A DNA stretch of 61,403 nucleotides, from contig CAJOLX010000007.1 of the NCBI GenBank assembly GCA_905235625.1, forward strand, positions 50,476 to 111,878, written 5' to 3'. Of the stretch, positions 1 to 61,403 are shown piece by piece. A program made the position numbers and the translations under genes. Below the pieces are notes generated by a model. It was not told the DNA's origin. It did no database searches and saw only the letters and a list, made by a program, of their open reading frames with translations. Positions within the stretch are counted from its first letter, which is position 1. Every line of letters starts with the position of its first letter. This DNA comes from an uncultured Clostridia bacterium (lineage in GTDB: Bacteria > Bacillota > Clostridia > Oscillospirales > Acutalibacteraceae).

Positions 1-20
1 TCAGACTTTGGTTTCTGCCA

Positions 21-48
21 AAAACAAAAGCCGCCTCATCGGCGGCTT
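21..48 (-). terminator. Intrinsic terminator of the tRNA pair
   Basis: An 8-bp stem (AAGCCGCC paired with GGCGGCTT) with a 5-nt loop lies just downstream of the tRNA genes on the minus strand. It is followed there by a T-rich run, as expected for a rho-independent terminator of the two-tRNA transcript. Confidence 0.75.
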
Positions 49-55
49 CCGTTTT

Positions 56-131
56 TGGCAGGGGCAGAAGGACTTGAACCCTCGGCACGCGGTTTTGGAG
101 ACCGCTGCTCTACCAACTGAGCTATACCCCT
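56..131 (-). tRNA. tRNA-Trp (CCA anticodon)
   Basis: On the minus strand the sequence folds as a full 76-nt tRNA. The 7-bp acceptor stem pairs AGGGGTA with TGCCCCT, the D arm contains AGCTCAGTTGGTAGAGC, the anticodon stem is GCGGT/ACCGC with loop CTCCAAA (anticodon CCA), and the T arm contains GGTTCAAGTCC. The discriminator is G and the CCA end is encoded. It follows the CAU tRNA by five bases and shares its promoter and terminator. Confidence 0.95.
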
Positions 132-136
132 AAAAA

Positions 137-213
137 TGGTGGGCCATCAGGGACTCGAACCCCGGACCATTCGGTTATGAGCCGAGTGCTCTAACCAACT
201 GAGCTAATGGCCC
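137..213 (-). tRNA. tRNA with CAU anticodon (elongator Met, or Ile2)
   Basis: A complete 77-nt tRNA on the minus strand: acceptor stem GGGCCAT with ATGGCCC, D arm AGCTCAGTTGGTTAGAGC, anticodon loop CTCATAA, T loop with GGTTCGAGTCC, discriminator A and encoded CCA. The paired first base and the lack of three G-C pairs in the anticodon stem argue against initiator tRNA. Elongator Met and lysidine-modified Ile2 cannot be told apart by eye. Confidence 0.93.
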
Positions 214-234
214 ATTTCAGCTGGAACGCACATA

Positions 235-263
235 ATATTATCAAAAATTTTATTTTTTGTCAA
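235..263 (-). promoter_or_regulatory. Promoter of the tRNA pair
   Basis: On the minus strand a consensus TTGACA -35 (258-263), a 17-bp A/T-rich spacer and a TAATAT -10 (235-240) end about 20 bases before the first tRNA base. This is a strong sigma-A type promoter. Confidence 0.75.
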
Positions 264-308
264 TGCTTTTATGATAAATTTTTTCTTCATTATCCCCCGC
301 CGTTCATC

Positions 309-337
309 TTGATTTTTAACTTTGCGCATAATATAAT
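309..337 (+). promoter_or_regulatory. Promoter of the phosphoesterase operon
   Basis: TTGATT (309-314), a 17-bp spacer and a perfect TATAAT (332-337) lie 50 bases before the start codon at 388. The spacing and boxes fit a housekeeping promoter. Confidence 0.65.
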
Positions 338-387
338 GTCAATAGTTATTTATATACCGAATTTCCTTAATAAAGGAGCGGATAGAG

Positions 388-1749
388 ATGTTTAAAAGAA
401 TAATTGCTGCAGCCTGCTTACCCCTCGCTTTGATAATGCTCGTTACGGGATTTTCACCCGTATCGAAGGAGAAGCAGGAAAAGCTAAATAAAGAAACGGA
501 AGAGAATACTCAAAAGGATTTTGTGCCCGTATTCCGTTTTGCCGTGGCAACGGACGTGCACATAAACGCCGAGGATAACACCACCACCGAGCGCTTTAAA
601 AAGCTTTTTGAATCGGCTTACAGATACAGCGATTCTCATCCTTCCTACAATTCTCTTGACGCTCTCGTGCTAACGGGCGACAACTGCGATAACGGAGCGG
701 ACGCCGAATACGAAATTCTTAAAAGCGTGCTCGCTGAATACAAGCGCGACGAAACCGAATTTATTGCGGTTTTGGGCAATCACGAGTTTCACGAAACGGG
801 CCGCGAAGGATTCGTTCGCAATCTCAATATGGACCTTGAGCCTCACGTTGTCATAAAAGGCTATCATTTCATCGGCCTTTCCCCAAATCCTTCCGACACA
901 TGGCAAACGCCCTCTCAGCTTATTTGGATGTCAAGAGAGCTTAAAAAAGCGGAGAAAGACGACCCCGAAAAGCCCATATTCACCATGCAGCACGGCCACA
1001 TCTGGAACACTGTTTACGTGAGCAAGAGCTGGTCCACTCAGGCGTCGCTTCCTCTTCATCTCATCTATTCAAAATATCCGCAGGTAATCAATTTCTCGGG
1101 TCATTCGCACGGCCCTGTCAACAACCCCAAGAGCATTTGGCAAAACAGCTACACGCAGGTGGGCGCAGGCACGCTCAACTTCTTTGAAATGGAGAGGGAT
1201 ATCGGCGACAACACCATTCCCGAAGGCTCGCGCAACGCGGCGCAGTATCTCATCGTTGAAGTTGACGCCGAAAACAGAGTGAGGATAATGCCCTACAACA
1301 TTCTCACCGATGATTTTATGAAAACTGCCGCTACCACCGACGACCCCGAAAAGCAGCTTATCTGGCAAATCGAAAACTCCTCCGACCCTTCAACCTACGC
1401 CTACACCTCCGCCCGCAAAAAGGTTGCGACAGCTCCGTGGTTCGGCGAAAATGACGAAGCGGCGGCGGAGGAAATCGGCGCCGATAAAGTTACGCTCACC
1501 TTCCCGCAGGCAAACAGCGACGAATGCGTTTACGGCTATCGCATAAATATAGCGGCAAAGGACAGCCCTCGCAAAAAAATCACAAAAGAAGTTTACTCCG
1601 AATATTACTTTGAGCCGATGCCCGAAACCCTTTCCGTTACGGTTGAAGGGCTCAAAGCAGGCAAAGAATACACGGCGGAAATCATTCCTCTCGACGTATG
1701 GCTTCAAACGGGAGAGCCCCTGCTCGTTTCGTTCACCACCCCCGATTAA
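388..1749 (+). CDS. Secreted calcineurin-like metallophosphoesterase
   Basis: This 453-residue protein begins with a hydrophobic signal segment (about residues 5-22) without a lipobox cysteine, so it is probably exported. The metallophosphoesterase motifs are all visible: DxH in ATDVHIN (near 55-60), GDN (97-99), GNHE (130-133), a later QHGH and a final GHSHG. The last roughly 100 residues look like a fibronectin type III or similar beta domain, with the phrase GLKAGKEYTAEI. The RBS AAAGGAG precedes ATG 388. The substrate is not evident. Two other phosphoesterases of this superfamily lie at 11655 and 32556, but they differ in layout. Confidence 0.85.
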   Translation: MFKRIIAAACLPLALIMLVTGFSPVSKEKQEKLNKETEENTQKDFVPVFRFAVATDVHINAEDNTTTERFKKLFESAYRYSDSHPSYNSLDALVLTGDNCDNGADAEYEILKSVLAEYKRDETEFIAVLGNHEFHETGREGFVRNLNMDLEPHVVIKGYHFIGLSPNPSDTWQTPSQLIWMSRELKKAEKDDPEKPIFTMQHGHIWNTVYVSKSWSTQASLPLHLIYSKYPQVINFSGHSHGPVNNPKSIWQNSYTQVGAGTLNFFEMERDIGDNTIPEGSRNAAQYLIVEVDAENRVRIMPYNILTDDFMKTAATTDDPEKQLIWQIENSSDPSTYAYTSARKKVATAPWFGENDEAAAEEIGADKVTLTFPQANSDECVYGYRINIAAKDSPRKKITKEVYSEYYFEPMPETLSVTVEGLKAGKEYTAEIIPLDVWLQTGEPLLVSFTTPD

Positions 1750-1789
1750 CAAATTAAAATGCGGCTAATCTATTGAAAAGAGGGTCAAT

Positions 1790-1999
1790 ATGGCCACTGA
1801 CGGTCTTTATAACTCATTAAACCGGGAATACGGCGAATTAACTCCGGAGGAAAAGAAGGTTGACCTTTTCCTTCGTCAAAAACACACTCTGGATTTGTTC
1901 CTTGAAAGGCACGCGATTTCAGAGCAGCAATACAAAAAGTCACTCAGCGACCTTACCGAAAAAATGGGAATGGAGAGCCTTCTCAATGATAAAAACTAA
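1790..1999 (+). CDS. Small SHOCT-like protein, 69 residues
   Basis: A short acidic/basic protein with GAGGG upstream of ATG 1790. Its C-terminal half, from TLDLFLERHAISEQQYKKSL, resembles the short SHOCT-type helix pair often found at protein ends, but the match is by eye only. It overlaps the following phosphatase gene by 14 bases, implying translational coupling. No signal peptide or membrane segment is visible. The function is unknown; it may be a partner or regulator of the phosphatase. Confidence 0.6.
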   Translation: MATDGLYNSLNREYGELTPEEKKVDLFLRQKHTLDLFLERHAISEQQYKKSLSDLTEKMGMESLLNDKN

Positions 2000-2627
2000 A
2001 ACCGAATTTATCAGAAATAAAGACACCGGCATACTCGAAGCTTACAGAGACGGAAAGCGCGTTGGCGTGATTACCGCAATGGGAGATTTTATCGGCGACG
2101 TTGAGCTTATGGAAAAGGTTGAAAGAGGCGAACAGAGCAAAATAAGAATTATGTTCGTGTGTCTCGGTAACATATGCCGCAGCCCCATGGCGGAAATTAT
2201 TTTTAAAGATATTGCCGAAAAAGCGGGCAAAGCAAACGATTTTATCGTTTCTTCGAGCGCAACGAGCGACGAAAACGTTTATAACGGAGTGGGCGCGGAG
2301 GTTTATCCGCCCGCAAAGCGAATACTTGAAAGGCACGGCCTTTCGGCAGACGGCAAAAGAGCCGTTCAGTTAAGCTGTGACGACTATGACAAATACGACC
2401 TTTTCGTGTGCATGGATAATTCCAACTTTCGAGACGCGAGCAGCATTCTTAACGGCGACCGTGAAGGAAAGCTCAGACTTCTGATGGGCTACACCTCAAG
2501 GCCCGGCAGCGTTTCCGACCCGTGGTATACGGGAGATTTTGAAACAGCCTACGCCGACATTGAAGAAGGCTGCAAAGCCTTATTTAACATATACGAAAGA
2601 TGTTTTAAAGGTGAAAATCATGCCTAA
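1986..2627 (+). CDS. Low-molecular-weight protein tyrosine phosphatase
   Basis: The P-loop signature VCLGNICRSPMAE (the CX5R motif with its catalytic Cys) and the C-terminal SDPWYTGDF, which carries the general-acid Asp (DPWY), identify the LMW-PTP family. The protein is 213 residues against about 150-160 usual for the family, because roughly 55 residues precede the P-loop. ATG 1986 is chosen because GGAGAG lies 8 bases upstream; an alternative ATG at 2151 would give the minimal enzyme but has a weaker RBS. It overlaps the small gene upstream and the GH130 gene downstream. It probably dephosphorylates phosphotyrosine or arginine-phosphate in the cytoplasm. Confidence 0.85.
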   Translation: MIKTKTEFIRNKDTGILEAYRDGKRVGVITAMGDFIGDVELMEKVERGEQSKIRIMFVCLGNICRSPMAEIIFKDIAEKAGKANDFIVSSSATSDENVYNGVGAEVYPPAKRILERHGLSADGKRAVQLSCDDYDKYDLFVCMDNSNFRDASSILNGDREGKLRLLMGYTSRPGSVSDPWYTGDFETAYADIEEGCKALFNIYERCFKGENHA

Positions 2628-3630
2628 AGTTTACCCCGAGTTAAAGACTCACCCGTGCGTTCACAAATACGAAAATCCAATTATAACCTCCGCCGACCTC
2701 CCCTACCCTTCCGCGCTCGTTTTCAACGCAGGAGTTATTAAATACCGCGGCGAATACGTTATGATATTCCGCAACGATTACGGCACGGATAAATACGAAT
2801 ATGAAAACGAAGACGGCGAATTTGAAGGCACGAGCGTCGGCATCGCAAGAAGCAAAAACGGAATTGACTCGTGGCAATTTGACCCCGTTCCGCTTGTCGA
2901 CAGCAACGGCCCCGCCAAAGACCCGGAAATTAAGCGCTATTATGACCCCCGCGTTATCATCATAGACGGCAAAATATATCTTTGCCTCGCGATGGACACT
3001 CGTCACGGCGTATGCGGCGCGATAGCGGAGCTTTCGGATGACTTAAAATCATTCAAAATACTGAGCACTACCGTGCCGGATAACAGGAACATAGTGCTTT
3101 TCCCCGAAAAAATCGGCGGTGAATTCGTAAGGCTCGAAAGGCCCATGCCCGTTTACAGCAGAGGAAAAGACCGCTTTGACATCTGGCTTTCACGCTCGCC
3201 CGATATGGTGTATTGGGGCAAAACCGAATTTGTGCTCGGAGTTGAAGACGTGCCTTACGCAAACGACAAAATCGGGCCTACCGCCGCTCCCATAAAAACC
3301 GATAAAGGCTGGCTCACACTCATTCACGCCGTTGACAGAGACGACACAAGAGGCAAAAACGGCTGGGAAGACAGGTGGCCAAAGCGATACAGCGCAGGTC
3401 TTGCCCTGCTCGATTTAAACGACCCGTCAAAGGTTTTGTCGGTTTATGACAAACCGCTCATTGCGCCCGATCTTCCTTTTGAAACCGACGAGGGTTTTCG
3501 CCAAAACACCGTCTTCCCCTGCGGAATGCTGCTTGAGGACGACGGCACGGTAAAAATTTATTACGGCGCGTCAGACACTTGCGTTTGCCTTGCCGAAGCT
3601 AAACTCGACGATTTGCTGAGCCTGCTTTGA
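2620..3630 (+). CDS. GH130 family beta-mannoside/oligosaccharide phosphorylase
   Basis: This 336-residue cytoplasmic protein shows the five-bladed propeller pattern of GH130: NAGVIKYRGEYVMIFRND near residues 36-53, the DPR motif with the expected catalytic Asp (109-111), GPTAAPIKTDKGWL, and an NTVFPCGMLLEDDG ending with YYGASD. GH130 enzymes phosphorolyse beta-mannosides. A BACON-free single domain and the lack of a signal peptide suggest intracellular action on imported oligosaccharides. Start ATG 2620 has AAAGGTG upstream and overlaps the phosphatase stop by 8 bases. GPH-type transporters lie nearby at 4.9 and 7.8 kb, but a link is inference. Confidence 0.88.
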   Translation: MPKVYPELKTHPCVHKYENPIITSADLPYPSALVFNAGVIKYRGEYVMIFRNDYGTDKYEYENEDGEFEGTSVGIARSKNGIDSWQFDPVPLVDSNGPAKDPEIKRYYDPRVIIIDGKIYLCLAMDTRHGVCGAIAELSDDLKSFKILSTTVPDNRNIVLFPEKIGGEFVRLERPMPVYSRGKDRFDIWLSRSPDMVYWGKTEFVLGVEDVPYANDKIGPTAAPIKTDKGWLTLIHAVDRDDTRGKNGWEDRWPKRYSAGLALLDLNDPSKVLSVYDKPLIAPDLPFETDEGFRQNTVFPCGMLLEDDGTVKIYYGASDTCVCLAEAKLDDLLSLL

Positions 3631-3664
3631 CAAATGAAATAAAAAACTAAACGGAGATGATATT

Positions 3665-4831
3665 ATGAAAAAATGCAAAAATCTGATTTCTCTCGCGATC
3701 GCCGTCATAATGGTTCTTTCCCTTATGACAGCTGCGTTTGCCGATTCGTCGGTAATTCTTTCGGGCAGCTTGGGCGAAAACGTGACCTGGACTCTCACGG
3801 GTGACGGCGTGCTGACCGTCAGCGGCACAGGCCCCATAAAAGATGAGGTTGAAATCTTATTCGATGACGGAGAAGGCAACGTTGAAATGCGCATACTCAA
3901 TTCAATAGGTATGTCCGTTGACGAATATTTCTCCGATAATTACGGCGATTTGAGAGGCAGTGAAGCAGAGCAGGCTCACCTTAACCTGGTTAAAGAAATC
4001 GTTGTAGAAGAAGGAATCACCGAAATACCCGACGGTGAATTCGGCACGGTATTTCCGAGAAAAGTCACTCTGCCCTCAACCCTTGAAAAAATCGGATACA
4101 ATGCGTTTTATGCCTTGTTTGCCGAAGAGATTACCGTAAGCAGCGTGAAGGTTGACAGCCTTAATATTTCCGTAGCAGCTTACAAAAACGGCGCGGAGCC
4201 TTACGGCAGCCTTGACGAAGCAATAGAAGGATACCTTGACGGCATTGATAAGGTTGATGAAACATACACTTTGCAAATGCCGCTGGACGTGCTGGCTTTC
4301 GCCTATTATCATGATAATTTGGATGAGGATGAAATAAACGGCACTATCGACTACTACAACAGCCAATATGATATGGAAGCCGAAACTCCCGAGGATTTCA
4401 TACCCAAAATGATAGAGCTCGTTAACGAGCATTTCGGCACGGAATATGAAACCATTGACCAAATTATTAAGCTCATAACCGACGGCGAAGATACTTACGC
4501 TGTGCCTAATGACGAATTGCTGGCAATGCGCGAAGCGGAATGGGACAGCATAAACGACGACAGCCGCTTAATGTCCACAAGCCTCGGCGTTGATTGGGAT
4601 GAAGTTACCGCTTACGGCTTTCTTACTATAACCGCTCCAAAAGGCGGCAATATTGAGAAGGACTGCGCAACGACCGGCGTGAATTTCTCGGCTCTTGAAG
4701 GCGCCGAAGTTCCGAACGAAAATGCCTGCAAATTCTGCGGCGAAGACCACACCGCGAACGTTTGGCAAAAAATCGTCGGTTTCTTCCACAGCGTCTTATA
4801 TTTCTTCGCTCACCTTTTCGGCATAATGTGA
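3665..4831 (+). CDS. BspA-like secreted protein with CxxCG-H and amphipathic C-terminal tail
   Basis: This 388-residue protein has a signal peptide (about 1-26) followed by GENVTWTLTGDGVLTVSGTG, the usual start of BspA-like LRR_5 surface proteins, and then VTLPSTLEKIGYNAFYA, a leucine-rich repeat unit. The middle is acidic and unassigned. The end contains CKFCGEDHTANVW and then a hydrophobic-aromatic stretch (IVGFFHSVLYFFAHLFG), which I recall as a recurring tail in Clostridia surface proteins. The tail may serve membrane or wall attachment (inference). GGAGATG precedes ATG 3665. It is the last gene of this plus-strand group. Confidence 0.7.
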   Translation: MKKCKNLISLAIAVIMVLSLMTAAFADSSVILSGSLGENVTWTLTGDGVLTVSGTGPIKDEVEILFDDGEGNVEMRILNSIGMSVDEYFSDNYGDLRGSEAEQAHLNLVKEIVVEEGITEIPDGEFGTVFPRKVTLPSTLEKIGYNAFYALFAEEITVSSVKVDSLNISVAAYKNGAEPYGSLDEAIEGYLDGIDKVDETYTLQMPLDVLAFAYYHDNLDEDEINGTIDYYNSQYDMEAETPEDFIPKMIELVNEHFGTEYETIDQIIKLITDGEDTYAVPNDELLAMREAEWDSINDDSRLMSTSLGVDWDEVTAYGFLTITAPKGGNIEKDCATTGVNFSALEGAEVPNENACKFCGEDHTANVWQKIVGFFHSVLYFFAHLFGIM

Positions 4832-4862
4832 TTTAAAGCCGAAAAAAGCGACATAATAAAAA

Positions 4863-4898
4863 CGCCTCGCGGCGCTTCGTTTGAAGCGTTGCGGGGCG
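4863..4898. terminator. Bidirectional terminator between convergent genes
   Basis: A 16-bp stem with three G-U pairs when read on the plus strand and a GTTT loop lies between the BspA-like gene (ending 4831) and the minus-strand transporter (ending 4917). T-rich sequence follows on both strands. Confidence 0.7.
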
Positions 4899-4916
4899 CT
4901 TATTTTGCATATTAAA

Positions 4917-6428
4917 TTACGCGTTCTGAGGCTCCTCTTCGTCATTTTTAAGAAGCTCCATGGCGGCTCTCTTGGCTCTTGAGCGTTCAAGGTCAATGTA
5001 CATACGCTCACGGGTGTCTTTGTCTATGTTATAGAATATCATCGGCAAAAGAGCGAGGAAGTCAAAAATAAGGTGAGGGCCGCAGGCAAGCAAAAACAGC
5101 TTCCACTTCGTCTGCGCGGACTGAACGGCTGTTTCGCCTATTTCATACTGCGCCCAATCCTGAAGCAGGTGGGCGTTTACGAGCCTGAGAATGGTATCTT
5201 TGAGCTTTGTGAAATATCCGCTTATGAGGTTGATAGTCGCCTCAACGCGGAAGCCGTTTTTCCATTCGCAGTAATCAAGCACTTCGTACTGAATTTCTTT
5301 GCTGACAATGTTTTTGGTGGCGTAAAACACCATCTCAAGCATATTGCCTGCGCCGAAAGCTATTGTCATGGGCACTTTTCTTAAATACAAGCCTTTTTCT
5401 TTGCCTCCGACAAGGCCGGTAAGGAAGAAAACGAGCTCGCTGATAAAAATGGAACCGTTTGAAAAATACCAAAGCGTTTTCGTTGAAAATCTTTTTCTGA
5501 ATTTCGGAGCGAAAGCGTAAGAAGCGTAAGATACGGGCGCTCCGGGAATGCCTCCGACGGTGGGGAGCATATTGAAATGAAGCACGTCGTTGTAGTAAAG
5601 ATCTTCGCCCGAGCCGATGTCTATGCCGCCGATAAAGCCGGTAAGAGTATAAATAAGCAGCGGTCTGTTTTTGAAAACAGACAGAATGCCTTTGACCGGA
5701 TGAGGCGGCTTTTCGCTTTGAGGCACACGCTCGCGGCTGACCAAAATCCAAAATACGTTTGGAACTATTGTTACGACCCAAATGATCGTTTTAAAAATAA
5801 CGAAGGTTTTCGTTACGCTCGAGTGCATTATTCCGTTGCCGATAAGATCGTAAAGCACACCCATTATCTGACCGGGCAGCTTAGTGATAAGGTCGGTAAC
5901 GAAGTTTGCGGAAACGAGCAGCGACGTTCGTTCGTTTGGATTGGGCGTGAAAACGTTTTCGATATATCCGCCGCCTCCGAAAAACGCGCCTATCGTTTCA
6001 TTTGCCCACATCAAAATCATATAAGCTACGAGCTTCTGATGAGTGTCAAGCCCGAGCAGCATTGCGAGCACGGGAATAATGCAGCTGTAAAGGCCTGTTA
6101 AAACGCTCGGAATGAGCGAAAGATACTGAAACGGCTTAAACTTGCCCCAGCGGGTGCGCATATTGTCGATAATCGCGGCGGTTAACGGGTCGTTCACCAT
6201 GTCGTAAACGGCAAGCGCGGCGGTGGCTCTGGCGTAGCCGTTAGGCTCTATGCCGAGAATTTTATAAAGCCAAATATCGGAGCCGACCTCAAATTTGCCG
6301 AGGGTCAGAGTGCCGAATGCCTTTGAGCCTACGTAAGCAATTCTTTCTTTGGTAGTGCAGAAAAGGCGGTTCATATAAGCTTGATTGAGCTCAACCTCTT
6401 CGGAGGATCTGATTTTCTCTTCACTCAC
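4917..6428 (-). CDS. GPH-type MFS sugar/cation symporter
   Basis: A 503-residue polytopic membrane protein with about 12 hydrophobic segments. The motif NDPLTAAIIDNMRTRWGKFK matches the glycoside-pentoside-hexuronide symporter signature (DxxxGxxxDxTRTRWGRFRP), which places it in the MFS_2 group. The substrate is probably a glycoside taken up with a cation. It starts with GTG (6426-6428), 8 bases inside the upstream zinc-ribbon gene and behind GGAGGCGG, so the two form one operon. The C-terminus is a short charged cytosolic tail. Confidence 0.82.
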   Translation of the reverse strand: MSEEKIRSSEEVELNQAYMNRLFCTTKERIAYVGSKAFGTLTLGKFEVGSDIWLYKILGIEPNGYARATAALAVYDMVNDPLTAAIIDNMRTRWGKFKPFQYLSLIPSVLTGLYSCIIPVLAMLLGLDTHQKLVAYMILMWANETIGAFFGGGGYIENVFTPNPNERTSLLVSANFVTDLITKLPGQIMGVLYDLIGNGIMHSSVTKTFVIFKTIIWVVTIVPNVFWILVSRERVPQSEKPPHPVKGILSVFKNRPLLIYTLTGFIGGIDIGSGEDLYYNDVLHFNMLPTVGGIPGAPVSYASYAFAPKFRKRFSTKTLWYFSNGSIFISELVFFLTGLVGGKEKGLYLRKVPMTIAFGAGNMLEMVFYATKNIVSKEIQYEVLDYCEWKNGFRVEATINLISGYFTKLKDTILRLVNAHLLQDWAQYEIGETAVQSAQTKWKLFLLACGPHLIFDFLALLPMIFYNIDKDTRERMYIDLERSRAKRAAMELLKNDEEEPQNA

Positions 6429-7293
6429 TCGTTACCGCCTCCTCACTTAAATTATGATGCTTTTTCGCTTCGTCTTCGGCAATCTTCTTTTCATTTTCAA
6501 GCTGAATTGCGGTGAGCCTTTTATATTGCTCGGCTCTGATTTCTTCGGGCGAAAGCGTTTTTTGAAGCTCAAAATATTCTTCAATGGGTATTCCGCCGAC
6601 GTAGCATTGCTTGTGAACAACGGGAATGCCCTGCTTAATGCACATAAAATCAACGACGGCGCTCACTATTTGAAGAAAAATATAAATATAAGCGCCGTAA
6701 GAGAGAGAAGCGGTCAGCTTGCCGGCGTTCGGCATAATCAAAATGCAAACGGCTGCTCCGACAGAGGTTAAAAGCATAATAACGTCTTGAATTATATTGC
6801 GGGGCTTGCCTTTGGGCGAGCAGGATAACGTTAGCAATATAAAATGAACGAGAATCAAAACGACGGACACGGCAAACATAACCGCCGCCGCGATAAACAG
6901 CGACGCGTCGCGCTTCATATCACCGGAAAGCAGAGAAAAAATCTCGTTAACGTCGACGTCGCCGACGTTATTTATGATAGAATACAGCGTAATCTTGCCG
7001 CCCGGTATGCCGACGTTTTCGGGAAAAGTGACTCTGATCAGAGGAAGGAAAAGAGGAATAATTGGCAAAAGCGACGTGAAAATTCTGATTATCGCAAGCT
7101 TTGTGCCTACGAAAGAAGCTTTTACTCTGTCAATCCTCTTTTGGAAATAGTAATATTGAACCTCTGCTATGTCGGCGTCTTGCATAAGCCTTTCCTGCAA
7201 ATCATAAACCACGATGTTTGCGCCGCAGCTCGGGCAGTGCTGCCGCCAATCGGTCGGCTTCAGCTTTACGCCGCATTTCGGGCAATTAGCCAT
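6421..7293 (-). CDS. Zinc-ribbon four-TM membrane protein (paralogue of 25616-26722)
   Basis: This 290-residue protein opens with a zinc ribbon, CPKCGVKLKPTDWRQHCPSCG, with two CxxC knuckles at residues 4-7 and 19-22. A linker with RIDRVKASFVGTKLAI follows, then about four membrane spans (roughly 70-215), then HKQCYVGGIPIEEYFELQK and a charged tail. The same plan, including KQCYVGGIP(I/V)EEY, recurs in the gene at 25616, so they are paralogues. The function is unknown. Overlap with the downstream GPH transporter suggests an accessory or regulatory role for transport (inference). AGGAGG precedes ATG 7293. Confidence 0.75.
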   Translation of the reverse strand: MANCPKCGVKLKPTDWRQHCPSCGANIVVYDLQERLMQDADIAEVQYYYFQKRIDRVKASFVGTKLAIIRIFTSLLPIIPLFLPLIRVTFPENVGIPGGKITLYSIINNVGDVDVNEIFSLLSGDMKRDASLFIAAAVMFAVSVVLILVHFILLTLSCSPKGKPRNIIQDVIMLLTSVGAAVCILIMPNAGKLTASLSYGAYIYIFLQIVSAVVDFMCIKQGIPVVHKQCYVGGIPIEEYFELQKTLSPEEIRAEQYKRLTAIQLENEKKIAEDEAKKHHNLSEEAVTSE

Positions 7294-7319
7294 TACTTCG
7301 CCTCCTAACTTACTATAAT

Positions 7320-7348
7320 ATTATAACATATTTTCCATAAGATTTCAA
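7320..7348 (-). promoter_or_regulatory. Promoter of the zinc-ribbon/transporter operon
   Basis: On the minus strand, TTGAAA (7343-7348), a 17-bp spacer and TATAAT (7320-7325) sit 27 bases upstream of ATG 7293. Confidence 0.7.
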
Positions 7349-7489
7349 TATTTTTTGTTAACAATTCACATAATCTATTCACATTGGTAAAAATTTTTGA
7401 GGATTTAACTTAAAAACGAGGTTTCCGAAAATGTTGCATTAAAAATTCAGTCAATTTTTTAAAATTGTATGAGGACAAATTCAAAAAAG

Positions 7490-7498
7490 TGTGATAAT
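7490..7498 (+). promoter_or_regulatory. Extended -10 promoter of the 54-residue peptide gene
   Basis: TGTGATAAT forms an extended -10 element (TGnGATAAT) 55 bases before ATG 7553. No good -35 is visible at 17 bp, which is acceptable for an extended -10 promoter. The remainder of 7349-7489 is A/T-rich and shows no gene. Confidence 0.5.
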
Positions 7499-7552
7499 AT
7501 TAAATTGCAGTCAAGGAATATTGACTGAAATATTTAATAGGAGGAAAGCAAA

Positions 7553-7717
7553 ATGTCACTTTCCGATATCGCTGCAGCTGCTCTCCAGCTTGCTCAGAAC
7601 ATCACCACTATCACCGGCGATTTCGAAGCCGCCGGAATCCTCGGTCTCATCAAAAACTTCTTTGAGACTATCAACATCGGCTCATTAACAGAGCTTCTTG
7701 CCGGCATTCTCGGTTGA
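7553..7717 (+). CDS. 54-residue amphipathic peptide, strongly expressed signals
   Basis: This short reading frame starts with ATG 7553 behind a near-perfect AGGAGGA with 8-base spacing and ends at TGA 7717. The product begins MSLSDIAAAALQLAQNITTI and ends NIGSLTELLAGILG. It has no signal peptide, Cys or double-glycine leader, but it is rich in Ala, Leu and Ile and has an amphipathic segment (LGLIKNFFETI). Codons are mostly C-ending, as in highly expressed genes. A strong terminator follows at once, so it is a monocistronic gene. I do not recognise the family. Candidates are a leaderless membrane-active peptide, a small transporter-associated protein or a structural peptide. Confidence 0.72.
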   Translation: MSLSDIAAAALQLAQNITTITGDFEAAGILGLIKNFFETINIGSLTELLAGILG

Positions 7718-7753
7718 GCTTAGTTTAAAAATCGCTTTTGATTAATAAGCCAA

Positions 7754-7787
7754 AATACTCCCGTCTCTTTCAAGAGACGGGAGTATT
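7754..7787. terminator. Bidirectional terminator
   Basis: A perfect 14-bp stem (AATACTCCCGTCTC) with loop TTTCAA separates the peptide gene from the convergent transporter gene ending at 7800. Its symmetric sequence can serve both directions. Confidence 0.75.
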
Positions 7788-7799
7788 GTCATACAGAGG

Positions 7800-10298
7800 T
7801 TATTTTTTCTTTTTGCGCTCTTCGCGGTCTTTCTTTCTTGCCGCCGCTTCTTCTGCGGCTTTAAGCTCGTTTTCTCTCTCCTTTTCGGCAACTCTTTCTT
7901 TCGCGCCGTCATAGAGGGAGAATATGCCGTCAAGGTTTTCGTAATTTTCTTTTTCTTTCATCAGCTTAACGGCGTCAAGATAAGGCTTTGCAGCGCGGTT
8001 AAAACGGGCGTGTCTGTCCATTTCTTCCTTTGATTTTTTGCGAGCTTCCTTTCTCTCCGACGCAAGGCGCTCTATTTCCTTTTTATCAGCGTTTGCTTCT
8101 TCCTTATTGCCGCTCTTTTTAAGGCGAGAAATCTCCTTATTGAGGCGGCTTATTTCTTCGTCGCACCTGTCTTCGTCGTCAAAATACTTTTCGATAAGCG
8201 CAAAATCGGGCTCGGCAAATTCCTCTTTGCCGCCGTAATATTTTTTATAGGCTTTGAAAGCGAAGGATTTGCTCTTTGCAATCTCGATTTTGGCTTTTCT
8301 TAAATCTTTTTCTTTTTCGTTTGATTTGGGCAAAGCCTTTGCGGAGCGTATTTCGGCGGCGATTTTATCTTTATCGTAGTTAGCTATGCCTTCAAGGCCC
8401 GCTTCTATAACTTCTTTGCCCGCTTCGATTTTTGCTTTATAAACCTCAGATGAGAATTTATTGACCTCGTCGTTAACGAATTTTGCGATGTCTATTTCTT
8501 CGTTGAGCTTTTTAGCTTCCTTGTAAGCTTTCTTCGCTTCTTTTTTCTTTTGCTTGTCTTTTTCGGAGCGGTAAACGCTCTTTTTAATTTCTTTCTTTTC
8601 TTCCTGTGCAAGCTCCGACGATTTCTTTAAAATATCGCAGGTTTCAACGAGCGACTCGTCTTTCAGCACTCCGTTGCCGTAATCCTCAAACATGGCTCTT
8701 ACTTTAAGAGTGTTCACTATGGATTTCTGCTTGGTTTCATTGAAATCATACCAGAAATAAGGAATAACGTTCAGCGCCGCTCCGATTGCGGAGAAGATAA
8801 TGAGAACGTGAAGAAGATTTAAAAGAATATTCGGGTCATAAAGAGCGGAATTCGCGTTAATATAGTTATTCTGACCGTTTGCAAGCTGCTCGGAAAGAAT
8901 TTGACCGACAGTTTTGTCGCCTATCATGCGCGCAAGAATTTCGGGGTCGGAGGTGACTCTTTGAGCAACTTCTTTTGTGAGCCCTCCCCTTTCATAAATC
9001 TTGGGCAGAACGGAAGAGGTGGCAAGAGTGATTACCGTGCCTATGGTAGCGACGGCTGAGAACATACCGTCAATTCTTTCGCCGGTCACGTATTGCTGAT
9101 AATCTCTTATATCAGCCTGTATGGAAGGATTTAAAATGAGCGCGAACGAGCCCATAAAAGCGTTCAAATAAAGGCAGGCAAGCACAAGCCAAATAGTCGC
9201 CTCGGTGAGAGCCCCCGTTGCCGGCAGCATCATCAGAATGAACATTATGTTAAACAGATTTGTAATGACAAGCACTTTCTTTTTGCCCCATTTCCTTATA
9301 AGGAACGGAGCGAGAAGCATGCCCCAGAGCGACGCGTTGCCGTAAATTGTGACGATAATGCCGTATTGATTGCCGGTGCATGTGCCGCCGTAATTATAGA
9401 GCCAATAAAGAATGTTGACGTAGGCGCTCTCGAGAAAACCTATCCAGCCGGCAAGAGAAATAATCCAGAAATACTTATTCTTCGCAACGGCTTTTATCGC
9501 GTCGGTAAACTTCACCTGAATAACGTGAGTGCGCGCCTGAACGATCTTTTCCTCGGTGTTTTTATAAACCACCATGCAGAGCAGAAGCCCGAACACGCAG
9601 AGAATGGGATAAAGCAGCCTGTAAACTCTGATATCGGTTGAATTTGTGTGGAAAATATTTTGAGCGATAATGGGAGTGAAAAGATTTATGAGAGTGGGCG
9701 CAAAGGAATAGATTATGCTCTTTATCGAAGCGACGTCCGCTCTCTCCTGAGAATCGGGCGAGAGCACGTGAATGAGATTTTCGTAAGCGTCATAGAAGAA
9801 ATAATAGAAAAAGTGCAAAAGGAGATTGAGCACGAGAATTATGGCGCACTTCGCAACGTAAGCCTTTGACTCGCCGAAAATTTCTCCCGCGCCGAAAATA
9901 TCCTCAAGCTTGTTATACGGGAACCAGACCATAGTGACGCATATAAGCGCCGTGGGCAGAGCCATGGTGAAAATATACGGCCTGTATTTGCCCGCCTTGT
10001 TTCTCGTGTTATCTATTATGTTAGCTCTTATGCCCGTCATAGGAATATTGGCAAGCACCGCTATAACGTACATAACGTACATATCCATCGGGTCAATTCC
10101 GAGGGTGCTTTGAAGCAGAGTGTTGCCCACGCCGAGCAGGCACGCCGTGCCGAGAGTAATTATGCAATAAGCTCCTATGCCGCCGAAGCTGTAAGCTCCG
10201 ATTTCTTTAAAGGACATATATCTGCCCTTCATCGGCTTATTCCAATATACAAAAACGTTTGACAGCTTGTCTTTTAGGTTTGAAAATAAAGCGGACAA
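7800..10298 (-). CDS. GPH-like MFS transporter with ~300-residue charged C-terminal extension
   Basis: The product is 832 residues. Residues about 30-525 form a 12-span MFS/GPH-like transporter, with IDNTRNKAGKYRPYIFTMAL matching the family's DNxRxxxGKYRP loop. From about residue 530 the sequence becomes highly charged and Lys/Glu-rich, with heptad-like stretches (KKKEAKKAYKEAKKLNEEID) that predict a long coiled coil in the cytoplasm. GPH proteins are usually 450-500 residues, so the tail is a large addition. The start is TTG 10298 behind GGGAGAG. The tail may recruit a partner or mediate oligomerisation (inference). It is a divergent paralogue of the transporter at 4917-6428. Confidence 0.8.
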   Translation of the reverse strand: MSALFSNLKDKLSNVFVYWNKPMKGRYMSFKEIGAYSFGGIGAYCIITLGTACLLGVGNTLLQSTLGIDPMDMYVMYVIAVLANIPMTGIRANIIDNTRNKAGKYRPYIFTMALPTALICVTMVWFPYNKLEDIFGAGEIFGESKAYVAKCAIILVLNLLLHFFYYFFYDAYENLIHVLSPDSQERADVASIKSIIYSFAPTLINLFTPIIAQNIFHTNSTDIRVYRLLYPILCVFGLLLCMVVYKNTEEKIVQARTHVIQVKFTDAIKAVAKNKYFWIISLAGWIGFLESAYVNILYWLYNYGGTCTGNQYGIIVTIYGNASLWGMLLAPFLIRKWGKKKVLVITNLFNIMFILMMLPATGALTEATIWLVLACLYLNAFMGSFALILNPSIQADIRDYQQYVTGERIDGMFSAVATIGTVITLATSSVLPKIYERGGLTKEVAQRVTSDPEILARMIGDKTVGQILSEQLANGQNNYINANSALYDPNILLNLLHVLIIFSAIGAALNVIPYFWYDFNETKQKSIVNTLKVRAMFEDYGNGVLKDESLVETCDILKKSSELAQEEKKEIKKSVYRSEKDKQKKKEAKKAYKEAKKLNEEIDIAKFVNDEVNKFSSEVYKAKIEAGKEVIEAGLEGIANYDKDKIAAEIRSAKALPKSNEKEKDLRKAKIEIAKSKSFAFKAYKKYYGGKEEFAEPDFALIEKYFDDEDRCDEEISRLNKEISRLKKSGNKEEANADKKEIERLASERKEARKKSKEEMDRHARFNRAAKPYLDAVKLMKEKENYENLDGIFSLYDGAKERVAEKERENELKAAEEAAARKKDREERKKKK

Positions 10299-10344
10299 AT
10301 CAAATCTCTCCCGAATTTTTCATTTTGAATAACGCGAAATCAAT

Positions 10345-11514
10345 TTACAGCCTGTTTATCATATCAAGAAGCTCAATATAGAACGGACGGATGTAGTTAA
10401 CGTTTATAAGATCGCCCATGAGAGCCTGATGGTCGCCTCTGTAAGTGGGCAAAACGTTCCATATTCCGGAGGTGACGGACACAATATCCTTGCCGTCAAA
10501 ATCCCTCTGGGGAGCGTTGAAGGGCGCTCTCGCGGAAATGGTGTTTACAAGCCCGTCGTTCGGCTGCCATGATTCGTCGAGCACAACTCCGCCCGGAGTA
10601 ACGCCGGTGTAGTGGCCCATCGTTTCCATTGATGAGAGCACGAGAGGCTCGCATTTAACGGACTTATCTCTCGTCTGACCGCCGTTCGGGTCTTCAACCG
10701 TAGCGCAGCACGGAACGGAGAAATAATAAACGTTTTCGAGCGTTTCAATGCCGTCGAGAAGCGCCATAGCGTTGTCAATAAACATATCGTAATCGGCGTT
10801 ATCCTCGGCAATTCTCTTGTTTTTTGAGCCAAGAGAAACAAGGCCTATCAAATCGGAAGACGCTTTATCCGCGGGCGAGAGCTTCTCTACGCCATCCTCG
10901 GCGTCTCTGCCTATGCTGTAAGCCGTGGTGCCGTTCATAGGCGCCGCCAGAGTGGTTATGGAATAAATCCAATCGGCTTTGCCGCCCTTAAAGAGCTCGG
11001 AGACGTCGTTTGCGGCGCTTAGCTCATCGTCATTGCCGTTTGCCATAAGCTCGGTGAAAACGAGAATGGTCGCTCCGCCGAAGGAATGGCCCAAAAGATT
11101 TATTTTGCTCTCAGCAGAAAAATCATCGAGAAGCGCTTTACCGGTGTAGTCCTTGCCGAAGCGGTCGTGCTCGCAGCGTTCGGAATGGGCTTTGCCGTAG
11201 TCAACTTTAGTGCCGGTGAGCTGAGCGTAAAGCTCGCAGGCTCTGTCCCACGCGGAGCCGCTCGGGTCAAGAGAAGGAGCAACGCTGTTTAAGCCGCGCG
11301 CGTTGAGATATTTAAGCATATCGCCGCCGAAAACTCCCCAATAAGGGAAAATATCATAGTAGAAATCATATTGTCCCCAGCCGCCGAGACCGTGAACGAA
11401 AACGAATGAATAATTCGTATTCCATTCGGACTCATTGAGCTCCGCTTTGGGGTAATTGACGCTCGGCGCAATAAACATTACTATCGCCATTATGATTGAA
11501 ATAACGAACTGCAT
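10345..11514 (-). CDS. Secreted lipase, family I.5-like alpha/beta hydrolase
   Basis: The protein is 389 residues with a signal segment (about 3-22). FVFVHGLGGWGQYDF, then WDRACELYAQLTGTKVDYG, and HDRFGKDYTG match the staphylococcal/Geobacillus family I.5 lipases. The nucleophile elbow is GHSFGG, and the late DHQALMGD carries the likely catalytic His. An upstream in-frame TTG at 11532 is rejected because the RBS GGAGGAG lies inside that extension, 7 bases before ATG 11514. It probably hydrolyses lipids or esters outside the cell. A frameshifted relative lies at 28405-29837. Confidence 0.85.
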   Translation of the reverse strand: MQFVISIIMAIVMFIAPSVNYPKAELNESEWNTNYSFVFVHGLGGWGQYDFYYDIFPYWGVFGGDMLKYLNARGLNSVAPSLDPSGSAWDRACELYAQLTGTKVDYGKAHSERCEHDRFGKDYTGKALLDDFSAESKINLLGHSFGGATILVFTELMANGNDDELSAANDVSELFKGGKADWIYSITTLAAPMNGTTAYSIGRDAEDGVEKLSPADKASSDLIGLVSLGSKNKRIAEDNADYDMFIDNAMALLDGIETLENVYYFSVPCCATVEDPNGGQTRDKSVKCEPLVLSSMETMGHYTGVTPGGVVLDESWQPNDGLVNTISARAPFNAPQRDFDGKDIVSVTSGIWNVLPTYRGDHQALMGDLINVNYIRPFYIELLDMINRL

Positions 11515-11551
11515 AAACTTTCTCCTCCGCAAATTTCAAATCCTAAATGTG

Positions 11552-11580
11552 ATTTTATCATATAATTTTGCATAAAACAA
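11552..11580 (-). promoter_or_regulatory. Promoter of the lipase gene
   Basis: On the minus strand, TTGTTT (11575-11580), a 17-bp spacer and TAAAAT (11552-11557) lie 38 bases before ATG 11514. Confidence 0.6.
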
Positions 11581-11595
11581 TAGGTTAAAAAAAGA

Positions 11596-11624
11596 TTTAC
11601 ATTGTTGAAAGTATATGATAAAAT
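11596..11624 (+). promoter_or_regulatory. Promoter of the phosphoesterase-peptidase operon
   Basis: TTTACA (11596-11601), a 17-bp spacer and TAAAAT (11619-11624) precede ATG 11655. It is divergent from the lipase promoter, with only 15 bases between the two -35 boxes. Confidence 0.6.
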
Positions 11625-11654
11625 ACAAATATGTTTATGGAAAGGGGCAAAAAA

Positions 11655-13058
11655 ATGGCTTTTAATGCGATTTTAATTACCGACACTCATTATTTTGAAA
11701 CGAAACTCGGCGGCGAGGGAGAAGCTTACGAGCGCCGTTCTTTTACCGACCAGAAATGCGTTGCCGAAACAGGCGCGATACTCAAGGTCGCTTTTAAACA
11801 GATTGCCGAAGACAAAAGCGTTGATACTATACTCATTCCCGGCGACCTCGTTTACAGAGGCGAATACGAAAGTCACGTTACTTTCCGCGAAATGCTCAGG
11901 GATTTAAAGGCTCAGGGCAAAAAGATTTATATCACCATCGCCCGCCATGACTACGCCACCGCAGAGCCTGATTACGTGAGCCAACCCAAGGGATTTATCG
12001 GCAACGAAGAAGTGGACGTTGAAGGAATGCCGAGAGAAAAGCTCAGAGAGTTTTACTATGAATTCGGCTACGAGCAGGCAATTTCCGAGCACGAAAAAAC
12101 CATTTCTTACGTTGCTCAGCTTAACGACAACATCCGTTTGCTCGCCATAAACTGCGACGGCGATTTTCACTCGTTCAAGGGTCTTTATGACGACCAGATG
12201 GAATGGATAAAAGAGCAGGTTGAAGACGCTCACAAGGCGGGCTGCTACATTTTCGCTATAATGCACTATCCCCTTATCCCCGGCTCGCCCATTCTGCAGC
12301 TTATAGACGACGCAAAAATCACCGACTGGCAAAAACGCGCGGATGAGCTTGCCGACCTCGGGCTCGATTTCATTCTCACCGGTCACATGCACATGCAAAG
12401 CTGCAACACGCACGTGAGCCCCGCCGGCAACAAGATAACCGATATATGCACCGGCAGCATCGTCGGCTGTCCCTCGGCTTACAGAAAGCTCACGTTTAAC
12501 GACAACGGGACGGTAAACGTTAGGTCTTATAAGATAGACGATTTCGAGTGGGACAAGGGCGACATGGACGCCGACGAATATTTCAAATGGCGTTTTGACA
12601 GAAAAATCGTTACCGCCATTGACGGTATGGCTTATAATTTTGACGATTTCGCAGGCTATTTCGGCGGCGCCGAAAAGCTGGGGAAGTTAAAGCCCGCCAT
12701 TACCATTGTGGGCAAAATACTTCAGAAGCTCACAATCGGCGGAGTTGGCAGAATGTTTTGCTTCAAGGTTGACAAATCCATAAAGAAAGTGCTGCTGAAA
12801 GACCTGAGCGTGGAGCTTGTCAGAAACGTATTCTGCGGCGACCAGCCCTACACCGAAGGCACTCCCGTTTACGAAGCCGTCGTAAAACTCTTTAAGAGAC
12901 TCAATCCCATACTTAAAAAGGTTGAAAAGAAAGTCGGCGAAAAGAATCCTCTCTTCTCCGACATAACGGGCCTTTTCCTCTCGCTCATAGGCAAAGAAGA
13001 AAAGCTTGACAACAACTGCGACCTTCAGCTCAATTACAATTACGAAGTTAAGGAGTAA
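11655..13058 (+). CDS. Cytoplasmic calcineurin-like metallophosphoesterase
   Basis: A 467-residue protein with no signal peptide. Motifs are DTH in LITDTHYF, GD in IPGDLVYRGEY, IARHDYAT at the place of the usual GNHD, IMHYPL and TGHMHMQ. The first two residues of the GNHD box are replaced by AR, while the metal-binding HD is kept. ATG 11655 is chosen because AAAGGGG lies 7 bases upstream; an upstream ATG at 11631 has no RBS. The C-terminal 150 residues are unassigned. It is followed by a peptidase gene 4 bases later. The substrate is unknown. Confidence 0.82.
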   Translation: MAFNAILITDTHYFETKLGGEGEAYERRSFTDQKCVAETGAILKVAFKQIAEDKSVDTILIPGDLVYRGEYESHVTFREMLRDLKAQGKKIYITIARHDYATAEPDYVSQPKGFIGNEEVDVEGMPREKLREFYYEFGYEQAISEHEKTISYVAQLNDNIRLLAINCDGDFHSFKGLYDDQMEWIKEQVEDAHKAGCYIFAIMHYPLIPGSPILQLIDDAKITDWQKRADELADLGLDFILTGHMHMQSCNTHVSPAGNKITDICTGSIVGCPSAYRKLTFNDNGTVNVRSYKIDDFEWDKGDMDADEYFKWRFDRKIVTAIDGMAYNFDDFAGYFGGAEKLGKLKPAITIVGKILQKLTIGGVGRMFCFKVDKSIKKVLLKDLSVELVRNVFCGDQPYTEGTPVYEAVVKLFKRLNPILKKVEKKVGEKNPLFSDITGLFLSLIGKEEKLDNNCDLQLNYNYEVKE

Positions 13059-13062
13059 TACC

Positions 13063-13755
13063 ATGGGCAAAATAGTCGGTCTCGGCGGAGGAGACTGCTT
13101 TAACGAAGCGCAAAATATTTATGAATATATCATTCGCCTGAGCGGAAAGAAAAATCCCAAAGTCATAATTTTGCCGACCGCTCACAGCGACGAGCCGGAC
13201 TGCTGCATTGAAGAGGCCGCATTTTTCAAAACGAAAGACTGCGAAACCTCTTACCTCAGAATTACAAAATGCTCAAAGGAAGAAACGAAAACCGCCATTG
13301 ACGGCGCAGACATCATATATCTGAGCGGCGGAAACCTCGAAATCCTCATGAACGCTCTGAAAGAAAGCGGAGCGGATATCGCGCTTAAAGACGCTTTCGA
13401 ACGCGGAGCGGTGCTTTGCGGCTCATCCTCGGGCATGATGTGCTGGTTTGAGGAAGGCTATGACGACTGCGGGCCCGAAGGCTCGTTTATGTGGATAAAA
13501 TGCCTCGGGTTCCTCCCCTACACCGCCTGCCCTCACTTTGAAGGCGTGAGCTGGTCGAGCTTTGAAAACGCCGTTAAAGGCAGAGCGCTTTCCGGCATGG
13601 CTCTCGAAAATGACTGCGCTCTCGTTTACATTGACGGCGATTATTCCGTAATGAGCGGCAGCGAAGGCGGAAGAGCCTATGTTTTCGATAAGGACAAAGG
13701 GCATAAAAAAGAAGTTTTCGGCGGAGCGCCGAAATTGGACGACGATGAAATTTAA
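13063..13755 (+). CDS. Peptidase S51 (PepE/cyanophycinase-like)
   Basis: This 230-residue cytoplasmic protein shows the S51 hallmarks: VGLGGGDCF at the N-terminus, IIYLSGGNLEIL, the nucleophile elbow CGSSSGMMCW with the catalytic Ser, and PHFEG with the likely His. Family members hydrolyse Asp-containing dipeptides or act as related glutamine-amidotransferase-fold peptidases. ATG 13063 has AAGGAG upstream. Its end overlaps the next gene by 11 bases, so the three genes from 11655 form an operon. Confidence 0.85.
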   Translation: MGKIVGLGGGDCFNEAQNIYEYIIRLSGKKNPKVIILPTAHSDEPDCCIEEAAFFKTKDCETSYLRITKCSKEETKTAIDGADIIYLSGGNLEILMNALKESGADIALKDAFERGAVLCGSSSGMMCWFEEGYDDCGPEGSFMWIKCLGFLPYTACPHFEGVSWSSFENAVKGRALSGMALENDCALVYIDGDYSVMSGSEGGRAYVFDKDKGHKKEVFGGAPKLDDDEI

Positions 13756-14305
13756 CCCGGACATAATAAGAAGCGAAAGAAAATCTCTCTCAATAGAGGT
13801 TCGCCCGGACGGCAAAGTTACCGTCAGAGCGCCGCTGAGAATGTCTTACAGAGAGATTGAGGCGTTCATAACCTCCCATTCCGACAAAATCGAAAAGATG
13901 ATTGAAAAGCAAAACGGAAGGCTTGCCGAAGCTTCCGCTCTGCCGCCTTACACCGAAGAGGAATTAAGAGAAGCGAAAGAACGCGCGCTTAATGAAATAC
14001 CGCCGAGAGTAGCTTATTACGCCGACATACTCGGAGTGACTTACGGTAAAATAACGATAAGAACTCCCAAAACCCGCTGGGGAAGCTGCACGTCAAAGGG
14101 CAATCTCAATTTCAGCGCGCTTTTGGCGCTTATGCCGCCCGAAATAATGGACAGCGTAATTCTTCACGAGCTTTGCCACCGCAAAGAGATGAACCATTCA
14201 AAGCGGTTTTATGATGAAATTCTCAAAATTATGCCCGACTATTACGAAAGAGACAGGTGGCTTAAAGATAACGGATACAAGTATTCGTCAAGGCTGCCGG
14301 GATAA
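13745..14305 (+). CDS. YgjP-like (DUF45) zinc metalloprotease
   Basis: The protein has 186 residues. The C-terminal half carries KTRWGSCTSKGNLNF and the HELCHRKEMNHSKRFY zinc motif (HExxH plus a downstream His), the signature of the YgjP/DUF45 M48-like group. No signal peptide or membrane span is visible, so it is probably cytosolic. ATG 13745 lies within the end of the peptidase gene, consistent with coupled translation; longer reading of the frame upstream has no RBS. Confidence 0.88.
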   Translation: MKFNPDIIRSERKSLSIEVRPDGKVTVRAPLRMSYREIEAFITSHSDKIEKMIEKQNGRLAEASALPPYTEEELREAKERALNEIPPRVAYYADILGVTYGKITIRTPKTRWGSCTSKGNLNFSALLALMPPEIMDSVILHELCHRKEMNHSKRFYDEILKIMPDYYERDRWLKDNGYKYSSRLPG

Positions 14306-14313
14306 AAAATAAG

Positions 14314-14352
14314 AGGCTGTCGCCAATGCTTTTAAACATTTGCGACAGCCTT
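14314..14352. terminator. Bidirectional terminator between convergent operons
   Basis: A long imperfect stem, AGGCTGTCGC paired with GCGACAGCCT plus inner pairs, separates the YgjP-like gene from jag. A/T-rich tracts lie on both sides. Confidence 0.75.
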
Positions 14353-14362
14353 AAATTTTTAA

Positions 14363-15187
14363 TCACTTATTAACTTCGATTTTTCCGTAAAGGGAACCTT
14401 CAAAATCTTTTTTGGGAGCGCGGGGCTCGGCCTGCTTATTGCTTGAAGAGCCGGAAGAATAACCGCCGTCCTGCCTGCCTCTGCCTCTGTAATTATTGTT
14501 GCCGCGGCCTCTGCCGTTTGAGTAACCGCCCTGAAGAGGCTTAACGCCGTCTTCAAGAGTAATAACGACTTTGCGCTCGTCATCGCTGCCTACGGAATGA
14601 GAAGTAACTCCGTCAATTTCCTGTATGGCGGTGTGAATAATTCTGCGCTCATAGGGATTCATGGGCTCAAGCACAACGTTTCTGCCGTATTTTCTTACCT
14701 TCTGAGCGTTCTTCTTCGCAAGCGCTCTGAGGGTAGCTTCGCGCTTTTCGCGATAGTTGCCCACGTTTATGGAAACGTGCTTATATTCGTTTGTTTCTCT
14801 GTTGATTACAAGGCGAACGAGATACTGAATGGCGTCGAGAGTTTCGCCTCTTCTGCCGATTACGGAGCCGTAATCTTCAGCGCAGGTAACGTTAACGCGA
14901 ACGTCTTCGCCTTCAACGCTTACGGTGATTTCGGCGTCGTTTACGCCGAGATTTTTCAAAATATCGCTGACATAGGATTTTACGTAGGCGAATTTATCGT
15001 CTTCAACCTCGTAATAGGCTCTTACCTGAGCGGGGCTGCCGCCGAAGAGACCCAAAACCTTGCCTTTGCCTTCGGAAATTATCTCAATTTTAACCTCCGC
15101 TTCTTCCGGGGCGTTAAGCTGAGCAACGGCAGACTGCCTTGCCTCTTCAACGCTCTGAGCGGAAGCAGTAATTTCTATGACTTTCAA
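14363..15187 (-). CDS. jag: Jag (SpoIIIJ-associated) RNA-binding protein
   Basis: The product is about 274 residues: an N-terminal Jag_N domain (KVIEITASAQSVEEARQSA), a KH domain with the GRRGETLDAIQYL loop, and an R3H domain with NPYERRIIHTAIQ. A Gly/Arg/Asn-rich tail follows (SNGRGRGNNNYRGRGRQ). The start is placed at TTG 15187, because AGGTGG lies 8 bases upstream; a GTG at 15199 is part of that RBS region. It follows yidC, its usual partner. It probably binds RNA and influences cell envelope synthesis. Confidence 0.93.
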   Translation of the reverse strand: MKVIEITASAQSVEEARQSAVAQLNAPEEAEVKIEIISEGKGKVLGLFGGSPAQVRAYYEVEDDKFAYVKSYVSDILKNLGVNDAEITVSVEGEDVRVNVTCAEDYGSVIGRRGETLDAIQYLVRLVINRETNEYKHVSINVGNYREKREATLRALAKKNAQKVRKYGRNVVLEPMNPYERRIIHTAIQEIDGVTSHSVGSDDERKVVITLEDGVKPLQGGYSNGRGRGNNNYRGRGRQDGGYSSGSSSNKQAEPRAPKKDFEGSLYGKIEVNK

Positions 15188-15205
15188 GGAGTTCACCACC
15201 TGATT

Positions 15206-16168
15206 TTAATTGTTAGTTTCTTTGTCGGACATCACAAGCTTAATGCTGTTCTCCCTTGAACGGCGCTCAACCGTTTCTTCGACCATGAGCTTTGCAAGAA
15301 CCTTGTTGGGAGAATAAATCTTACCGATAATAATCGTGGATATAAGCCCGAACAAACCGGATGTGATCCAATATACGCCGATACCGGCGGGATAATTGAC
15401 AACGAAGTAAATAGTGAATACAGCCATAAATACGGTCATGCATCCCATTGATTTAGCCGCCGAGCCACCGGATGGATCGTTCTGTTTTTGTTTATAGTAG
15501 GAGTAGAAGCTCGTCCCCAGGGTGGAAATAGTAGCAAGAACGGGGATGAACCAAATGGCGTGGAAGCCGTCTGTGTGATTCATCGGAACGTCACCGAGTG
15601 AAAACAGACCGAAAAATCTGAAGTCAACACTTTCAATGGCCTTATAAGTGGCCTCGGAAACACCCTCAAGCCCTCTGAGCTGATTTATGTTTTCCATAAC
15701 GAGGAGCTCGCTTAAATGGCTGCTCTTTTCCATGGCGGAATCGCCGAGCCCCTTTACGGCTTCGGTGAGGATAGTAATTTCAGCTTCGGGAAGATGAAGA
15801 AAGTTACTCAGCGGATAATAAATCGCGCCTATCAGACCGAAAAGCAGAACAAACTGGATGATCATTGCGGTGCTGCAGCCCGCGCTCATGGGGTTATAGC
15901 CCTCTCTCGAATAAAGAGCCTGAGTTTCTTCCTGAATTTTTCTCTGGTCTCCGGCGTATTTTTGCTGAATTTTACGCACCTTGGACTGAATACGCTGAGT
16001 CTTTGCCGTGCTCTTCTGCTGATGAATCGTAGTAGGCAGCATAAACAGCCTTGCGATAAGAGTGAGCAGGATTATTGACAAAGCGTAATTCTGAAAGCAT
16101 ATCGTTTCATACAAAAACTTCAGAATATATCCGAAAGGCACACCTAAAAAGTGGTATACAGCTGTCAT
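15206..16168 (-). CDS. yidC: YidC/Oxa1 membrane protein insertase
   Basis: A 320-residue polytopic protein. The conserved block LTLIARLFMLPTTIHQQKST, with its hydrophilic-groove Arg, and the hairpin QSKVRKIQQKYAG identify the YidC1 family. It inserts membrane proteins with or without SecYEG. ATG 16168 follows GGAGG, and its first base overlaps the yidD stop (TAATG). A long periplasmic domain is absent, as is normal for Gram-positive forms. A long loop after the second span (LPEAEITILTEAVKGL) extends outside. Confidence 0.94.
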   Translation of the reverse strand: MTAVYHFLGVPFGYILKFLYETICFQNYALSIILLTLIARLFMLPTTIHQQKSTAKTQRIQSKVRKIQQKYAGDQRKIQEETQALYSREGYNPMSAGCSTAMIIQFVLLFGLIGAIYYPLSNFLHLPEAEITILTEAVKGLGDSAMEKSSHLSELLVMENINQLRGLEGVSEATYKAIESVDFRFFGLFSLGDVPMNHTDGFHAIWFIPVLATISTLGTSFYSYYKQKQNDPSGGSAAKSMGCMTVFMAVFTIYFVVNYPAGIGVYWITSGLFGLISTIIIGKIYSPNKVLAKLMVEETVERRSRENSIKLVMSDKETNN

Positions 16169-16407
16169 TATTTTTCCTCCGGGTGTTTGTGCTTCTTTGG
16201 CGGAACCGGATCGTAACCGCCGGGGAAGAAAATGTTGCATCGCAAAAATCTGCGAATGGCAAGAGCAGTGCCGAAAAAGGCGCCGTGAATTTCAATAGCC
16301 TCTTTGGCATACTGCGAGCAGGTAGGAACATACCTGCATACAGGCGGAAAAAGCGGGGAAATACGTTTTTGGTAAAAACTTATGCAGGAAAGCAGGACCT
16401 TCTTCAA
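16168..16407 (-). CDS. yidD: YidD membrane protein insertion efficiency factor
   Basis: The protein is 79 residues with the signature RISPLFPPVCRYVPTCSQYA and then FPGGYDPVP. TTG 16407 is chosen as start because GGGGGAG, formed by the last codons of rnpA, lies 7 bases upstream; an earlier TTG at 16434 would add residues not typical of the family. YidD is a small membrane-associated helper of YidC-dependent insertion and sits between rnpA and yidC as usual. Confidence 0.92.
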   Translation of the reverse strand: MKKVLLSCISFYQKRISPLFPPVCRYVPTCSQYAKEAIEIHGAFFGTALAIRRFLRCNIFFPGGYDPVPPKKHKHPEEK

Positions 16408-16411
16408 GCTA

Positions 16412-16762
16412 TCACTCCCCCGATACTTTTTCAATAACGCCCAAATCGACGAGCTGGCGCCTCATGCTTTCGGCGACCACCTGCATCTTTACGTTTTTGG
16501 TCCTGTGCCTTGCGACAAAAACGAGGTCATATCCCGGCTTAACGTCGCCTTTAAGCGATGAATAAGCCGCTCTTATGACTCTGCGGCACCGATTTCTTTC
16601 AACGGCTGAGCCTATCTTCTTTGAGGTGGTAATGCCGACCCTCGAATAAGGCTGCCTGCTTTTCAGAGCATAAGTGACGAGCACGGGTGAAGATTCGCTC
16701 TTTCCCCTGCCGTAAAGCCTGTGAAAATCGGAGTTTTGTTTTAAGGTAAATTCGGCAGTCAT
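16412..16762 (-). CDS. rnpA: Ribonuclease P protein component
   Basis: This basic 116-residue protein contains the family signature AVERNRCRRVIRAAY, with the RNR motif, plus GYDLVFVAR. It binds the catalytic RNA of RNase P for tRNA 5' maturation. ATG 16762 lies five bases after the rpmH stop. No clear RBS is present, so coupling to rpmH translation is likely. The rnpB RNA gene is not in this window. Confidence 0.95.
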   Translation of the reverse strand: MTAEFTLKQNSDFHRLYGRGKSESSPVLVTYALKSRQPYSRVGITTSKKIGSAVERNRCRRVIRAAYSSLKGDVKPGYDLVFVARHRTKNVKMQVVAESMRRQLVDLGVIEKVSGE

Positions 16763-16767
16763 TTCAA

Positions 16768-16902
16768 TCAGTAGGTGAGCTGCTTTCTGCCTTTTGCTCT
16801 GCGGCGGGCAAGCACCTTGCGGCCGTTTCTGTCAGCCATTCTCTTGCGGAAGCCGTGCTCCATCTTGCGATGACGCTTTTTGGGCTGATAAGTTCTTTTC
16901 AT
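16768..16902 (-). CDS. rpmH: 50S ribosomal protein L34
   Basis: A 44-residue, very basic protein starting [18 protein letters not shown] and ending AKGRKQLTY, a textbook L34. It begins at ATG 16902 behind GGAGG. It is the first gene of the leftward rpmH-rnpA-yidD-yidC-jag operon, divergent from dnaA. Confidence 0.97.
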
Positions 16903-17024
16903 CTTTCTAACCTCCAATCAAAAATTATCAATTTAAGCCTTCGACCGTTTGTGAGAGAAAGAGGTCGGCCGAAAGACCGAAAAACGAATTGACAATCGGA
17001 AACACTCCGACCCTCAGTTTTGAT

Positions 17025-17054
17025 ATTATATTACAAATGTTATTAAAAAGTCAA
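17025..17054 (-). promoter_or_regulatory. Promoter of the rpmH operon
   Basis: On the minus strand, TTGACT (17049-17054), an 18-bp spacer and a perfect TATAAT (17025-17030) lie about 120 bases upstream of rpmH. Confidence 0.6.
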
Positions 17055-17177
17055 CCTTTTTTTGGCGAATATCGCTTTGAAGGCAGCATATCAAATTTAA
17101 GCCGCAAATTAAAATGTGAAAAACTCAATTCTTTGCATATTTTTTTCACATTTTTGCCTTTTATGCGTATTTTCCAC

Positions 17178-17206
17178 TTGAAAAACGCTTCCGATTATGG
17201 TATATT
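17178..17206 (+). promoter_or_regulatory. Promoter of dnaA
   Basis: TTGAAA (17178-17183), a 17-bp spacer and TATATT (17201-17206) lie about 110 bases before dnaA. A weak DnaA-box-like TTTTCCACT abuts the -35, which would fit autoregulation if it is real. Confidence 0.6.
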
Positions 17207-17313
17207 TCCTCTAATAATGATTATTTTTAATATGGAGTATTATCCCATACGCGGCTTTAAGGCCTCTTTTTCGGCCCCTTGCGGTATTGCGCGTATGCAA
17301 AACGGGAGTTAAA

Positions 17314-18624
17314 ATGGAATCTTTAAACGAAATGTGGAGCCTCGTGTGCGACGAGCTGAGGCGTTCGCTGAACGACGTTATCTTTAATATCTGGTTTGCG
17401 CCCATTGAGATAGTCAGCTTCGACGGCGAAAGGGTAACGCTTGCCGTGAGCGAATTCAAAAAGACGACTATCGAAAAGCAGTTCGGCGAAGAGCTTGCGG
17501 CGGCATTTCGCGCCGTGCTCGGGTTTGACCCCGTTATCGAAACGGTTGACCCCGAGTCGCTCATGACCAATATCGACGACGCTCTCGACGATGACTCAAA
17601 AGGTCTCGGCAGCGAAAACAACACCTTTGACACCTTCGTTGTAGGCTCGTCAAACAGATTTGCCTACACAGCCGCAAAAGCGGTAGCGGAAGACCCCGTA
17701 GTTACCTACAATCCCCTTTTCATCTACGGCTCGTCCGGTCTGGGCAAAACGCATCTGCTTTGCGCCATAAGAAACGCGATACTCGAGAGAAATCCCGACG
17801 CTAAAATAATATTCACCCGCGGCGAAGAATTCGTTAACCTCATAGTTGAAGGCATTGACAAAAAGAATATGAACGCCATTCACGAGAAGTTCAGAAACTG
17901 CGACGTGCTGCTTGTTGACGACATTCAGTTCATTGCCGGCAAGCCCTCAACGCAGGAAGAATTTTTCCACACCTTCAACGCTCTCGCGGAGGATCACAAG
18001 CAGATAGTGCTTATTTCCGATTCAACCCCGAAAGACATTGCGGTGCTTGACGAAAGGCTCAGAACGAGATTTGAGCAGGGCCTCATCGCCGACATTCAGC
18101 CGCCCGATTTTGAAACGAGGGTGGCGATAGTTCAGAGAAAGGCAAATCACCTCGGGCTTGAGCTGCCGGACGATATCACCAAATTTATCGCAGAAAAGGT
18201 CAAAACCAACATAAGGCAGCTTGAAGGCGTTGTTAAAAAGATATTCGCCCTCGTAAACCTTGAAGGCGGCCCCGTTACCCTCGCGATGGCGCAGAGCGCG
18301 ATAAAAGACATAGCGAGCGAAGGTCTGCCCGTATCGGAGCTTGTCAACAAGCTCATTTCCGAAACGGCAAGGACCTACGGCGTTACCAAAGACGATATCA
18401 TATCAAAAAAGAAGGACGCCAAAACCGCCAACGCAAGGCAGATGGCGATATACGCCGTAAAGGAATGCACCGACCTTACTCAGCAGGAAATCAGCGAGTA
18501 TTTCGGCGGCAGAGACAGAACGGCAATTCACTACGCAATTAACAAAACTCTGCAAATGCTTGAGGTTGACCACTCTATGCGCAGAACTCTTGACAACATA
18601 ATCAAAAACTCCAAGGAGCAGTAA
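17314..18624 (+). CDS. dnaA: Chromosomal replication initiator DnaA
   Basis: The product is 436 residues: an N-terminal DnaB/SirA-interaction domain, a short linker, an AAA+ domain with Walker A GSSGLGKTH and Walker B LLVDDIQF, and domain IV with EISEYFGGRDRTAIHYAINK, the DnaA-box-binding signature. ATG 17314 has GGGAG upstream; the in-frame ATG at 17287 has none. It binds oriC and recruits the helicase loader. Unusually, the next gene is ftsY rather than dnaN. Confidence 0.97.
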   Translation: MESLNEMWSLVCDELRRSLNDVIFNIWFAPIEIVSFDGERVTLAVSEFKKTTIEKQFGEELAAAFRAVLGFDPVIETVDPESLMTNIDDALDDDSKGLGSENNTFDTFVVGSSNRFAYTAAKAVAEDPVVTYNPLFIYGSSGLGKTHLLCAIRNAILERNPDAKIIFTRGEEFVNLIVEGIDKKNMNAIHEKFRNCDVLLVDDIQFIAGKPSTQEEFFHTFNALAEDHKQIVLISDSTPKDIAVLDERLRTRFEQGLIADIQPPDFETRVAIVQRKANHLGLELPDDITKFIAEKVKTNIRQLEGVVKKIFALVNLEGGPVTLAMAQSAIKDIASEGLPVSELVNKLISETARTYGVTKDDIISKKKDAKTANARQMAIYAVKECTDLTQQEISEYFGGRDRTAIHYAINKTLQMLEVDHSMRRTLDNIIKNSKEQ

Positions 18625-18628
18625 CCTG

Positions 18629-19558
18629 ATGGGCTTTTTCAATAAGCTTAACAAGGGGCTTAAAAAGACGCGCGACAGTATGTCCGGCGCTATAAATTCA
18701 GCCCTTTACGGCAAAAACGAAATCGACGACGTATTTTATGAGGACCTTGAAGAAATATTGATAATGTCCGACGTGGGCGTTACCACCTCGGAAGAAATAG
18801 TTTCAAGGCTCAAGGACGAAGTCTTTAAAAAAGGCCTTCACAAAGCGAAGGACGTTAAAGAAGAAATAAAGAACATCACCTCGGATATTCTTTCCGGCGG
18901 CGAAGAGGTCGATATGATAACCGTGCCGTCCGTTATCCTCGTGATAGGCGTTAACGGAGTGGGCAAAACGACATCAATCGGCAAAATGGCTGCCATGTTT
19001 AAGTCCGAGGGCAAAAAGGTCATTTTAGGCGCTGCGGATACTTTCAGAGCCGCCGCCATAGACCAGCTTGAGATATGGGCTGAAAGAGCCGGCGTTGACA
19101 TAGTTAAGCACAAGGAAGGCGCAGACCCCGCAGCAGTTGTTTTTGACACCATAGAAGCCGGAAAAGCGAGAAACGCCGACATCATCATCTGCGACACGGC
19201 GGGAAGGCTCCACAACAAGAAAAATCTTATGGACGAGCTCAATAAGATTTACAGAGTTATGGATAAGCTCCTCCCCTATGCCGACAGAGAGATTTTGCTG
19301 GTGCTTGACGCAACGACCGGTCAGAACGCCATAAACCAGGCGAAGGAATTTATGGAGTGCGCCGAAATAACGGGCATTATCCTTACCAAGCTTGACGGCA
19401 CCGCAAAGGGCGGCGTTGTGCTTGCGATAAAGAACGACCTCAAGGTTCCCGTTAAGTTTATCGGCGTGGGCGAAGGAATTGACGATTTAAGGCCGTTTGA
19501 CCCGAGAGACTTTGCAGAAAGCCTCTTTGAAGAAAGAGAAGAAGCAGAGGACGAATAA
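18629..19558 (+). CDS. ftsY: Signal recognition particle receptor FtsY
   Basis: A 309-residue SRP GTPase with an N domain (about 1-95) and a G domain: P-loop GVNGVGKTTSIGKMA, AADTFRAAAIDQL, CDTAGRLHN, TKLDGTAKGG and the closing FIGVGEGIDDLRPFD. The acidic N-terminal A domain is very short. It docks ribosome-SRP complexes at the membrane. It starts four bases after dnaA and uses the GGAG at the dnaA end as RBS. Confidence 0.95.
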   Translation: MGFFNKLNKGLKKTRDSMSGAINSALYGKNEIDDVFYEDLEEILIMSDVGVTTSEEIVSRLKDEVFKKGLHKAKDVKEEIKNITSDILSGGEEVDMITVPSVILVIGVNGVGKTTSIGKMAAMFKSEGKKVILGAADTFRAAAIDQLEIWAERAGVDIVKHKEGADPAAVVFDTIEAGKARNADIIICDTAGRLHNKKNLMDELNKIYRVMDKLLPYADREILLVLDATTGQNAINQAKEFMECAEITGIILTKLDGTAKGGVVLAIKNDLKVPVKFIGVGEGIDDLRPFDPRDFAESLFEEREEAEDE

Positions 19559-19589
19559 GACCCGAACTCAAGGTAAAAAGGAAATAAAA

Positions 19590-20192
19590 ATGGAATATAT
19601 TCTGGCTACTCACAATTTAAAAAAGAGAAACGAGCTGTCGAGAATTCTCTCGCCCCGAGGCATCGGCGTAAAGCTCGCCGACGAAATCGGAATTGAGCTG
19701 ACCGAGGTTGACGAAACGGGCGAAACTTTTGAAGAAAACGCTTTTCTCAAAGCTCACTCCGCCTGCCTCGAAAGCGGCATGCCCGCCATAGCGGACGATT
19801 CCGGCCTCACGGTCGATTATCTCGGCGGAGCTCCCGGAATATATTCGGCAAGATATTCGGGCACCCACGGCAACGACGAATTAAACAACGAGCTTATTCT
19901 TAAACATCTTGAGAAAGTGCCCGACGGCAAAAGAGGCGCCGCGTTCGTAAGCGTCGTTTGCTGCTGCTATCCCGACGGCAAGGTGATTTACACCCGCGGA
20001 GAATGCAGAGGCAGAATAGGTTATAAAGCTGTCGGAGAAGGCGGATTCGGATATGACCCCATATTTTTGCCCGAAAAATACGGCTTTAATGTAACCATGG
20101 CTCAGCTTACGGCAGAGCAGAAAGACGAAATAAGCCACAGAGGCATGGCGCTCAGAATTCTCGCCGATATGATTGGAGAAAAAGATATATGA
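19590..20192 (+). CDS. rdgB: XTP/dITP pyrophosphatase (RdgB/HAM1)
   Basis: This 200-residue protein has the HAM1 signatures ATHNLKKRNEL, ADDSGLTVDYLGGAPGIYSA, GYDPIFLPE and, near the end, KDEISHRGMAL. It hydrolyses non-canonical purine triphosphates (XTP, dITP) to monophosphates, cleaning the nucleotide pool. ATG 19590 follows AAAAGGA. Its stop overlaps the YhbY start (ATGA). Confidence 0.95.
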   Translation: MEYILATHNLKKRNELSRILSPRGIGVKLADEIGIELTEVDETGETFEENAFLKAHSACLESGMPAIADDSGLTVDYLGGAPGIYSARYSGTHGNDELNNELILKHLEKVPDGKRGAAFVSVVCCCYPDGKVIYTRGECRGRIGYKAVGEGGFGYDPIFLPEKYGFNVTMAQLTAEQKDEISHRGMALRILADMIGEKDI

Positions 20193-20605
20193 CCGGTAAG
20201 GAAAGAGCTCAGTTCAGAGCCATGGCAAACAGCCTTGAGCCCGAGTTTCAAATAGGAAAAGGCGGCTTGACCGACGGCGTTGTTAAGCAGACGCTTGACT
20301 CATTCAACACAAAAGAGCTGATTAAAATTAAGGTTTTGGTTGAGTCCGCTCCCCAAAGCCCGAGAGAATTTGCCGATTTGCTCGCGGAAAAAGCCGGGTG
20401 CGAGGTAATCCAGGTTATCGGCGGAGTTATAGTGCTTTACAAAAAGAACGACGAGCTCGGCAAAGCAAAGCCCAAAAAGCAGGTCAAAAAGAAAACGAAG
20501 CCTCTCGCAAACGTTAAAGCAAAGAGGAACGCGGCCGAGAAAAAAAGAGCCGACGAAAAGCGTGAGAAGCGCGATTTTTACGCTAAAAAAAGAAACGGCA
20601 GATAA
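20189..20605 (+). CDS. CRM-domain ribosome assembly RNA-binding protein (YhbY/YqeI-like)
   Basis: The product is 138 residues. The first 95 form a CRM/YhbY domain, with FQIGKGGLTDGVVKQTLDSF and VIQVIGGVIVLYKKN carrying the conserved GxxG-like loop. A Lys/Arg-rich tail of about 45 residues follows, longer than in typical YhbY (about 97 residues). YhbY-type proteins associate with pre-50S particles. The start overlaps the rdgB stop by four bases. Confidence 0.88.
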   Translation: MTGKERAQFRAMANSLEPEFQIGKGGLTDGVVKQTLDSFNTKELIKIKVLVESAPQSPREFADLLAEKAGCEVIQVIGGVIVLYKKNDELGKAKPKKQVKKKTKPLANVKAKRNAAEKKRADEKREKRDFYAKKRNGR

Positions 20606-20664
20606 TGCAACATTTATTTTAAATAACTACACTTATCTTTGAACAGAGTAGGAAAGGGAAACAG

Positions 20665-21123
20665 ATGGCAAAAAGCGAAGGCATTAAGCCCGTAGCTCAA
20701 AATAAAAAAGCCTATCACGAGTATTTCGTGCTTGAAAAATTTGAAGCCGGCATCGAGCTGTTCGGCACCGAGGTAAAATCCGTAAGGCAGGGCAAGGTCA
20801 ATCTTAAGGATTCATGGTGCTCGATAAAAGACGGCGAGATATTTGCCATGGGGGTTCACATCAGCCCTTACGAGCAAGGCAACATTTTCAACCGCGACCC
20901 GCTCAGAGTGAAAAGGCTGCTAATGCACAAAAACGAAATAAGGCGGCTTTACGCAAAAGTCAAGCAGGAAGGTCTTACGATAATTCCCCTCTCCGTTTAT
21001 TTTAAAAACGGTCGGGCAAAAATGGAGATAGGCCTCTGCAAGGGCAAAAAGCTTTATGACAAAAGAGAGGCCGCCGCTAAAAAGGACGCGGAAAGAAACA
21101 TTCAGCGTTCGCTCTCAAAATAG
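20665..21123 (+). CDS. smpB: SsrA-binding protein SmpB
   Basis: The protein has 152 residues with typical SmpB blocks: [38 protein letters not shown], and a basic C-terminal tail ending in the [16 protein letters not shown] region that enters the ribosome. It delivers tmRNA to stalled ribosomes. It is encoded directly before its RNA partner ssrA, which starts 10 bases later. Confidence 0.97.
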
Positions 21124-21132
21124 CTAATATAT

Positions 21133-21480
21133 GGGGATGAAAGGATTTCGACGGGAGATCCGAGCCCGGATAAGCGAGTAGCAGGGCGGGACTGCTATAA
21201 AATCCGCAATCTTAAATTTAAACGACAACAATACAGTTGCTCTTGCTGCTTAACTAAGCAGCCGTCTCTGCGGAGAGTACTGCGGCTCCGTCTGAGGCGT
21301 CGATTAGCAGTGAACGTGCACGGGTGACGTCGGATAGCCCGTCATGAATAATCCGTCTACTGAAACCGCAAGCCCGTTTATCGGCGTGCGGCAGAGGGAA
21401 CGTCAAAAGGTAAAATACACTCGTAGAAAGTCCCTGCGGAGGTCTTTCGGACGCGGTTTCGATTACCGCCATCTCCACCA
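21133..21480 (+). ncRNA. ssrA: Transfer-messenger RNA (ssrA)
   Basis: The 348-nt RNA opens with GGGGATGAAAGGATTTCGAC and closes with CATCTCCACCA; the ends pair as the tRNA-like acceptor (GGGGATG with CATCTCC). The tag frame at 21221-21253 encodes NDNNTVALAA before TAA, giving the ALAA degron end. A T arm (GGTTTCGATTACC) and an encoded CCA are present. The resume codon is unclear: the codons upstream are TTA and AAC, with no GCN, so the first tag residue may be Leu or Asn. Confidence 0.95.
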
Positions 21481-21528
21481 TTAACATATCAATGTATTTA
21501 ACATAAAATCGGGAAAGGATTGTTGCTC

Positions 21529-22626
21529 ATGAAAAAAACAAACGTGCCTGCCATAGTTACGGCAGTGCTTGCCATTTGCCTTGTCGCAACGGTTGCCGTG
21601 CTCGGCGTAAAAGCAAAAAACAACGCTAAAGTGATTGAAGCGGCTCCGTCAGACTACAACACGGAAAACAGCTTTGACCTGAGCACGATAGGAGAAGATG
21701 AATACACCGAAGGAATCATTCCGACAGAGCTGTCTTCAATTTACATCACCCAGGCTCCCCCTTCATCCCTGACTCAGGCTGCGGTTATCCCCTCCACCAC
21801 AAAGGCTCCCGCAACTTCTGCCAAAGTTATTGAAACTCAGACCGTTAAGGCGGATACGGGCAGCACCGCGGTCGTCGCAGTTGTTGACAACGTGACTGTT
21901 CCCGTTCAAAACGAAGAAGACCTTCAGCACGCCGCCGCCGCGACAGTCGGCACCACCGTAAGCGAAAAGGACCTTCCGCTCGATATGTATTTTGCGGGTC
22001 TCCACAAGCTCGGATACAACGTGATCGGCCCCAAAGGGTTCATTTACAATGACGACACCGACCCCAACTGCATGCAGAGAAATTTCGGCTATAACGTGCT
22101 TTATGATGCCGGAGCAAAACTCATCGACTTCAGCATTGAAACCACGAGAGTTAAATTCAAATACGACAAAAAGGAATATATGATTCAGCTTTGGAAGGGT
22201 CAGTATATTTCAGGCGACATCGGCACGGTCGGCGGTGAAGTGGGCATATACACAAGGAACGAAGGCACCACCTCAATGATAGGCCACTATAACTGCGCAG
22301 AAAGAAGCGATTGGCTCCAGATGGAAATGACCGTGCTCTGGGATGAATTTGACGACGGCAACTATCTGCCGCAGCTCACAAGAAAATATGATTATCACTG
22401 GTGGGAAACCGGATACGTTGACGGTCAGCTTAAAAACAGAAGAGACAGCTCCCCTCTCAGAATTCTGAGCAGAATTTCCTTTAAGGATGAGCTTCAGGCA
22501 TCTCAGTTTGAAAAGGCTCTTATCGGCAACGGCTTCAAGAGCGTTAAAGAATTTAACCCCACAATCAAAGACACCTGCAAGAGATACGGCAACAACGTTA
22601 TTCTCGTTTGGCAGGACGTAAGATAA
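21529..22626 (+). CDS. Secreted/anchored DUF4474-like protein A
   Basis: A 365-residue protein with an N-terminal membrane segment (about 8-27), then a Thr/Ser/Ala-rich linker to about residue 145 and a C-terminal domain of about 220 residues. That domain contains NFGYNVLYDAGA, FKYDKKEYMIQLWKGQY, GEVGIYTR and NCAERSDWLQMEM, which I recognise from memory as DUF4474-like. GGTCGGCxxV-type catalytic motifs are not apparent. ATG 21529 is chosen because AAAGGA lies 9 bases upstream. Its neighbour is a clear paralogue, so this is a tandem duplication. The function is unknown; it is likely extracytoplasmic. Confidence 0.72.
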   Translation: MKKTNVPAIVTAVLAICLVATVAVLGVKAKNNAKVIEAAPSDYNTENSFDLSTIGEDEYTEGIIPTELSSIYITQAPPSSLTQAAVIPSTTKAPATSAKVIETQTVKADTGSTAVVAVVDNVTVPVQNEEDLQHAAAATVGTTVSEKDLPLDMYFAGLHKLGYNVIGPKGFIYNDDTDPNCMQRNFGYNVLYDAGAKLIDFSIETTRVKFKYDKKEYMIQLWKGQYISGDIGTVGGEVGIYTRNEGTTSMIGHYNCAERSDWLQMEMTVLWDEFDDGNYLPQLTRKYDYHWWETGYVDGQLKNRRDSSPLRILSRISFKDELQASQFEKALIGNGFKSVKEFNPTIKDTCKRYGNNVILVWQDVR

Positions 22627-22662
22627 AAGCGTTAATATTTAATCCGTAAAGGAGTTTGAATT

Positions 22663-23778
22663 ATGAACAAAAACAAGATTATTATTCTTGCTGTCTGCGC
22701 CGTTGTCGTTATCGGCGGCGCCATTGCGGCTGTTCCCATTCTCAGAAACAGGAATACTCCCGAGATTGAGGCTCCTTCCGTATCGCAAGAAGAAGTAAGC
22801 GAAACAAGCGGCAATTACGAATTCCCCTCTTACGTTTATGAAGAGCCCGAAAGCGAATCCGTTGCGGACCCCGCTGTAAACGCCGACACGGCTGCCGACG
22901 GTTCCGTTCTTACCACCGTTAAAGAGCTTGCTTCCGTCGTTGTTAATTCAACAACCGGAAAGAATCCGGCTAACGGATCTTCTTCAGGAAGAAACAACAC
23001 GACGACCACCACCGCGAAGAACACCAAAAACACGACTACCACTACCAAAAAGAGCAGCGGTAACAACACCCAGACAGGCCTTGTTCCCAACGCCATAGGC
23101 GACGAAGCCGAACAGTCATTCCTCGGCTACCGCTATTCATCCGACGGCTATTATTACTGCGATGATAAAGACTGCTGGCAGAAGAACGTGGGCTACAACG
23201 AAGTTTACGATAAGTGGGCTCCCGTTGCCGGCATGTACATTGACCAGGTTCGTATCCGTTTCCAGTATGACAAACAGAACTATATGATTCAGTTCTGGAA
23301 AGGTCAGTACGGCTTCCTTCTTATCGGCGCAGAAATAGGTATTTACACCTGTGACCTTGACGATTATCAGGGCAACACCGGAGATTTGAACCATTTTTAT
23401 TGCGCCGACAAATCGGATTGGCTCAAGATGCAGCTCGACTGCTACTATTGCCAGGGCGGCAAGGGCCAGTATACCAGAATCTTTACAAGACCTTATGACA
23501 CCTATTGGTGGGCAACGGGCTTTGTAAAGGGTCAGCTCACTAAGTACACCGCTCCCCGTACCGAGCTCAAGACCAGAAACCGCATTACCTTTAAGTCCGA
23601 AGAGCAGGCTAACATCTTCGTTCAGGGCCTTAAGGTAGCAGGATTCCGCAGAGCCGCCGCTTCCGACCAGCTTGTAGATGACTCCTACTTTGCAAGCGGC
23701 AAAGACGTTTGGGTGCTTTGGTCAACCATTCAGCAGGATTGCTTCGTCGGTTACGGCAATGAAGCCAAGAAGCTGTAA
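22663..23778 (+). CDS. Secreted/anchored DUF4474-like protein B
   Basis: This 371-residue paralogue of the upstream gene has an N-terminal anchor (about 6-27), an acidic then Thr/Asn/Lys-rich linker with TTTTTAKNTKNTTTTTKK, and the same C-terminal domain (NVGYNEVYD, FQYDKQNYMIQFWKGQYG, GAEIGIYTCD, YCADKSDWLKMQL, TYWWATGFVKGQL). The linker differs strongly while the domain is conserved, so selection acts on the domain. AAAGGAG precedes ATG 22663. It probably shares a transcript with gene A. Confidence 0.72.
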   Translation: MNKNKIIILAVCAVVVIGGAIAAVPILRNRNTPEIEAPSVSQEEVSETSGNYEFPSYVYEEPESESVADPAVNADTAADGSVLTTVKELASVVVNSTTGKNPANGSSSGRNNTTTTTAKNTKNTTTTTKKSSGNNTQTGLVPNAIGDEAEQSFLGYRYSSDGYYYCDDKDCWQKNVGYNEVYDKWAPVAGMYIDQVRIRFQYDKQNYMIQFWKGQYGFLLIGAEIGIYTCDLDDYQGNTGDLNHFYCADKSDWLKMQLDCYYCQGGKGQYTRIFTRPYDTYWWATGFVKGQLTKYTAPRTELKTRNRITFKSEEQANIFVQGLKVAGFRRAAASDQLVDDSYFASGKDVWVLWSTIQQDCFVGYGNEAKKL

Positions 23779-23804
23779 GATATAACTGTAAACCTTATAT
23801 AAAC

Positions 23805-23836
23805 AAACATGCCGCAGAAACCTCTGCGGCATGTTT
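23805..23836 (+). terminator. Terminator of the DUF4474-like pair
   Basis: A 13-bp stem (AAACATGCCGCAG with CTGCGGCATGTTT) 27 bases after the stop at 23778, followed by a T-containing tract. Confidence 0.75.
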
Positions 23837-23894
23837 ATTGTATGCGAAAAAGCCTTAAATCACTTTTGCATACAGTTTACTCGCACAATAAGCA

Positions 23895-23927
23895 AAAATC
23901 CTGCCGACGACAATCGACAGGATTTTT
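23895..23927 (-). terminator. Terminator of the PHP hydrolase gene
   Basis: A stem AAAATCCTG/CAGGATTTT with further inner pairs, followed on the minus strand by a T-rich run, lies 58 bases beyond the stop of the minus-strand gene at 23985. Confidence 0.65.
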
Positions 23928-23984
23928 TACTTATCATATTTAGATATTTGTTAATGTAGGATTTCGCATTTACAGATTTAATCT

Positions 23985-25412
23985 TTAACGGAATTCGCGA
24001 TAAATTTCAACAATGATTTCATAGAACTTGGTTGCGCGGATAAGCAGCTCAATTCTCTTTATTAAGCTGATTTCGTGCTCGCTCTCGTTGAATTCAAGCG
24101 GAGCAGTGCCGTTATCAATTATGAGCGCCTGAGTGAGGGTTATGCCGCCCTCGCCGAGAATTTCGGCTCTGATGTAGAGGAAATCTTCGCTGCCTTCAAT
24201 TGTGTCAAGGTCGAGAACGACGGGCTCGCTGCCTATCTCGGATTTCATAATGACCTTGCCGTTAGCTATCCACTGAATCTCAGTCGCGTTTTCAGCCGTT
24301 ACTGTTACCTTGTGGCCTTCAACGGTAACGCTGTTGAACATGGGATAAGGAATGTCGGTTCCGCGAACGTCAATATCCTCTTTGGGGCCGATTTCATAAA
24401 CGTCGTTGCCGGGCAGGCACCTTGAAACGCAGAAGAAGGAGCCGGTCTCCATGGTTTCTTTAACCTTTTCTTCCGTGTTTTCTTCCATCATAAACACTTC
24501 AAACGAGCTGTCGCAGTTGAGCTTGTTGTGAGCGTCGGTGTTGCTGAAACCGATAACGTTTTTGCCGTAGGGCAGGCAATACATGAGCATTGAATCCCAG
24601 AACACTCTGTCGTAACGGGTAACGGTGTTGACCTCGTTGAGCACTTCCATGCCGATGCAGCTGTCGTATTTAACGAGAAGGTTGCCGAAATAGCTGACAG
24701 TCTCGGGGTCGGTCACAACATCGGGATGAGCGTTTGAATCAAGCATATCGCCGGGGTGATTGATAAAGCAGATGCCGTCATGGTCGTCAACGTATTTAAG
24801 GCAGTTGCTTATGCCCACTTCGTTTTCGCCAACAAAGTTTTCGGGGCTGAATCTGCCGCTGCCGATGAGATAGCCGGCGAAATCGTTGCCTACGTCGCTC
24901 GTTTTGAAAAAGCCGTTAACGTGATTTTTGCTGAGCGTGAGATGATTAAGCTCGTTGCCGCCGGTAACGCAGGTCATGCCGTATCCCCTGTCGTTATACG
25001 TGCCGGAGGTAATTGCGGCAAAATCTTCATCGCTGAGCACGTTTCTCTTGTTGCCCAAAAGATATTGATACCAATAGGGCGAAACGTGTTTGGGCTCTTT
25101 GTTCCAGGGCACTCCCGTGGTCGCATGATCGGTGAGCGCGAGGAAATCGTAGCCGTAGGAATAATACTCGTTTATCATAGTTTGAAGGTCCAGGTCGGCG
25201 TCGCTCCACGTGGTGTGCGCGTGAAGATTACCTCTGTAAGCGCCCCATGCTCCGTCTCCGCTCCAAACAACGTCCTCATAAGGGGAAACTATTGTGTAAT
25301 CCGCGCTTTCCGAGGCGTCATCTTCGGGTTCATCCGCCGCGGCAGCGGTCAATCCAAAGCAAACGCCGAGAATAAGCGTCACACTGAGCAATACGCTTAA
25401 AAACTTTTTCAT
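23985..25412 (-). CDS. Secreted PHP-type metallohydrolase (CehA/McbA-like)
   Basis: A 475-residue protein with a signal peptide (about 1-26), then GNLHAHTTWSDADLD and FLALTDHATTG, the metal-binding HxH and TDH motifs of PHP phosphoesterases, followed by CFINHPGDM and FSNTDAHN. The last 120 residues look like an Ig-like or beta domain. Secreted PHP proteins of this group may cleave phosphate or other esters, but the substrate is unknown. ATG 25412 has AAAGGAG upstream. It is monocistronic. Confidence 0.78.
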   Translation of the reverse strand: MKKFLSVLLSVTLILGVCFGLTAAAADEPEDDASESADYTIVSPYEDVVWSGDGAWGAYRGNLHAHTTWSDADLDLQTMINEYYSYGYDFLALTDHATTGVPWNKEPKHVSPYWYQYLLGNKRNVLSDEDFAAITSGTYNDRGYGMTCVTGGNELNHLTLSKNHVNGFFKTSDVGNDFAGYLIGSGRFSPENFVGENEVGISNCLKYVDDHDGICFINHPGDMLDSNAHPDVVTDPETVSYFGNLLVKYDSCIGMEVLNEVNTVTRYDRVFWDSMLMYCLPYGKNVIGFSNTDAHNKLNCDSSFEVFMMEENTEEKVKETMETGSFFCVSRCLPGNDVYEIGPKEDIDVRGTDIPYPMFNSVTVEGHKVTVTAENATEIQWIANGKVIMKSEIGSEPVVLDLDTIEGSEDFLYIRAEILGEGGITLTQALIIDNGTAPLEFNESEHEISLIKRIELLIRATKFYEIIVEIYREFR

Positions 25413-25441
25413 TTTTATCGCTCCTTTAATTTTATGCCTAT

Positions 25442-25469
25442 ATTATAGCATAGTCGATAACTTTTTCAA
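25442..25469 (-). promoter_or_regulatory. Promoter of the PHP hydrolase gene
   Basis: TTGAAA (25464-25469), a 16-bp spacer and TATAAT (25442-25447) on the minus strand, 29 bases before ATG 25412. Confidence 0.55.
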
Positions 25470-25555
25470 CAGGCAAATTTTGCGAAACGGTACTCCTTTT
25501 TTCGTCTATTTGAACCAATTTAACCGTTAATTTCCCTAAAATAATCAATTAGGGC

Positions 25556-25584
25556 TTGAAATAGGACGATATTTTTAGTAAAAT
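25556..25584 (+). promoter_or_regulatory. Promoter of the second zinc-ribbon gene
   Basis: TTGAAA (25556-25561), a 17-bp spacer and TAAAAT (25579-25584) precede ATG 25616 by 31 bases. The boxes resemble those of the paralogue at 7320-7348. Confidence 0.6.
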
Positions 25585-25615
25585 ACCGTTATGTAATTAT
25601 TATGGAGGCGGAATT

Positions 25616-26722
25616 ATGGCAAAATGTCCCAACTGCGGATATCATCTCAGATTTATTGACTGGAAACCGAACTGCCCTAATTGCGGAGTTAATCTCAACT
25701 ACTTCGGTCTTGAAGAGAAACTTCAGGACGAAGCGGATAAAGCGGAAGTAGAACACGCGAAAGTTCAGAAGAGAATAGACCGTCTTAAAACTGCGTTCGT
25801 AGGCTCCCCTCTTACGATAGCGAGGATTTTCCTCTCCGTTATTCCCATCGGCATGGTTATGCTGCCGCTTTGCACGATTAAATACAGCGGCCCGCTCATC
25901 AGCGAAACCGTGACGAAGCTTAATATAATCGGAGTTTACAACGCTCTCTCATCGCTCGACTTTGATATACTGACCACACTCATGGGTTCAAAGCTCGTCG
26001 GCACTGGATTTTTGGGATACGGCGTGTCGCTCATTTCCATTTTTGCCTCTCTCGTTATGGTGCTTGTGAGCCTCATAGCTCTTTGCGCCGCGATGGGCAA
26101 AAAAGGAAATATACGCAACATATTCAACAACAGCCTCGCGATAATTTTCGCCGCGGTATCCGCCGTATTTTTCTCGATATTCTCAAAGAATATAAATTCC
26201 GTATTCCCCGAGTTTTATGATGGTTCGCTCTCAATAGGCATTTATCTTTATATTGCTTCCCTGGTTGTTCTGCTCGCGCTTAACATTTATCTCACCGTCA
26301 ACAAGGTTCAGGTTAAATACAAGCAGTGCTACGTCGGCGGCATACCCGTTGAAGAGTATCTGCAGGAGCTTGAAAACGGCACATCCATTGACGAGCTGCA
26401 CGAAAGAATGAACAAGATTCTTGCCGAAAAAGAGGCTGAAAGAGTTAAGGAAGCCGAGAAGAAGGCTGCCGAAAGAAAAGCCAAAGAAGAAGAAGAGATG
26501 GCAAGAAAGGCAGGCAAATACTTAGAGAAGCTTAAAGAAGAAGAGGCCGAAGCCGCAAAAGAAGCAGAAGAAAAAGCGGAAGAAGCGGCAGAAGAAATTG
26601 CAGATGCTGCCGAAGACGTTGAGTCAGAAGCAGAAGAAATTGCCGAAGAGGTTGAGGCGGAAACCGAAACCGAAGCCGCGATTGAAAAAGCAGAAGCCGA
26701 AGAAGAAAAACCGGAAGAATAA
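25616..26722 (+). CDS. Zinc-ribbon four-TM membrane protein with Glu/Ala coiled tail
   Basis: This 368-residue paralogue of the 6421-7293 protein has the same N-terminal zinc ribbon (CPNCGYHLRFIDWKPNCPNCG), the linker RIDRLKTAFVGSPLTIARIF, about four membrane spans to residue 230, and KYKQCYVGGIPVEEYLQEL. It then adds a tail of about 120 residues rich in Glu, Ala and Lys that predicts a long coiled coil or single alpha-helix. GGAGGCGG precedes ATG 25616. Here it stands alone, without a transporter gene. The function is unknown. Confidence 0.75.
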   Translation: MAKCPNCGYHLRFIDWKPNCPNCGVNLNYFGLEEKLQDEADKAEVEHAKVQKRIDRLKTAFVGSPLTIARIFLSVIPIGMVMLPLCTIKYSGPLISETVTKLNIIGVYNALSSLDFDILTTLMGSKLVGTGFLGYGVSLISIFASLVMVLVSLIALCAAMGKKGNIRNIFNNSLAIIFAAVSAVFFSIFSKNINSVFPEFYDGSLSIGIYLYIASLVVLLALNIYLTVNKVQVKYKQCYVGGIPVEEYLQELENGTSIDELHERMNKILAEKEAERVKEAEKKAAERKAKEEEEMARKAGKYLEKLKEEEAEAAKEAEEKAEEAAEEIADAAEDVESEAEEIAEEVEAETETEAAIEKAEAEEEKPEE

Positions 26723-26733
26723 ATATTAACGAA

Positions 26734-26763
26734 AAATCCCGAAGCCATGCAGCTTCGGGATTT
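26734..26763 (+). terminator. Terminator of the zinc-ribbon gene
   Basis: A perfect 12-bp stem (AAATCCCGAAGC with GCTTCGGGATTT) and loop CATGCA, 11 bases after the stop codon. Confidence 0.75.
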
Positions 26764-26831
26764 AATATTTCTTATATTAAGCCTCACCGAAGTATTAGCA
26801 ACTGCCAATTGACTGAACTAGAAAGGGCGAA

Positions 26832-26954
26832 CGTATTAAGATGAAGACGCCATTTTCTCCGTCCGTAGACAGTACCGTTGGTACGGCAAGGATGGAAAAA
26901 TGGCGAAAAACGAAAAATACGAACATCTAACTACAATATCCGATAATGTTAAAA
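26832..26954 (-). repeat. Dispersed repeat copy 1, distal part (before the IS)
   Basis: Read on the minus strand this segment matches the repeat at 56648-57024: ATTATCGGATATTGTAGTTA and TCGTTTTTCG are shared, as is CGTCTTCATCTTAATACG at the far end. About 200 bases of the interior present in copy 2 are missing here. With the part at 28327-28404 it forms one copy interrupted by the ISL3 element. The rest of the gap from 26764 shows no gene. Confidence 0.82.
26947..26954. repeat. Left 8-bp target site duplication of the ISL3 element
   Basis: TGTTAAAA abuts the left inverted repeat and is identical to 28327-28334, as expected for ISL3-family transposition with 8-bp duplication. Confidence 0.9.
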
Positions 26955-28326
26955 GGTTCTATAATAAATGTTGGGGTAAGGAAAAAGCCCAACAAAAAAG
27001 TTGAGCATAGATGAAAAATCCTGTAAAATGGAAATACCACATACCATAGAAAGGATTTGACAAATATGCTCGACAATTATTTTACCGAAAAACTCCTTGG
27101 AATTCAAGATGCTGAGATAAGAAAATCCGATAAAAATGATAACATCATCATAATCAGATTAAAAAGAAAAGCACATAAATGCCCCTGCTGCGGAAAGTAT
27201 ACAGATAAGATACACGATTATCGAAAGCAAGCAGTCAAGGATATACCTCAGTTTGGAGCGCCTTTCACTTTAGTATATGAAAAAAGAAGATATGTCTGCA
27301 CTTGCGGCAAGAGATTTGCAGAAAAGAATACTTTTCTTCCGCGTTATCACAGAATGAGTATACGACTGATAGCTTTCGTGCAATCACTTTTAAAAAGTTC
27401 AATGTCATTTAAAGAGGCCGCTAAAATATCAGGCTTATCAATAACTACCGTTATCAGAATATTTGATACAATAGGAATCCGTTCCTTTACACTTCCGGAG
27501 GTAGTGTCAATAGATGAGTTTAAGGGAAATACGGGAGGAGAAAAATACAATTGTATCATTACGGATCCGGTAAACCACAAGGTCATTGATATTCTGCCGA
27601 GTCGTCATAAATCAGACTTGTCTTCATATTTTAAAAAGATTCAAAGCAGAACCGGCACAACTGTTTTCATACCCGATATGTGGAAACCATATGCTGAAAT
27701 AGCAGACACATACTTTAAAAACGCAAAGTTTGTTGTTGATAAATATCACTGGATACGGCAGGTGTTTTGGGCGTTTGACAGAGTCAGAAAAGATATTCAG
27801 AAACAATTTCAGAAAGATTACCGGGTATACTTTAAACATTCAAGAAAGCTCTTATTCAAACGATATGAAGACCTGTATGAAACCGAGAAACAACAGGTTG
27901 TGGTGATGCTGTCCGTATCTCCTACTCTATACTCTGCCCATTTTTTGAAAGAAATGTTTCTCAGAGTAATCGACTGCAAGGATCGGGACAGCGCGAAAAA
28001 GATGCTGATAAATTGGATTGAAAATGCACGTGATTCCGGTATTCCTTCCTTTGTTAAATGTGCAGGAACGATGCAATCATGGTTTACGGGTATACTTAAT
28101 TCATTTGACACACCGTATACAAACGGGTTTACCGAAGGCTGCAACAACAAAATTAAGGTTCTCAAAAGAAACGCATATGGTTACCGCAACTTTAAGCGCT
28201 TCAGAAAACGCATTCTCTATATGTTCTCTTGACAAAAACTATCAACGGCAACAACTTTTGTCGTTGTTGCCGTTGTCGTTGTTTTTCATTTTATTGGATT
28301 TTTACCCCAACTATTGACATTGAGCC
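26955..28326 (+). mobile_element. Complete ISL3-family insertion sequence, 1372 bp
   Basis: The ends are imperfect 25-bp inverted repeats: 26955-26979 begins GGTTCT and ends GTTGGGGTAA, and the complement of 28302-28326 begins GGCTCA and ends with the same GTTGGGGTAA. Exact 8-bp duplications TGTTAAAA flank it. One transposase gene fills the centre. The element split a dispersed repeat, so the pre-insertion sequence can be reconstructed from copy 2. The intact frame and ends suggest a recent insertion. Confidence 0.93.
27066..28232 (+). CDS. ISL3 family transposase
   Basis: A 388-residue DDE transposase with an N-terminal zinc finger (CPCCGKYT then CTCG), a helix-turn-helix segment (SFKEAAKISGLSITTVIR) and the DDE_Tnp_ISL3 core: SIDEFKG, PDMWKPY and the final TEGCNNKIKVLKR. 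ATG 27066 is preferred, because AAAGGA lies 10 bases upstream; the TTG at 27057 is too close to it. All key residues are present, so the enzyme looks functional. Confidence 0.93.
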   Translation: MLDNYFTEKLLGIQDAEIRKSDKNDNIIIIRLKRKAHKCPCCGKYTDKIHDYRKQAVKDIPQFGAPFTLVYEKRRYVCTCGKRFAEKNTFLPRYHRMSIRLIAFVQSLLKSSMSFKEAAKISGLSITTVIRIFDTIGIRSFTLPEVVSIDEFKGNTGGEKYNCIITDPVNHKVIDILPSRHKSDLSSYFKKIQSRTGTTVFIPDMWKPYAEIADTYFKNAKFVVDKYHWIRQVFWAFDRVRKDIQKQFQKDYRVYFKHSRKLLFKRYEDLYETEKQQVVVMLSVSPTLYSAHFLKEMFLRVIDCKDRDSAKKMLINWIENARDSGIPSFVKCAGTMQSWFTGILNSFDTPYTNGFTEGCNNKIKVLKRNAYGYRNFKRFRKRILYMFS

Positions 28327-28404
28327 TGTTAAAAAGCAGGGCACAAACTTCACAGTTTGCACCCTGATAAAATTACCTTATAAACTATTCGTTTTGTTCT
28401 TCGC
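28327..28404 (-). repeat. Dispersed repeat copy 1, gene-proximal part with terminator
   Basis: On the minus strand this runs directly from the stop codon region of the lipase-like gene: TTAAGCGAAGAACAAAACGA, then GTAATTTTA and a hairpin CAGGG...CCCTG followed by CTTTTTAACA. Copy 2 (56648-56726) has the same order. Its first eight plus-strand bases are the right target duplication of the IS. Confidence 0.85.
28337..28366 (-). terminator. Intrinsic terminator inside repeat copy 1
   Basis: A 12-bp stem (CAGGGTGCAAAC with GTTTGTGCCCTG, two G-U pairs) followed by CTTTTT on the minus strand. The IS landed right after this T-tract. Relative to copy 2, an A-T pair replaces a G-C pair on both arms, a compensatory change. 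Confidence 0.75.
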
Positions 28405-29837
28405 TTAATACGTCAGCCCTAAATCCGGAATAATTTGGTCAGCAGTTTCGTTATAGTAAAGAAATCTCGGATATTCGTCGAATGTATCGACTGTTGCTTG
28501 ACCGTTATGATAGAGCAAATCAAACACCATTTTATCAAGGCTTTGAGATGACTTCGCGTGAGTGAGGTTGCGGATAAACCAGGTTTGCTCGGGGTATTTG
28601 CAGGTTGAAGCGTTTACCCCGCCGTCGGGCGAGATATATTCCGGAGATACGCCGGCAGTCTGCTCTACGGTCAGCTTTTCGCCGTAAAGAGCCGCCTCGG
28701 CTCCCTGCGACGCGTATTTTAAATCTATCAAGCCGTCGCCCGAATTCCTCCATGACGGGGTGAGGAACAGGGAGCAAAAGCCGTAGCGCGCAATAACGTA
28801 ATAATCGCAATTTGCGTTGATATCGGCAATTATTTCGTCAAGATAGGGGCGAATGCGGGTGTTGTAATCGTCAATGCCCGCTCTGAGATTGCTTCTGTCA
28901 ACTCCGTCGTCGGCGTAAACCTCGTTAAAAACATAATCGAGCGCTTCGTCTATCTTATCGTCCGGCACCATCGCCCACACGCTGTACCACCTGCCGAAAA
29001 GCGGCAGAATGCCTGTCGCGAGCTTGTTCATGCCGATTTTATCCATCATTCTGTTAACAAGCCGGCACGCAAGGTCGGTGACGCCGATTTTGTTAAGAGC
29101 GGAGAAAAGAGCGTTTAAAAATTTTTCGTGCTTGTTATAGGCAAAAGCCATTTTGAGATATTCGGTGAGAGCGTCGGCGTCAAATCACACCGGCAGGTCA
29201 TAAGCTCGCCGTTGTAGGTTTCGCCGTAAACCGCCGTCGCGTTATAGACCCAGCCTCTCACCTTTGAAACGCCGTAAAGCTTTGCGTAGGTGGTGCAAAC
29301 CACTCCGCCGTAGCTGTGGCACTCAATAACGACCTGCGGGCAGCCGGAGCAATCCAAAACGTAATTTATAAAATCGTTAAGCTCCGCGGCTGTGTCGATG
29401 GGATTCAGGCGCCAGTCATAAGAAAAGCTGAGCTTTGAATCGGGCTTAACGCTTTCTCTCGGAGGATAGCTGAATCTCACGCCGGAATTATTATCGACCT
29501 CGCCGTTTTCGCTCAGCAGTATCGGGCTGAACATTTCGGTTACAACGGGGATAAGCTCGTCGGCGAATTTTTGCCAATTATGTGTGAAAGCAAGCTTCAA
29601 AATTATGGGCAGCGACTGCTTAACTGCGTCTGTTATTCTGCCGGAGGACGGAGGCCACGCCGCCTCGGAATCGGGGTCGGACGGGTCAACGTAAACGGTC
29701 GAGCCCATAAAGCCGTGAACGAAAATATACGGGCAGTCGGCAGCGGGCTCTTCGGCGCTTTCGGCAAAAGAATTCACCGAAAACAACGGCGCAAAAGCGA
29801 CGGCTGCGACCAAAAGAGCTGCCAATAGCTTTTTCAT
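28405..29837 (-). pseudogene. Secreted lipase-like alpha/beta hydrolase with a frameshift
   Basis: The N-terminal frame begins at ATG 29837, with GGGAG 9 bases upstream, and encodes a signal peptide, YIFVHGFMGSTVYVDP, SYDWRLNP and the nucleophile elbow IECHSYGGVV. It continues to YGETYNGELM. The rest, from MAFAYNKHEKFLNAL to the stop at 28405, is in another frame. A single missing T in the AAA run at 29182-29184 (plus-strand letters) would join the two as CDFDADALTEYLKMAFAY, giving about 478 residues. This is either a real one-base deletion or a sequencing or assembly error; both halves keep coding character. Confidence 0.8.
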
Positions 29838-29920
29838 CTGATACATCTCCCTGTGATAATTCTACAATTTATAATATATCAAACGTGCGCATTTTATTCA
29901 ATATATTTTTTCCTTTTTCG

Positions 29921-29948
29921 TTGACAAGGGGCGGTAAAATGGTATAAT
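29921..29948 (+). promoter_or_regulatory. Strong promoter of the O-acetylation operon
   Basis: A perfect TTGACA (29921-29926), a 16-bp spacer and a perfect TATAAT (29943-29948) precede GTG 29988 by 39 bases. Confidence 0.75.
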
Positions 29949-29987
29949 TTTTTTAGCGTTATAAATTTGAAAAACGGAGGCAAACAA

Positions 29988-31382
29988 GTGGTATTTTCAA
30001 GCCTGATGTTCATGTATGTGTTTCTGCCTGTTGTGCTCGCCTTTTACTATATAATCCCCAAAAAATTCAGAAACCTCTTTTTGCTCGCGGCAGACCTTTT
30101 CTTTTACGGGTGGGGCGAACCCGTTTTGGTGAGCCTTATGGCGGCTTCCATTGTGATAAATTACATTGCCGGCATATTGATTAGCAAAAATCAAAGCAGG
30201 AAAAAAGCCGTGCTGGCGGTTTCGATAATAATCGACCTCGGCATGCTCGCATTTTTCAAATACGCCGGATTTATTGCCGACAATCTGAGGATAATACTCC
30301 CCTTTGCGGCCATACCTTCGTTTACAATCCCCTTACCGATAGGCATATCTTTCTACACCTTCCAGATAATGTCTTACACCATTGACGTTTACAGGGGCGA
30401 CACCGAGGTGCAGCGCAATCTGATAGATTTCGGCACTTACGTTTCGCTTTTCCCTCAGCTTATCGCGGGCCCGATAGTCAAATACAGAGACGTTGCTCCC
30501 ATGCTGAAAGGCAGGCGCGAAAACATAGAGATGTTTTCAAAGGGCGTGAAGCTGTTTCTGCTCGGTCTTGCCAAAAAAGTGCTGCTCGCAAACCCTCTGG
30601 GTCTGATGTGGGACAGCCTGAGAACTGCCGACAGCCCCGGCAGCTTCGGCGCTTTTATGGGCATTCTCGCCTTCAGCATGCAGATTTATTTTGACTTCAG
30701 CGGCTACAGCGACATGGCGAGAGGTCTCGGCAACATGTTCGGCTTTGAATTTTTCATAAACTTCGATTACCCTTATATTTCTCAAAGCATAACGGAATTT
30801 TGGAGACGGTGGCACATATCTCTCGGCACGTGGTTCAGAGAATACGTTTACATTCCGCTCGGCGGCAACAGAAAAGGCAAGGTAAGAACCGTTATAAACC
30901 TGCTGATAGTGTGGATGCTGACGGGCCTTTGGCACGGAGCAAGCTGGAACTTTTTGCTGTGGGGCCTGTATTTCGGCATAATACTCGTTTTGGAAAAAAC
31001 GTTTTTGCTCAAAATTCTTGATAAACTGCCGAAAGCTATAAGGCGCGTTTATTCGCTCATTCTCATAGTGCTCGGCTGGGTGCTGTTTTATTTCTCGGAC
31101 GACGCGGGAGGATTCCCCGCGCTCGGAGAATTCGTGAAGACGCTGTTTTCGTTCAGCCCCGCTTCTTCCTTCGCAATTCACACGATAGTGAGCTATCTGC
31201 CGCTTATGGCAGCGGGAGCGGTTTGCTCCACTCCGCTCATAAGGCGCATTTATGAAAAGAGAATAAAGGGCAGAAAGCTCTGCTCCGCCGCTGAAATCGT
31301 TTCGGAAGCGGCTGTGCTCGTTCTATGCACGGCAAGCCTTGTGAGCGCGGAATATAATCCGTTTCTTTACTTTAAATTTTAA
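29988..31382 (+). CDS. MBOAT family membrane O-acyltransferase (AlgI/DltB-like)
   Basis: A 464-residue polytopic protein starting at GTG 29988 (GGAGG 7 bases upstream) with VVFSSLMFMYVFLPVVLAFY, the usual AlgI-type start. QLIAGPIVKYRD, FDFSGYSDMARGL, ITEFWRRWHISLGTWFREYV and LTGLWHGASWNF with the catalytic His are all present. These enzymes move acetyl groups across the membrane for polysaccharide O-acetylation. The next gene encodes an AlgX/AlgJ-like DHHW protein, its usual partner, which supports modification of an exopolysaccharide or wall polymer. Confidence 0.9.
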   Translation: MVFSSLMFMYVFLPVVLAFYYIIPKKFRNLFLLAADLFFYGWGEPVLVSLMAASIVINYIAGILISKNQSRKKAVLAVSIIIDLGMLAFFKYAGFIADNLRIILPFAAIPSFTIPLPIGISFYTFQIMSYTIDVYRGDTEVQRNLIDFGTYVSLFPQLIAGPIVKYRDVAPMLKGRRENIEMFSKGVKLFLLGLAKKVLLANPLGLMWDSLRTADSPGSFGAFMGILAFSMQIYFDFSGYSDMARGLGNMFGFEFFINFDYPYISQSITEFWRRWHISLGTWFREYVYIPLGGNRKGKVRTVINLLIVWMLTGLWHGASWNFLLWGLYFGIILVLEKTFLLKILDKLPKAIRRVYSLILIVLGWVLFYFSDDAGGFPALGEFVKTLFSFSPASSFAIHTIVSYLPLMAAGAVCSTPLIRRIYEKRIKGRKLCSAAEIVSEAAVLVLCTASLVSAEYNPFLYFKF

Positions 31383-31397
31383 TCGGGTCGGCATAAT

Positions 31398-32543
31398 ATG
31401 AATGAAAAAAAGCAAAAAGGCAGAATATCTGCCGTAATAATAAGCGTTATTTTCCTCGCCTTTATTTTCGCGGGGTGTCTGCTTTACGTCTTTTTGCCGA
31501 AAAAAGATTATTCCGAAACGGAAAAACGCTATCTTGCTTCCGCTCCCTCTCTCTCGTGGAGCAGCGTTAAGAGCGGAGAATTCTCGGAGGATTTTGAAAA
31601 ATTCCTCGCAGACCAAACGCCGTTCCGCTCGTTTTTCGTAAGCGTTAATTCTTACTTTGAATACTTAAAGGGCAACAACGGCAGCTCGGGAGTTTATCTT
31701 TGCAAAAACGGATGGCTTATTGAAAAGCCGTTTGACGAAAGCAACAGATTTGATAAAAATCTCAAAGAGATAAAGGATTTTACCGAAAAGACTAATTTGC
31801 CGGTAACTTTAATCGCCGTGCCCGAAAAGGGCGCTCTTTATGAAAAATATCTGCCGAAAAATTCGCTGAAATTTGAAGACGAAAAATATATAAATACGCT
31901 TGCAGACGAATTTGAAAAGAGCGAAAAAGTTGATTTCATAAATCTCGGCGACAGCTTTTTAAAAAGCGAAAACGAAACTTATTTTTACAAAACCGACCAT
32001 CACTGGACAAGCGACGGAGCGTTTGAGGCTTACCGTTTATTCTGCCTTTCAAAGGGCTTAAAAGAGCCGAAAGAATGCGATTATAACGTTGAAACATACC
32101 CCGGATTTTACGGCACTTCATATTCGACCTCGTGCTACACGCTCACAAAGCCGGATGAGGTGAAAATATACACATGCAAAGAAAACGGCGGCAAAGCAAA
32201 AGTCACCGTAACCGAAGGCAAAAAAGTGACTGAAAGCGACGATATGTTTTTCAGAAACAGGCTCGACGAGGGCGACAAATACACCGTTTTTCTTGACGGC
32301 AACCACACGAGAGTTGACGTTAAGAGCGGAGTAAACGGCAAAAAGCTGCTCATAATCAAAGACTCATTCGCCCATTGCCTCGCGCCGTTTCTCGCGGAGC
32401 AATACGGAGAAATAGTAATGATAGATCAGCGTTATTACAACGGCTCCGTTTCAAAGCTGATCGAGGAAGAAAAAATTGACGAAATCGCTTTCATATACGG
32501 AGTGAACACTCTTGCCGAAAGCAGAGATATTTCGCTTTACTGA
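31398..32543 (+). CDS. DHHW/AlgX-like SGNH-fold acetyltransferase partner
   Basis: This 381-residue protein has an N-terminal membrane anchor (about 10-32) and an extracytoplasmic domain. Motifs are the TDHHWTSDGAFEAY block with the DHHW signature, and IKDSFAHCLAPFL, with the Ser of an SGNH-like nucleophile. Related AlgJ/AlgX proteins accept acetyl groups from an MBOAT protein and pass them to the polymer. It starts 15 bases after the MBOAT gene, so they are one transcript. Confidence 0.85.
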   Translation: MNEKKQKGRISAVIISVIFLAFIFAGCLLYVFLPKKDYSETEKRYLASAPSLSWSSVKSGEFSEDFEKFLADQTPFRSFFVSVNSYFEYLKGNNGSSGVYLCKNGWLIEKPFDESNRFDKNLKEIKDFTEKTNLPVTLIAVPEKGALYEKYLPKNSLKFEDEKYINTLADEFEKSEKVDFINLGDSFLKSENETYFYKTDHHWTSDGAFEAYRLFCLSKGLKEPKECDYNVETYPGFYGTSYSTSCYTLTKPDEVKIYTCKENGGKAKVTVTEGKKVTESDDMFFRNRLDEGDKYTVFLDGNHTRVDVKSGVNGKKLLIIKDSFAHCLAPFLAEQYGEIVMIDQRYYNGSVSKLIEEEKIDEIAFIYGVNTLAESRDISLY

Positions 32544-32555
32544 GGAGAGGTTAAA

Positions 32556-33638
32556 ATGTTAAGGTGCGCGCCGGCTGTTTTTGCCGCAGGCAGAAAATAC
32601 AAAATAACCGTTTGCGTTAAATCGGAATCGGTCGTTCACGTTAAGATAGGCGACACGGTTTTCAGCGACCATTCAAACGGAATACTGCGCTCTCAAAGCC
32701 TTATTCACACCGTTGAAGTGCCGCAGGAGCTGCTTGACAAAGAAAAGAGATACACCGTTATAGTAAGGCCCGTTAAAGAGAGGCGCGCATATTTCACCAA
32801 AACGAAAGACGAGCGGTTTTACACATACGATTTCTCCCCCGTCGAAACGGACGAGCCTGTTTGCTATCACATAGCGGACTCGCACAATGACAGCGTAAAC
32901 TGTGTTAAAGCCGCAAAAGCTTACGGCAAGCCCGATTTTCTGATATTAAACGGCGACGTGCCGGAAGACAGCTCGGAAGAGAAGAATTTTTACACCATAT
33001 ATGATATATGCGCAGAAATAACGGGCGGAAATATACCGGTCGTTTTCGCAAGAGGAAATCACGATTTAAGAGGAGTGAGCGCCGAAAGCTTCGGATTATA
33101 CGCTCCCACTCTTAACGGCAAAACCTACTACACTTTTCGCCTTGGCAAAATATGGGGAATAGCGCTCGACTGCGGCGAGGATAAACCCGACGACCACCCC
33201 GAATACGGTCATTCGGTAGCCTGCTCGCAGTTCAGGCGCGAAGAAACGGAATACCTAAAAGCCGTTGCCGAAAGCCCGGAAACGGAATATGCCGAAGAGG
33301 AAGGGCTCATAAAGCTCGTTGTCGTACACATGCCGTTTACTCACAGGTTTGAGTCTCCGTTTGACATTGAAGAAGAAACTTACAGGCAGTGGGCGTATTT
33401 GCTCAGAGAATACGTAAAGCCCGACCTCATGATTTCGGGCCACACGCACGGCATAGGAATTTACGAGCCGGGCGGAGATTATGACGATTACGGCCAGCCC
33501 TGCAAGCTGATAATCGGCGCCGAGGTTGAAAAACATAAATACTTTAAAGGCGCAGGCATAAAATTCAAAAAAGACGGAGCCGACGTAACGTTTACCGACT
33601 CCGAAGGAAACAGCGAAAAAACTTATATTGAATATTGA
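32556..33638 (+). CDS. Cytoplasmic metallophosphoesterase with N-terminal beta domain
   Basis: The product is 360 residues with no signal peptide. Residues 1-95 look like a beta-sandwich of the kind that precedes purple acid phosphatase-like domains. The catalytic part has HIADSHND, LNGDVPED, ARGNHDLRG, VVHMPF and ISGHTHGIGIY. GAGGAG precedes ATG 32556, 12 bases after the DHHW gene, so it belongs to the same operon. A role in the acetylation pathway is not evident. Confidence 0.8.
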   Translation: MLRCAPAVFAAGRKYKITVCVKSESVVHVKIGDTVFSDHSNGILRSQSLIHTVEVPQELLDKEKRYTVIVRPVKERRAYFTKTKDERFYTYDFSPVETDEPVCYHIADSHNDSVNCVKAAKAYGKPDFLILNGDVPEDSSEEKNFYTIYDICAEITGGNIPVVFARGNHDLRGVSAESFGLYAPTLNGKTYYTFRLGKIWGIALDCGEDKPDDHPEYGHSVACSQFRREETEYLKAVAESPETEYAEEEGLIKLVVVHMPFTHRFESPFDIEEETYRQWAYLLREYVKPDLMISGHTHGIGIYEPGGDYDDYGQPCKLIIGAEVEKHKYFKGAGIKFKKDGADVTFTDSEGNSEKTYIEY

Positions 33639-33643
33639 CATCA

Positions 33644-33674
33644 AAAAACAGGACGAATTGCTCGCCCTGTTTTT
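33644..33674. terminator. Terminator between convergent genes
   Basis: A stem ACAGG/CCTGT with an inner CGA/TCG and flanking A6 and T6 tracts lies between the stops at 33638 and 33680, so it can work both ways. Confidence 0.65.
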
Positions 33675-33679
33675 TATGC

Positions 33680-34966
33680 TTATACGTTATAATGACTGTC
33701 TTCAAATGCCGCCAAAGCGTCAACGTCTTTCATATAAATTCTTTTTGAAACGACGTAGGTTTTAAGGCTGCCGTCTTCGTTTCTTTCGCCGAATTTGCCG
33801 TAGGTGGAGGTAACGATAAGCCCGTCGGGGTAAACGACCGTGCCGCAATATCCGGTGTCGCTGTCGGCTTTTACGAAAGGTTCGGTCTGACCCTCAAAAT
33901 AAGTATGGGCGAGCTTTAATCTGTATTGCCCTTCTCTGCCATGCTTTAAGTCTTCATAAGTGCCGACCCAGGCGACCCAGCCTTCGCTGAACCAATCTTT
34001 GCCGTCGCCTGACGCATACTTTTCAATTTTTTCGGGAGAGCGCTCAATTGACCTGAAATCAATGAAGAGCCTGCCGTCGGGCAGATAATCCGCCTTGTGC
34101 CTTTCGCCGTTTAAAGCGCTCGGCGCAAGCCTCGGCTCAGACCACGTTTTGCCCTCGTCATCGGAAAAAATCAAGAGAGAATTATATCTTTTGGTGTTGC
34201 ATCTCGTTATGAGGCAAAGCTCGTCGCCTTTGCCGCCGCCGGACCTAACGCACTCAACCTCGCAGATGTGCGCCTCTTTTTCCAATTCTCTGTATTTTGC
34301 AAGATAGGGCTCGGGCTCGGTCCAGCGCATTTCGCCGTTTTCAAAGCTCAGCACGGTCTTGTAATTAACAAAATTATCGTCGTGAAAAAGCCCCATCCAT
34401 TTATCGACGAATTTGCCGTTTTCCTTAAGCCTTGTGAGAGAAGCGAGAGCGACGATGGTGGTGTAATCATAGCCTTCGTCCCTGCCGTAAAAGAGCTTGA
34501 ATTCACTCCAGCTTTTGCCCTCGTCTTCCGATAAAGAGCAGTTAAAGCCGCCGGTGGTGACTACGCCGTCGTTCCAATCGGGATTGCCGCAAACGAGAAG
34601 CAGCTTATCGGGCGAGCCGCCGCAAAATTCAAGGCGATAAACGGTTGGCGTTTCGCGTGAATTCTGCCAGGAAGAAGGCATATTTTCGATTTTGCCCTCA
34701 TAGGAAAGCCCTCTGTCAAAGCTTATTGCGCTTCTTAAAGCGCCCTTGCCGTGACCGGAAGGATAAACGGTGAGAATATCGCCGCTTTTAAGAAGAACGG
34801 AATCGGGGTGACCGATGTAACTGAGCCCGTCGTCAACAACGGTGTGCTCAAAAAGATATTTGAGCTCTTCGGGGCAGTTTTCGGGCTCTTTATCGAGAGC
34901 AATGCGGGGAATTGAATAGTCCCCCGCTCCGTGATTGTTTTCGTTTAAGCAGGCTTTATTTTCCAT
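33680..34966 (-). CDS. Sialidase-fold (BNR/Asp-box) protein, probable glycoside hydrolase
   Basis: A 428-residue protein without a signal peptide. Asp-boxes are visible in SEDEGKSWSEF and SDDEGKTWSEP, and the degenerate SFDRGLSYEG, with YLPDGRLFIDFRS between, giving the six-bladed propeller pattern of exo-sialidases and related GHs. The RIP motif is partly seen as SIPRIAL. Absence of a signal peptide suggests that it acts on imported sugar. It is the last gene of the nusB-recN operon and starts 6 bases after the epimerase-like gene. Substrate unknown. Confidence 0.75.
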   Translation of the reverse strand: MENKACLNENNHGAGDYSIPRIALDKEPENCPEELKYLFEHTVVDDGLSYIGHPDSVLLKSGDILTVYPSGHGKGALRSAISFDRGLSYEGKIENMPSSWQNSRETPTVYRLEFCGGSPDKLLLVCGNPDWNDGVVTTGGFNCSLSEDEGKSWSEFKLFYGRDEGYDYTTIVALASLTRLKENGKFVDKWMGLFHDDNFVNYKTVLSFENGEMRWTEPEPYLAKYRELEKEAHICEVECVRSGGGKGDELCLITRCNTKRYNSLLIFSDDEGKTWSEPRLAPSALNGERHKADYLPDGRLFIDFRSIERSPEKIEKYASGDGKDWFSEGWVAWVGTYEDLKHGREGQYRLKLAHTYFEGQTEPFVKADSDTGYCGTVVYPDGLIVTSTYGKFGERNEDGSLKTYVVSKRIYMKDVDALAAFEDSHYNV

Positions 34967-34972
34967 AATCGA

Positions 34973-35746
34973 TTATTTATACATTGAAAGCACTTTCATT
35001 GCTTTAGCGCAGTCCGTTTCAAAATCAATGCAATCCGCCTCTATCGCGCACTGCTCAACGCCCGCTTCGGCAACGGGAATAAGGAAGCTGCCCTGGTCAA
35101 ATCCGTCGTTGGGAGCCGGAAAAATTCTGCCCTTATCGAGCTCCTTCGGCGGGTGAGGGTTGGAGGTGTGAGCGTGAACGAGCAAGCCCTTGTATGAAGA
35201 CAGGGTCGAAAGGTCTTCTCCCTCTTCGCACATGTGCCTTACGTCCGCTAAAAGCTTAACGTTTGGCGAATCGACCGCTTTCGCAAGGCGCGCGCCCTCC
35301 GAAACGGTGTTGATGATGTTGGACTCCGCTTTTCTCAGCGGCTCAATGGCGATGATTATGCCGTATTTTTTTGCTTTAGGCGCAACGCATTCTTTGAGAA
35401 AATAAACTATTTCGTCATAAGTTTTTTCATAAGACTGACCCTCGGGGACGTTCCTCGCGCCGGACGAGCCGAACACAAGATACCTCATGCCGATATAATC
35501 CGCTTTTTCAAAAAGCTCGTTAAGATAAGAGTTTATCAAATCAAGATTTCTTTCGGGGCCGACGACCTTTTGACCGATAAAACAATTTGCGCTGAGAATG
35601 GGAATACCCGCGCTTTTAAACTCGTCAAGCTCAGCTTTGCCGAGAGACGCTATTTTCTGGCAATGGCTTTCCGCAAAGTCAAAGCCCGCTCTCTTTGCGA
35701 TAATCGCTTTGTCGACTTCTGCGCCGACGCAAACTCCGAATTTCAT
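34973..35746 (-). CDS. Sugar phosphate isomerase/epimerase-like TIM barrel
   Basis: This 257-residue protein is of the AP-endonuclease-2/xylose isomerase-like superfamily. IIAIEPLRKAESNIINT has the conserved metal-binding Glu, VKLLADVRHMCEEGED the Asp/His, and LVHAHTSNP the next His, with the last Glu in CAIEADCIDFE. It probably isomerises or epimerises a keto sugar. ATGA overlap with recN and GAGGAG as RBS show that it is co-transcribed. Together with the sialidase-like gene it forms a carbohydrate pair added to a housekeeping operon. Confidence 0.8.
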   Translation of the reverse strand: MKFGVCVGAEVDKAIIAKRAGFDFAESHCQKIASLGKAELDEFKSAGIPILSANCFIGQKVVGPERNLDLINSYLNELFEKADYIGMRYLVFGSSGARNVPEGQSYEKTYDEIVYFLKECVAPKAKKYGIIIAIEPLRKAESNIINTVSEGARLAKAVDSPNVKLLADVRHMCEEGEDLSTLSSYKGLLVHAHTSNPHPPKELDKGRIFPAPNDGFDQGSFLIPVAEAGVEQCAIEADCIDFETDCAKAMKVLSMYK

Positions 35747-37410
35747 TTTTTGCTCTCCTCTGCTTTTTGAAGTATTTCTTTCGCGCCCTCAAGCTGAAGT
35801 CCGGTAACGGAAGAGCCTGCGTTTATGCGGGCAAGCTCAAGCGCCCTTCCCTCAAGGTCAAGGGGTGTAATTTCGGTAAACGTGCCGCCGCCCGAAACCT
35901 TCTTTTCGATTTTAAGATGTCGGTCCGCCTGAGCGGCTATTATGGCGAGGTGGGTCACGCATATGACCTGCCTGCCTTTTGAAACGCTGTAAAGCTTAAG
36001 CGCGATTTTTTCTGCCGCTGAGCCAGAAACGCCCGCGTCGATTTCGTCGAATATCAGAGTATCAACGGGGTCTTTATCTGACAAAACGTTTTTAATGGCA
36101 AGCATAATTCTTGACAGCTCGCCGCCCGACGCTATCTTTGAAATCGCTTTTGGCTCCTGCCCCGGGTTTGCGCTTATCAAAAACTCCGCGGTTTCCGCGC
36201 CTTTTGAAGTGAGAGAACCGGGCATGAGATTTACAACGAACTTAACGTAAGGCATATCGAGAAACGAAAGCTCCTCGGCAACTCTTTTTTCAAAATCGGC
36301 GGCGGCTTTTTTCCTCGATAAAGTCAGCTTTTCGGCAAGCTTTTTCACTTTGTCTGACGACTCGTAAAGCTTATTTTCAAGCTCGCTTATGCGGCTGTCG
36401 TAAGAATCGATCGTTTCCTTTTCTTTGATTGAATTTTCAAGCGTTTCGAGGATATCCTCTTCCGTTTTGCCGTATTTCATCGAAAGGCGATAAATTTCGT
36501 CGAGCCTGTCGTCGATTTCCGCAAGGCGCGAGGGAGAATAGCTGAAATTCTCGCTCAAATCCCTCACCTCTCCCGTCTGCTCCGCAAGCTCGAGCGCAAG
36601 GCTCTTTACCGCGGAAGCGGCGCCGACGGCGTCGGGATAAAACTCCGCCGCTTTTTGAAGAAGCTCGGCGCATTCTTCGAGAGCCTCCGAAATGCCGCTG
36701 TCGCCCGAAAGAGACGCCGACGCTTTTTCAAGATTTTTCTTAACGAAAGCGCTGTTTTGAATGAGCAGCTTTTCTTTATTCAGCTCCTGAGATTCACCGG
36801 GCCTTATATCCGCCTTGGAAATCTCGTTTATAACGTATTCAAGATAATCGAGCCTCGCGGTCTTTTCATCTCTCGAATCATAAAGACCGTCAAGCTCTTT
36901 TTTAACTTTTATGAGGGTGTGAAATTCAGCTTTATATTCCTCTCTGAGCGGCTCGTTTTCGGCAAGCAAATCAACAAATGACAAATGCTTATCGGGCGAA
37001 AGAAGCGCCTGAGAATCGTGCTGGCCGTGAATATTAACGAGAAGCGAGCCGAATTCCCTGAGCTGACTTACGCTCACGGGCCAGCCGTTTACCCTGCAGG
37101 TGTTTTTGCCCGAAGAATAGAGCGTTCGCATAACGGTGACGGAGCCGCCGTCGTATTCGATGCCGTATTTGTCGAGCACCGCCAGAGCAAGCGGATTTAC
37201 GTTTACGAATTCGGCGCAAACGCTCGCCTTATCGCAGCCCGTTCTGATAATATCCCTTGAAGTCTTTTCACCCAAAACGGCGTTTATTGAGTCAATAACG
37301 ATAGATTTGCCCGCGCCTGTTTCGCCGGTGAGGACGTTAAGCCCCTCCGACAGCTCAAGCTCGGCATTCTCAATAACCGCTATGTTTTCGATTTTTAAAC
37401 TCAGCAGCAT
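35743..37410 (-). CDS. recN: DNA repair protein RecN
   Basis: A 555-residue SMC-like ATPase: N-terminal Walker A GETGAGKSIVID, long coiled-coil arms between about residues 150 and 380, the signature SGGELSRIMLAIK and Walker B TLIFDEIDAGVSG, then VTHLAIIAAQADRH. RecN organises DNA ends during double-strand break repair. It follows argR by 15 bases, the standard Clostridia order. Confidence 0.95.
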   Translation of the reverse strand: MLLSLKIENIAVIENAELELSEGLNVLTGETGAGKSIVIDSINAVLGEKTSRDIIRTGCDKASVCAEFVNVNPLALAVLDKYGIEYDGGSVTVMRTLYSSGKNTCRVNGWPVSVSQLREFGSLLVNIHGQHDSQALLSPDKHLSFVDLLAENEPLREEYKAEFHTLIKVKKELDGLYDSRDEKTARLDYLEYVINEISKADIRPGESQELNKEKLLIQNSAFVKKNLEKASASLSGDSGISEALEECAELLQKAAEFYPDAVGAASAVKSLALELAEQTGEVRDLSENFSYSPSRLAEIDDRLDEIYRLSMKYGKTEEDILETLENSIKEKETIDSYDSRISELENKLYESSDKVKKLAEKLTLSRKKAAADFEKRVAEELSFLDMPYVKFVVNLMPGSLTSKGAETAEFLISANPGQEPKAISKIASGGELSRIMLAIKNVLSDKDPVDTLIFDEIDAGVSGSAAEKIALKLYSVSKGRQVICVTHLAIIAAQADRHLKIEKKVSGGGTFTEITPLDLEGRALELARINAGSSVTGLQLEGAKEILQKAEESKK

Positions 37411-37425
37411 ATTACTTACCTCTGT

Positions 37426-37875
37426 TTATTTTAAAGCCTGCGACATGGTTTCCTTAAGCCTTTCGGCGGTGTCTTCATTGCGGCAGAGCACGAATATCGT
37501 GTCGTCGCCCGCTATCGTGCCGACGGCTCCTTCAAGCGCCATTGCGTCAAGAGTGGCGCAGGCGGCGTTTGCCATGCCGGTGTAGCACTTAACGCAAACT
37601 ATGTTGCCCGCGTTGTCAATGGAAATAACGCTGTTGCCGAAAACGCTGCTGTATTTTGAAAAAACGTCGTCCTTATCGTTTTTTTCGGCAACGTAGCGGG
37701 ACCTTCCGAGCTCGTCTGGCTTTTTGACGAGCCTCAATGATTTAATATCTCTCGAAACGGTCGCCTGAGTCGTTTTGAAACCGTATTCGTTGAGCTTTTC
37801 GAGAAGCTCGGTCTGAGTGGTGATGCATTCCGCGGAAATAATGGAGAGTATGGCTTCCTGTCTGTCCCTGTTCAT
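37426..37875 (-). CDS. argR: Arginine repressor ArgR
   Basis: The product is 149 residues, the usual length, when started at ATG 37875 behind AAAGGA. It has an N-terminal winged helix (QTELLEKLNEYGFKTTQATV, SRDIKSLRL) and a C-terminal oligomerisation and arginine-binding domain with GTIAGDDTIFVLCR. It regulates arginine metabolism. The upstream frame to 37905 overlaps nadK and has no better RBS. Confidence 0.94.
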   Translation of the reverse strand: MNRDRQEAILSIISAECITTQTELLEKLNEYGFKTTQATVSRDIKSLRLVKKPDELGRSRYVAEKNDKDDVFSKYSSVFGNSVISIDNAGNIVCVKCYTGMANAACATLDAMALEGAVGTIAGDDTIFVLCRNEDTAERLKETMSQALK

Positions 37876-37888
37876 CTTATACATCCTT

Positions 37889-38737
37889 TCATCTGCGCTG
37901 CGCAAGCTTTCTGTAAAGTATATCCATGAAGTTTTCGGATTTAATTCTGATGAAATCGGCAGTCATCGGGCTTGCCGAAATATCAATGCTCATATCGGGC
38001 TCTATTGCCGAGGTGGCGGAGCCGTCGTTTGAATAATAGAGCTTTTCTCCGTCTTTTGAGCGAACGGAAATAACGTCGCCTATCTTAAAAATCACCGACC
38101 TGCCGGTGAGGGAATGCGGGCAAACCGGAGTGAAAATTATGCTTTTAAGCTCCGGGTCAACGACCGGACCGCCTGCCGAAAGAGAATAGGCGGTTGAGCC
38201 GGTGGGAGTGGCAAATATAAGCCCGTCGCAAAGGTAATCGGCAAAAACGTTGCCGTTTAGCGCAACGTCGATGCTGGACATTCTCTGCCTTTCTTCGCTC
38301 GCTATAAAGCATTCGTTTAAAGCAAAATCTTCTTCAATCGTTTCGTCGCCTCTTTTAAGACTCGTTTTAAGAAGCATTCGCCTGTCTAAATCAAATTCAC
38401 CCTTCGCGAGCTTTGAAAGAAGCGAAAGCTCGTCGCTTTCGAGGCCCGCCATAAAAGCAAGCCTGCCCGCGTTAACGCCGAGAATGGGCTTTGAATATTT
38501 GACCGCTGCTCTCGCGGCGTGAATAATCGAGCCGTCGCCGCCGACCGCGATAACGTAGTCACAATCGGAAAGAGCCTCGTCGCTGCCGGTAAAGGCTGCT
38601 CCTTTGCCCGAAAAGCTGCCCTCCATTTCACGAGGCAGATAATAAACGGCGCCGAGCAAATCGAGATTTTCGCATATTCCCGCCGTAACGCTTTTCGTTT
38701 CTTTTCTTGTCATATTGGGCATTATCGCTATTTTCAA
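37889..38737 (-). CDS. nadK: NAD kinase
   Basis: A 282-residue protein with GGDGSIIHAAR, GVNAGRLAFMA, the NE motif in ALNECFIA, and the TPTGSTAYSLSAGGPVVDP signature of NAD kinase. It makes NADP from NAD and ATP (or polyphosphate). The start is TTG 38737, with GGAGG 7 bases upstream. It lies in its usual place between tlyA and argR. Confidence 0.95.
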   Translation of the reverse strand: MKIAIMPNMTRKETKSVTAGICENLDLLGAVYYLPREMEGSFSGKGAAFTGSDEALSDCDYVIAVGGDGSIIHAARAAVKYSKPILGVNAGRLAFMAGLESDELSLLSKLAKGEFDLDRRMLLKTSLKRGDETIEEDFALNECFIASEERQRMSSIDVALNGNVFADYLCDGLIFATPTGSTAYSLSAGGPVVDPELKSIIFTPVCPHSLTGRSVIFKIGDVISVRSKDGEKLYYSNDGSATSAIEPDMSIDISASPMTADFIRIKSENFMDILYRKLAQRR

Positions 38738-38749
38738 AGAATCGCCTCC

Positions 38750-39556
38750 TTAATCGAGGATGTCGTGGGATGATTCCGCAAGCTCGGCGGCGCTGCCCTG
38801 CCACAAAGCGAGAGACTTGCCGTCGTTAATGATATACATGAGATATTCTATATTGCCCTCGGGGCCTTTGATTGGCGAAAAATCAACGTCAATGAGCGAA
38901 AAGCCCTGAGAGACCGCGAATGAAGTGATTTCTTCAATAACGGAAACGTGCACGCTTTTGTCTCTTACAACGCCTTTTTTGCCTACCTGCTCTCTGCCCG
39001 CCTCAAACTGAGGCTTGATAAGACAAACCGCTTTGCCGCCCTGAGAAAGCAGGGTTTTAAGCACGGGCAGAATTATTTTAAGAGAAATGAATGAAACGTC
39101 AACGGAGGCGAAATCTATTTCTTCCGGCACCTGCTCTTTGGTAATGTAGCGGAAATTGTGCCTTTCTAAATTTACGACCCTGCTGTCATTTCTCAATTTC
39201 CAGTCAAGCTGACCGTATCCGACGTCAACGGAATAAACTTTTTTGGCTCCGTTTTGAAGCATACAATCCGTAAATCCGCCGGTAGAAGCGCCGACGTCCA
39301 TGCATGTTAAATCTTCGAGAGAAATATCAAACGCTTTTATCGCCTTTTCGAGCTTTAATCCGCCCCGGCTGACATAAGGATTTACGTTGCCCCTGACTTC
39401 GATTTCGTCTTCGTCCGTTACGAAAGCGCCGCCTTTGAGAGCCTTCTGACCGTTTAGATAAACCGAGCCCGCCATTATCATGGCTTTTGCCTTTTCTCTT
39501 GTGGGAGCGAGCCCTCTTTCAAAAACGGCGACGTCGAGCCTTGTTTTATCCTTCAT
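38750..39556 (-). CDS. tlyA: TlyA-type rRNA 2'-O-methyltransferase
   Basis: The protein has 268 residues: an N-terminal S4 domain (TREKAKAMIMAGSVYLNGQK) and an FtsJ-like methyltransferase domain with CMDVGASTGGFTDCMLQNGA as SAM motif I and FASVDVSFISLKIILP. TlyA proteins methylate 16S and/or 23S rRNA. It overlaps the end of dxs by 11 bases. Confidence 0.93.
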   Translation of the reverse strand: MKDKTRLDVAVFERGLAPTREKAKAMIMAGSVYLNGQKALKGGAFVTDEDEIEVRGNVNPYVSRGGLKLEKAIKAFDISLEDLTCMDVGASTGGFTDCMLQNGAKKVYSVDVGYGQLDWKLRNDSRVVNLERHNFRYITKEQVPEEIDFASVDVSFISLKIILPVLKTLLSQGGKAVCLIKPQFEAGREQVGKKGVVRDKSVHVSVIEEITSFAVSQGFSLIDVDFSPIKGPEGNIEYLMYIINDGKSLALWQGSAAELAESSHDILD

Positions 39557-41411
39557 CGTTTACCCCTTTTATAACCGTATCCGCCATAGACTCTCCGTCA
39601 AGGCCGTATTTTTTCATAAGCGAGCTTATCGGCGCGTGAGAAACAAACTCCCTGTCTATTCCGGCGTGAACGTATCTGCCGTTAAATCCCGCCGATAAAA
39701 GCTCCTCGGCGAACGCTTCGCCTGCGCCTCCGGTTTTCATGCCCTCTTCAAAGAACGAAACAAAACCGCAATGCAAAGCGGCGTCCGCAGCGCCCTTCGG
39801 CAAAGGAATAATTTTAAAGAGCTTTATAATCTTTACGCTTATTCCTTTTTCGTTTAAGACTTCCTTGGCTTTAAGCGCTTCGTAAAACAGCCTGCCGTAA
39901 GTGACTATCGACGCGTCGGCGTCTTCATCGCCTATAACTTCAAAATCATTGCCCTCGCTCAAAAGGTCGCCGTTTTCGGGCATTGAGCCTCTCGGATATC
40001 TCACGGCAACGAGATTATCGTCTTTGTAAATCGCGTTGTAGAGCGCTTTTCTGAGCTCTTTATAGCTTGCGGGCGAATAAACAGTTGTGTTTGGAACGGA
40101 CTGCAATATTGGCACGTCAAAAAGCCCCTGATGCGTTTCGCCGTCCTCGCCCACAAAGCCCGCCCTGTCAATCGCCAGAATGAGCTTTTTTCTCTGGAGA
40201 GCGCCGTCGTGAATGATCTGGTCGGCAGCGCGCTGCAAAAAGGTTGAATAAACCGCGAAAACGGGCACCATACCTCCGATTGAAAGCCCGGACGAGAGCA
40301 CGACGCCGTGCTCCTCGGCAATGCCCACGTCAAAAGCTCTTTGCGGGAATTTTTCAAAGAAGCCTTCAAGACCCGTTCCTTTTGCCATGGCGGCGGTGAC
40401 GGCGCATATTCTCGAATCCTTGTCGGCAAATTCCGTGAGAGCTTTGCCGAACTGCGAGGAATAATTTTCGCCCGATGACTTGGTTTTGCCCGTGTCAATA
40501 TCAAACTCCGATACGCCGTGGAAATTCTCGGGCGAATTCTCGGCATAGTCGAGCCCTTTGCCCTTAACGGTGTTAACGTGGATTACTACGGGCTTTCCGA
40601 CCATTTTGGCGGAATTCATCGCCTCGCAAAGAGTGGAAATATCGTGGCCGTCAATGGGGCCTATATATCTGAAACCGAGGTCTTCAAAAAATGAGCTTCG
40701 GTAGATGAGATTTTTAAGAAAAGTTTTGAGCTTGAAAAGCCCGTTTGAAAGGTGAACGCCGACAAGCGGAATTCTGTTGAGCGCCTTTTCGGTGCGGGCT
40801 TTAAAGCGGTAATATTCGGGCTTTGCTCTGACAACGGCGAGATACCTTGCCATGGCGCCCACGTTTTCGCTGATGGACATTTCATTGTCGTTAAGCACTA
40901 TTATGAGCCTGCCGCCGTTTGAGCCCGCGGTGTTCATCGCTTCGTAAACAAGGCCGTTGCCGAAAGAGCCGTCGCCCAAAACGGCAATGGAATAAGCCTT
41001 GCTGCCCTTCAGACGGTTGGCGAGAGCTATGCCCGAGGCTCTTGAAACAGAAGTGCCTGCGTGACCCTCGTAGGAAATGTCGTGCCTGCTTTCATCGGGC
41101 CTTGTAAAGCCCGATAATCCGCCCTCGGTGCGCAGAGTGTCAAAGCTTTGATATCTGCCGGTGAGCAATTTATGAGTGTAAGCCTGATGGCTCACGTCCC
41201 AGATAATCTTGTCATCGGGGGAATTAAAGCACCTGTGCAGAGCGACGGTAAGCTCAACCGTGCCGAGATTTGAGGCGAGATGGCCTCCGTTTTCGGAAAC
41301 GGTTTCAATTAACTTTTGCCTTATTTCGCCGCAAAGCGGGTCGAGCTGTTTTTCGTCAAGCTCTTTAACGTCTTTCGGCGAATTTATATTTTCGAGAATA
41401 GGATAATCCAT
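39546..41411 (-). CDS. dxs: 1-deoxy-D-xylulose-5-phosphate synthase
   Basis: A 621-residue thiamine diphosphate enzyme. Motifs are SHQAYTHKLLTGR, GDGSFGNGLVYEAMN with the ThDP-binding GDG, FRYIGPIDGHD, AEEHGVVLSSG (catalytic Glu) and DRAGFVGEDGETHQG. It condenses pyruvate and glyceraldehyde-3-phosphate at the start of the MEP isoprenoid route. It lies next to ispA, so the operon supplies prenyl precursors. Confidence 0.96.
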   Translation of the reverse strand: MDYPILENINSPKDVKELDEKQLDPLCGEIRQKLIETVSENGGHLASNLGTVELTVALHRCFNSPDDKIIWDVSHQAYTHKLLTGRYQSFDTLRTEGGLSGFTRPDESRHDISYEGHAGTSVSRASGIALANRLKGSKAYSIAVLGDGSFGNGLVYEAMNTAGSNGGRLIIVLNDNEMSISENVGAMARYLAVVRAKPEYYRFKARTEKALNRIPLVGVHLSNGLFKLKTFLKNLIYRSSFFEDLGFRYIGPIDGHDISTLCEAMNSAKMVGKPVVIHVNTVKGKGLDYAENSPENFHGVSEFDIDTGKTKSSGENYSSQFGKALTEFADKDSRICAVTAAMAKGTGLEGFFEKFPQRAFDVGIAEEHGVVLSSGLSIGGMVPVFAVYSTFLQRAADQIIHDGALQRKKLILAIDRAGFVGEDGETHQGLFDVPILQSVPNTTVYSPASYKELRKALYNAIYKDDNLVAVRYPRGSMPENGDLLSEGNDFEVIGDEDADASIVTYGRLFYEALKAKEVLNEKGISVKIIKLFKIIPLPKGAADAALHCGFVSFFEEGMKTGGAGEAFAEELLSAGFNGRYVHAGIDREFVSHAPISSLMKKYGLDGESMADTVIKGVNDEG

Positions 41412-41414
41412 AGG

Positions 41415-42314
41415 TTATTTCTTTCTTTCAACAAGCCCGTAGGCAAGTTCTCTGAGAAAATCGGCTTCGGAGCCGAAAACGTCAAGCGCTTTAACGGCGT
41501 CGTCCGTAAGACTTAAAGCGAGAGCTTTGGCTTTCTCAACGCCGAGAAGCGAAACGTAAGTTGATTTATCGTTTTTTTCGTCGCTGCCGACCGCTTTGCC
41601 GAGCTCTTCGGAGCTGCCCTCAACGTCAAGAATATCGTCAACGATCTGAAAAGCGAGCCCGATTTTGCCGCAAAAGCTTTCGGCGGCATCGGCTTTTTCG
41701 CCGTATTCGCCCGCCGCCGCGCAGCCGAGCAGACCCGACGCTCTTATCATTTCACCGGTTTTAAGCTCGTCGGTTAATTCAACGCATTCAAGGTCGGCTT
41801 TAACGCTCTCGTTTCTCAAATCCATTACCTGACCCGCAACCATTCCTCTGTAGCCTGCGGCGGATGAAAGAATTTTTGCCGCCCTCACCTTTTTGCCGTC
41901 GTCAAGGTCGCAGGAAGCTATTATTTCAAAAGCGAGAGTGAGCAGGGCGTCGCCTGCGAGAAGGGCGTTTGCGTAACCGAACTTTTTGTGGCTCGACAGC
42001 TTGCCGCGCCTGTAATCGTCGTCGTCCATGCAGGGCAGGTCGTCGTGAATTAGAGAATAGGTGTGCACCGTTTCAACAGCCAAAGCGAGCGGCATAGCCT
42101 GCCTGTAATCGCCCGAGCAGAGCCTGCAAAACTCGAGGCAGAGCGCGGGCCTTATTCTTTTGCCGCTTGTGATGAGCGAATATTTCATCGCCTCGACCAT
42201 AAGCTCCGAGCCGAATGACGAAGGCTCTTTACTCAAAAGAGACTCCGTTTGCGCCTCGGCGTAGGCGTTGAATTCATCGGCATAAAAAGATAATCTGCTT
42301 TTATAATCCGCCAT
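41415..42314 (-). CDS. ispA: Polyprenyl (farnesyl/geranyl) diphosphate synthase
   Basis: This 299-residue protein has the two Asp-rich motifs, IHDDLPCMDDDDYRRG and FQIVDDILDVEG, and the KxGR-like ITSGKRIRPAL region. It elongates DMAPP and GPP with IPP, probably to FPP. ATG 42314 is chosen with GGAG upstream; the longer frame would overlap xseB entirely. It starts one base after the xseB stop. Confidence 0.94.
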   Translation of the reverse strand: MADYKSRLSFYADEFNAYAEAQTESLLSKEPSSFGSELMVEAMKYSLITSGKRIRPALCLEFCRLCSGDYRQAMPLALAVETVHTYSLIHDDLPCMDDDDYRRGKLSSHKKFGYANALLAGDALLTLAFEIIASCDLDDGKKVRAAKILSSAAGYRGMVAGQVMDLRNESVKADLECVELTDELKTGEMIRASGLLGCAAAGEYGEKADAAESFCGKIGLAFQIVDDILDVEGSSEELGKAVGSDEKNDKSTYVSLLGVEKAKALALSLTDDAVKALDVFGSEADFLRELAYGLVERKK

Positions 42315-42315
42315 A

Positions 42316-42510
42316 TTATTCTCCGCCTTCGCCCGAAAGCTCGCTGATTTTGGTCTGAGCCTCGTTAAGAGCCTTTGCGCATTCGGAGGCAAGCTTTGTG
42401 CCTTCGGTGTAAAGCTTTATCATCTCGTCAAGCGAAACGTCGCCCTTTTCGAGCAGAGCTGCTATTTCTTCAAGGCGTTTTAATGAGCTTTCGTAATTTA
42501 TTTTATCCAT
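42316..42510 (-). CDS. xseB: Exodeoxyribonuclease VII small subunit
   Basis: A 64-residue helical protein: YESSLKRLEEIAALLEKGDV, SLDEMIKLYTEGTKLASEC, the family pattern. It pairs with XseA, whose gene overlaps by 8 bases upstream. Confidence 0.94.
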   Translation of the reverse strand: MDKINYESSLKRLEEIAALLEKGDVSLDEMIKLYTEGTKLASECAKALNEAQTKISELSGEGGE

Positions 42511-43702
42511 TATCTTTTACCTCGCATTTAACGCTTCCGTCATAAACTCTGAGCGAAATCTCGTCGCCGGGGCAAAGGGATTTAACGCTTTTGACGATTT
42601 TGCCGCCTTTAAAAGCAACGGAATATCCTTTTGCCATTATTTTGAGCGGGCTCGAAGAATCAAGCCGCAGAATAAGTCTTTCGAGCTCGGACTTGTTTTT
42701 TTCAACGTATCTTGCCGAGCTTGTTTCTATTTTTTCTCTTGCGTAATCGCAGCGCATCGTGTAATTCTCAATGAGCTTCCCGGGACTTTTCGCCTCAAGG
42801 CGGGAGCAGACGGTATTAAGCTTGTTTTCCTGCGAATACAAATAGCCCGCGCAGGAGGAATAAATCATTCTTGAAAGCGACAAAAATCTGTCGTAAAGCT
42901 CTCTCGAATCCGGCACGGCAAGCTCCGCCGCCGCAGAAGGAGTGGGCGCGCGCAAATCGGCGACAAAATCGCAGATGGTGAAATCCGTTTCATGCCCCAC
43001 GGCTGAAATAACCGGTATTTCGCTGTCATAAACCGCATTGGCAACGGCTTCTTCGTTAAACGCCCACAAATCTTCTATTGAGCCTCCGCCTCTGCCGACT
43101 ATCAGCACGTCGGCGGCTTTCTTTTTGTTAAAAAGCTTTATCGCGGCGCTGATTTCGGGAGCCGCCGCATCGCCCTGAACGGCTACCGGGCAAAGCACTA
43201 TTTCTGCGCTCGGGTAACGGCGCGAAATAACGTTTACTATATCTCTCACCGCGGCGCCTGTGCCGGAGGTGATAACGCCGACTCTATCGGGGAAACGGGG
43301 AATGGGCTTTTTATGCGACGGGTCAAACATTCCCTTTGCCGAAAGCTTCTTTTTAAGCTGCTCAAACGCCGCCGCGAGCGCTCCCGCTCCGTCCGGCTGC
43401 ATATCGTCAATTATGAGCTGATATTCTCCGCCCTGCTCGTAGAGGCTCACCCTGCCTCTTATTATGACGCTCATATCGTTTTCGGGCATAAAGCGAAGGC
43501 GGCTGTTTGCGTTTCTGAACATCGCAGCTCTTATTCTGGCGTTTTCATCCTTTATCGTCATGTAATAATGGCCGCCCGCCGCCGCTTTGAAATTTGAAAT
43601 CTCGCCCTTTACGTAAACGTTTTGAAGGTTAACGTCGCCGTCGAGCAAAGATTTAACGTACATATTCAAAGCCGTAACGGTAAGCACAAGATTATCCGCC
43701 AT
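42503..43702 (-). CDS. xseA: Exodeoxyribonuclease VII large subunit
   Basis: The product is 399 residues from ATG 43702 (GAGGT 7 bases upstream): an N-terminal OB fold (NVYVKGEISNFKAAAGGHYY), then the catalytic domain with FPDRVGVITSGTGAAVRDI, VGRGGGSIEDLWAFNEE, VISAVGHETDFTICDFVAD and RAPTPSAAAE. It degrades single-stranded DNA from both ends. An upstream in-frame extension to 43798 lies inside the TsaD-like gene and lacks support. Confidence 0.95.
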   Translation of the reverse strand: MADNLVLTVTALNMYVKSLLDGDVNLQNVYVKGEISNFKAAAGGHYYMTIKDENARIRAAMFRNANSRLRFMPENDMSVIIRGRVSLYEQGGEYQLIIDDMQPDGAGALAAAFEQLKKKLSAKGMFDPSHKKPIPRFPDRVGVITSGTGAAVRDIVNVISRRYPSAEIVLCPVAVQGDAAAPEISAAIKLFNKKKAADVLIVGRGGGSIEDLWAFNEEAVANAVYDSEIPVISAVGHETDFTICDFVADLRAPTPSAAAELAVPDSRELYDRFLSLSRMIYSSCAGYLYSQENKLNTVCSRLEAKSPGKLIENYTMRCDYAREKIETSSARYVEKNKSELERLILRLDSSSPLKIMAKGYSVAFKGGKIVKSVKSLCPGDEISLRVYDGSVKCEVKDNG

Positions 43703-44633
43703 CGGTCTTACCTCTTTCATAAGCGAGCAAAGCCGTGCCCGCCGCGTTGTCGCACGAAAACTCGGGCTGTGCAAAGCTCGCGCCGAATTTGCTCTCAATT
43801 CTTTCGCGTATTATCGTATCGGACGAAACTCCGCCCGCGAATATCATCGGAACGCCCGGATAAAGCTCGCTTGCGGACAGAGCCATTTTTTCGATGGTTT
43901 TGCCCACGTAATCTATCGCAAACCTAGCGACGTCCTCTTTAGGCGAGCCGCCCGAGAGCATATCGGAGCAAAGATTTTCGGCGCCCGACAGGCAGCAGCT
44001 GCCGTCTTTAACGCAAACTTTTGGGTTAAAGGTTTTGCCGGATTTTTTCGCAAGGCTTTCGAGCTCTCTGCCGCAGGGAAAATCGAGCCCGAGCATAACG
44101 CCCGCTCTGTCGATAACCTGGCCGCAGTTAATATCGAGAGTTTTGCCTATTATTTCGCAATTAAATATTTTATCTTTGTCGGGAGTTACGTAAAGCGCTT
44201 CGGTAGTGCCCCCCGAAAAATGAAAAGCGATAAAGCTCTCTTTCACAAGCTCCGTTTTGCCGCAGGAATAAAGAGCCGCCATAACGTGGCCCGCCTGGTG
44301 AGAAAACGTGAAAAAGGGAACGCCGAGCGCCGAAGCGATGCCGTCCGCCGCGCCTTCGCCGACAGTGAAGCAGGGCATGTAAGACCCTTCGACGTCTCTC
44401 GGCCTTGAAGAAGCGCCTACGGCGTCGGGCTTTGCTCCTTCGCTCTCAAACAAATCTCTCAAAAGAAGGTGAAGCTGAGCGGTGTGGTGAAAAACGGCGT
44501 CGCTCTGCCTAATTCCCTTTTCACCGGGCTTTACGGGCAGCAGCTTTTTTCGCTGAGATATTCTGCCCGTTTCGGAGTCATAAAGAGCGCAGGACGTTGT
44601 GTAATTGCTCGTGTCAACTCCGAGAGTTATCAT
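43692..44633 (-). CDS. TsaD/Kae1-like ASKHA protein (paralogue of the t6A enzyme)
   Basis: This 313-residue protein starts ITLGVDTSNYTTSCALYD, as in TsaD, and carries FSHQAGHVMAA at the metal-binding HxxxH site, FHFSGGTTEALY and MIFAGGVSSDTIIRERI. However, the second part of the canonical motif set is altered (DINCGQVIDRAGVMLGLDFP instead of the usual DDAxGExFDK form), and the length is shorter than the normal 335-345. It is likely a divergent second Kae1-family protein often placed between nusB and xseA in Clostridia, rather than the main tRNA t6A enzyme. Confidence 0.75.
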   Translation of the reverse strand: MITLGVDTSNYTTSCALYDSETGRISQRKKLLPVKPGEKGIRQSDAVFHHTAQLHLLLRDLFESEGAKPDAVGASSRPRDVEGSYMPCFTVGEGAADGIASALGVPFFTFSHQAGHVMAALYSCGKTELVKESFIAFHFSGGTTEALYVTPDKDKIFNCEIIGKTLDINCGQVIDRAGVMLGLDFPCGRELESLAKKSGKTFNPKVCVKDGSCCLSGAENLCSDMLSGGSPKEDVARFAIDYVGKTIEKMALSASELYPGVPMIFAGGVSSDTIIRERIESKFGASFAQPEFSCDNAAGTALLAYERGKTDGG

Positions 44634-45031
44634 TTCGCTTCATCCTTTACAATGGAGCCGAGTATGCCGTTAACGTAGGAATATTCGTCCTCGGAGGCGT
44701 ATTTTTTGCAAAGCTCGACCGCTTCGTTGATTGAAACGCCCGTGGGAACGCCTTCGATAAACTTGATTTCCGTAACGGCAAGTCTCAAAACGGCGAGAGA
44801 CACCTTGCTTATTCTCGAAAAGCTTCTGCCCTTGGCGTAGCGGCCGATGATTTCGTCGGCGTCGCTCTGATGCTCGCAGGCGGTCAGAAACAGCTCGGAG
44901 GTGAAATTCGATTTTTCCGTAACTTCGCTGTCGAGCGAAAGCTCAATAAGCCTTTCGGGCGAAACGTCTTCGTTAAATGATTTTTCAAAAAGCAGAATGA
45001 AAGCCTGCTCTCTTTCTTGCGATCTTGTCAT
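44630..45031 (-). CDS. nusB: Transcription antitermination factor NusB
   Basis: A 133-residue all-helical protein: AFILLFEKSFNEDVS near the start, SLAVLRLAVTEIKFIEGVPT and SINEAVELCKKYASEDEYSYV, then VNGILGSI. It binds boxA RNA with NusE during rRNA transcription. It is the first gene of the long operon that runs leftwards to 33680. Confidence 0.95.
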   Translation of the reverse strand: MTRSQEREQAFILLFEKSFNEDVSPERLIELSLDSEVTEKSNFTSELFLTACEHQSDADEIIGRYAKGRSFSRISKVSLAVLRLAVTEIKFIEGVPTGVSINEAVELCKKYASEDEYSYVNGILGSIVKDEAK

Positions 45032-45200
45032 ACAGGCACCGCCTTAAACGAACTTGTTATAATTTATAAAATAATCTGTCTATATCATTATACCATCATT
45101 CGCCGAAATTACAAGGAAATAATGCATAAAATTAAAAATATTCACAAATTTATGCATATCAAAAAATCGGCGCCGAAATTAAGAAAATAATTAAAAATAC

Positions 45201-45229
45201 TTTATTTTTTACACAACATATAGTATAAT
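45201..45229 (+). promoter_or_regulatory. Promoter of the murC-lacZ operon
   Basis: A perfect TATAAT (45224-45229) with TTTATT at 17-bp spacing (45201-45206), 34 bases before ATG 45263. The -35 is weak. Confidence 0.5.
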
Positions 45230-45262
45230 GGGACGAAATAAAACACAATGCGAGGTTTATCG

Positions 45263-49650
<4,388 letters not shown>

Positions 49651-49693
49651 ACCCTATGCCCTTCGGTCACCGAAAACATCGCGAATAATAAAC

Positions 49694-49724
49694 GCGCGGC
49701 GCAAGCTTAAAGCCTGCGCCGCGC
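49694..49724. terminator. Bidirectional terminator
   Basis: A GC-rich 10-bp stem (GCGCGGCGCA with TGCGCCGCGC) between the convergent GH2 and PilB-like genes, followed by T-rich sequence on the plus strand. Confidence 0.75.
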
Positions 49725-49755
49725 CGATTTTATTATTCAGGAATATTTTGCGAAA

Positions 49756-51459
49756 TTATGAGTCGAACGAAACCTTCATAAGCTCTTTAATGGTGGTAAC
49801 GCCTTCCTTAACGTAGTCGGCGGCCGCCATGTGGAGGGTGTGCATTCCGTCCGAAAGAGCCTGCTCCTTAAGCTCTCTGGTGCTTGCTTTGATTGAAACA
49901 AGGTGTTTAAGCTCCGGAGTCATTTCCATTATTTCAAAAACAGCGGTTCGCCCGTAAAAGCCCGTGTCGGAGCACATGGGGCAGCCGACAGGCTCGTAAA
50001 CGGTGAGCGGTTCGTCAATGGGAACGCCGATATATCTCTTTTCGTCTTCGGTGGCTTCTCTGGGCTTTTTGCAATGGTTGCAAAGCTTACGCACAAGTCG
50101 CTGAGCTATGATGCCGACGACAGAGTCGGCAAGAAGGAAGGACTCGATGCCCATATCGAGAAGACGGGTGATGGTGGCGGCGGATGAGTTCGTATGCAGA
50201 GTCGAAACAACCAAGTGGCCCGTGATAGACGCCTGAACGGCTATGGAAGCTGTTTCGTAGTCACGAATCTCACCTATCATGATAATATCGGGGTCCTGAC
50301 GGAGTATGGAACGAAGGGCGGACGCGAACGTAAGACCTGCCTTAACGTTAACCTGCACCTGGTTAAGACCCGATATATTCGCCTCAACAGGGTCCTCAAC
50401 GGTGATGATGTTAACGGCGTCGTCGTTGAGCTCCGACAAAGCGGTGTAAAGAGTGGTGGATTTACCGGAACCGGTAGGTCCCGTAACGAGGATAATTCCG
50501 TTGGGGTTTGAAATTATGTGGTCAAAACGCTCAAGCTCCCAGCTTTTCATACCAAGCTGAGATTTTGTGCGGGTAAGAGCAACGGTGGAAGCGATACGCA
50601 TAACCACCTTCTCGCCGAATGACGTGGGAAGAATGGAAACACGGATATCGTATTCGCTTCGGTCAACGTATATGGTGATACGGCCGTCCTGAGGTTTACG
50701 CTTTTCGGCAATATCAAGGTTAGCCATAATCTTAAGACGGGTAACGATAACCGGCATAAGCATTATGTCGTAAGTCATGACCTTAACGAGCACGCCGTCG
50801 ATACGGTACCTGACGACAACCTGAGATTCCTGAGCGTCAATATGAATATCGGATGCGCGGGAACGGACCGCCTGCTCAAAAATCGAGCGAACGAGCATAA
50901 CGATGGGAGCGGAGTTGAGGTTTTCCTGCTCGCGCTTTTCTTCCTCGGTGAGCTCAACGTTTCTCGACTCCATATCCTTTGTGAACTGCTCCGCGGCGGA
51001 CATGGCTTCGTCTGAGCCGTAATATTTATCGAGCAAGTGGTTTATTTCGCCCATCGTGGCAATTCTCGGCTCTATCTGACAGCCCGTGATCATCGAAATA
51101 TCGTCAAGGGCATTTACGTCAAGAGGATCCGCCATTGCAAGCACGAGCACGTCGAGTATACCGTTATAGAACTCTATCGGGCACACGTTGTGCTTTCTGA
51201 GAATAGCGCCGCTGACCAGCTTAACTATTTCGGGCGGCAGAGTGGTTGCTCTGAGGCTGATATAAGGCACGTTGAGCAGCTCGCCCTGCGCCATGGCGAC
51301 AGTTTCCGCGTCGCAGACTTTAAGGTCAATGAGGCTTTCTCTTAAGGGCTTGTTATTCTTTTCGGCATCCGCAATTGCAAGATCAAGCTTTTCCTGAGTG
51401 ACTTTGCCGTCTCTCAAAAGGATATCGCCGATATTGCTGCCGTCTTTGTTAAAAATCAT
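49756..51459 (-). CDS. Type II/IV secretion-pilus ATPase (PilB/GspE-like)
   Basis: A 567-residue hexameric motor ATPase: an N-terminal MshEN/T2SSE_N domain (about 5-150, GDILLRDGKVTQEKLDLAIA), then N2 and ATPase domains with Walker A GPTGSGKSTTLY, the Asp box ITVEDPVE, Walker B QDPDIIMIGEIRD and the His box STLHTNSS. The tetracysteine zinc motif is CNHCKKPR...CPMCSDTG. ATG 51459 has GGGTG upstream. No pilin, PilC, PilM-Q or prepilin peptidase gene lies nearby, so its partners must be encoded elsewhere or it has a solitary role. Confidence 0.92.
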   Translation of the reverse strand: MIFNKDGSNIGDILLRDGKVTQEKLDLAIADAEKNNKPLRESLIDLKVCDAETVAMAQGELLNVPYISLRATTLPPEIVKLVSGAILRKHNVCPIEFYNGILDVLVLAMADPLDVNALDDISMITGCQIEPRIATMGEINHLLDKYYGSDEAMSAAEQFTKDMESRNVELTEEEKREQENLNSAPIVMLVRSIFEQAVRSRASDIHIDAQESQVVVRYRIDGVLVKVMTYDIMLMPVIVTRLKIMANLDIAEKRKPQDGRITIYVDRSEYDIRVSILPTSFGEKVVMRIASTVALTRTKSQLGMKSWELERFDHIISNPNGIILVTGPTGSGKSTTLYTALSELNDDAVNIITVEDPVEANISGLNQVQVNVKAGLTFASALRSILRQDPDIIMIGEIRDYETASIAVQASITGHLVVSTLHTNSSAATITRLLDMGIESFLLADSVVGIIAQRLVRKLCNHCKKPREATEDEKRYIGVPIDEPLTVYEPVGCPMCSDTGFYGRTAVFEIMEMTPELKHLVSIKASTRELKEQALSDGMHTLHMAAADYVKEGVTTIKELMKVSFDS

Positions 51460-51504
51460 CAAATCACCCGAGTTAACGTAAGATGTTAAAATAGCGTAAT
51501 AAAT

Positions 51505-51533
51505 ATTATGCTATTATTTTAAAAAAATGTCAA
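51505..51533 (-). promoter_or_regulatory. Promoter of the PilB-like gene
   Basis: A perfect TTGACA (51528-51533), a 17-bp spacer and CATAAT (51505-51510) on the minus strand, 45 bases before ATG 51459. Confidence 0.65.
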
Positions 51534-51547
51534 ATACTTTTTTTAAA

Positions 51548-52198
51548 TCAGCCGATAGTGCAGTTCAGGGCGGAATCCGCAACGTGCTCAAGGCGGGCGT
51601 TATCGCCCATTCCCCTCTGCTTGTAAACCCTGCTGCTGTCGGGATAATACATCTTCAAATCGTCTTCGCCGTAGTCATGCGCCTTTATTTCGAGCCTTAA
51701 AACGTGAGGAGGAAGGTCGATGGGAGGAATAAAATCTCCGCCGGACCTGTTCCACGCCATGGTGGCGAAATAAACGCAGTTAAAGGCTATAGCCTCCCAG
51801 TAATTCGCGTTCTTTATGAAATCGCTCATTTTGTCAAGCTCGCTTTGAGTGACTTTTCTTTCAAGATAAACGCAGTTGTCAAGCCCTGCCCTGTTGCCGT
51901 TGTATGATTCGAGGTTGTAATAGACCCCTATGCCGTTAAACTGAGCGAGAGCCGAGGTGCCGACTGATACTCCTTCGCCCTTGTGGCAGGTGTAAGCGCC
52001 GACGGTGATATCGTGTTTGGTAAGATTTTGAACGTAAATGAATGCGTGAGGAGTGCTCGTTATTTTGCGCCAGTTTGAGCAAATATATACCCTCGCCACG
52101 GCGGAATTATCGGCAGCGGACGCGCTGACGGTAAAAGCTGAGCAAGCGAGAATACAGAATATCATTATAACGCATATAAATTTTTTTGCTGTTTTCAT
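51548..52198 (-). CDS. Secreted protein, possible permuted papain-like (NlpC/P60-type) fold
   Basis: This 216-residue protein has a signal peptide (about 1-28). It then shows PHAFIYVQNLTKHDITVG with a His near the N-terminus and, about 85 residues later, FNCVYFATMAWNRSGGD with a Cys in a helix start. A His before Cys order is typical for circularly permuted NlpC/P60-like or LRAT-like hydrolases, so such a fold is possible, but this is inference. GGAGG precedes ATG 52198. No neighbour gives a functional hint. Confidence 0.6.
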   Translation of the reverse strand: MKTAKKFICVIMIFCILACSAFTVSASAADNSAVARVYICSNWRKITSTPHAFIYVQNLTKHDITVGAYTCHKGEGVSVGTSALAQFNGIGVYYNLESYNGNRAGLDNCVYLERKVTQSELDKMSDFIKNANYWEAIAFNCVYFATMAWNRSGGDFIPPIDLPPHVLRLEIKAHDYGEDDLKMYYPDSSRVYKQRGMGDNARLEHVADSALNCTIG

Positions 52199-52325
52199 AA
52201 AATCCTCCGTAAAAAACGCTATTAAAACCTATTGTAATTATAACGCATTTCTTAACCGTTTGCAATAAGATTAAGCCCCGACGAATAAAGTTTACAATTT
52301 AATAAAAAATAACGAATATTCACTG

Positions 52326-52353
52326 TTGCAATAAATAAAAAAGATGTTATAAT
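52326..52353 (+). promoter_or_regulatory. Promoter of the 122-residue protein gene
   Basis: TTGCAA (52326-52331), a 16-bp spacer and a perfect TATAAT (52348-52353), 35 bases before the TTG start at 52389. Confidence 0.55.
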
Positions 52354-52388
52354 ATTCTGGATAGAACGAAGTAAAGGTAAGAGAGCAA

Positions 52389-52757
52389 TTGAAGCTTATC
52401 AGTGACAGCGGCATTCTGCCGAAAAACCGCAGAGCGGTTCGCTTTATGCTTGAAGACACGGACGACGCGCTTGAAACGGCAATCAGGCTGACCGCCTTGT
52501 TTACAAAAGCCAACGCGGTTGTGACCTCCCCTTTCGGCGAGCACCGTATTCCTGCGGAAATTTGCCAAAGCCTTGAAAATATGAAAAAGGCTCTCGGCGA
52601 CGTTGCCGTTTTAAAAATCGATATCGGCGAAGGCGAAGGAACCAACGACGTTTCGTTTTGCATAAACCGGGAAAGCGCAGAGCTCACTTGCCTCGGGCCG
52701 CTGGATTTCGATTTTTATTCGGCGCTTACCGGTATAGGACTTTATTTCAAATTATAA
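52389..52757 (+). CDS. Hypothetical protein, 122 residues
   Basis: An unrecognised cytoplasmic protein. It starts with TTG 52389 (AAGAGAG upstream) and reads KLISDSGILPKNRRAVRFML at the N-terminus. No membrane span or known motif is visible, and the composition is normal for the genome. It lies 13 bases before a lipoprotein gene and probably shares its transcript. Confidence 0.6.
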   Translation: MKLISDSGILPKNRRAVRFMLEDTDDALETAIRLTALFTKANAVVTSPFGEHRIPAEICQSLENMKKALGDVAVLKIDIGEGEGTNDVSFCINRESAELTCLGPLDFDFYSALTGIGLYFKL

Positions 52758-52770
52758 TGAGGTGTAAAAA

Positions 52771-53142
52771 ATGAAAAAGATTTTAAGAGCCGTTACGGCA
52801 ATCCTTTTGGCGCTCTGCGTTGTGCTCGGTCTTGCTGCGTGCGGCGGCGTCAAAAAAGAGGAAGAAAAGCCCGACCCCAACCGCGACCAATTCGACGGAC
52901 TGACCCTCGTTGAGGTATCGGACGACACTAACGTTTATAAATTCACCGACGGCGAATATTACGAGCAGTATAAAGGCTCCGAATTCAAAGGCACTTACAA
53001 GGTTGAAAGCGGAAGGCTTTATCTCTCGCCCAACGGCGCAAAATACAACTACGTTTACGCAATAGAATTCGACGACGCGGGCAACGTTACCGGCATCACC
53101 CAGACCGAGGGCCGCTCCTTCAAGCTGCAGGAAGAAAAATAA
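52771..53142 (+). CDS. Small lipoprotein
   Basis: A 123-residue protein with a classical lipoprotein signal ending in LAACGG, so Cys at about residue 24 is lipidated. The mature part is short, acidic and beta-rich (YKFTDGEYYEQYKGSEFKGT), like small lipocalin-type or DUF domains, but it is not recognised. TGAGGTG precedes ATG 52771. Confidence 0.75.
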   Translation: MKKILRAVTAILLALCVVLGLAACGGVKKEEEKPDPNRDQFDGLTLVEVSDDTNVYKFTDGEYYEQYKGSEFKGTYKVESGRLYLSPNGAKYNYVYAIEFDDAGNVTGITQTEGRSFKLQEEK

Positions 53143-53183
53143 TCGAAAAACGTATTAAATAATCTGCGTATAGGTAAAATTTC

Positions 53184-53213
53184 AGCCGCCTGTGATTTGT
53201 TTCACAAGCGGCT
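53184..53213 (+). terminator. Terminator of the lipoprotein transcript
   Basis: A stem AGCCGC/GCGGCT with inner TGTGA/TCACA and a following TTTT run, 41 bases after the stop at 53142. Confidence 0.65.
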
Positions 53214-53255
53214 TTTATGTTGTTGCGATATTATGTTGCTGCCCGGGGAGAAAAA

Positions 53256-53564
53256 CTACTTTATCAGCCAAGTGTAATCCTGCCTGCAATCAAGAATATA
53301 ATCAACGAATACCGTATCATCCTGAATCTGATAAAGCACAAGATATCGGCTTTCAACAAACATTTTATGATATTTATTCTGAGGGATATACGGCTCGTTG
53401 AAAAACGGGTATTTTTTCGGCATTGAAGACAAATCCTTGATTGAATTTATCAAACTGTCCTTTGTTTTCATTGCCGCTTTTTTATTGACGTTTGCAAGAA
53501 ACGCGACGTGCTCTTTGAGCATATCAAGCGCTTCCGGAGAGATAACGACCTTGTATTTTTCCAT
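53256..53564 (-). CDS. RelE/ParE superfamily toxin
   Basis: This 102-residue protein shows VVISPEALDMLKEHVAFLAN at the N-terminus, then YPFFNEPYIPQNKYHKMFVE and YLVLYQIQDDTVFVDYILDC, the beta-strand order of RelE/ParE toxins. It starts two bases after the antitoxin stop, behind GAGGTG. RelE members cleave mRNA on ribosomes and ParE members poison gyrase; which applies is not visible. Confidence 0.85.
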   Translation of the reverse strand: MEKYKVVISPEALDMLKEHVAFLANVNKKAAMKTKDSLINSIKDLSSMPKKYPFFNEPYIPQNKYHKMFVESRYLVLYQIQDDTVFVDYILDCRQDYTWLIK

Positions 53565-53566
53565 CG

Positions 53567-53833
53567 TTACACCTCGTCAATCACGGCGGTGAGAATTTCA
53601 TCGACTTCGTCAACGGAGTAACCCTTTGCTCCCGCGTGTCTGTTTTCTTCCACTGAAAGCAGTTTTTCGCGCAGTGAAAGCATCTTTTCGCGTTTTGTAA
53701 ACGCCTCGATATCCATAACCACAAGATCGCCTTCGCCGTTTTTGGTCAAATAAACAGGTTCGCCGGTTTCTTTGCAGAGATTGGAAATTTCGTTGTAATT
53801 CTGCCTTATATTTGCGCTCGGACGAATATTCAT
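53567..53833 (-). CDS. Phd/YefM-like antitoxin
   Basis: An 88-residue protein starting NIRPSANIRQNYNEISNLCK with GEPVYLTKNGEGDLVVMDIE, the Phd/YefM DNA-binding fold. The acidic C-terminus (YSVDEVDEILTAVIDEV) would wrap the toxin. AGGAGATG precedes ATG 53833. It probably represses its own promoter together with the toxin. Confidence 0.88.
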   Translation of the reverse strand: MNIRPSANIRQNYNEISNLCKETGEPVYLTKNGEGDLVVMDIEAFTKREKMLSLREKLLSVEENRHAGAKGYSVDEVDEILTAVIDEV

Positions 53834-53863
53834 AATCTCATCTCCTTGTAGTATTCTGACTAT

Positions 53864-53892
53864 ATTTTATCATAATAATACAATGCGGTCAA
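53864..53892 (-). promoter_or_regulatory. Promoter of the toxin-antitoxin operon
   Basis: TTGACC (53887-53892), a 17-bp spacer and TAAAAT (53864-53869) on the minus strand, 30 bases before the antitoxin. Confidence 0.6.
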
Positions 53893-53940
53893 TGCTTTCT
53901 TACAAAGAATATTGGAATTTGCCGAATTTTCGGCATAAAA

Positions 53941-53968
53941 AGGACGCAAGGTTTAAATCCTGCGCCCT
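53941..53968 (-). terminator. Terminator of the AIM24-GDPD transcript
   Basis: A stem pairing GGGCGCAGG with CCTTGCGTCC, including a G-U pair and a bulge, followed by TTTTTA on the minus strand, about 55 bases beyond the GDPD stop. Confidence 0.55.
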
Positions 53969-54023
53969 AAAATAAACGTTTATAAACTTTTTCTTCGCTT
54001 TTCGCTTAAATGTCAGCCGCAAA

Positions 54024-54725
54024 TCACCCGAAATAGCAGAAGTCGGACTCGATATAGTCAATGTCCTCATCCTTGAGCCTGTTGAAATCGTCGGCGTTAT
54101 TGACCGTCCAAACAGCGACCTCAAGACCTCTTGAGTGAAAATCTTCAATCATCTTTTTGTCGAGCATATTATAGTCAACGTCTATTGAAAATCCGCCGTC
54201 GAAGCATCTTTCGTAGCCGAGCTCCTTTTCGCCCATTCCGTGGGTGAGCATAATGGGGATAGTCGGCACGTATTCGCGTGAAAGGCGCAGATTTTCAAAA
54301 TCGAAAGACTGCACTATGCATTTATCAAGGTCATAAACCTCCGCCATAAGGTCATAGAGCGACTTTATTTCGTCGGCGTTTAAATGGCTCTTGATTTCAA
54401 CGAAACAGACCATGGAGTTATCTCTGAGAATTTCGAGATAGCACCTCAAGGTGCAAACGTAAACCTCGTCATCCGTTGTTTTATTGAGCAGAGGCTTTGA
54501 AGAAAGCGTTTTGAAATCGGTCTTTTCAGCCTCAAGCTCGGTGCCGTCGGCAAATCTTACGAGGCTGTCGTGGTTGAGAATGAACTCGCCGTCCGCCGTT
54601 ATATGCACGTCGGTTTCGGCGCCGTCAAAGCCCGCCTGAGCCGCTTTAAGAAAAGCAAGCTCCGTGTTTTCGGGATAAATTCCGCTGTAGCCCTTGTGGG
54701 CAATATATTTAACTCTATCTCTCAT
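54024..54725 (-). CDS. Glycerophosphodiester phosphodiesterase
   Basis: A 233-residue cytoplasmic GDPD-family TIM barrel: IAHKGYSGIYPENTELAFLK has the catalytic HxG and PENT motif, GAETDVHITADGEFILNHD carries the metal-binding ExD and catalytic His, and EIKSH follows. It cleaves glycerophosphodiesters to glycerol-3-phosphate and an alcohol. It starts two bases after the AIM24 gene with no own RBS, so it is translationally coupled. Confidence 0.93.
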   Translation of the reverse strand: MRDRVKYIAHKGYSGIYPENTELAFLKAAQAGFDGAETDVHITADGEFILNHDSLVRFADGTELEAEKTDFKTLSSKPLLNKTTDDEVYVCTLRCYLEILRDNSMVCFVEIKSHLNADEIKSLYDLMAEVYDLDKCIVQSFDFENLRLSREYVPTIPIMLTHGMGEKELGYERCFDGGFSIDVDYNMLDKKMIEDFHSRGLEVAVWTVNNADDFNRLKDEDIDYIESDFCYFG

Positions 54726-54727
54726 AA

Positions 54728-55402
54728 TCAGCTTTTAGATGCAGGAATGGCAAGCGCTGCCGAAAGCTTTGAGGCAGGCATGGTTTGAAGGCTGACTTTG
54801 CCGGGGCCGGTGATGACCGTGTTAAACAGGCCTTCGCCGCCGAGAAGAGTGTTTTTAACTCCGCCGACAGATTTAATATCCATTGAGCAGGTAGCGTCCA
54901 TTGCGGCAAGAATGCCGGTGTCAACGATAATCTGCTCGCCGCGTGCAAGCTCTTTAACTTCAAGAGAGCCGTCAATTTCAATGAAAACTATGCCGTTTCC
55001 CGAGAAGCGCTGCATAATGAAGCCCTCGCCGCCGAAGAGGCCGGCGCCGATTTTCTTCTGGAAGAATACGCTCATTTCAACGCCTTCGGTAGAGGCAAGG
55101 AAAGCGGATTTCTGGCAAATGAGATCGTTGCCGGGAGTAATCTCAACGGCAAGGATTTCGCCGGGCAGAGAAGCCGCAAAAGCTATGTAACCGTCCGAAC
55201 CGACAGCGGTGTAGGTGTTATGAAACATCGCTTCGCCCGTGATGGCTTTTGAAAACATTTTGCCGATTCCGCCGCCGGAAGTTTCCATCTTGAGATTGGG
55301 GCTCATCCAGCTCATGCCGCCGCTCTGGCATCTGATTTTTTCGCCTGCCGCAAGGCTGACTTCCACCGCGGGAAGGGGCGTGCCTTTGATTTCATATTTC
55401 AT
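54728..55402 (-). CDS. AIM24/TIGR00266 family protein
   Basis: The product is 224 residues when started at ATG 55402 (GGAGGG upstream). A beta-rich repeat with LAAGEKIRCQSGGMSWMSPN, FHNTYTAVGSDGYIAFA, GLFGGEGFIMQRFSGNG and LLGGEGLFNTVITGPGKV fits AIM24. The bacterial role is unknown. The upstream frame to 55684 lacks support and crosses the promoter. Confidence 0.88.
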   Translation of the reverse strand: MKYEIKGTPLPAVEVSLAAGEKIRCQSGGMSWMSPNLKMETSGGGIGKMFSKAITGEAMFHNTYTAVGSDGYIAFAASLPGEILAVEITPGNDLICQKSAFLASTEGVEMSVFFQKKIGAGLFGGEGFIMQRFSGNGIVFIEIDGSLEVKELARGEQIIVDTGILAAMDATCSMDIKSVGGVKNTLLGGEGLFNTVITGPGKVSLQTMPASKLSAALAIPASKS

Positions 55403-55477
55403 GAAATAATCCCTCCGATTATAAATTTGTAATTTTATCGGTTTGAGAGCCGCTTTCGGCTCATTTAAGCCTTGATA

Positions 55478-55506
55478 ATTATATAATAGGGCGCCGAAAA
55501 AGTCAA
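55478..55506 (-). promoter_or_regulatory. Promoter of the AIM24-GDPD operon
   Basis: TTGACT (55501-55506), a 17-bp spacer and TATAAT (55478-55483) on the minus strand, 75 bases before ATG 55402. Confidence 0.65.
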
Positions 55507-55556
55507 TAAATACGGCAGTCGGCGGCGAATTTAAGGCGAAAATTTTTAACGGAATA

Positions 55557-55585
55557 TTGCAAATAAACACATTGAGTAGTAAAAT
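55557..55585 (+). promoter_or_regulatory. Promoter of the Gfo/Idh dehydrogenase gene
   Basis: TTGCAA (55557-55562), a 17-bp spacer and TAAAAT (55580-55585), 29 bases before ATG 55615. Confidence 0.55.
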
Positions 55586-55614
55586 AAAAACAACGCCAAT
55601 GCAAAGGAGAAACA

Positions 55615-56631
55615 ATGATGGAAAAAAAGCTTGTTGTTGCGAATATCGGCATGATGTTCGGCAGAGCTCACATTGAGGGAGCAATGCAATACGGCGCGGA
55701 AATAGGCGCTATATGCGACCTTGACGAAGAAGCGCTTCGCTACGCCGGAGAAAAATATGACATACCTAAAGAAAAGTGGTTCACCGACTACAAAGATATA
55801 GTCAATAATAAAGAGATAAACGCCGTTTCGGTCGCGATACCGGACCAGCAGCACAAGCAGGTTTCCTGCGATTTGCTCAGAGCCGGCAAAAACGTGCTTT
55901 GCGAAAAGCCTCTCGCTCTCACGAGAGAAGACGCCGCCGAAATAGTGAAAGCCGCGGACGAATCCGAGGGCAAATTCATGGTGGGTCAGATTTGCCGCTT
56001 CACTCCGGCATTTGAAAAAGCGAAAGAAATAATCGACTCGGGCGAGATCGGCGAGCTGTATTTCATTGAGTCCGAATACGCTCACGACTATATGACTTTT
56101 TTAATGACCTGGCGCGCAGACCCGATGCGCCACGGCGTTATCGGCGGCGGCTGCCATGCGGTTGACCTTATCAGATGGCTTGCCGGCGACCCGATAGAGG
56201 TTTTTGCCTACGGCACTCACAAGCTGCTGCCTCAGGTAACCTATGACGACGCAACGATTGCCATAATGAAATTTGACGACAACCTCGCCGGCAAAGTTTT
56301 CGTTTCGACAGGCTGCAAGAGAGATTACACAATGCGCACCGTGATTTACGGCACAAAAGGCACGATAATCTGCGACAACACCTCCCCCACTCTCACTCTT
56401 TACACGACCGATGAAAACGGCATCACGCAGGAGCCGCAGACGATTGAAATTGAGGTGAACAGCCACAACGCAGGCAAAGAGTTTGAAGTGTTTGCGGACG
56501 CGATAATCAACGACAAGCCTATTCTCACCGACGCTCGCGAAGGAGCGAAAACGGTTGAGGTTTGCAGAGCAATTATAGAATCGGCGGAAACAGGAAAGAT
56601 AGTTAAGCCGAATTATGATTATTACGGATAA
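55615..56631 (+). CDS. Gfo/Idh/MocA family oxidoreductase
   Basis: A 338-residue NAD(P)-dependent dehydrogenase: N-terminal Rossmann domain (VVANIGMMFGRAHIEGA; the usual GxGxxG is degenerate), then VLCEKPLALTREDA with the catalytic-site EKP motif, and GGGCHAVDLIRWLAG with the active-site Asp/His. It probably oxidises or epimerises a sugar or inositol. AAAGGAG precedes ATG 55615. Its 3' end runs directly into a dispersed repeat that supplies a terminator. Confidence 0.9.
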   Translation: MMEKKLVVANIGMMFGRAHIEGAMQYGAEIGAICDLDEEALRYAGEKYDIPKEKWFTDYKDIVNNKEINAVSVAIPDQQHKQVSCDLLRAGKNVLCEKPLALTREDAAEIVKAADESEGKFMVGQICRFTPAFEKAKEIIDSGEIGELYFIESEYAHDYMTFLMTWRADPMRHGVIGGGCHAVDLIRWLAGDPIEVFAYGTHKLLPQVTYDDATIAIMKFDDNLAGKVFVSTGCKRDYTMRTVIYGTKGTIICDNTSPTLTLYTTDENGITQEPQTIEIEVNSHNAGKEFEVFADAIINDKPILTDAREGAKTVEVCRAIIESAETGKIVKPNYDYYG

Positions 56632-56647
56632 GCAGAGGGCTTCCGTC

Positions 56648-57024
56648 TTAAGCGAAGAACAAAACGAAAAAGGTTATAAAGTAATTTTAGCAGGGTACAA
56701 GCTGTAAAGCTTGTGCCCTGCTTTTTAACATTATCGGATATTGTAGTTAGATGTTTTTATTTTTCGTTTTTCGACGTTTTTCAGCCGAGACAACATAACT
56801 CAAACCCGCACATTTATGTGTGCTTGCAGTTTTTGTTAGGCAGATTTGGCCTCAGACGCGGCAAAAAGCGGAGGAATACTTTGTGTATTCCGAGCATTTT
56901 TAACAAAGTATGAGGTCAAATATGTCAACAAAAAACGGGTTATGAGTTGTGCTGTCTCAGCAAGCCTCGCCGTATCCACGATACTGTCTGCGAGCGGAGA
57001 AAACGCCGTCTTCATCTTAATACG
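56648..57024 (+). repeat. Dispersed repeat copy 2 (longer form)
   Basis: Beginning 17 bases after the dehydrogenase stop, this sequence matches repeat copy 1 in the same gene-relative orientation: TTAAGCGAAGAACAAAACGA, then the CAGGG...CCCTG terminator, ATTATCGGATATTGTAGTTA, and at the far end CGTCTTCATCTTAATACG. It contains about 200 more interior bases, including a small hairpin GGAATAC/GTATTCC. A reading frame of 62 codons inside (56846-57034) has no RBS and is not called. The rest of the 454-base gap up to 57085 shows nothing else. Confidence 0.85.
56691..56720 (+). terminator. Intrinsic terminator inside repeat copy 2
   Basis: A 12-bp stem, CAGGGTACAAGC with GCTTGTGCCCTG, loop TGTAAA and a CTTTTT tract. 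It probably ends the dehydrogenase transcript. Confidence 0.8.
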
Positions 57025-57085
57025 AAAGCCCTAATGAGAGCTGGCTGTTTTATAAGGATGTAGTCGCAAAATATTTTATATTTCA

Positions 57086-57622
57086 TTATTTAAAGTCCGA
57101 AATAAGTTTGCGGTTTCTTATAAAATATTCGATAAGCGAAACTATCGTAAGGGCTGTGGCAATATAGACGATAATTCTTGTAAATACGTGCAAAACCGGA
57201 ATATCGGCAATGAGCAAAATCACCATCGTCATCTGAAAAACGGTTTTCACCTTGCCCCACATGCCTGCCGCGATAACGACTCCCGCGTCTGCGGCAACGA
57301 GGCGGAACCCGCTGATGATAAATTCGCGCGCGATTATCACGATAACTATCCACGCCTCAAGCTTCTGAAGGCCGCAAAGGCATATGAGCGCAGAGCTTAC
57401 GAGCAGCTTATCAGCCAAAGGGTCCATAAGCTTTCCGAAGTTTGTAACGAGGCCGCGCGCTCTGGCAATTCTGCCGTCCGCAAAATCGGTAAGGCTCGAC
57501 AAAACAAAAATGACGAGCGCGACCCATTTTTGCCCTTCCCAGCCGGTGTTTATAAGCATAGCCGTCACAAAGAACGGTATCATAACAATGCGTGTCAATG
57601 TCAGTTTGTTAGGCAAATTCAT
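57086..57622 (-). CDS. pgsA: CDP-diacylglycerol-glycerol-3-phosphate 3-phosphatidyltransferase
   Basis: A 178-residue polytopic enzyme. The CDP-alcohol phosphotransferase motif DGxxARxxGxxxxxGxxxDxxxD is seen as DFADGRIARARG and FGKLMDPLADK. NLPNKLTLTRIVMIPFFV is the family's N-terminus. It makes phosphatidylglycerol phosphate for anionic lipids. ATG 57622 has GGGGGAAG upstream. The frame upstream to 57736 is not supported. Confidence 0.95.
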   Translation of the reverse strand: MNLPNKLTLTRIVMIPFFVTAMLINTGWEGQKWVALVIFVLSSLTDFADGRIARARGLVTNFGKLMDPLADKLLVSSALICLCGLQKLEAWIVIVIIAREFIISGFRLVAADAGVVIAAGMWGKVKTVFQMTMVILLIADIPVLHVFTRIIVYIATALTIVSLIEYFIRNRKLISDFK

Positions 57623-57789
57623 ATTTCTTCCCCCTTTAAAAAATATAATGCGGTTTACAGCTGTAGTATATATCGGTTCGGCAAATTTTGCAATATTCAA
57701 ATTAAAAAAGAGACTGCCCTTATCTCTGCCGGACATTCAATCAACAACGAAACCGGAGAATAAATCGACAATCTCTCAAAAAAAGAAAC

Positions 57790-58014
57790 AATGCTGAAAG
57801 GGCGGGGCTGACCGAAATCGAATCAGGCTTGTCGCCAGCAAACATTGTTTCCGATAACAATATATCACCTACCGATGAAAATGTCAACAGTGAAAAATCC
57901 TATGCAGCTGCCCGTGACAGCGAGTATACAGGTTCACCGGATAAAAACGGCGAGGCAGCAAAAAGGCTGCGAAACTTGTTGAGCAGGCTGCGAAGGAAGC
58001 AGGATATTCAAAAA
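57790..58014 (+). pseudogene. Decayed fragment of a large polyvalent/phage-type protein
   Basis: The frame around 57829-57965 reads NIVSDNNISPTDENVNSEKS and SYAAARDSEYTGSPD, and after a frame change reads VEQAAKEAGYSK. From memory, such Ser/Asn-rich linkers followed by DSEY and EAAKEAGY are typical of large polyvalent proteins of phages and conjugative elements. No start signal, no intact frame and several stops are seen, so it is a remnant. Plus-strand fragments with the same flavour (KAPSLSVP, CIKFSLR) continue to about 58345 in other frames, beneath the small-RNA array. Confidence 0.5.
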
Positions 58015-58082
58015 ACAGAAGCACCCTTGCCGGTGAAGTGACGGGTCCAATTCCCGCCCATTATAGCGCAGGTGCTTCTGTT
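58010..58082 (-). ncRNA. Candidate small RNA 1 (about 73 nt)
   Basis: The transcript predicted from promoter P1 would begin at about 58082, at the base of an 11-bp terminal stem, ACAGAAGCACC (58071-58081) with GGTGCTTCTGT (58015-58025). A T6 tract (58010-58015) overlaps the base of the 3' arm. Inside lies a hairpin GGCGGG/CCCGTC with loop AATTGGA. The start, stem and U-tract coincide as in an independent small RNA gene. The family is not recognised. Confidence 0.6.
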
Positions 58083-58088
58083 AAAGTT

Positions 58089-58117
58089 AAGATAGCACAA
58101 GTTTCCGATTCTGTCAA
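58089..58117 (-). promoter_or_regulatory. Promoter P1 of small RNA 1
   Basis: Perfect TTGACA (58112-58117), a 17-bp spacer and TATCTT (58089-58094) on the minus strand. Confidence 0.65.
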
Positions 58118-58121
58118 GCGC

Positions 58122-58202
58122 AAAAAAAAGAAGCAGCCGGCTTGACGCCCACGTCCTCAGGTGATGCCGATAAAGCACCATCCCTATCCGTTCCTGCTTC
58201 TG
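58122..58202 (-). ncRNA. Candidate small RNA 2 (about 81 nt)
   Basis: Downstream of P2, a terminal stem AGAAGCAG (58194-58201) with CTGCTTCT (58129-58136) begins at the predicted start site, and a T8 tract overlaps the end of its 3' arm. Inner pairs include GACG-TGGG-CGTC. Outer-stem sequence (AGAAGCA...TGCTTCT) is shared with small RNA 1, while the interior differs, so they may be related genes. Confidence 0.6.
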
Positions 58203-58207
58203 TCATT

Positions 58208-58236
58208 AATATATCACAGTTATTGAATATTGTCAA
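58208..58236 (-). promoter_or_regulatory. Promoter P2 of small RNA 2
   Basis: Perfect TTGACA (58231-58236), a 17-bp spacer and TATATT (58208-58213) on the minus strand. Confidence 0.68.
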
Positions 58237-58265
58237 GGATAATCTTTCGAAAAGCATTTCTCAGT

Positions 58266-58341
58266 AAAAGAAAAACCAGCCGCTGAGCATGAAGAACGAG
58301 ATTGCATCAAGTTCTCCCTCCGGAACAACGGTCGATTTCGA
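58266..58341 (-). ncRNA. Candidate small RNA 3 (about 75 nt)
   Basis: From promoter P3 the RNA would start near 58341. CGACCGTTG (58326-58334) can pair with CAGCGGCTG (58277-58285) with one mismatch and two G-U pairs, and a TTTTTCTTTT tract follows. The plan matches the two RNAs downstream, but the stem is weaker and begins about 6 bases after the start. An SD-like GGAGGGAG occurs in the interior. Confidence 0.45.
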
Positions 58342-58346
58342 TTGAT

Positions 58347-58375
58347 AGTTTAACACGCGAAAGTGCTTTTGTCAA
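58347..58375 (-). promoter_or_regulatory. Promoter P3 of small RNA 3
   Basis: Perfect TTGACA (58370-58375), a 17-bp spacer and TAAACT (58347-58352) on the minus strand, 40 bases beyond the methyltransferase stop codon. Confidence 0.62.
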
Positions 58376-58414
58376 GCGCGAAAAATTGTGAATCGCAACT
58401 TAAAGTTTAAACGC

Positions 58415-59161
58415 TCACTTTTTGAAAATAAATAAATACTCATGAGCAATAAGCAAAAAATTATATTTTACACTGTTCGTTTTCCAATATCCCGTTGCCT
58501 TGCAGTTGTGCTGCTCTTTAATTATAAGTTCTTTCAGCTTAAAGCCTGCATCTTGAAAAATCCGCATAACTTCAAAAGACATTGGAATCATGTGGCCTTT
58601 TTGGCGGGTATCTCCCATCAGTATGGCGCAGAACTTATCCTTTTTCAAAACTCGATAGCTCTCACAAGCAACCTTTTTCATTTCGTCAAGGAACAGCGGT
58701 ATTTTAAGGCGCGACAAATCTTCCGGAATATCTTCACTGTATTGTATGATATCCGCATACGGCGGATGAGTGCATATCAGATCAATACTGCCGTCAGGTA
58801 TAAAGTCAAGATTTCGGGCGTCGCCCTTGTGAATATATACATTGCCGTCAGCGCCCTCATGCACAAAATCAATTTTCTCGCGACAGCGTTCAATGGCGTC
58901 GTCATTAACGTCCACTCCGATAATATTTCGGTTTAACAGCTTTGCCTCAACCAAAGTCGTACCGCCTCCGGCAAACTGATCGAGGACTAAATCGCCCTCT
59001 TGAGAATAGCGAAGCAGCACATTCCTCGGAATATAAGGCGACCAATTTCCGCGCCATTTTGCGTCATGAGTCGCCCACTTTCCCCTGTCGGGAAATGACC
59101 ATACAGTGCTCGTTTCAAGTTCAAAATTTTCGGGCTGCCAATTTTTAATCTTATTACTCAT
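58415..59161 (-). CDS. DNA methyltransferase (N4/N6 amino type, DpnA-like position)
   Basis: A 248-residue amino-methyltransferase. Motif I is LDQFAGGGTTLVEAKL (about 60-75), and the catalytic motif IV is ICTHPPYADIIQYS (about 130). The order is I before IV. It is the third gene of the GATC restriction operon, where DpnII-type systems carry a second methylase (DpnA) that can modify single-stranded DNA. That assignment is by position; another specificity is possible. Its start has no clear SD, and a weak hairpin lies before it, so expression may be lower. Confidence 0.82.
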   Translation of the reverse strand: MSNKIKNWQPENFELETSTVWSFPDRGKWATHDAKWRGNWSPYIPRNVLLRYSQEGDLVLDQFAGGGTTLVEAKLLNRNIIGVDVNDDAIERCREKIDFVHEGADGNVYIHKGDARNLDFIPDGSIDLICTHPPYADIIQYSEDIPEDLSRLKIPLFLDEMKKVACESYRVLKKDKFCAILMGDTRQKGHMIPMSFEVMRIFQDAGFKLKELIIKEQHNCKATGYWKTNSVKYNFLLIAHEYLFIFKK

Positions 59162-59192
59162 ATTTTATATTTACTCAACAAAAATCCATTTT

Positions 59193-59223
59193 AAAAAGCG
59201 ATTGCGTAGCAAAGCAACCTTTT
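59193..59223 (-). terminator. Weak hairpin between the restriction and second methylase genes
   Basis: On the minus strand AAAAGGTTGC pairs with GCAATCGCTTTTT around an 8-nt loop, followed by T5. It overlaps the restriction gene stop and may attenuate transcription into the last methylase gene. Confidence 0.4.
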
Positions 59224-60076
59224 ACAAAGTTTCTATTATGCCGTTTTCCAAATCGTTGATGTTATAAATATGATTCATAACATCAAAGGTTTCTTCTAAA
59301 TTGTGTTTGGCGCTGTTCCAACCTTTACCGTCGGTAAACCAAACAAAAGTAAATCCGTCTATAGTTTCGGCCTCTTGACTAATCTGCTTATAGCTTCGAG
59401 AAGTTTCGTTCAGTTTTGAACCTCCGCTCGCATAGAAATTAGTTTCAATACCGTAAATCATATCATCGGTTTTGATAACGAAATCAAAACGCTTTTCCAT
59501 TTTACCTTGATTGGAAATTGCAGAGAGATCAATACCCCATTTTTCTGTAATCTCGTGAATATACATTTCTTTAAAGTAAGTCTTGCCCTTTAAAAAGCCT
59601 GCTTTTTGAATGTAGCTTTCAACAAGATTTTCCATCAAATGACCGCCGCGATTCTTTCTGCCGTTGGAATCAAGCCCTGTTTCAACTCCCGTTGCATAAT
59701 CAACCAGATTATTTACAATATGATTTGAGAGCAAGTCAAAAAGGCCGGTCTTTCTCATAAATTCCTTATAACGATCTATTGTAAGATTCGGCTCTTTGAA
59801 ATTGTATATATATTCCCCGTCAGCGTCGATTGCATAAATTTCATTTGACCTGACAGCCAAAAGCACCGGAATACATTTCAATGTTTCGGGATATTTTGTA
59901 ACCAAACATTCAAATTCGTTTTCAATATCTTTTGAGCCTATCAAGGAATTTAAAATATTTAATTCCACTTTAAGGCTGTCAACGTTGCGATAAACCTTTT
60001 TAAAATCAATGTAATAACCATAGTTTGCTATACTGTCACGAAATTCAGACAGCCATAAGTTAAAATCTCTGTTCAT
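59222..60076 (-). CDS. DpnII/MboI-like type II restriction endonuclease (GATC)
   Basis: A 284-residue protein close to DpnII length (about 288). Typical DpnII blocks are GLDSNGRKNRGGHLMENLVE in the centre, FDFVIKTDDMIYGIETNFYA with the PD-(D/E)xK-like metal site, and GGSKLNETSRSY after it. It should cut unmethylated GATC. It starts 10 bases after the Dam gene stop, in the same operon, so its methylase is made first. Confidence 0.92.
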   Translation of the reverse strand: MNRDFNLWLSEFRDSIANYGYYIDFKKVYRNVDSLKVELNILNSLIGSKDIENEFECLVTKYPETLKCIPVLLAVRSNEIYAIDADGEYIYNFKEPNLTIDRYKEFMRKTGLFDLLSNHIVNNLVDYATGVETGLDSNGRKNRGGHLMENLVESYIQKAGFLKGKTYFKEMYIHEITEKWGIDLSAISNQGKMEKRFDFVIKTDDMIYGIETNFYASGGSKLNETSRSYKQISQEAETIDGFTFVWFTDGKGWNSAKHNLEETFDVMNHIYNINDLENGIIETL

Positions 60077-60086
60077 TTTAATCTCC

Positions 60087-61157
60087 TCAATAATTTGTAA
60101 TCAATAACTCATTGATTTTGCCTCTGTTTTTGCCTTTGCTGTTAATTGCGCGATTTGCAGAAACACGGTTGATATTCATGCCTGCGTATAATTCATCAAA
60201 AAAGTTGTCATTCTCATCAATATTGTGCGGATCGGAATTGCTTGCCATTACCTTTGCCGATGATAATGATTTTATGAACTCGCCGAGTTTAATTTGATCG
60301 TCATCATTAAAGCTGTCTGCGGTATACGAGGTGAAGTCGGCAGTTTTAGTTAACGGACGATAGGGAGGATCAAAATAAACAAAAGTCTTATCATCAATAA
60401 ATTGCTCAACACACGTGTAATCGCCGGTTATAATTTTGACTCCCTGCAAAAGCTCAGAGGTTTTACTGATGTTTTCTGCGTCGCAAATTGTCGGGTGCTT
60501 GTATGAACCCATAGGAACGTTAAACAATCCTTGACGATTTACACGATATAATCCATTAAAACAGGTCTTGTTAAGATAAATAAAAAGAGCTGCTCGTAAA
60601 ATAGAATTGCCCTTTGTCGGGTTTTGCATTTGGGCATTAAAGTCATCACGCTGACGATAGTAATATTCTTTTCTGCCATTGTCATCGCTGCTTAAATGGT
60701 CTTTTTCAAATTTTGCAAGTAAAGCGATTAAGCCGTCCGGATTATCTCTGACTGCTTCGTAAGTGTTTATTAACTCAGAGTTAATATCACAAATAAAAAC
60801 TTCGTCCATTTCATAAGTATTAAGCACGTCAAACAGAACAGCGCCTGCTCCGACCATCGGTTCGCAGTATTTAGTTATTTTTGTTCCCATTTCCGCCGGG
60901 TAAAATTTACGAATAGTGGAAAGCAACTGCCCTTTGCCGCCTGCCCATTTAACAAAAGGCTTTACGGGATCCTTTTTGTCATACTTTGTTGTACGCGCAT
61001 CAAGCGGCTTCTCAGCCTCCGAAGGAATTATCCACATATTGCCAAGCATAGCGACATTCGGTATTCTATTTTCTCTGCAAAGAGTAATTACTCGCCTGTG
61101 AGATATGCCCCACTTCTTTGCGGCGTCATTGGCCGATATATACTGTAACTGCTGCAT
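60087..61157 (-). CDS. Dam-type adenine methyltransferase with N-terminal helix-turn-helix
   Basis: This 356-residue protein has residues about 5-58 as a MerR/excisionase-like HTH (YISANDAAKKWGISHRRVIT and MWIIPSEAEKP), then a Dam domain: FVKWAGGKGQLL (motif X), EPMVGAGAVLFDVL (motif I), FIYLNKTCFNGLYRVN and the catalytic VYFDPPYRPLTK (DPPY). It methylates GATC adenine and protects against the DpnII-like nuclease next to it. The fused HTH suggests that it also regulates the operon. ATG 61157 follows GGGGTGAT. Confidence 0.93.
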   Translation of the reverse strand: MQQLQYISANDAAKKWGISHRRVITLCRENRIPNVAMLGNMWIIPSEAEKPLDARTTKYDKKDPVKPFVKWAGGKGQLLSTIRKFYPAEMGTKITKYCEPMVGAGAVLFDVLNTYEMDEVFICDINSELINTYEAVRDNPDGLIALLAKFEKDHLSSDDNGRKEYYYRQRDDFNAQMQNPTKGNSILRAALFIYLNKTCFNGLYRVNRQGLFNVPMGSYKHPTICDAENISKTSELLQGVKIITGDYTCVEQFIDDKTFVYFDPPYRPLTKTADFTSYTADSFNDDDQIKLGEFIKSLSSAKVMASNSDPHNIDENDNFFDELYAGMNINRVSANRAINSKGKNRGKINELLITNY

Positions 61158-61186
61158 AACATCACCCCGTTTATTTTGCTGTAAAT

Positions 61187-61215
61187 ATTATATTCCATAA
61201 ATGGAACAATATCAA
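61187..61215 (-). promoter_or_regulatory. Promoter of the restriction-modification operon
   Basis: TTGATA (61210-61215), an exact 17-bp spacer and a perfect TATAAT (61187-61192) on the minus strand, 29 bases before ATG 61157. The spacer contains the palindrome listed separately. Confidence 0.78.
61193..61206. promoter_or_regulatory. Palindromic candidate operator in the promoter spacer
   Basis: TTCCAT-AA-ATGGAA, with perfect 6-bp arms, abuts the -10 box. A protein bound here would block RNA polymerase. The HTH of the Dam protein encoded directly downstream is the obvious candidate binder (inference). Confidence 0.6.
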
Positions 61216-61311
61216 TATTTTTTGTTTAAATATTCGATTTCATTTGCAATTTTCTGTCACAATCAATGAATAATGAATATCGACAGCCGGAAAGTGGACA
61301 ATACAATCATG

Positions 61312-61402
61312 ACCACCCCTAAGAGGGGTGGTTTGAACAGGGGTATAACCCCTTGTTACCAGCCAGCGCCTAAATGACGCTGGCTTTCACTTTGTTCAAG
61401 CC
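61312..61402. other. Compact multi-hairpin element at the window edge
   Basis: A 9-bp hairpin ACCACCCCT/AGGGGTGGT (61312-61332) is followed by a 10-bp stem GGTTTGAACA (61330-61339) with TGTTCAAGCC (61393-61402). That stem encloses two hairpins: GGGGT/ACCCC (61340-61352) and GCCAGCG/CGCTGGC (61362-61384). The first hairpin and the closing stem share three bases and compete. It may be a structured RNA or a transposon end (IS200/IS605-like ends have such hairpins). 61216-61311 shows nothing else. Confidence 0.5.
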
Positions 61403-61403
61403 T

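Follow-up and report, generated by a model that had tools for sequence, protein, structure and literature searches.

The window studied here, a stretch of 61,403 nucleotides from an uncultured Clostridia bacterium of the gut, carries on its minus strand four tandem units, each a promoter followed by a predicted small RNA, which we named A to D in the order of transcription. Judged by sequence, these units belong to a class of predicted structured small-RNA genes that are carried antisense by polyvalent genes of phages and mobile elements, and each of the two RNA types with the most examples is found repeatedly beside one kind of protein domain. Our boldest reading, to which we give a probability of roughly 0.4, is that MuF_C and LPD3 are putative phage-injected RNases, found in more than one phylum, which are fused to an opposite-strand RNA antitoxin, and that toxin-free arrays would constitute a heritable RNA immunity library directed at the phages that deliver these domains.

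Each unit consists of a TTGACA-N14-TGN-TANNNT promoter and a predicted RNA of ~74-83 nt with pairing ends and a T-rich 3' end (Table 1). In each, the base of the long closing stem coincides with the predicted 5' end of the RNA, and the T-rich end lies behind the other arm; unit C contains an exact 12-nt inverted repeat (58014-58025/58071-58082). An earlier note had described three of these units, with TTGACA boxes 17 nt from TAAACT, TATATT and TATCTT, and all three are present where it placed them, as is the shared outer stem AGAAGCA/TGCTTCT. As a total, three was too low, since unit D (57887) had been overlooked. The description as a tandem array of insulated promoter-plus-RNA units, with a common frame and variable cores, was correct. 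A CRISPR array has identical repeats and variable spacers; the window units differ in both stem and core, and a CRISPR-like array was therefore discarded. A plus-strand gene was discarded as well, because the plus-strand frames across the array are short and broken (108-333 nt open) while the RNA units are whole. The array is flanked on one side by a DpnII-type operon (58415-61157, minus strand; Pfam DpnII, MethyltransfD12 and N6_N4_Mtase), which encodes an endonuclease and two methylases (GATC), and on the other by a CDP-alcohol phosphatidyltransferase gene (57086-57736, minus strand). The earlier note did not recognise the RNA family, and Rfam gave no score above gathering and no match at E up to 1 for the window array; among five relatives the sole Rfam match was a tRNA.

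Table 1. Features of the window array (columns: feature, positions, strand, remarks). The second coordinate of each promoter (58375, 58236, 58117 and 57887 for A to D) is the first base of its TTGACA on the minus strand.
Promoter, unit A	58347..58375	-	TTGACA-17-TAAACT, TG before the -10 box
Predicted small RNA, unit A	58264..58341	-	Paired ends, T-rich 3' end; weak likeness to the MuF_C-embedded unit L261
Promoter, unit B	58208..58236	-	TTGACA-17-TATATT, TG before the -10 box
Predicted small RNA, unit B	58122..58204	-	Stem AGAAGCAG/CTGCTTCT, T8; no clear relative (best z 3.3)
Promoter, unit C	58089..58117	-	TTGACA-17-TATCTT, TG before the -10 box
Predicted small RNA, unit C	58010..58083	-	Stem AACAGAAGCACC/GGTGCTTCTGTT, T6; homologues: G029 unit a, L260
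Promoter, unit D	57859..57887	-	TTGACA-17-TATATT, box ending at 57859
Predicted small RNA, unit D	57778..57853	-	Stem GGAAACAATG/CATTGTTTC, T7; homologues: L214, L245, G124 orphan unit
Decayed phage polyvalent-protein linker scrap	57890..58005	+	Two frames, DSEYTGSPDKNGEAAK / AAKLVEQAAKEAGYS; compare DSEYLSLAKNPEQNEAELRKMVDEAAKNAGYS in L007/L076
Relic of linker behind an LPD3-like domain	57778..57888	+	Opposite unit D; KKRNNAERAGLTEIESGLSPANIVSDNNISPTDENVN; 62% identity to L214 over 37 aa

The window promoters are unlikely to be chance matches, because TTGAC-N15-TGNTANNNT occurs 77 times in the window genome (2.06 Mb, both strands) and 0 times in the reversed control, and because the array holds 4 of these 77 sites inside ~520 nt. 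By these counts TTGAC-N15-TGNTANNNT is a real promoter form in this organism. When two promoters in tandem, at unit spacing and with TTTTT between them, were searched for across the genus without requiring a stem, they were met in 2 of 45 genomes, namely the window genome and G029. A 3-kb window scan gave 4 terminator-like sites against 3.2 in shuffles and thus no excess, since its loop limit of 3-8 nt is blind to long-range stems.

The search for further copies that had been proposed for these units returned both tandem arrays in other genomes and antisense copies inside phage genes. Within the genus (45 genomes) a DNA search gave one weighty match beyond the window, between unit C and G029 (83% over 91 nt). 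There, three such units lie in tandem, with a metallophosphoesterase and a glycerophosphodiester phosphodiesterase, read from translations, as neighbours. The same search across the family (398 genomes) led to G124, where tRNA-Lys is followed by three units that have one promoter sequence in common and a different core each, the second unit being of the D type; the identical stretch is contig JAFQWA010000016.1 of a goat-colon Clostridia MAG. Used as a query, the G124 array led to G361, G182, G272 and G337: it matched 12 genomes, six of which hold units (G124, these four and the window genome, G000), and the matches in the other six were short, with no unit in a scan of loci L222-L227. In G182, two units lie behind ssrA. 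Identical promoters occur in G124 and G337 and in some units of G182 and G211. The unit scan misses the unit of L217 and the second units of L218 and L221, which were found by eye and by homology. In the arrays of the window, G029, G124, G361 and G182 the opposite frames measure 108-414 nt. No MuF_C match was found in the array genomes G000, G029 (76% complete), G124, G361 and G337 (85% complete), and no LPD3 match in G000; G182 has two MuF_C matches. The window genome also contains a second mini-array on contig C88 (L070, 980-1310, plus strand), with two promoter plus closed-stem units. Its opposite frame of 133 aa reads like a phage linker (SDQKIAQNSDFVK), and neither unit resembles the units compared with it.

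Several pattern searches yielded little or nothing. In IMG/VR the tandem promoter-terminator pattern occurred in at least 120 stretches, among which a stem filter left no clear relative, and both the exact unit C pattern and the inverted-repeat promoter pattern gave 0 matches. A different closed-stem RNA, preceded by a promoter of its own (TATCAGAG...CTCTGATA), is common to two viral contigs (L128 ~1230, plus strand; L178 ~6810, minus strand) and by eye is unrelated to the units. The type D pattern matched three stretches in genome contigs: the G124 array again (L213), an embedded unit (L214) and a coding stretch that probably matched by chance (L215). A distant DNA search found nothing in plasmids and a single promoter-like match in phages. 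Locus L229 matched the promoter pattern with a different operator and was set aside, and L237-L241 and L244 have the following domain in common and no unit.

Units of the same kind are embedded in large phage genes. In one gene, met both in G002 (L007, a weak match) and in a viral contig (L076), an antisense unit lies just before the linker DSEYLSLAKNPEQNEAELRKMVDEAAKNAGYS, a decayed version of which is found on the window plus strand between units C and D; on this side a weak DNA match to L007 was also obtained (58012-57978, 83%, E 0.007). Further embedded cases are L214, L220, L233, L242, L243, L245/246, L247/248 (a GC-rich unit with a poor T-run) and L249. The strand opposite to the embedded units is open for ~2 to 6 kb, often across the whole stretch examined (996 nt for the first unit of L221), and the genes that hold these domains are mostly open frames of hundreds to thousands of residues. 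The units lie antisense over the C-terminal tip and the linker of MuF_C or LPD3 domains. Pfam typed the domain before the unit in seven embedded cases: MuF_C in L076 and L242, LPD3 above the cut-off in L247 and below it in L214, L243 and L245, and PBECR3 in L220. Beside the D-type units the LPD3 scores are 17.8 bits (L214) and 20.6 bits (L245) against a Pfam cut-off of 27. The recurring protein linker (~NNIxxxxxxxVN) may be a shadow of the antisense promoter. In the promoters of L209 (1300-1740), L220 and L221 an inverted repeat, TTGACAAC...GTTGTTAG, surrounds the -35 box and the start point and is a possible repressor operator. In G182:C22 (L280, 2021-5933) LPD3, ART-PolyVal and a partial MuF_C stand in a row and alternate with four different antisense units. 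This row resembles the cassette store of polymorphic toxins, and perhaps represents a step on the way from a complete gene to an array of units alone.

The association was also met when the domains alone served as the starting point. In 200 genomes of the family, searched by Pfam family only (MuF_C, PF18819; LPD3, PF18798), MuF_C was present at 13 loci in 12 genomes, and at 13 of 13 an antisense unit follows, with the RNA starting 48-73 nt past the domain match. Synonymous-codon shuffles of these loci, which keep the protein and its codon make-up, produced a unit in 4.9% of cases on average (0.010-0.213 per locus, highest at L255, which is the same place as L233), and the same scan gave 0 matches on the sense strand. 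For LPD3, a unit was found at 7 of 9 loci, 93-144 nt past the match, compared to 2.6% in shuffles. These nine remained from ten after L270, the place of L257, was dropped; they are not all independent, as three lie in G182:C22 and two in G211:C16, and the two loci lacking a unit are L267 (decayed) and L268. In random viral DNA the scan hit rate was 0.025 per 250-nt scanning window.

A phylum-wide search (249 genomes) added two MuF_C genomes, both with a unit, one of them in a stretch with in-frame stops; the stretch of L273 has four in-frame stops. Outside the family, 5 of 7 MuF_C loci pass the strict scan, and L277 passes solely with a laxer T-run count. Relatives of MuF_C in the E. coli phages PhiR5_2 and PhiR12_3 have a unit with weak promoters (score 8), one in the Pasteurella phage Pmp11 has a unit only under the laxer T-run setting, and one on an Acinetobacter plasmid has a unit at a locus where shuffles reach 17%. 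On a Verrucomicrobiota plasmid (L285) a long stem and T7 were seen by eye, and an acceptable -10 box is missing. The unit region of PhiR5_2 was matched in 382 of 5,426 E. coli genomes, in 9 of them over at least 80% of the region; among the matches listed, the promoter side alone was matched in 7 of 8. Therefore, the promoter looks constant, and the domain tip and the RNA core look variable. MuF_C queries brought nothing new from viral contigs, no meaningful hit came from solved structures when they were searched with a profile of the MuF_C alignment, and tblastn of an LPD3 stretch in phages gave no match.

Earlier it had been asked whether a conserved plus-strand frame alone might account for the signal; the relatives in phage genes show a protein frame and, in addition, an antisense RNA signal beyond the demands of the protein. 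Embedded RNAs fold better than their synonymous shuffles (mean z -4.0, n=24, range -1.8 to -6.2), where the 24 units had been picked by the stem scan and the codon-shuffle occurrence test is the cleaner one. Of 39 units, 29 have a better fold on the unit strand than on the complementary one, and G-U pairs number 100 against 43 (p 5e-5). Related units differ at 13-42% of positions, with many pairs kept or compensated. Among 98 changed paired sites in 13 pairs of relatives, which share sequences and are thus not independent, 38 were compensated on both sides, 21 remained paired with one change and 39 were broken. Four type D sequences show 98.5% pairing and a covariation of 0.216 compared to 0.109 in shuffles, of which 8 of 500 reached the observed value, and to 0.078 at most when slid; the doubly changed pairs (2 vs 0.9 in shuffles; 78 of 500) are not decisive alone. 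In this type the sequence of the internal loops is conserved and the inner, terminal hairpin is rewritten.

Local alignments scored against shuffles link the orphan units to embedded ones. Unit C aligns with G029_a (z 36) and with L260 (z 16.6), which is embedded antisense in a MuF_C gene of G182. Unit D aligns with L214 (z 26) and L245 (z 18.9), both behind LPD3-like domains, and with G124_2 (z 18.6). For unit A a weak match was obtained to the MuF_C unit L261 (z 5.2), and unit B has no relative among the units aligned. The third unit of G124 aligns (z 12) with a unit inside an LPD3-bearing gene of G211 (L272, at 1966; the unit at the LPD3 tip is at 1378). One type, consisting of G124_1, L217 and L218_2 (z ~18-25), was met in orphans only. 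Scraps of phage protein remain in three arrays, namely on the D side of the window array and in G124 and G182, and the scrap between the G182 units behind ssrA shares 80% identity along 30 aa with the toxin-type gene of G182:C22. The stretches of G029 and G361 showed no such scrap. The window array thus looks like a set of orphan RNAs left after loss of the toxin coding sequence, since no match to MuF_C or LPD3 was obtained in the genome, the frame on the other strand is broken and linker scraps remain. A single common locus for the window and G182:C22 is not claimed, because their pgsA-like neighbours are just 33% alike over 81 aa.

What might such RNAs do? MuF-C has been described as a predicted endoRNase of proteins that the virion probably carries and injects (PMC5512222, section 19), and the domain is predicted to have the BECR fold. 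RNA lends itself naturally to the inhibition of an RNase. We therefore propose that the RNA would act as antitoxin or immunity factor for the predicted RNase domain beside it, and that it would bind the domain as a decoy or blocking substrate in a type III-like manner. Lysogens and the producing cell would thereby be spared, and a cell that has only the RNA would be protected against phages injecting these domains, like cells with orphan immunity genes in polymorphic toxin systems. We consider the chances about even that the RNAs neutralise their cognate RNase domains at the protein level, as type III antitoxins do.

The main rival is a cis-antisense silencer of the type I kind, which we regard as distinctly less probable. 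Here the RNA would pair with the polyvalent mRNA, perhaps via RNase III, and keep a late toxin gene quiet in the lysogen, and orphan arrays would silence incoming relatives in trans. The embedded RNA is exactly antisense to the gene, and toxin silencing in B. subtilis by RNase III reportedly works through antisense RNAs. The essential function of B. subtilis RNase III has been described as silencing of foreign toxin genes (PMC3531473). However, the RNA is an end-closed rod that covers just the last codons of the domain and the linker in genes that reach several kb in length, related units keep or compensate many pairs in spite of their divergence, and a silencer gives no protection against ready-made incoming protein. 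An antisense RNA would likewise be conserved with its target, so that homology by itself is compatible with both protein binding and mRNA pairing. Two arguments favour neutralisation of the protein. Orphan arrays are sensible if the RNA targets an injected protein and much less so if it targets a late mRNA, and the kept loops and rewritten hairpin of type D fit protein recognition better than target pairing.

Alternatively, instead of inhibiting the domain, the RNA could serve it as a target, guide or cofactor, for instance as an RNA that the RNase cleaves or with which it is packaged. The site beside a predicted RNase domain and the conserved internal loops fit any RNA-protein partnership, but this improbable alternative leaves unexplained the arrays with intact promoters in genomes without a MuF_C match. 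We give a similarly small chance to the view that the arrays are remnants of prophage genes and have no function. Scraps of the linker and broken frames do persist, and the G124 array and one G182 array stand behind tRNA-Lys and ssrA, which are frequent integration sites. On the other hand, all four window units retain promoter, stem and T-rich end beside a broken coding part, in G124 three cores that differ from one another have identical promoters, and the type met in orphans only shows compensated changes (G124_1 with L218_2: 3 double, 1 broken). That the units are regulatory RNAs of the neighbouring DpnII operon is scarcely credible and was rejected: the array does start 40 nt behind the operon's last gene (58415), as had been noted, but the arrays of G029, G124 and G182 adjoin unrelated genes, tRNA-Lys and ssrA, respectively, with no DpnII-type neighbour in the stretches read. 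Among the roles proposed before, 'antisense' and 'phage' were good guesses, and the defence link via the restriction operon was not supported.

The genes that carry the embedded units are those of the MuF and polyvalent-protein phage toxins (PMC5512222, PMC5576092). The word 'antisense' is absent from the main texts of both papers, and 'noncoding RNA' from that of PMC5512222. No description of these RNAs was found in a literature search outside subscription journals and preprints, nor in Rfam. Many temperate phages and mobile elements carry MuF_C or related domains, and a predicted structured RNA with its own predicted promoter at all 13 MuF_C tips offers a handle on how the producer survives and on what the domains cut. 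If our reading is true, a single stretch of DNA encodes the antitoxin on one strand and the toxin tip on the other, and, provided that the RNAs neutralise, the two would be exchangeable only together.

Like type I toxin-antitoxin systems, the embedded units have a predicted RNA that is transcribed from a promoter of its own against a prophage gene for a putative toxin; antisense to the putative toxin mRNA was found for the embedded units only. Most known toxins of type I systems are small and hydrophobic (PMC6563280), whereas the gene here is large and multidomain, and its RNA types are common to orphan arrays. In type III systems (ToxIN, CptIN) a structured RNA adjoins an endoribonuclease gene; the units would resemble them in this if MuF_C is the RNase that it is predicted to be (PMC5512222), and neutralisation of a protein by an RNA is the mode suggested here. 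In type III systems RNA and toxin are on the same strand, with the tandem-repeat RNA before the toxin gene. In contrast, the RNA described here lies antisense inside the coding sequence of the domain, has its own promoter and a terminator-like end, and is a closed rod, whereas the type III RNA repeats a pseudoknot in tandem; the putative toxin here is a domain of a phage-injected polyprotein. The orphan immunity-gene arrays of polymorphic toxin systems are immunity factors without a toxin, left by cassette turnover. The orphan arrays resemble them as collections of putative immunity factors without a toxin and differ in that the elements there are protein genes and here RNA units; if our reading is true, they would be a new form of anti-phage immunity.
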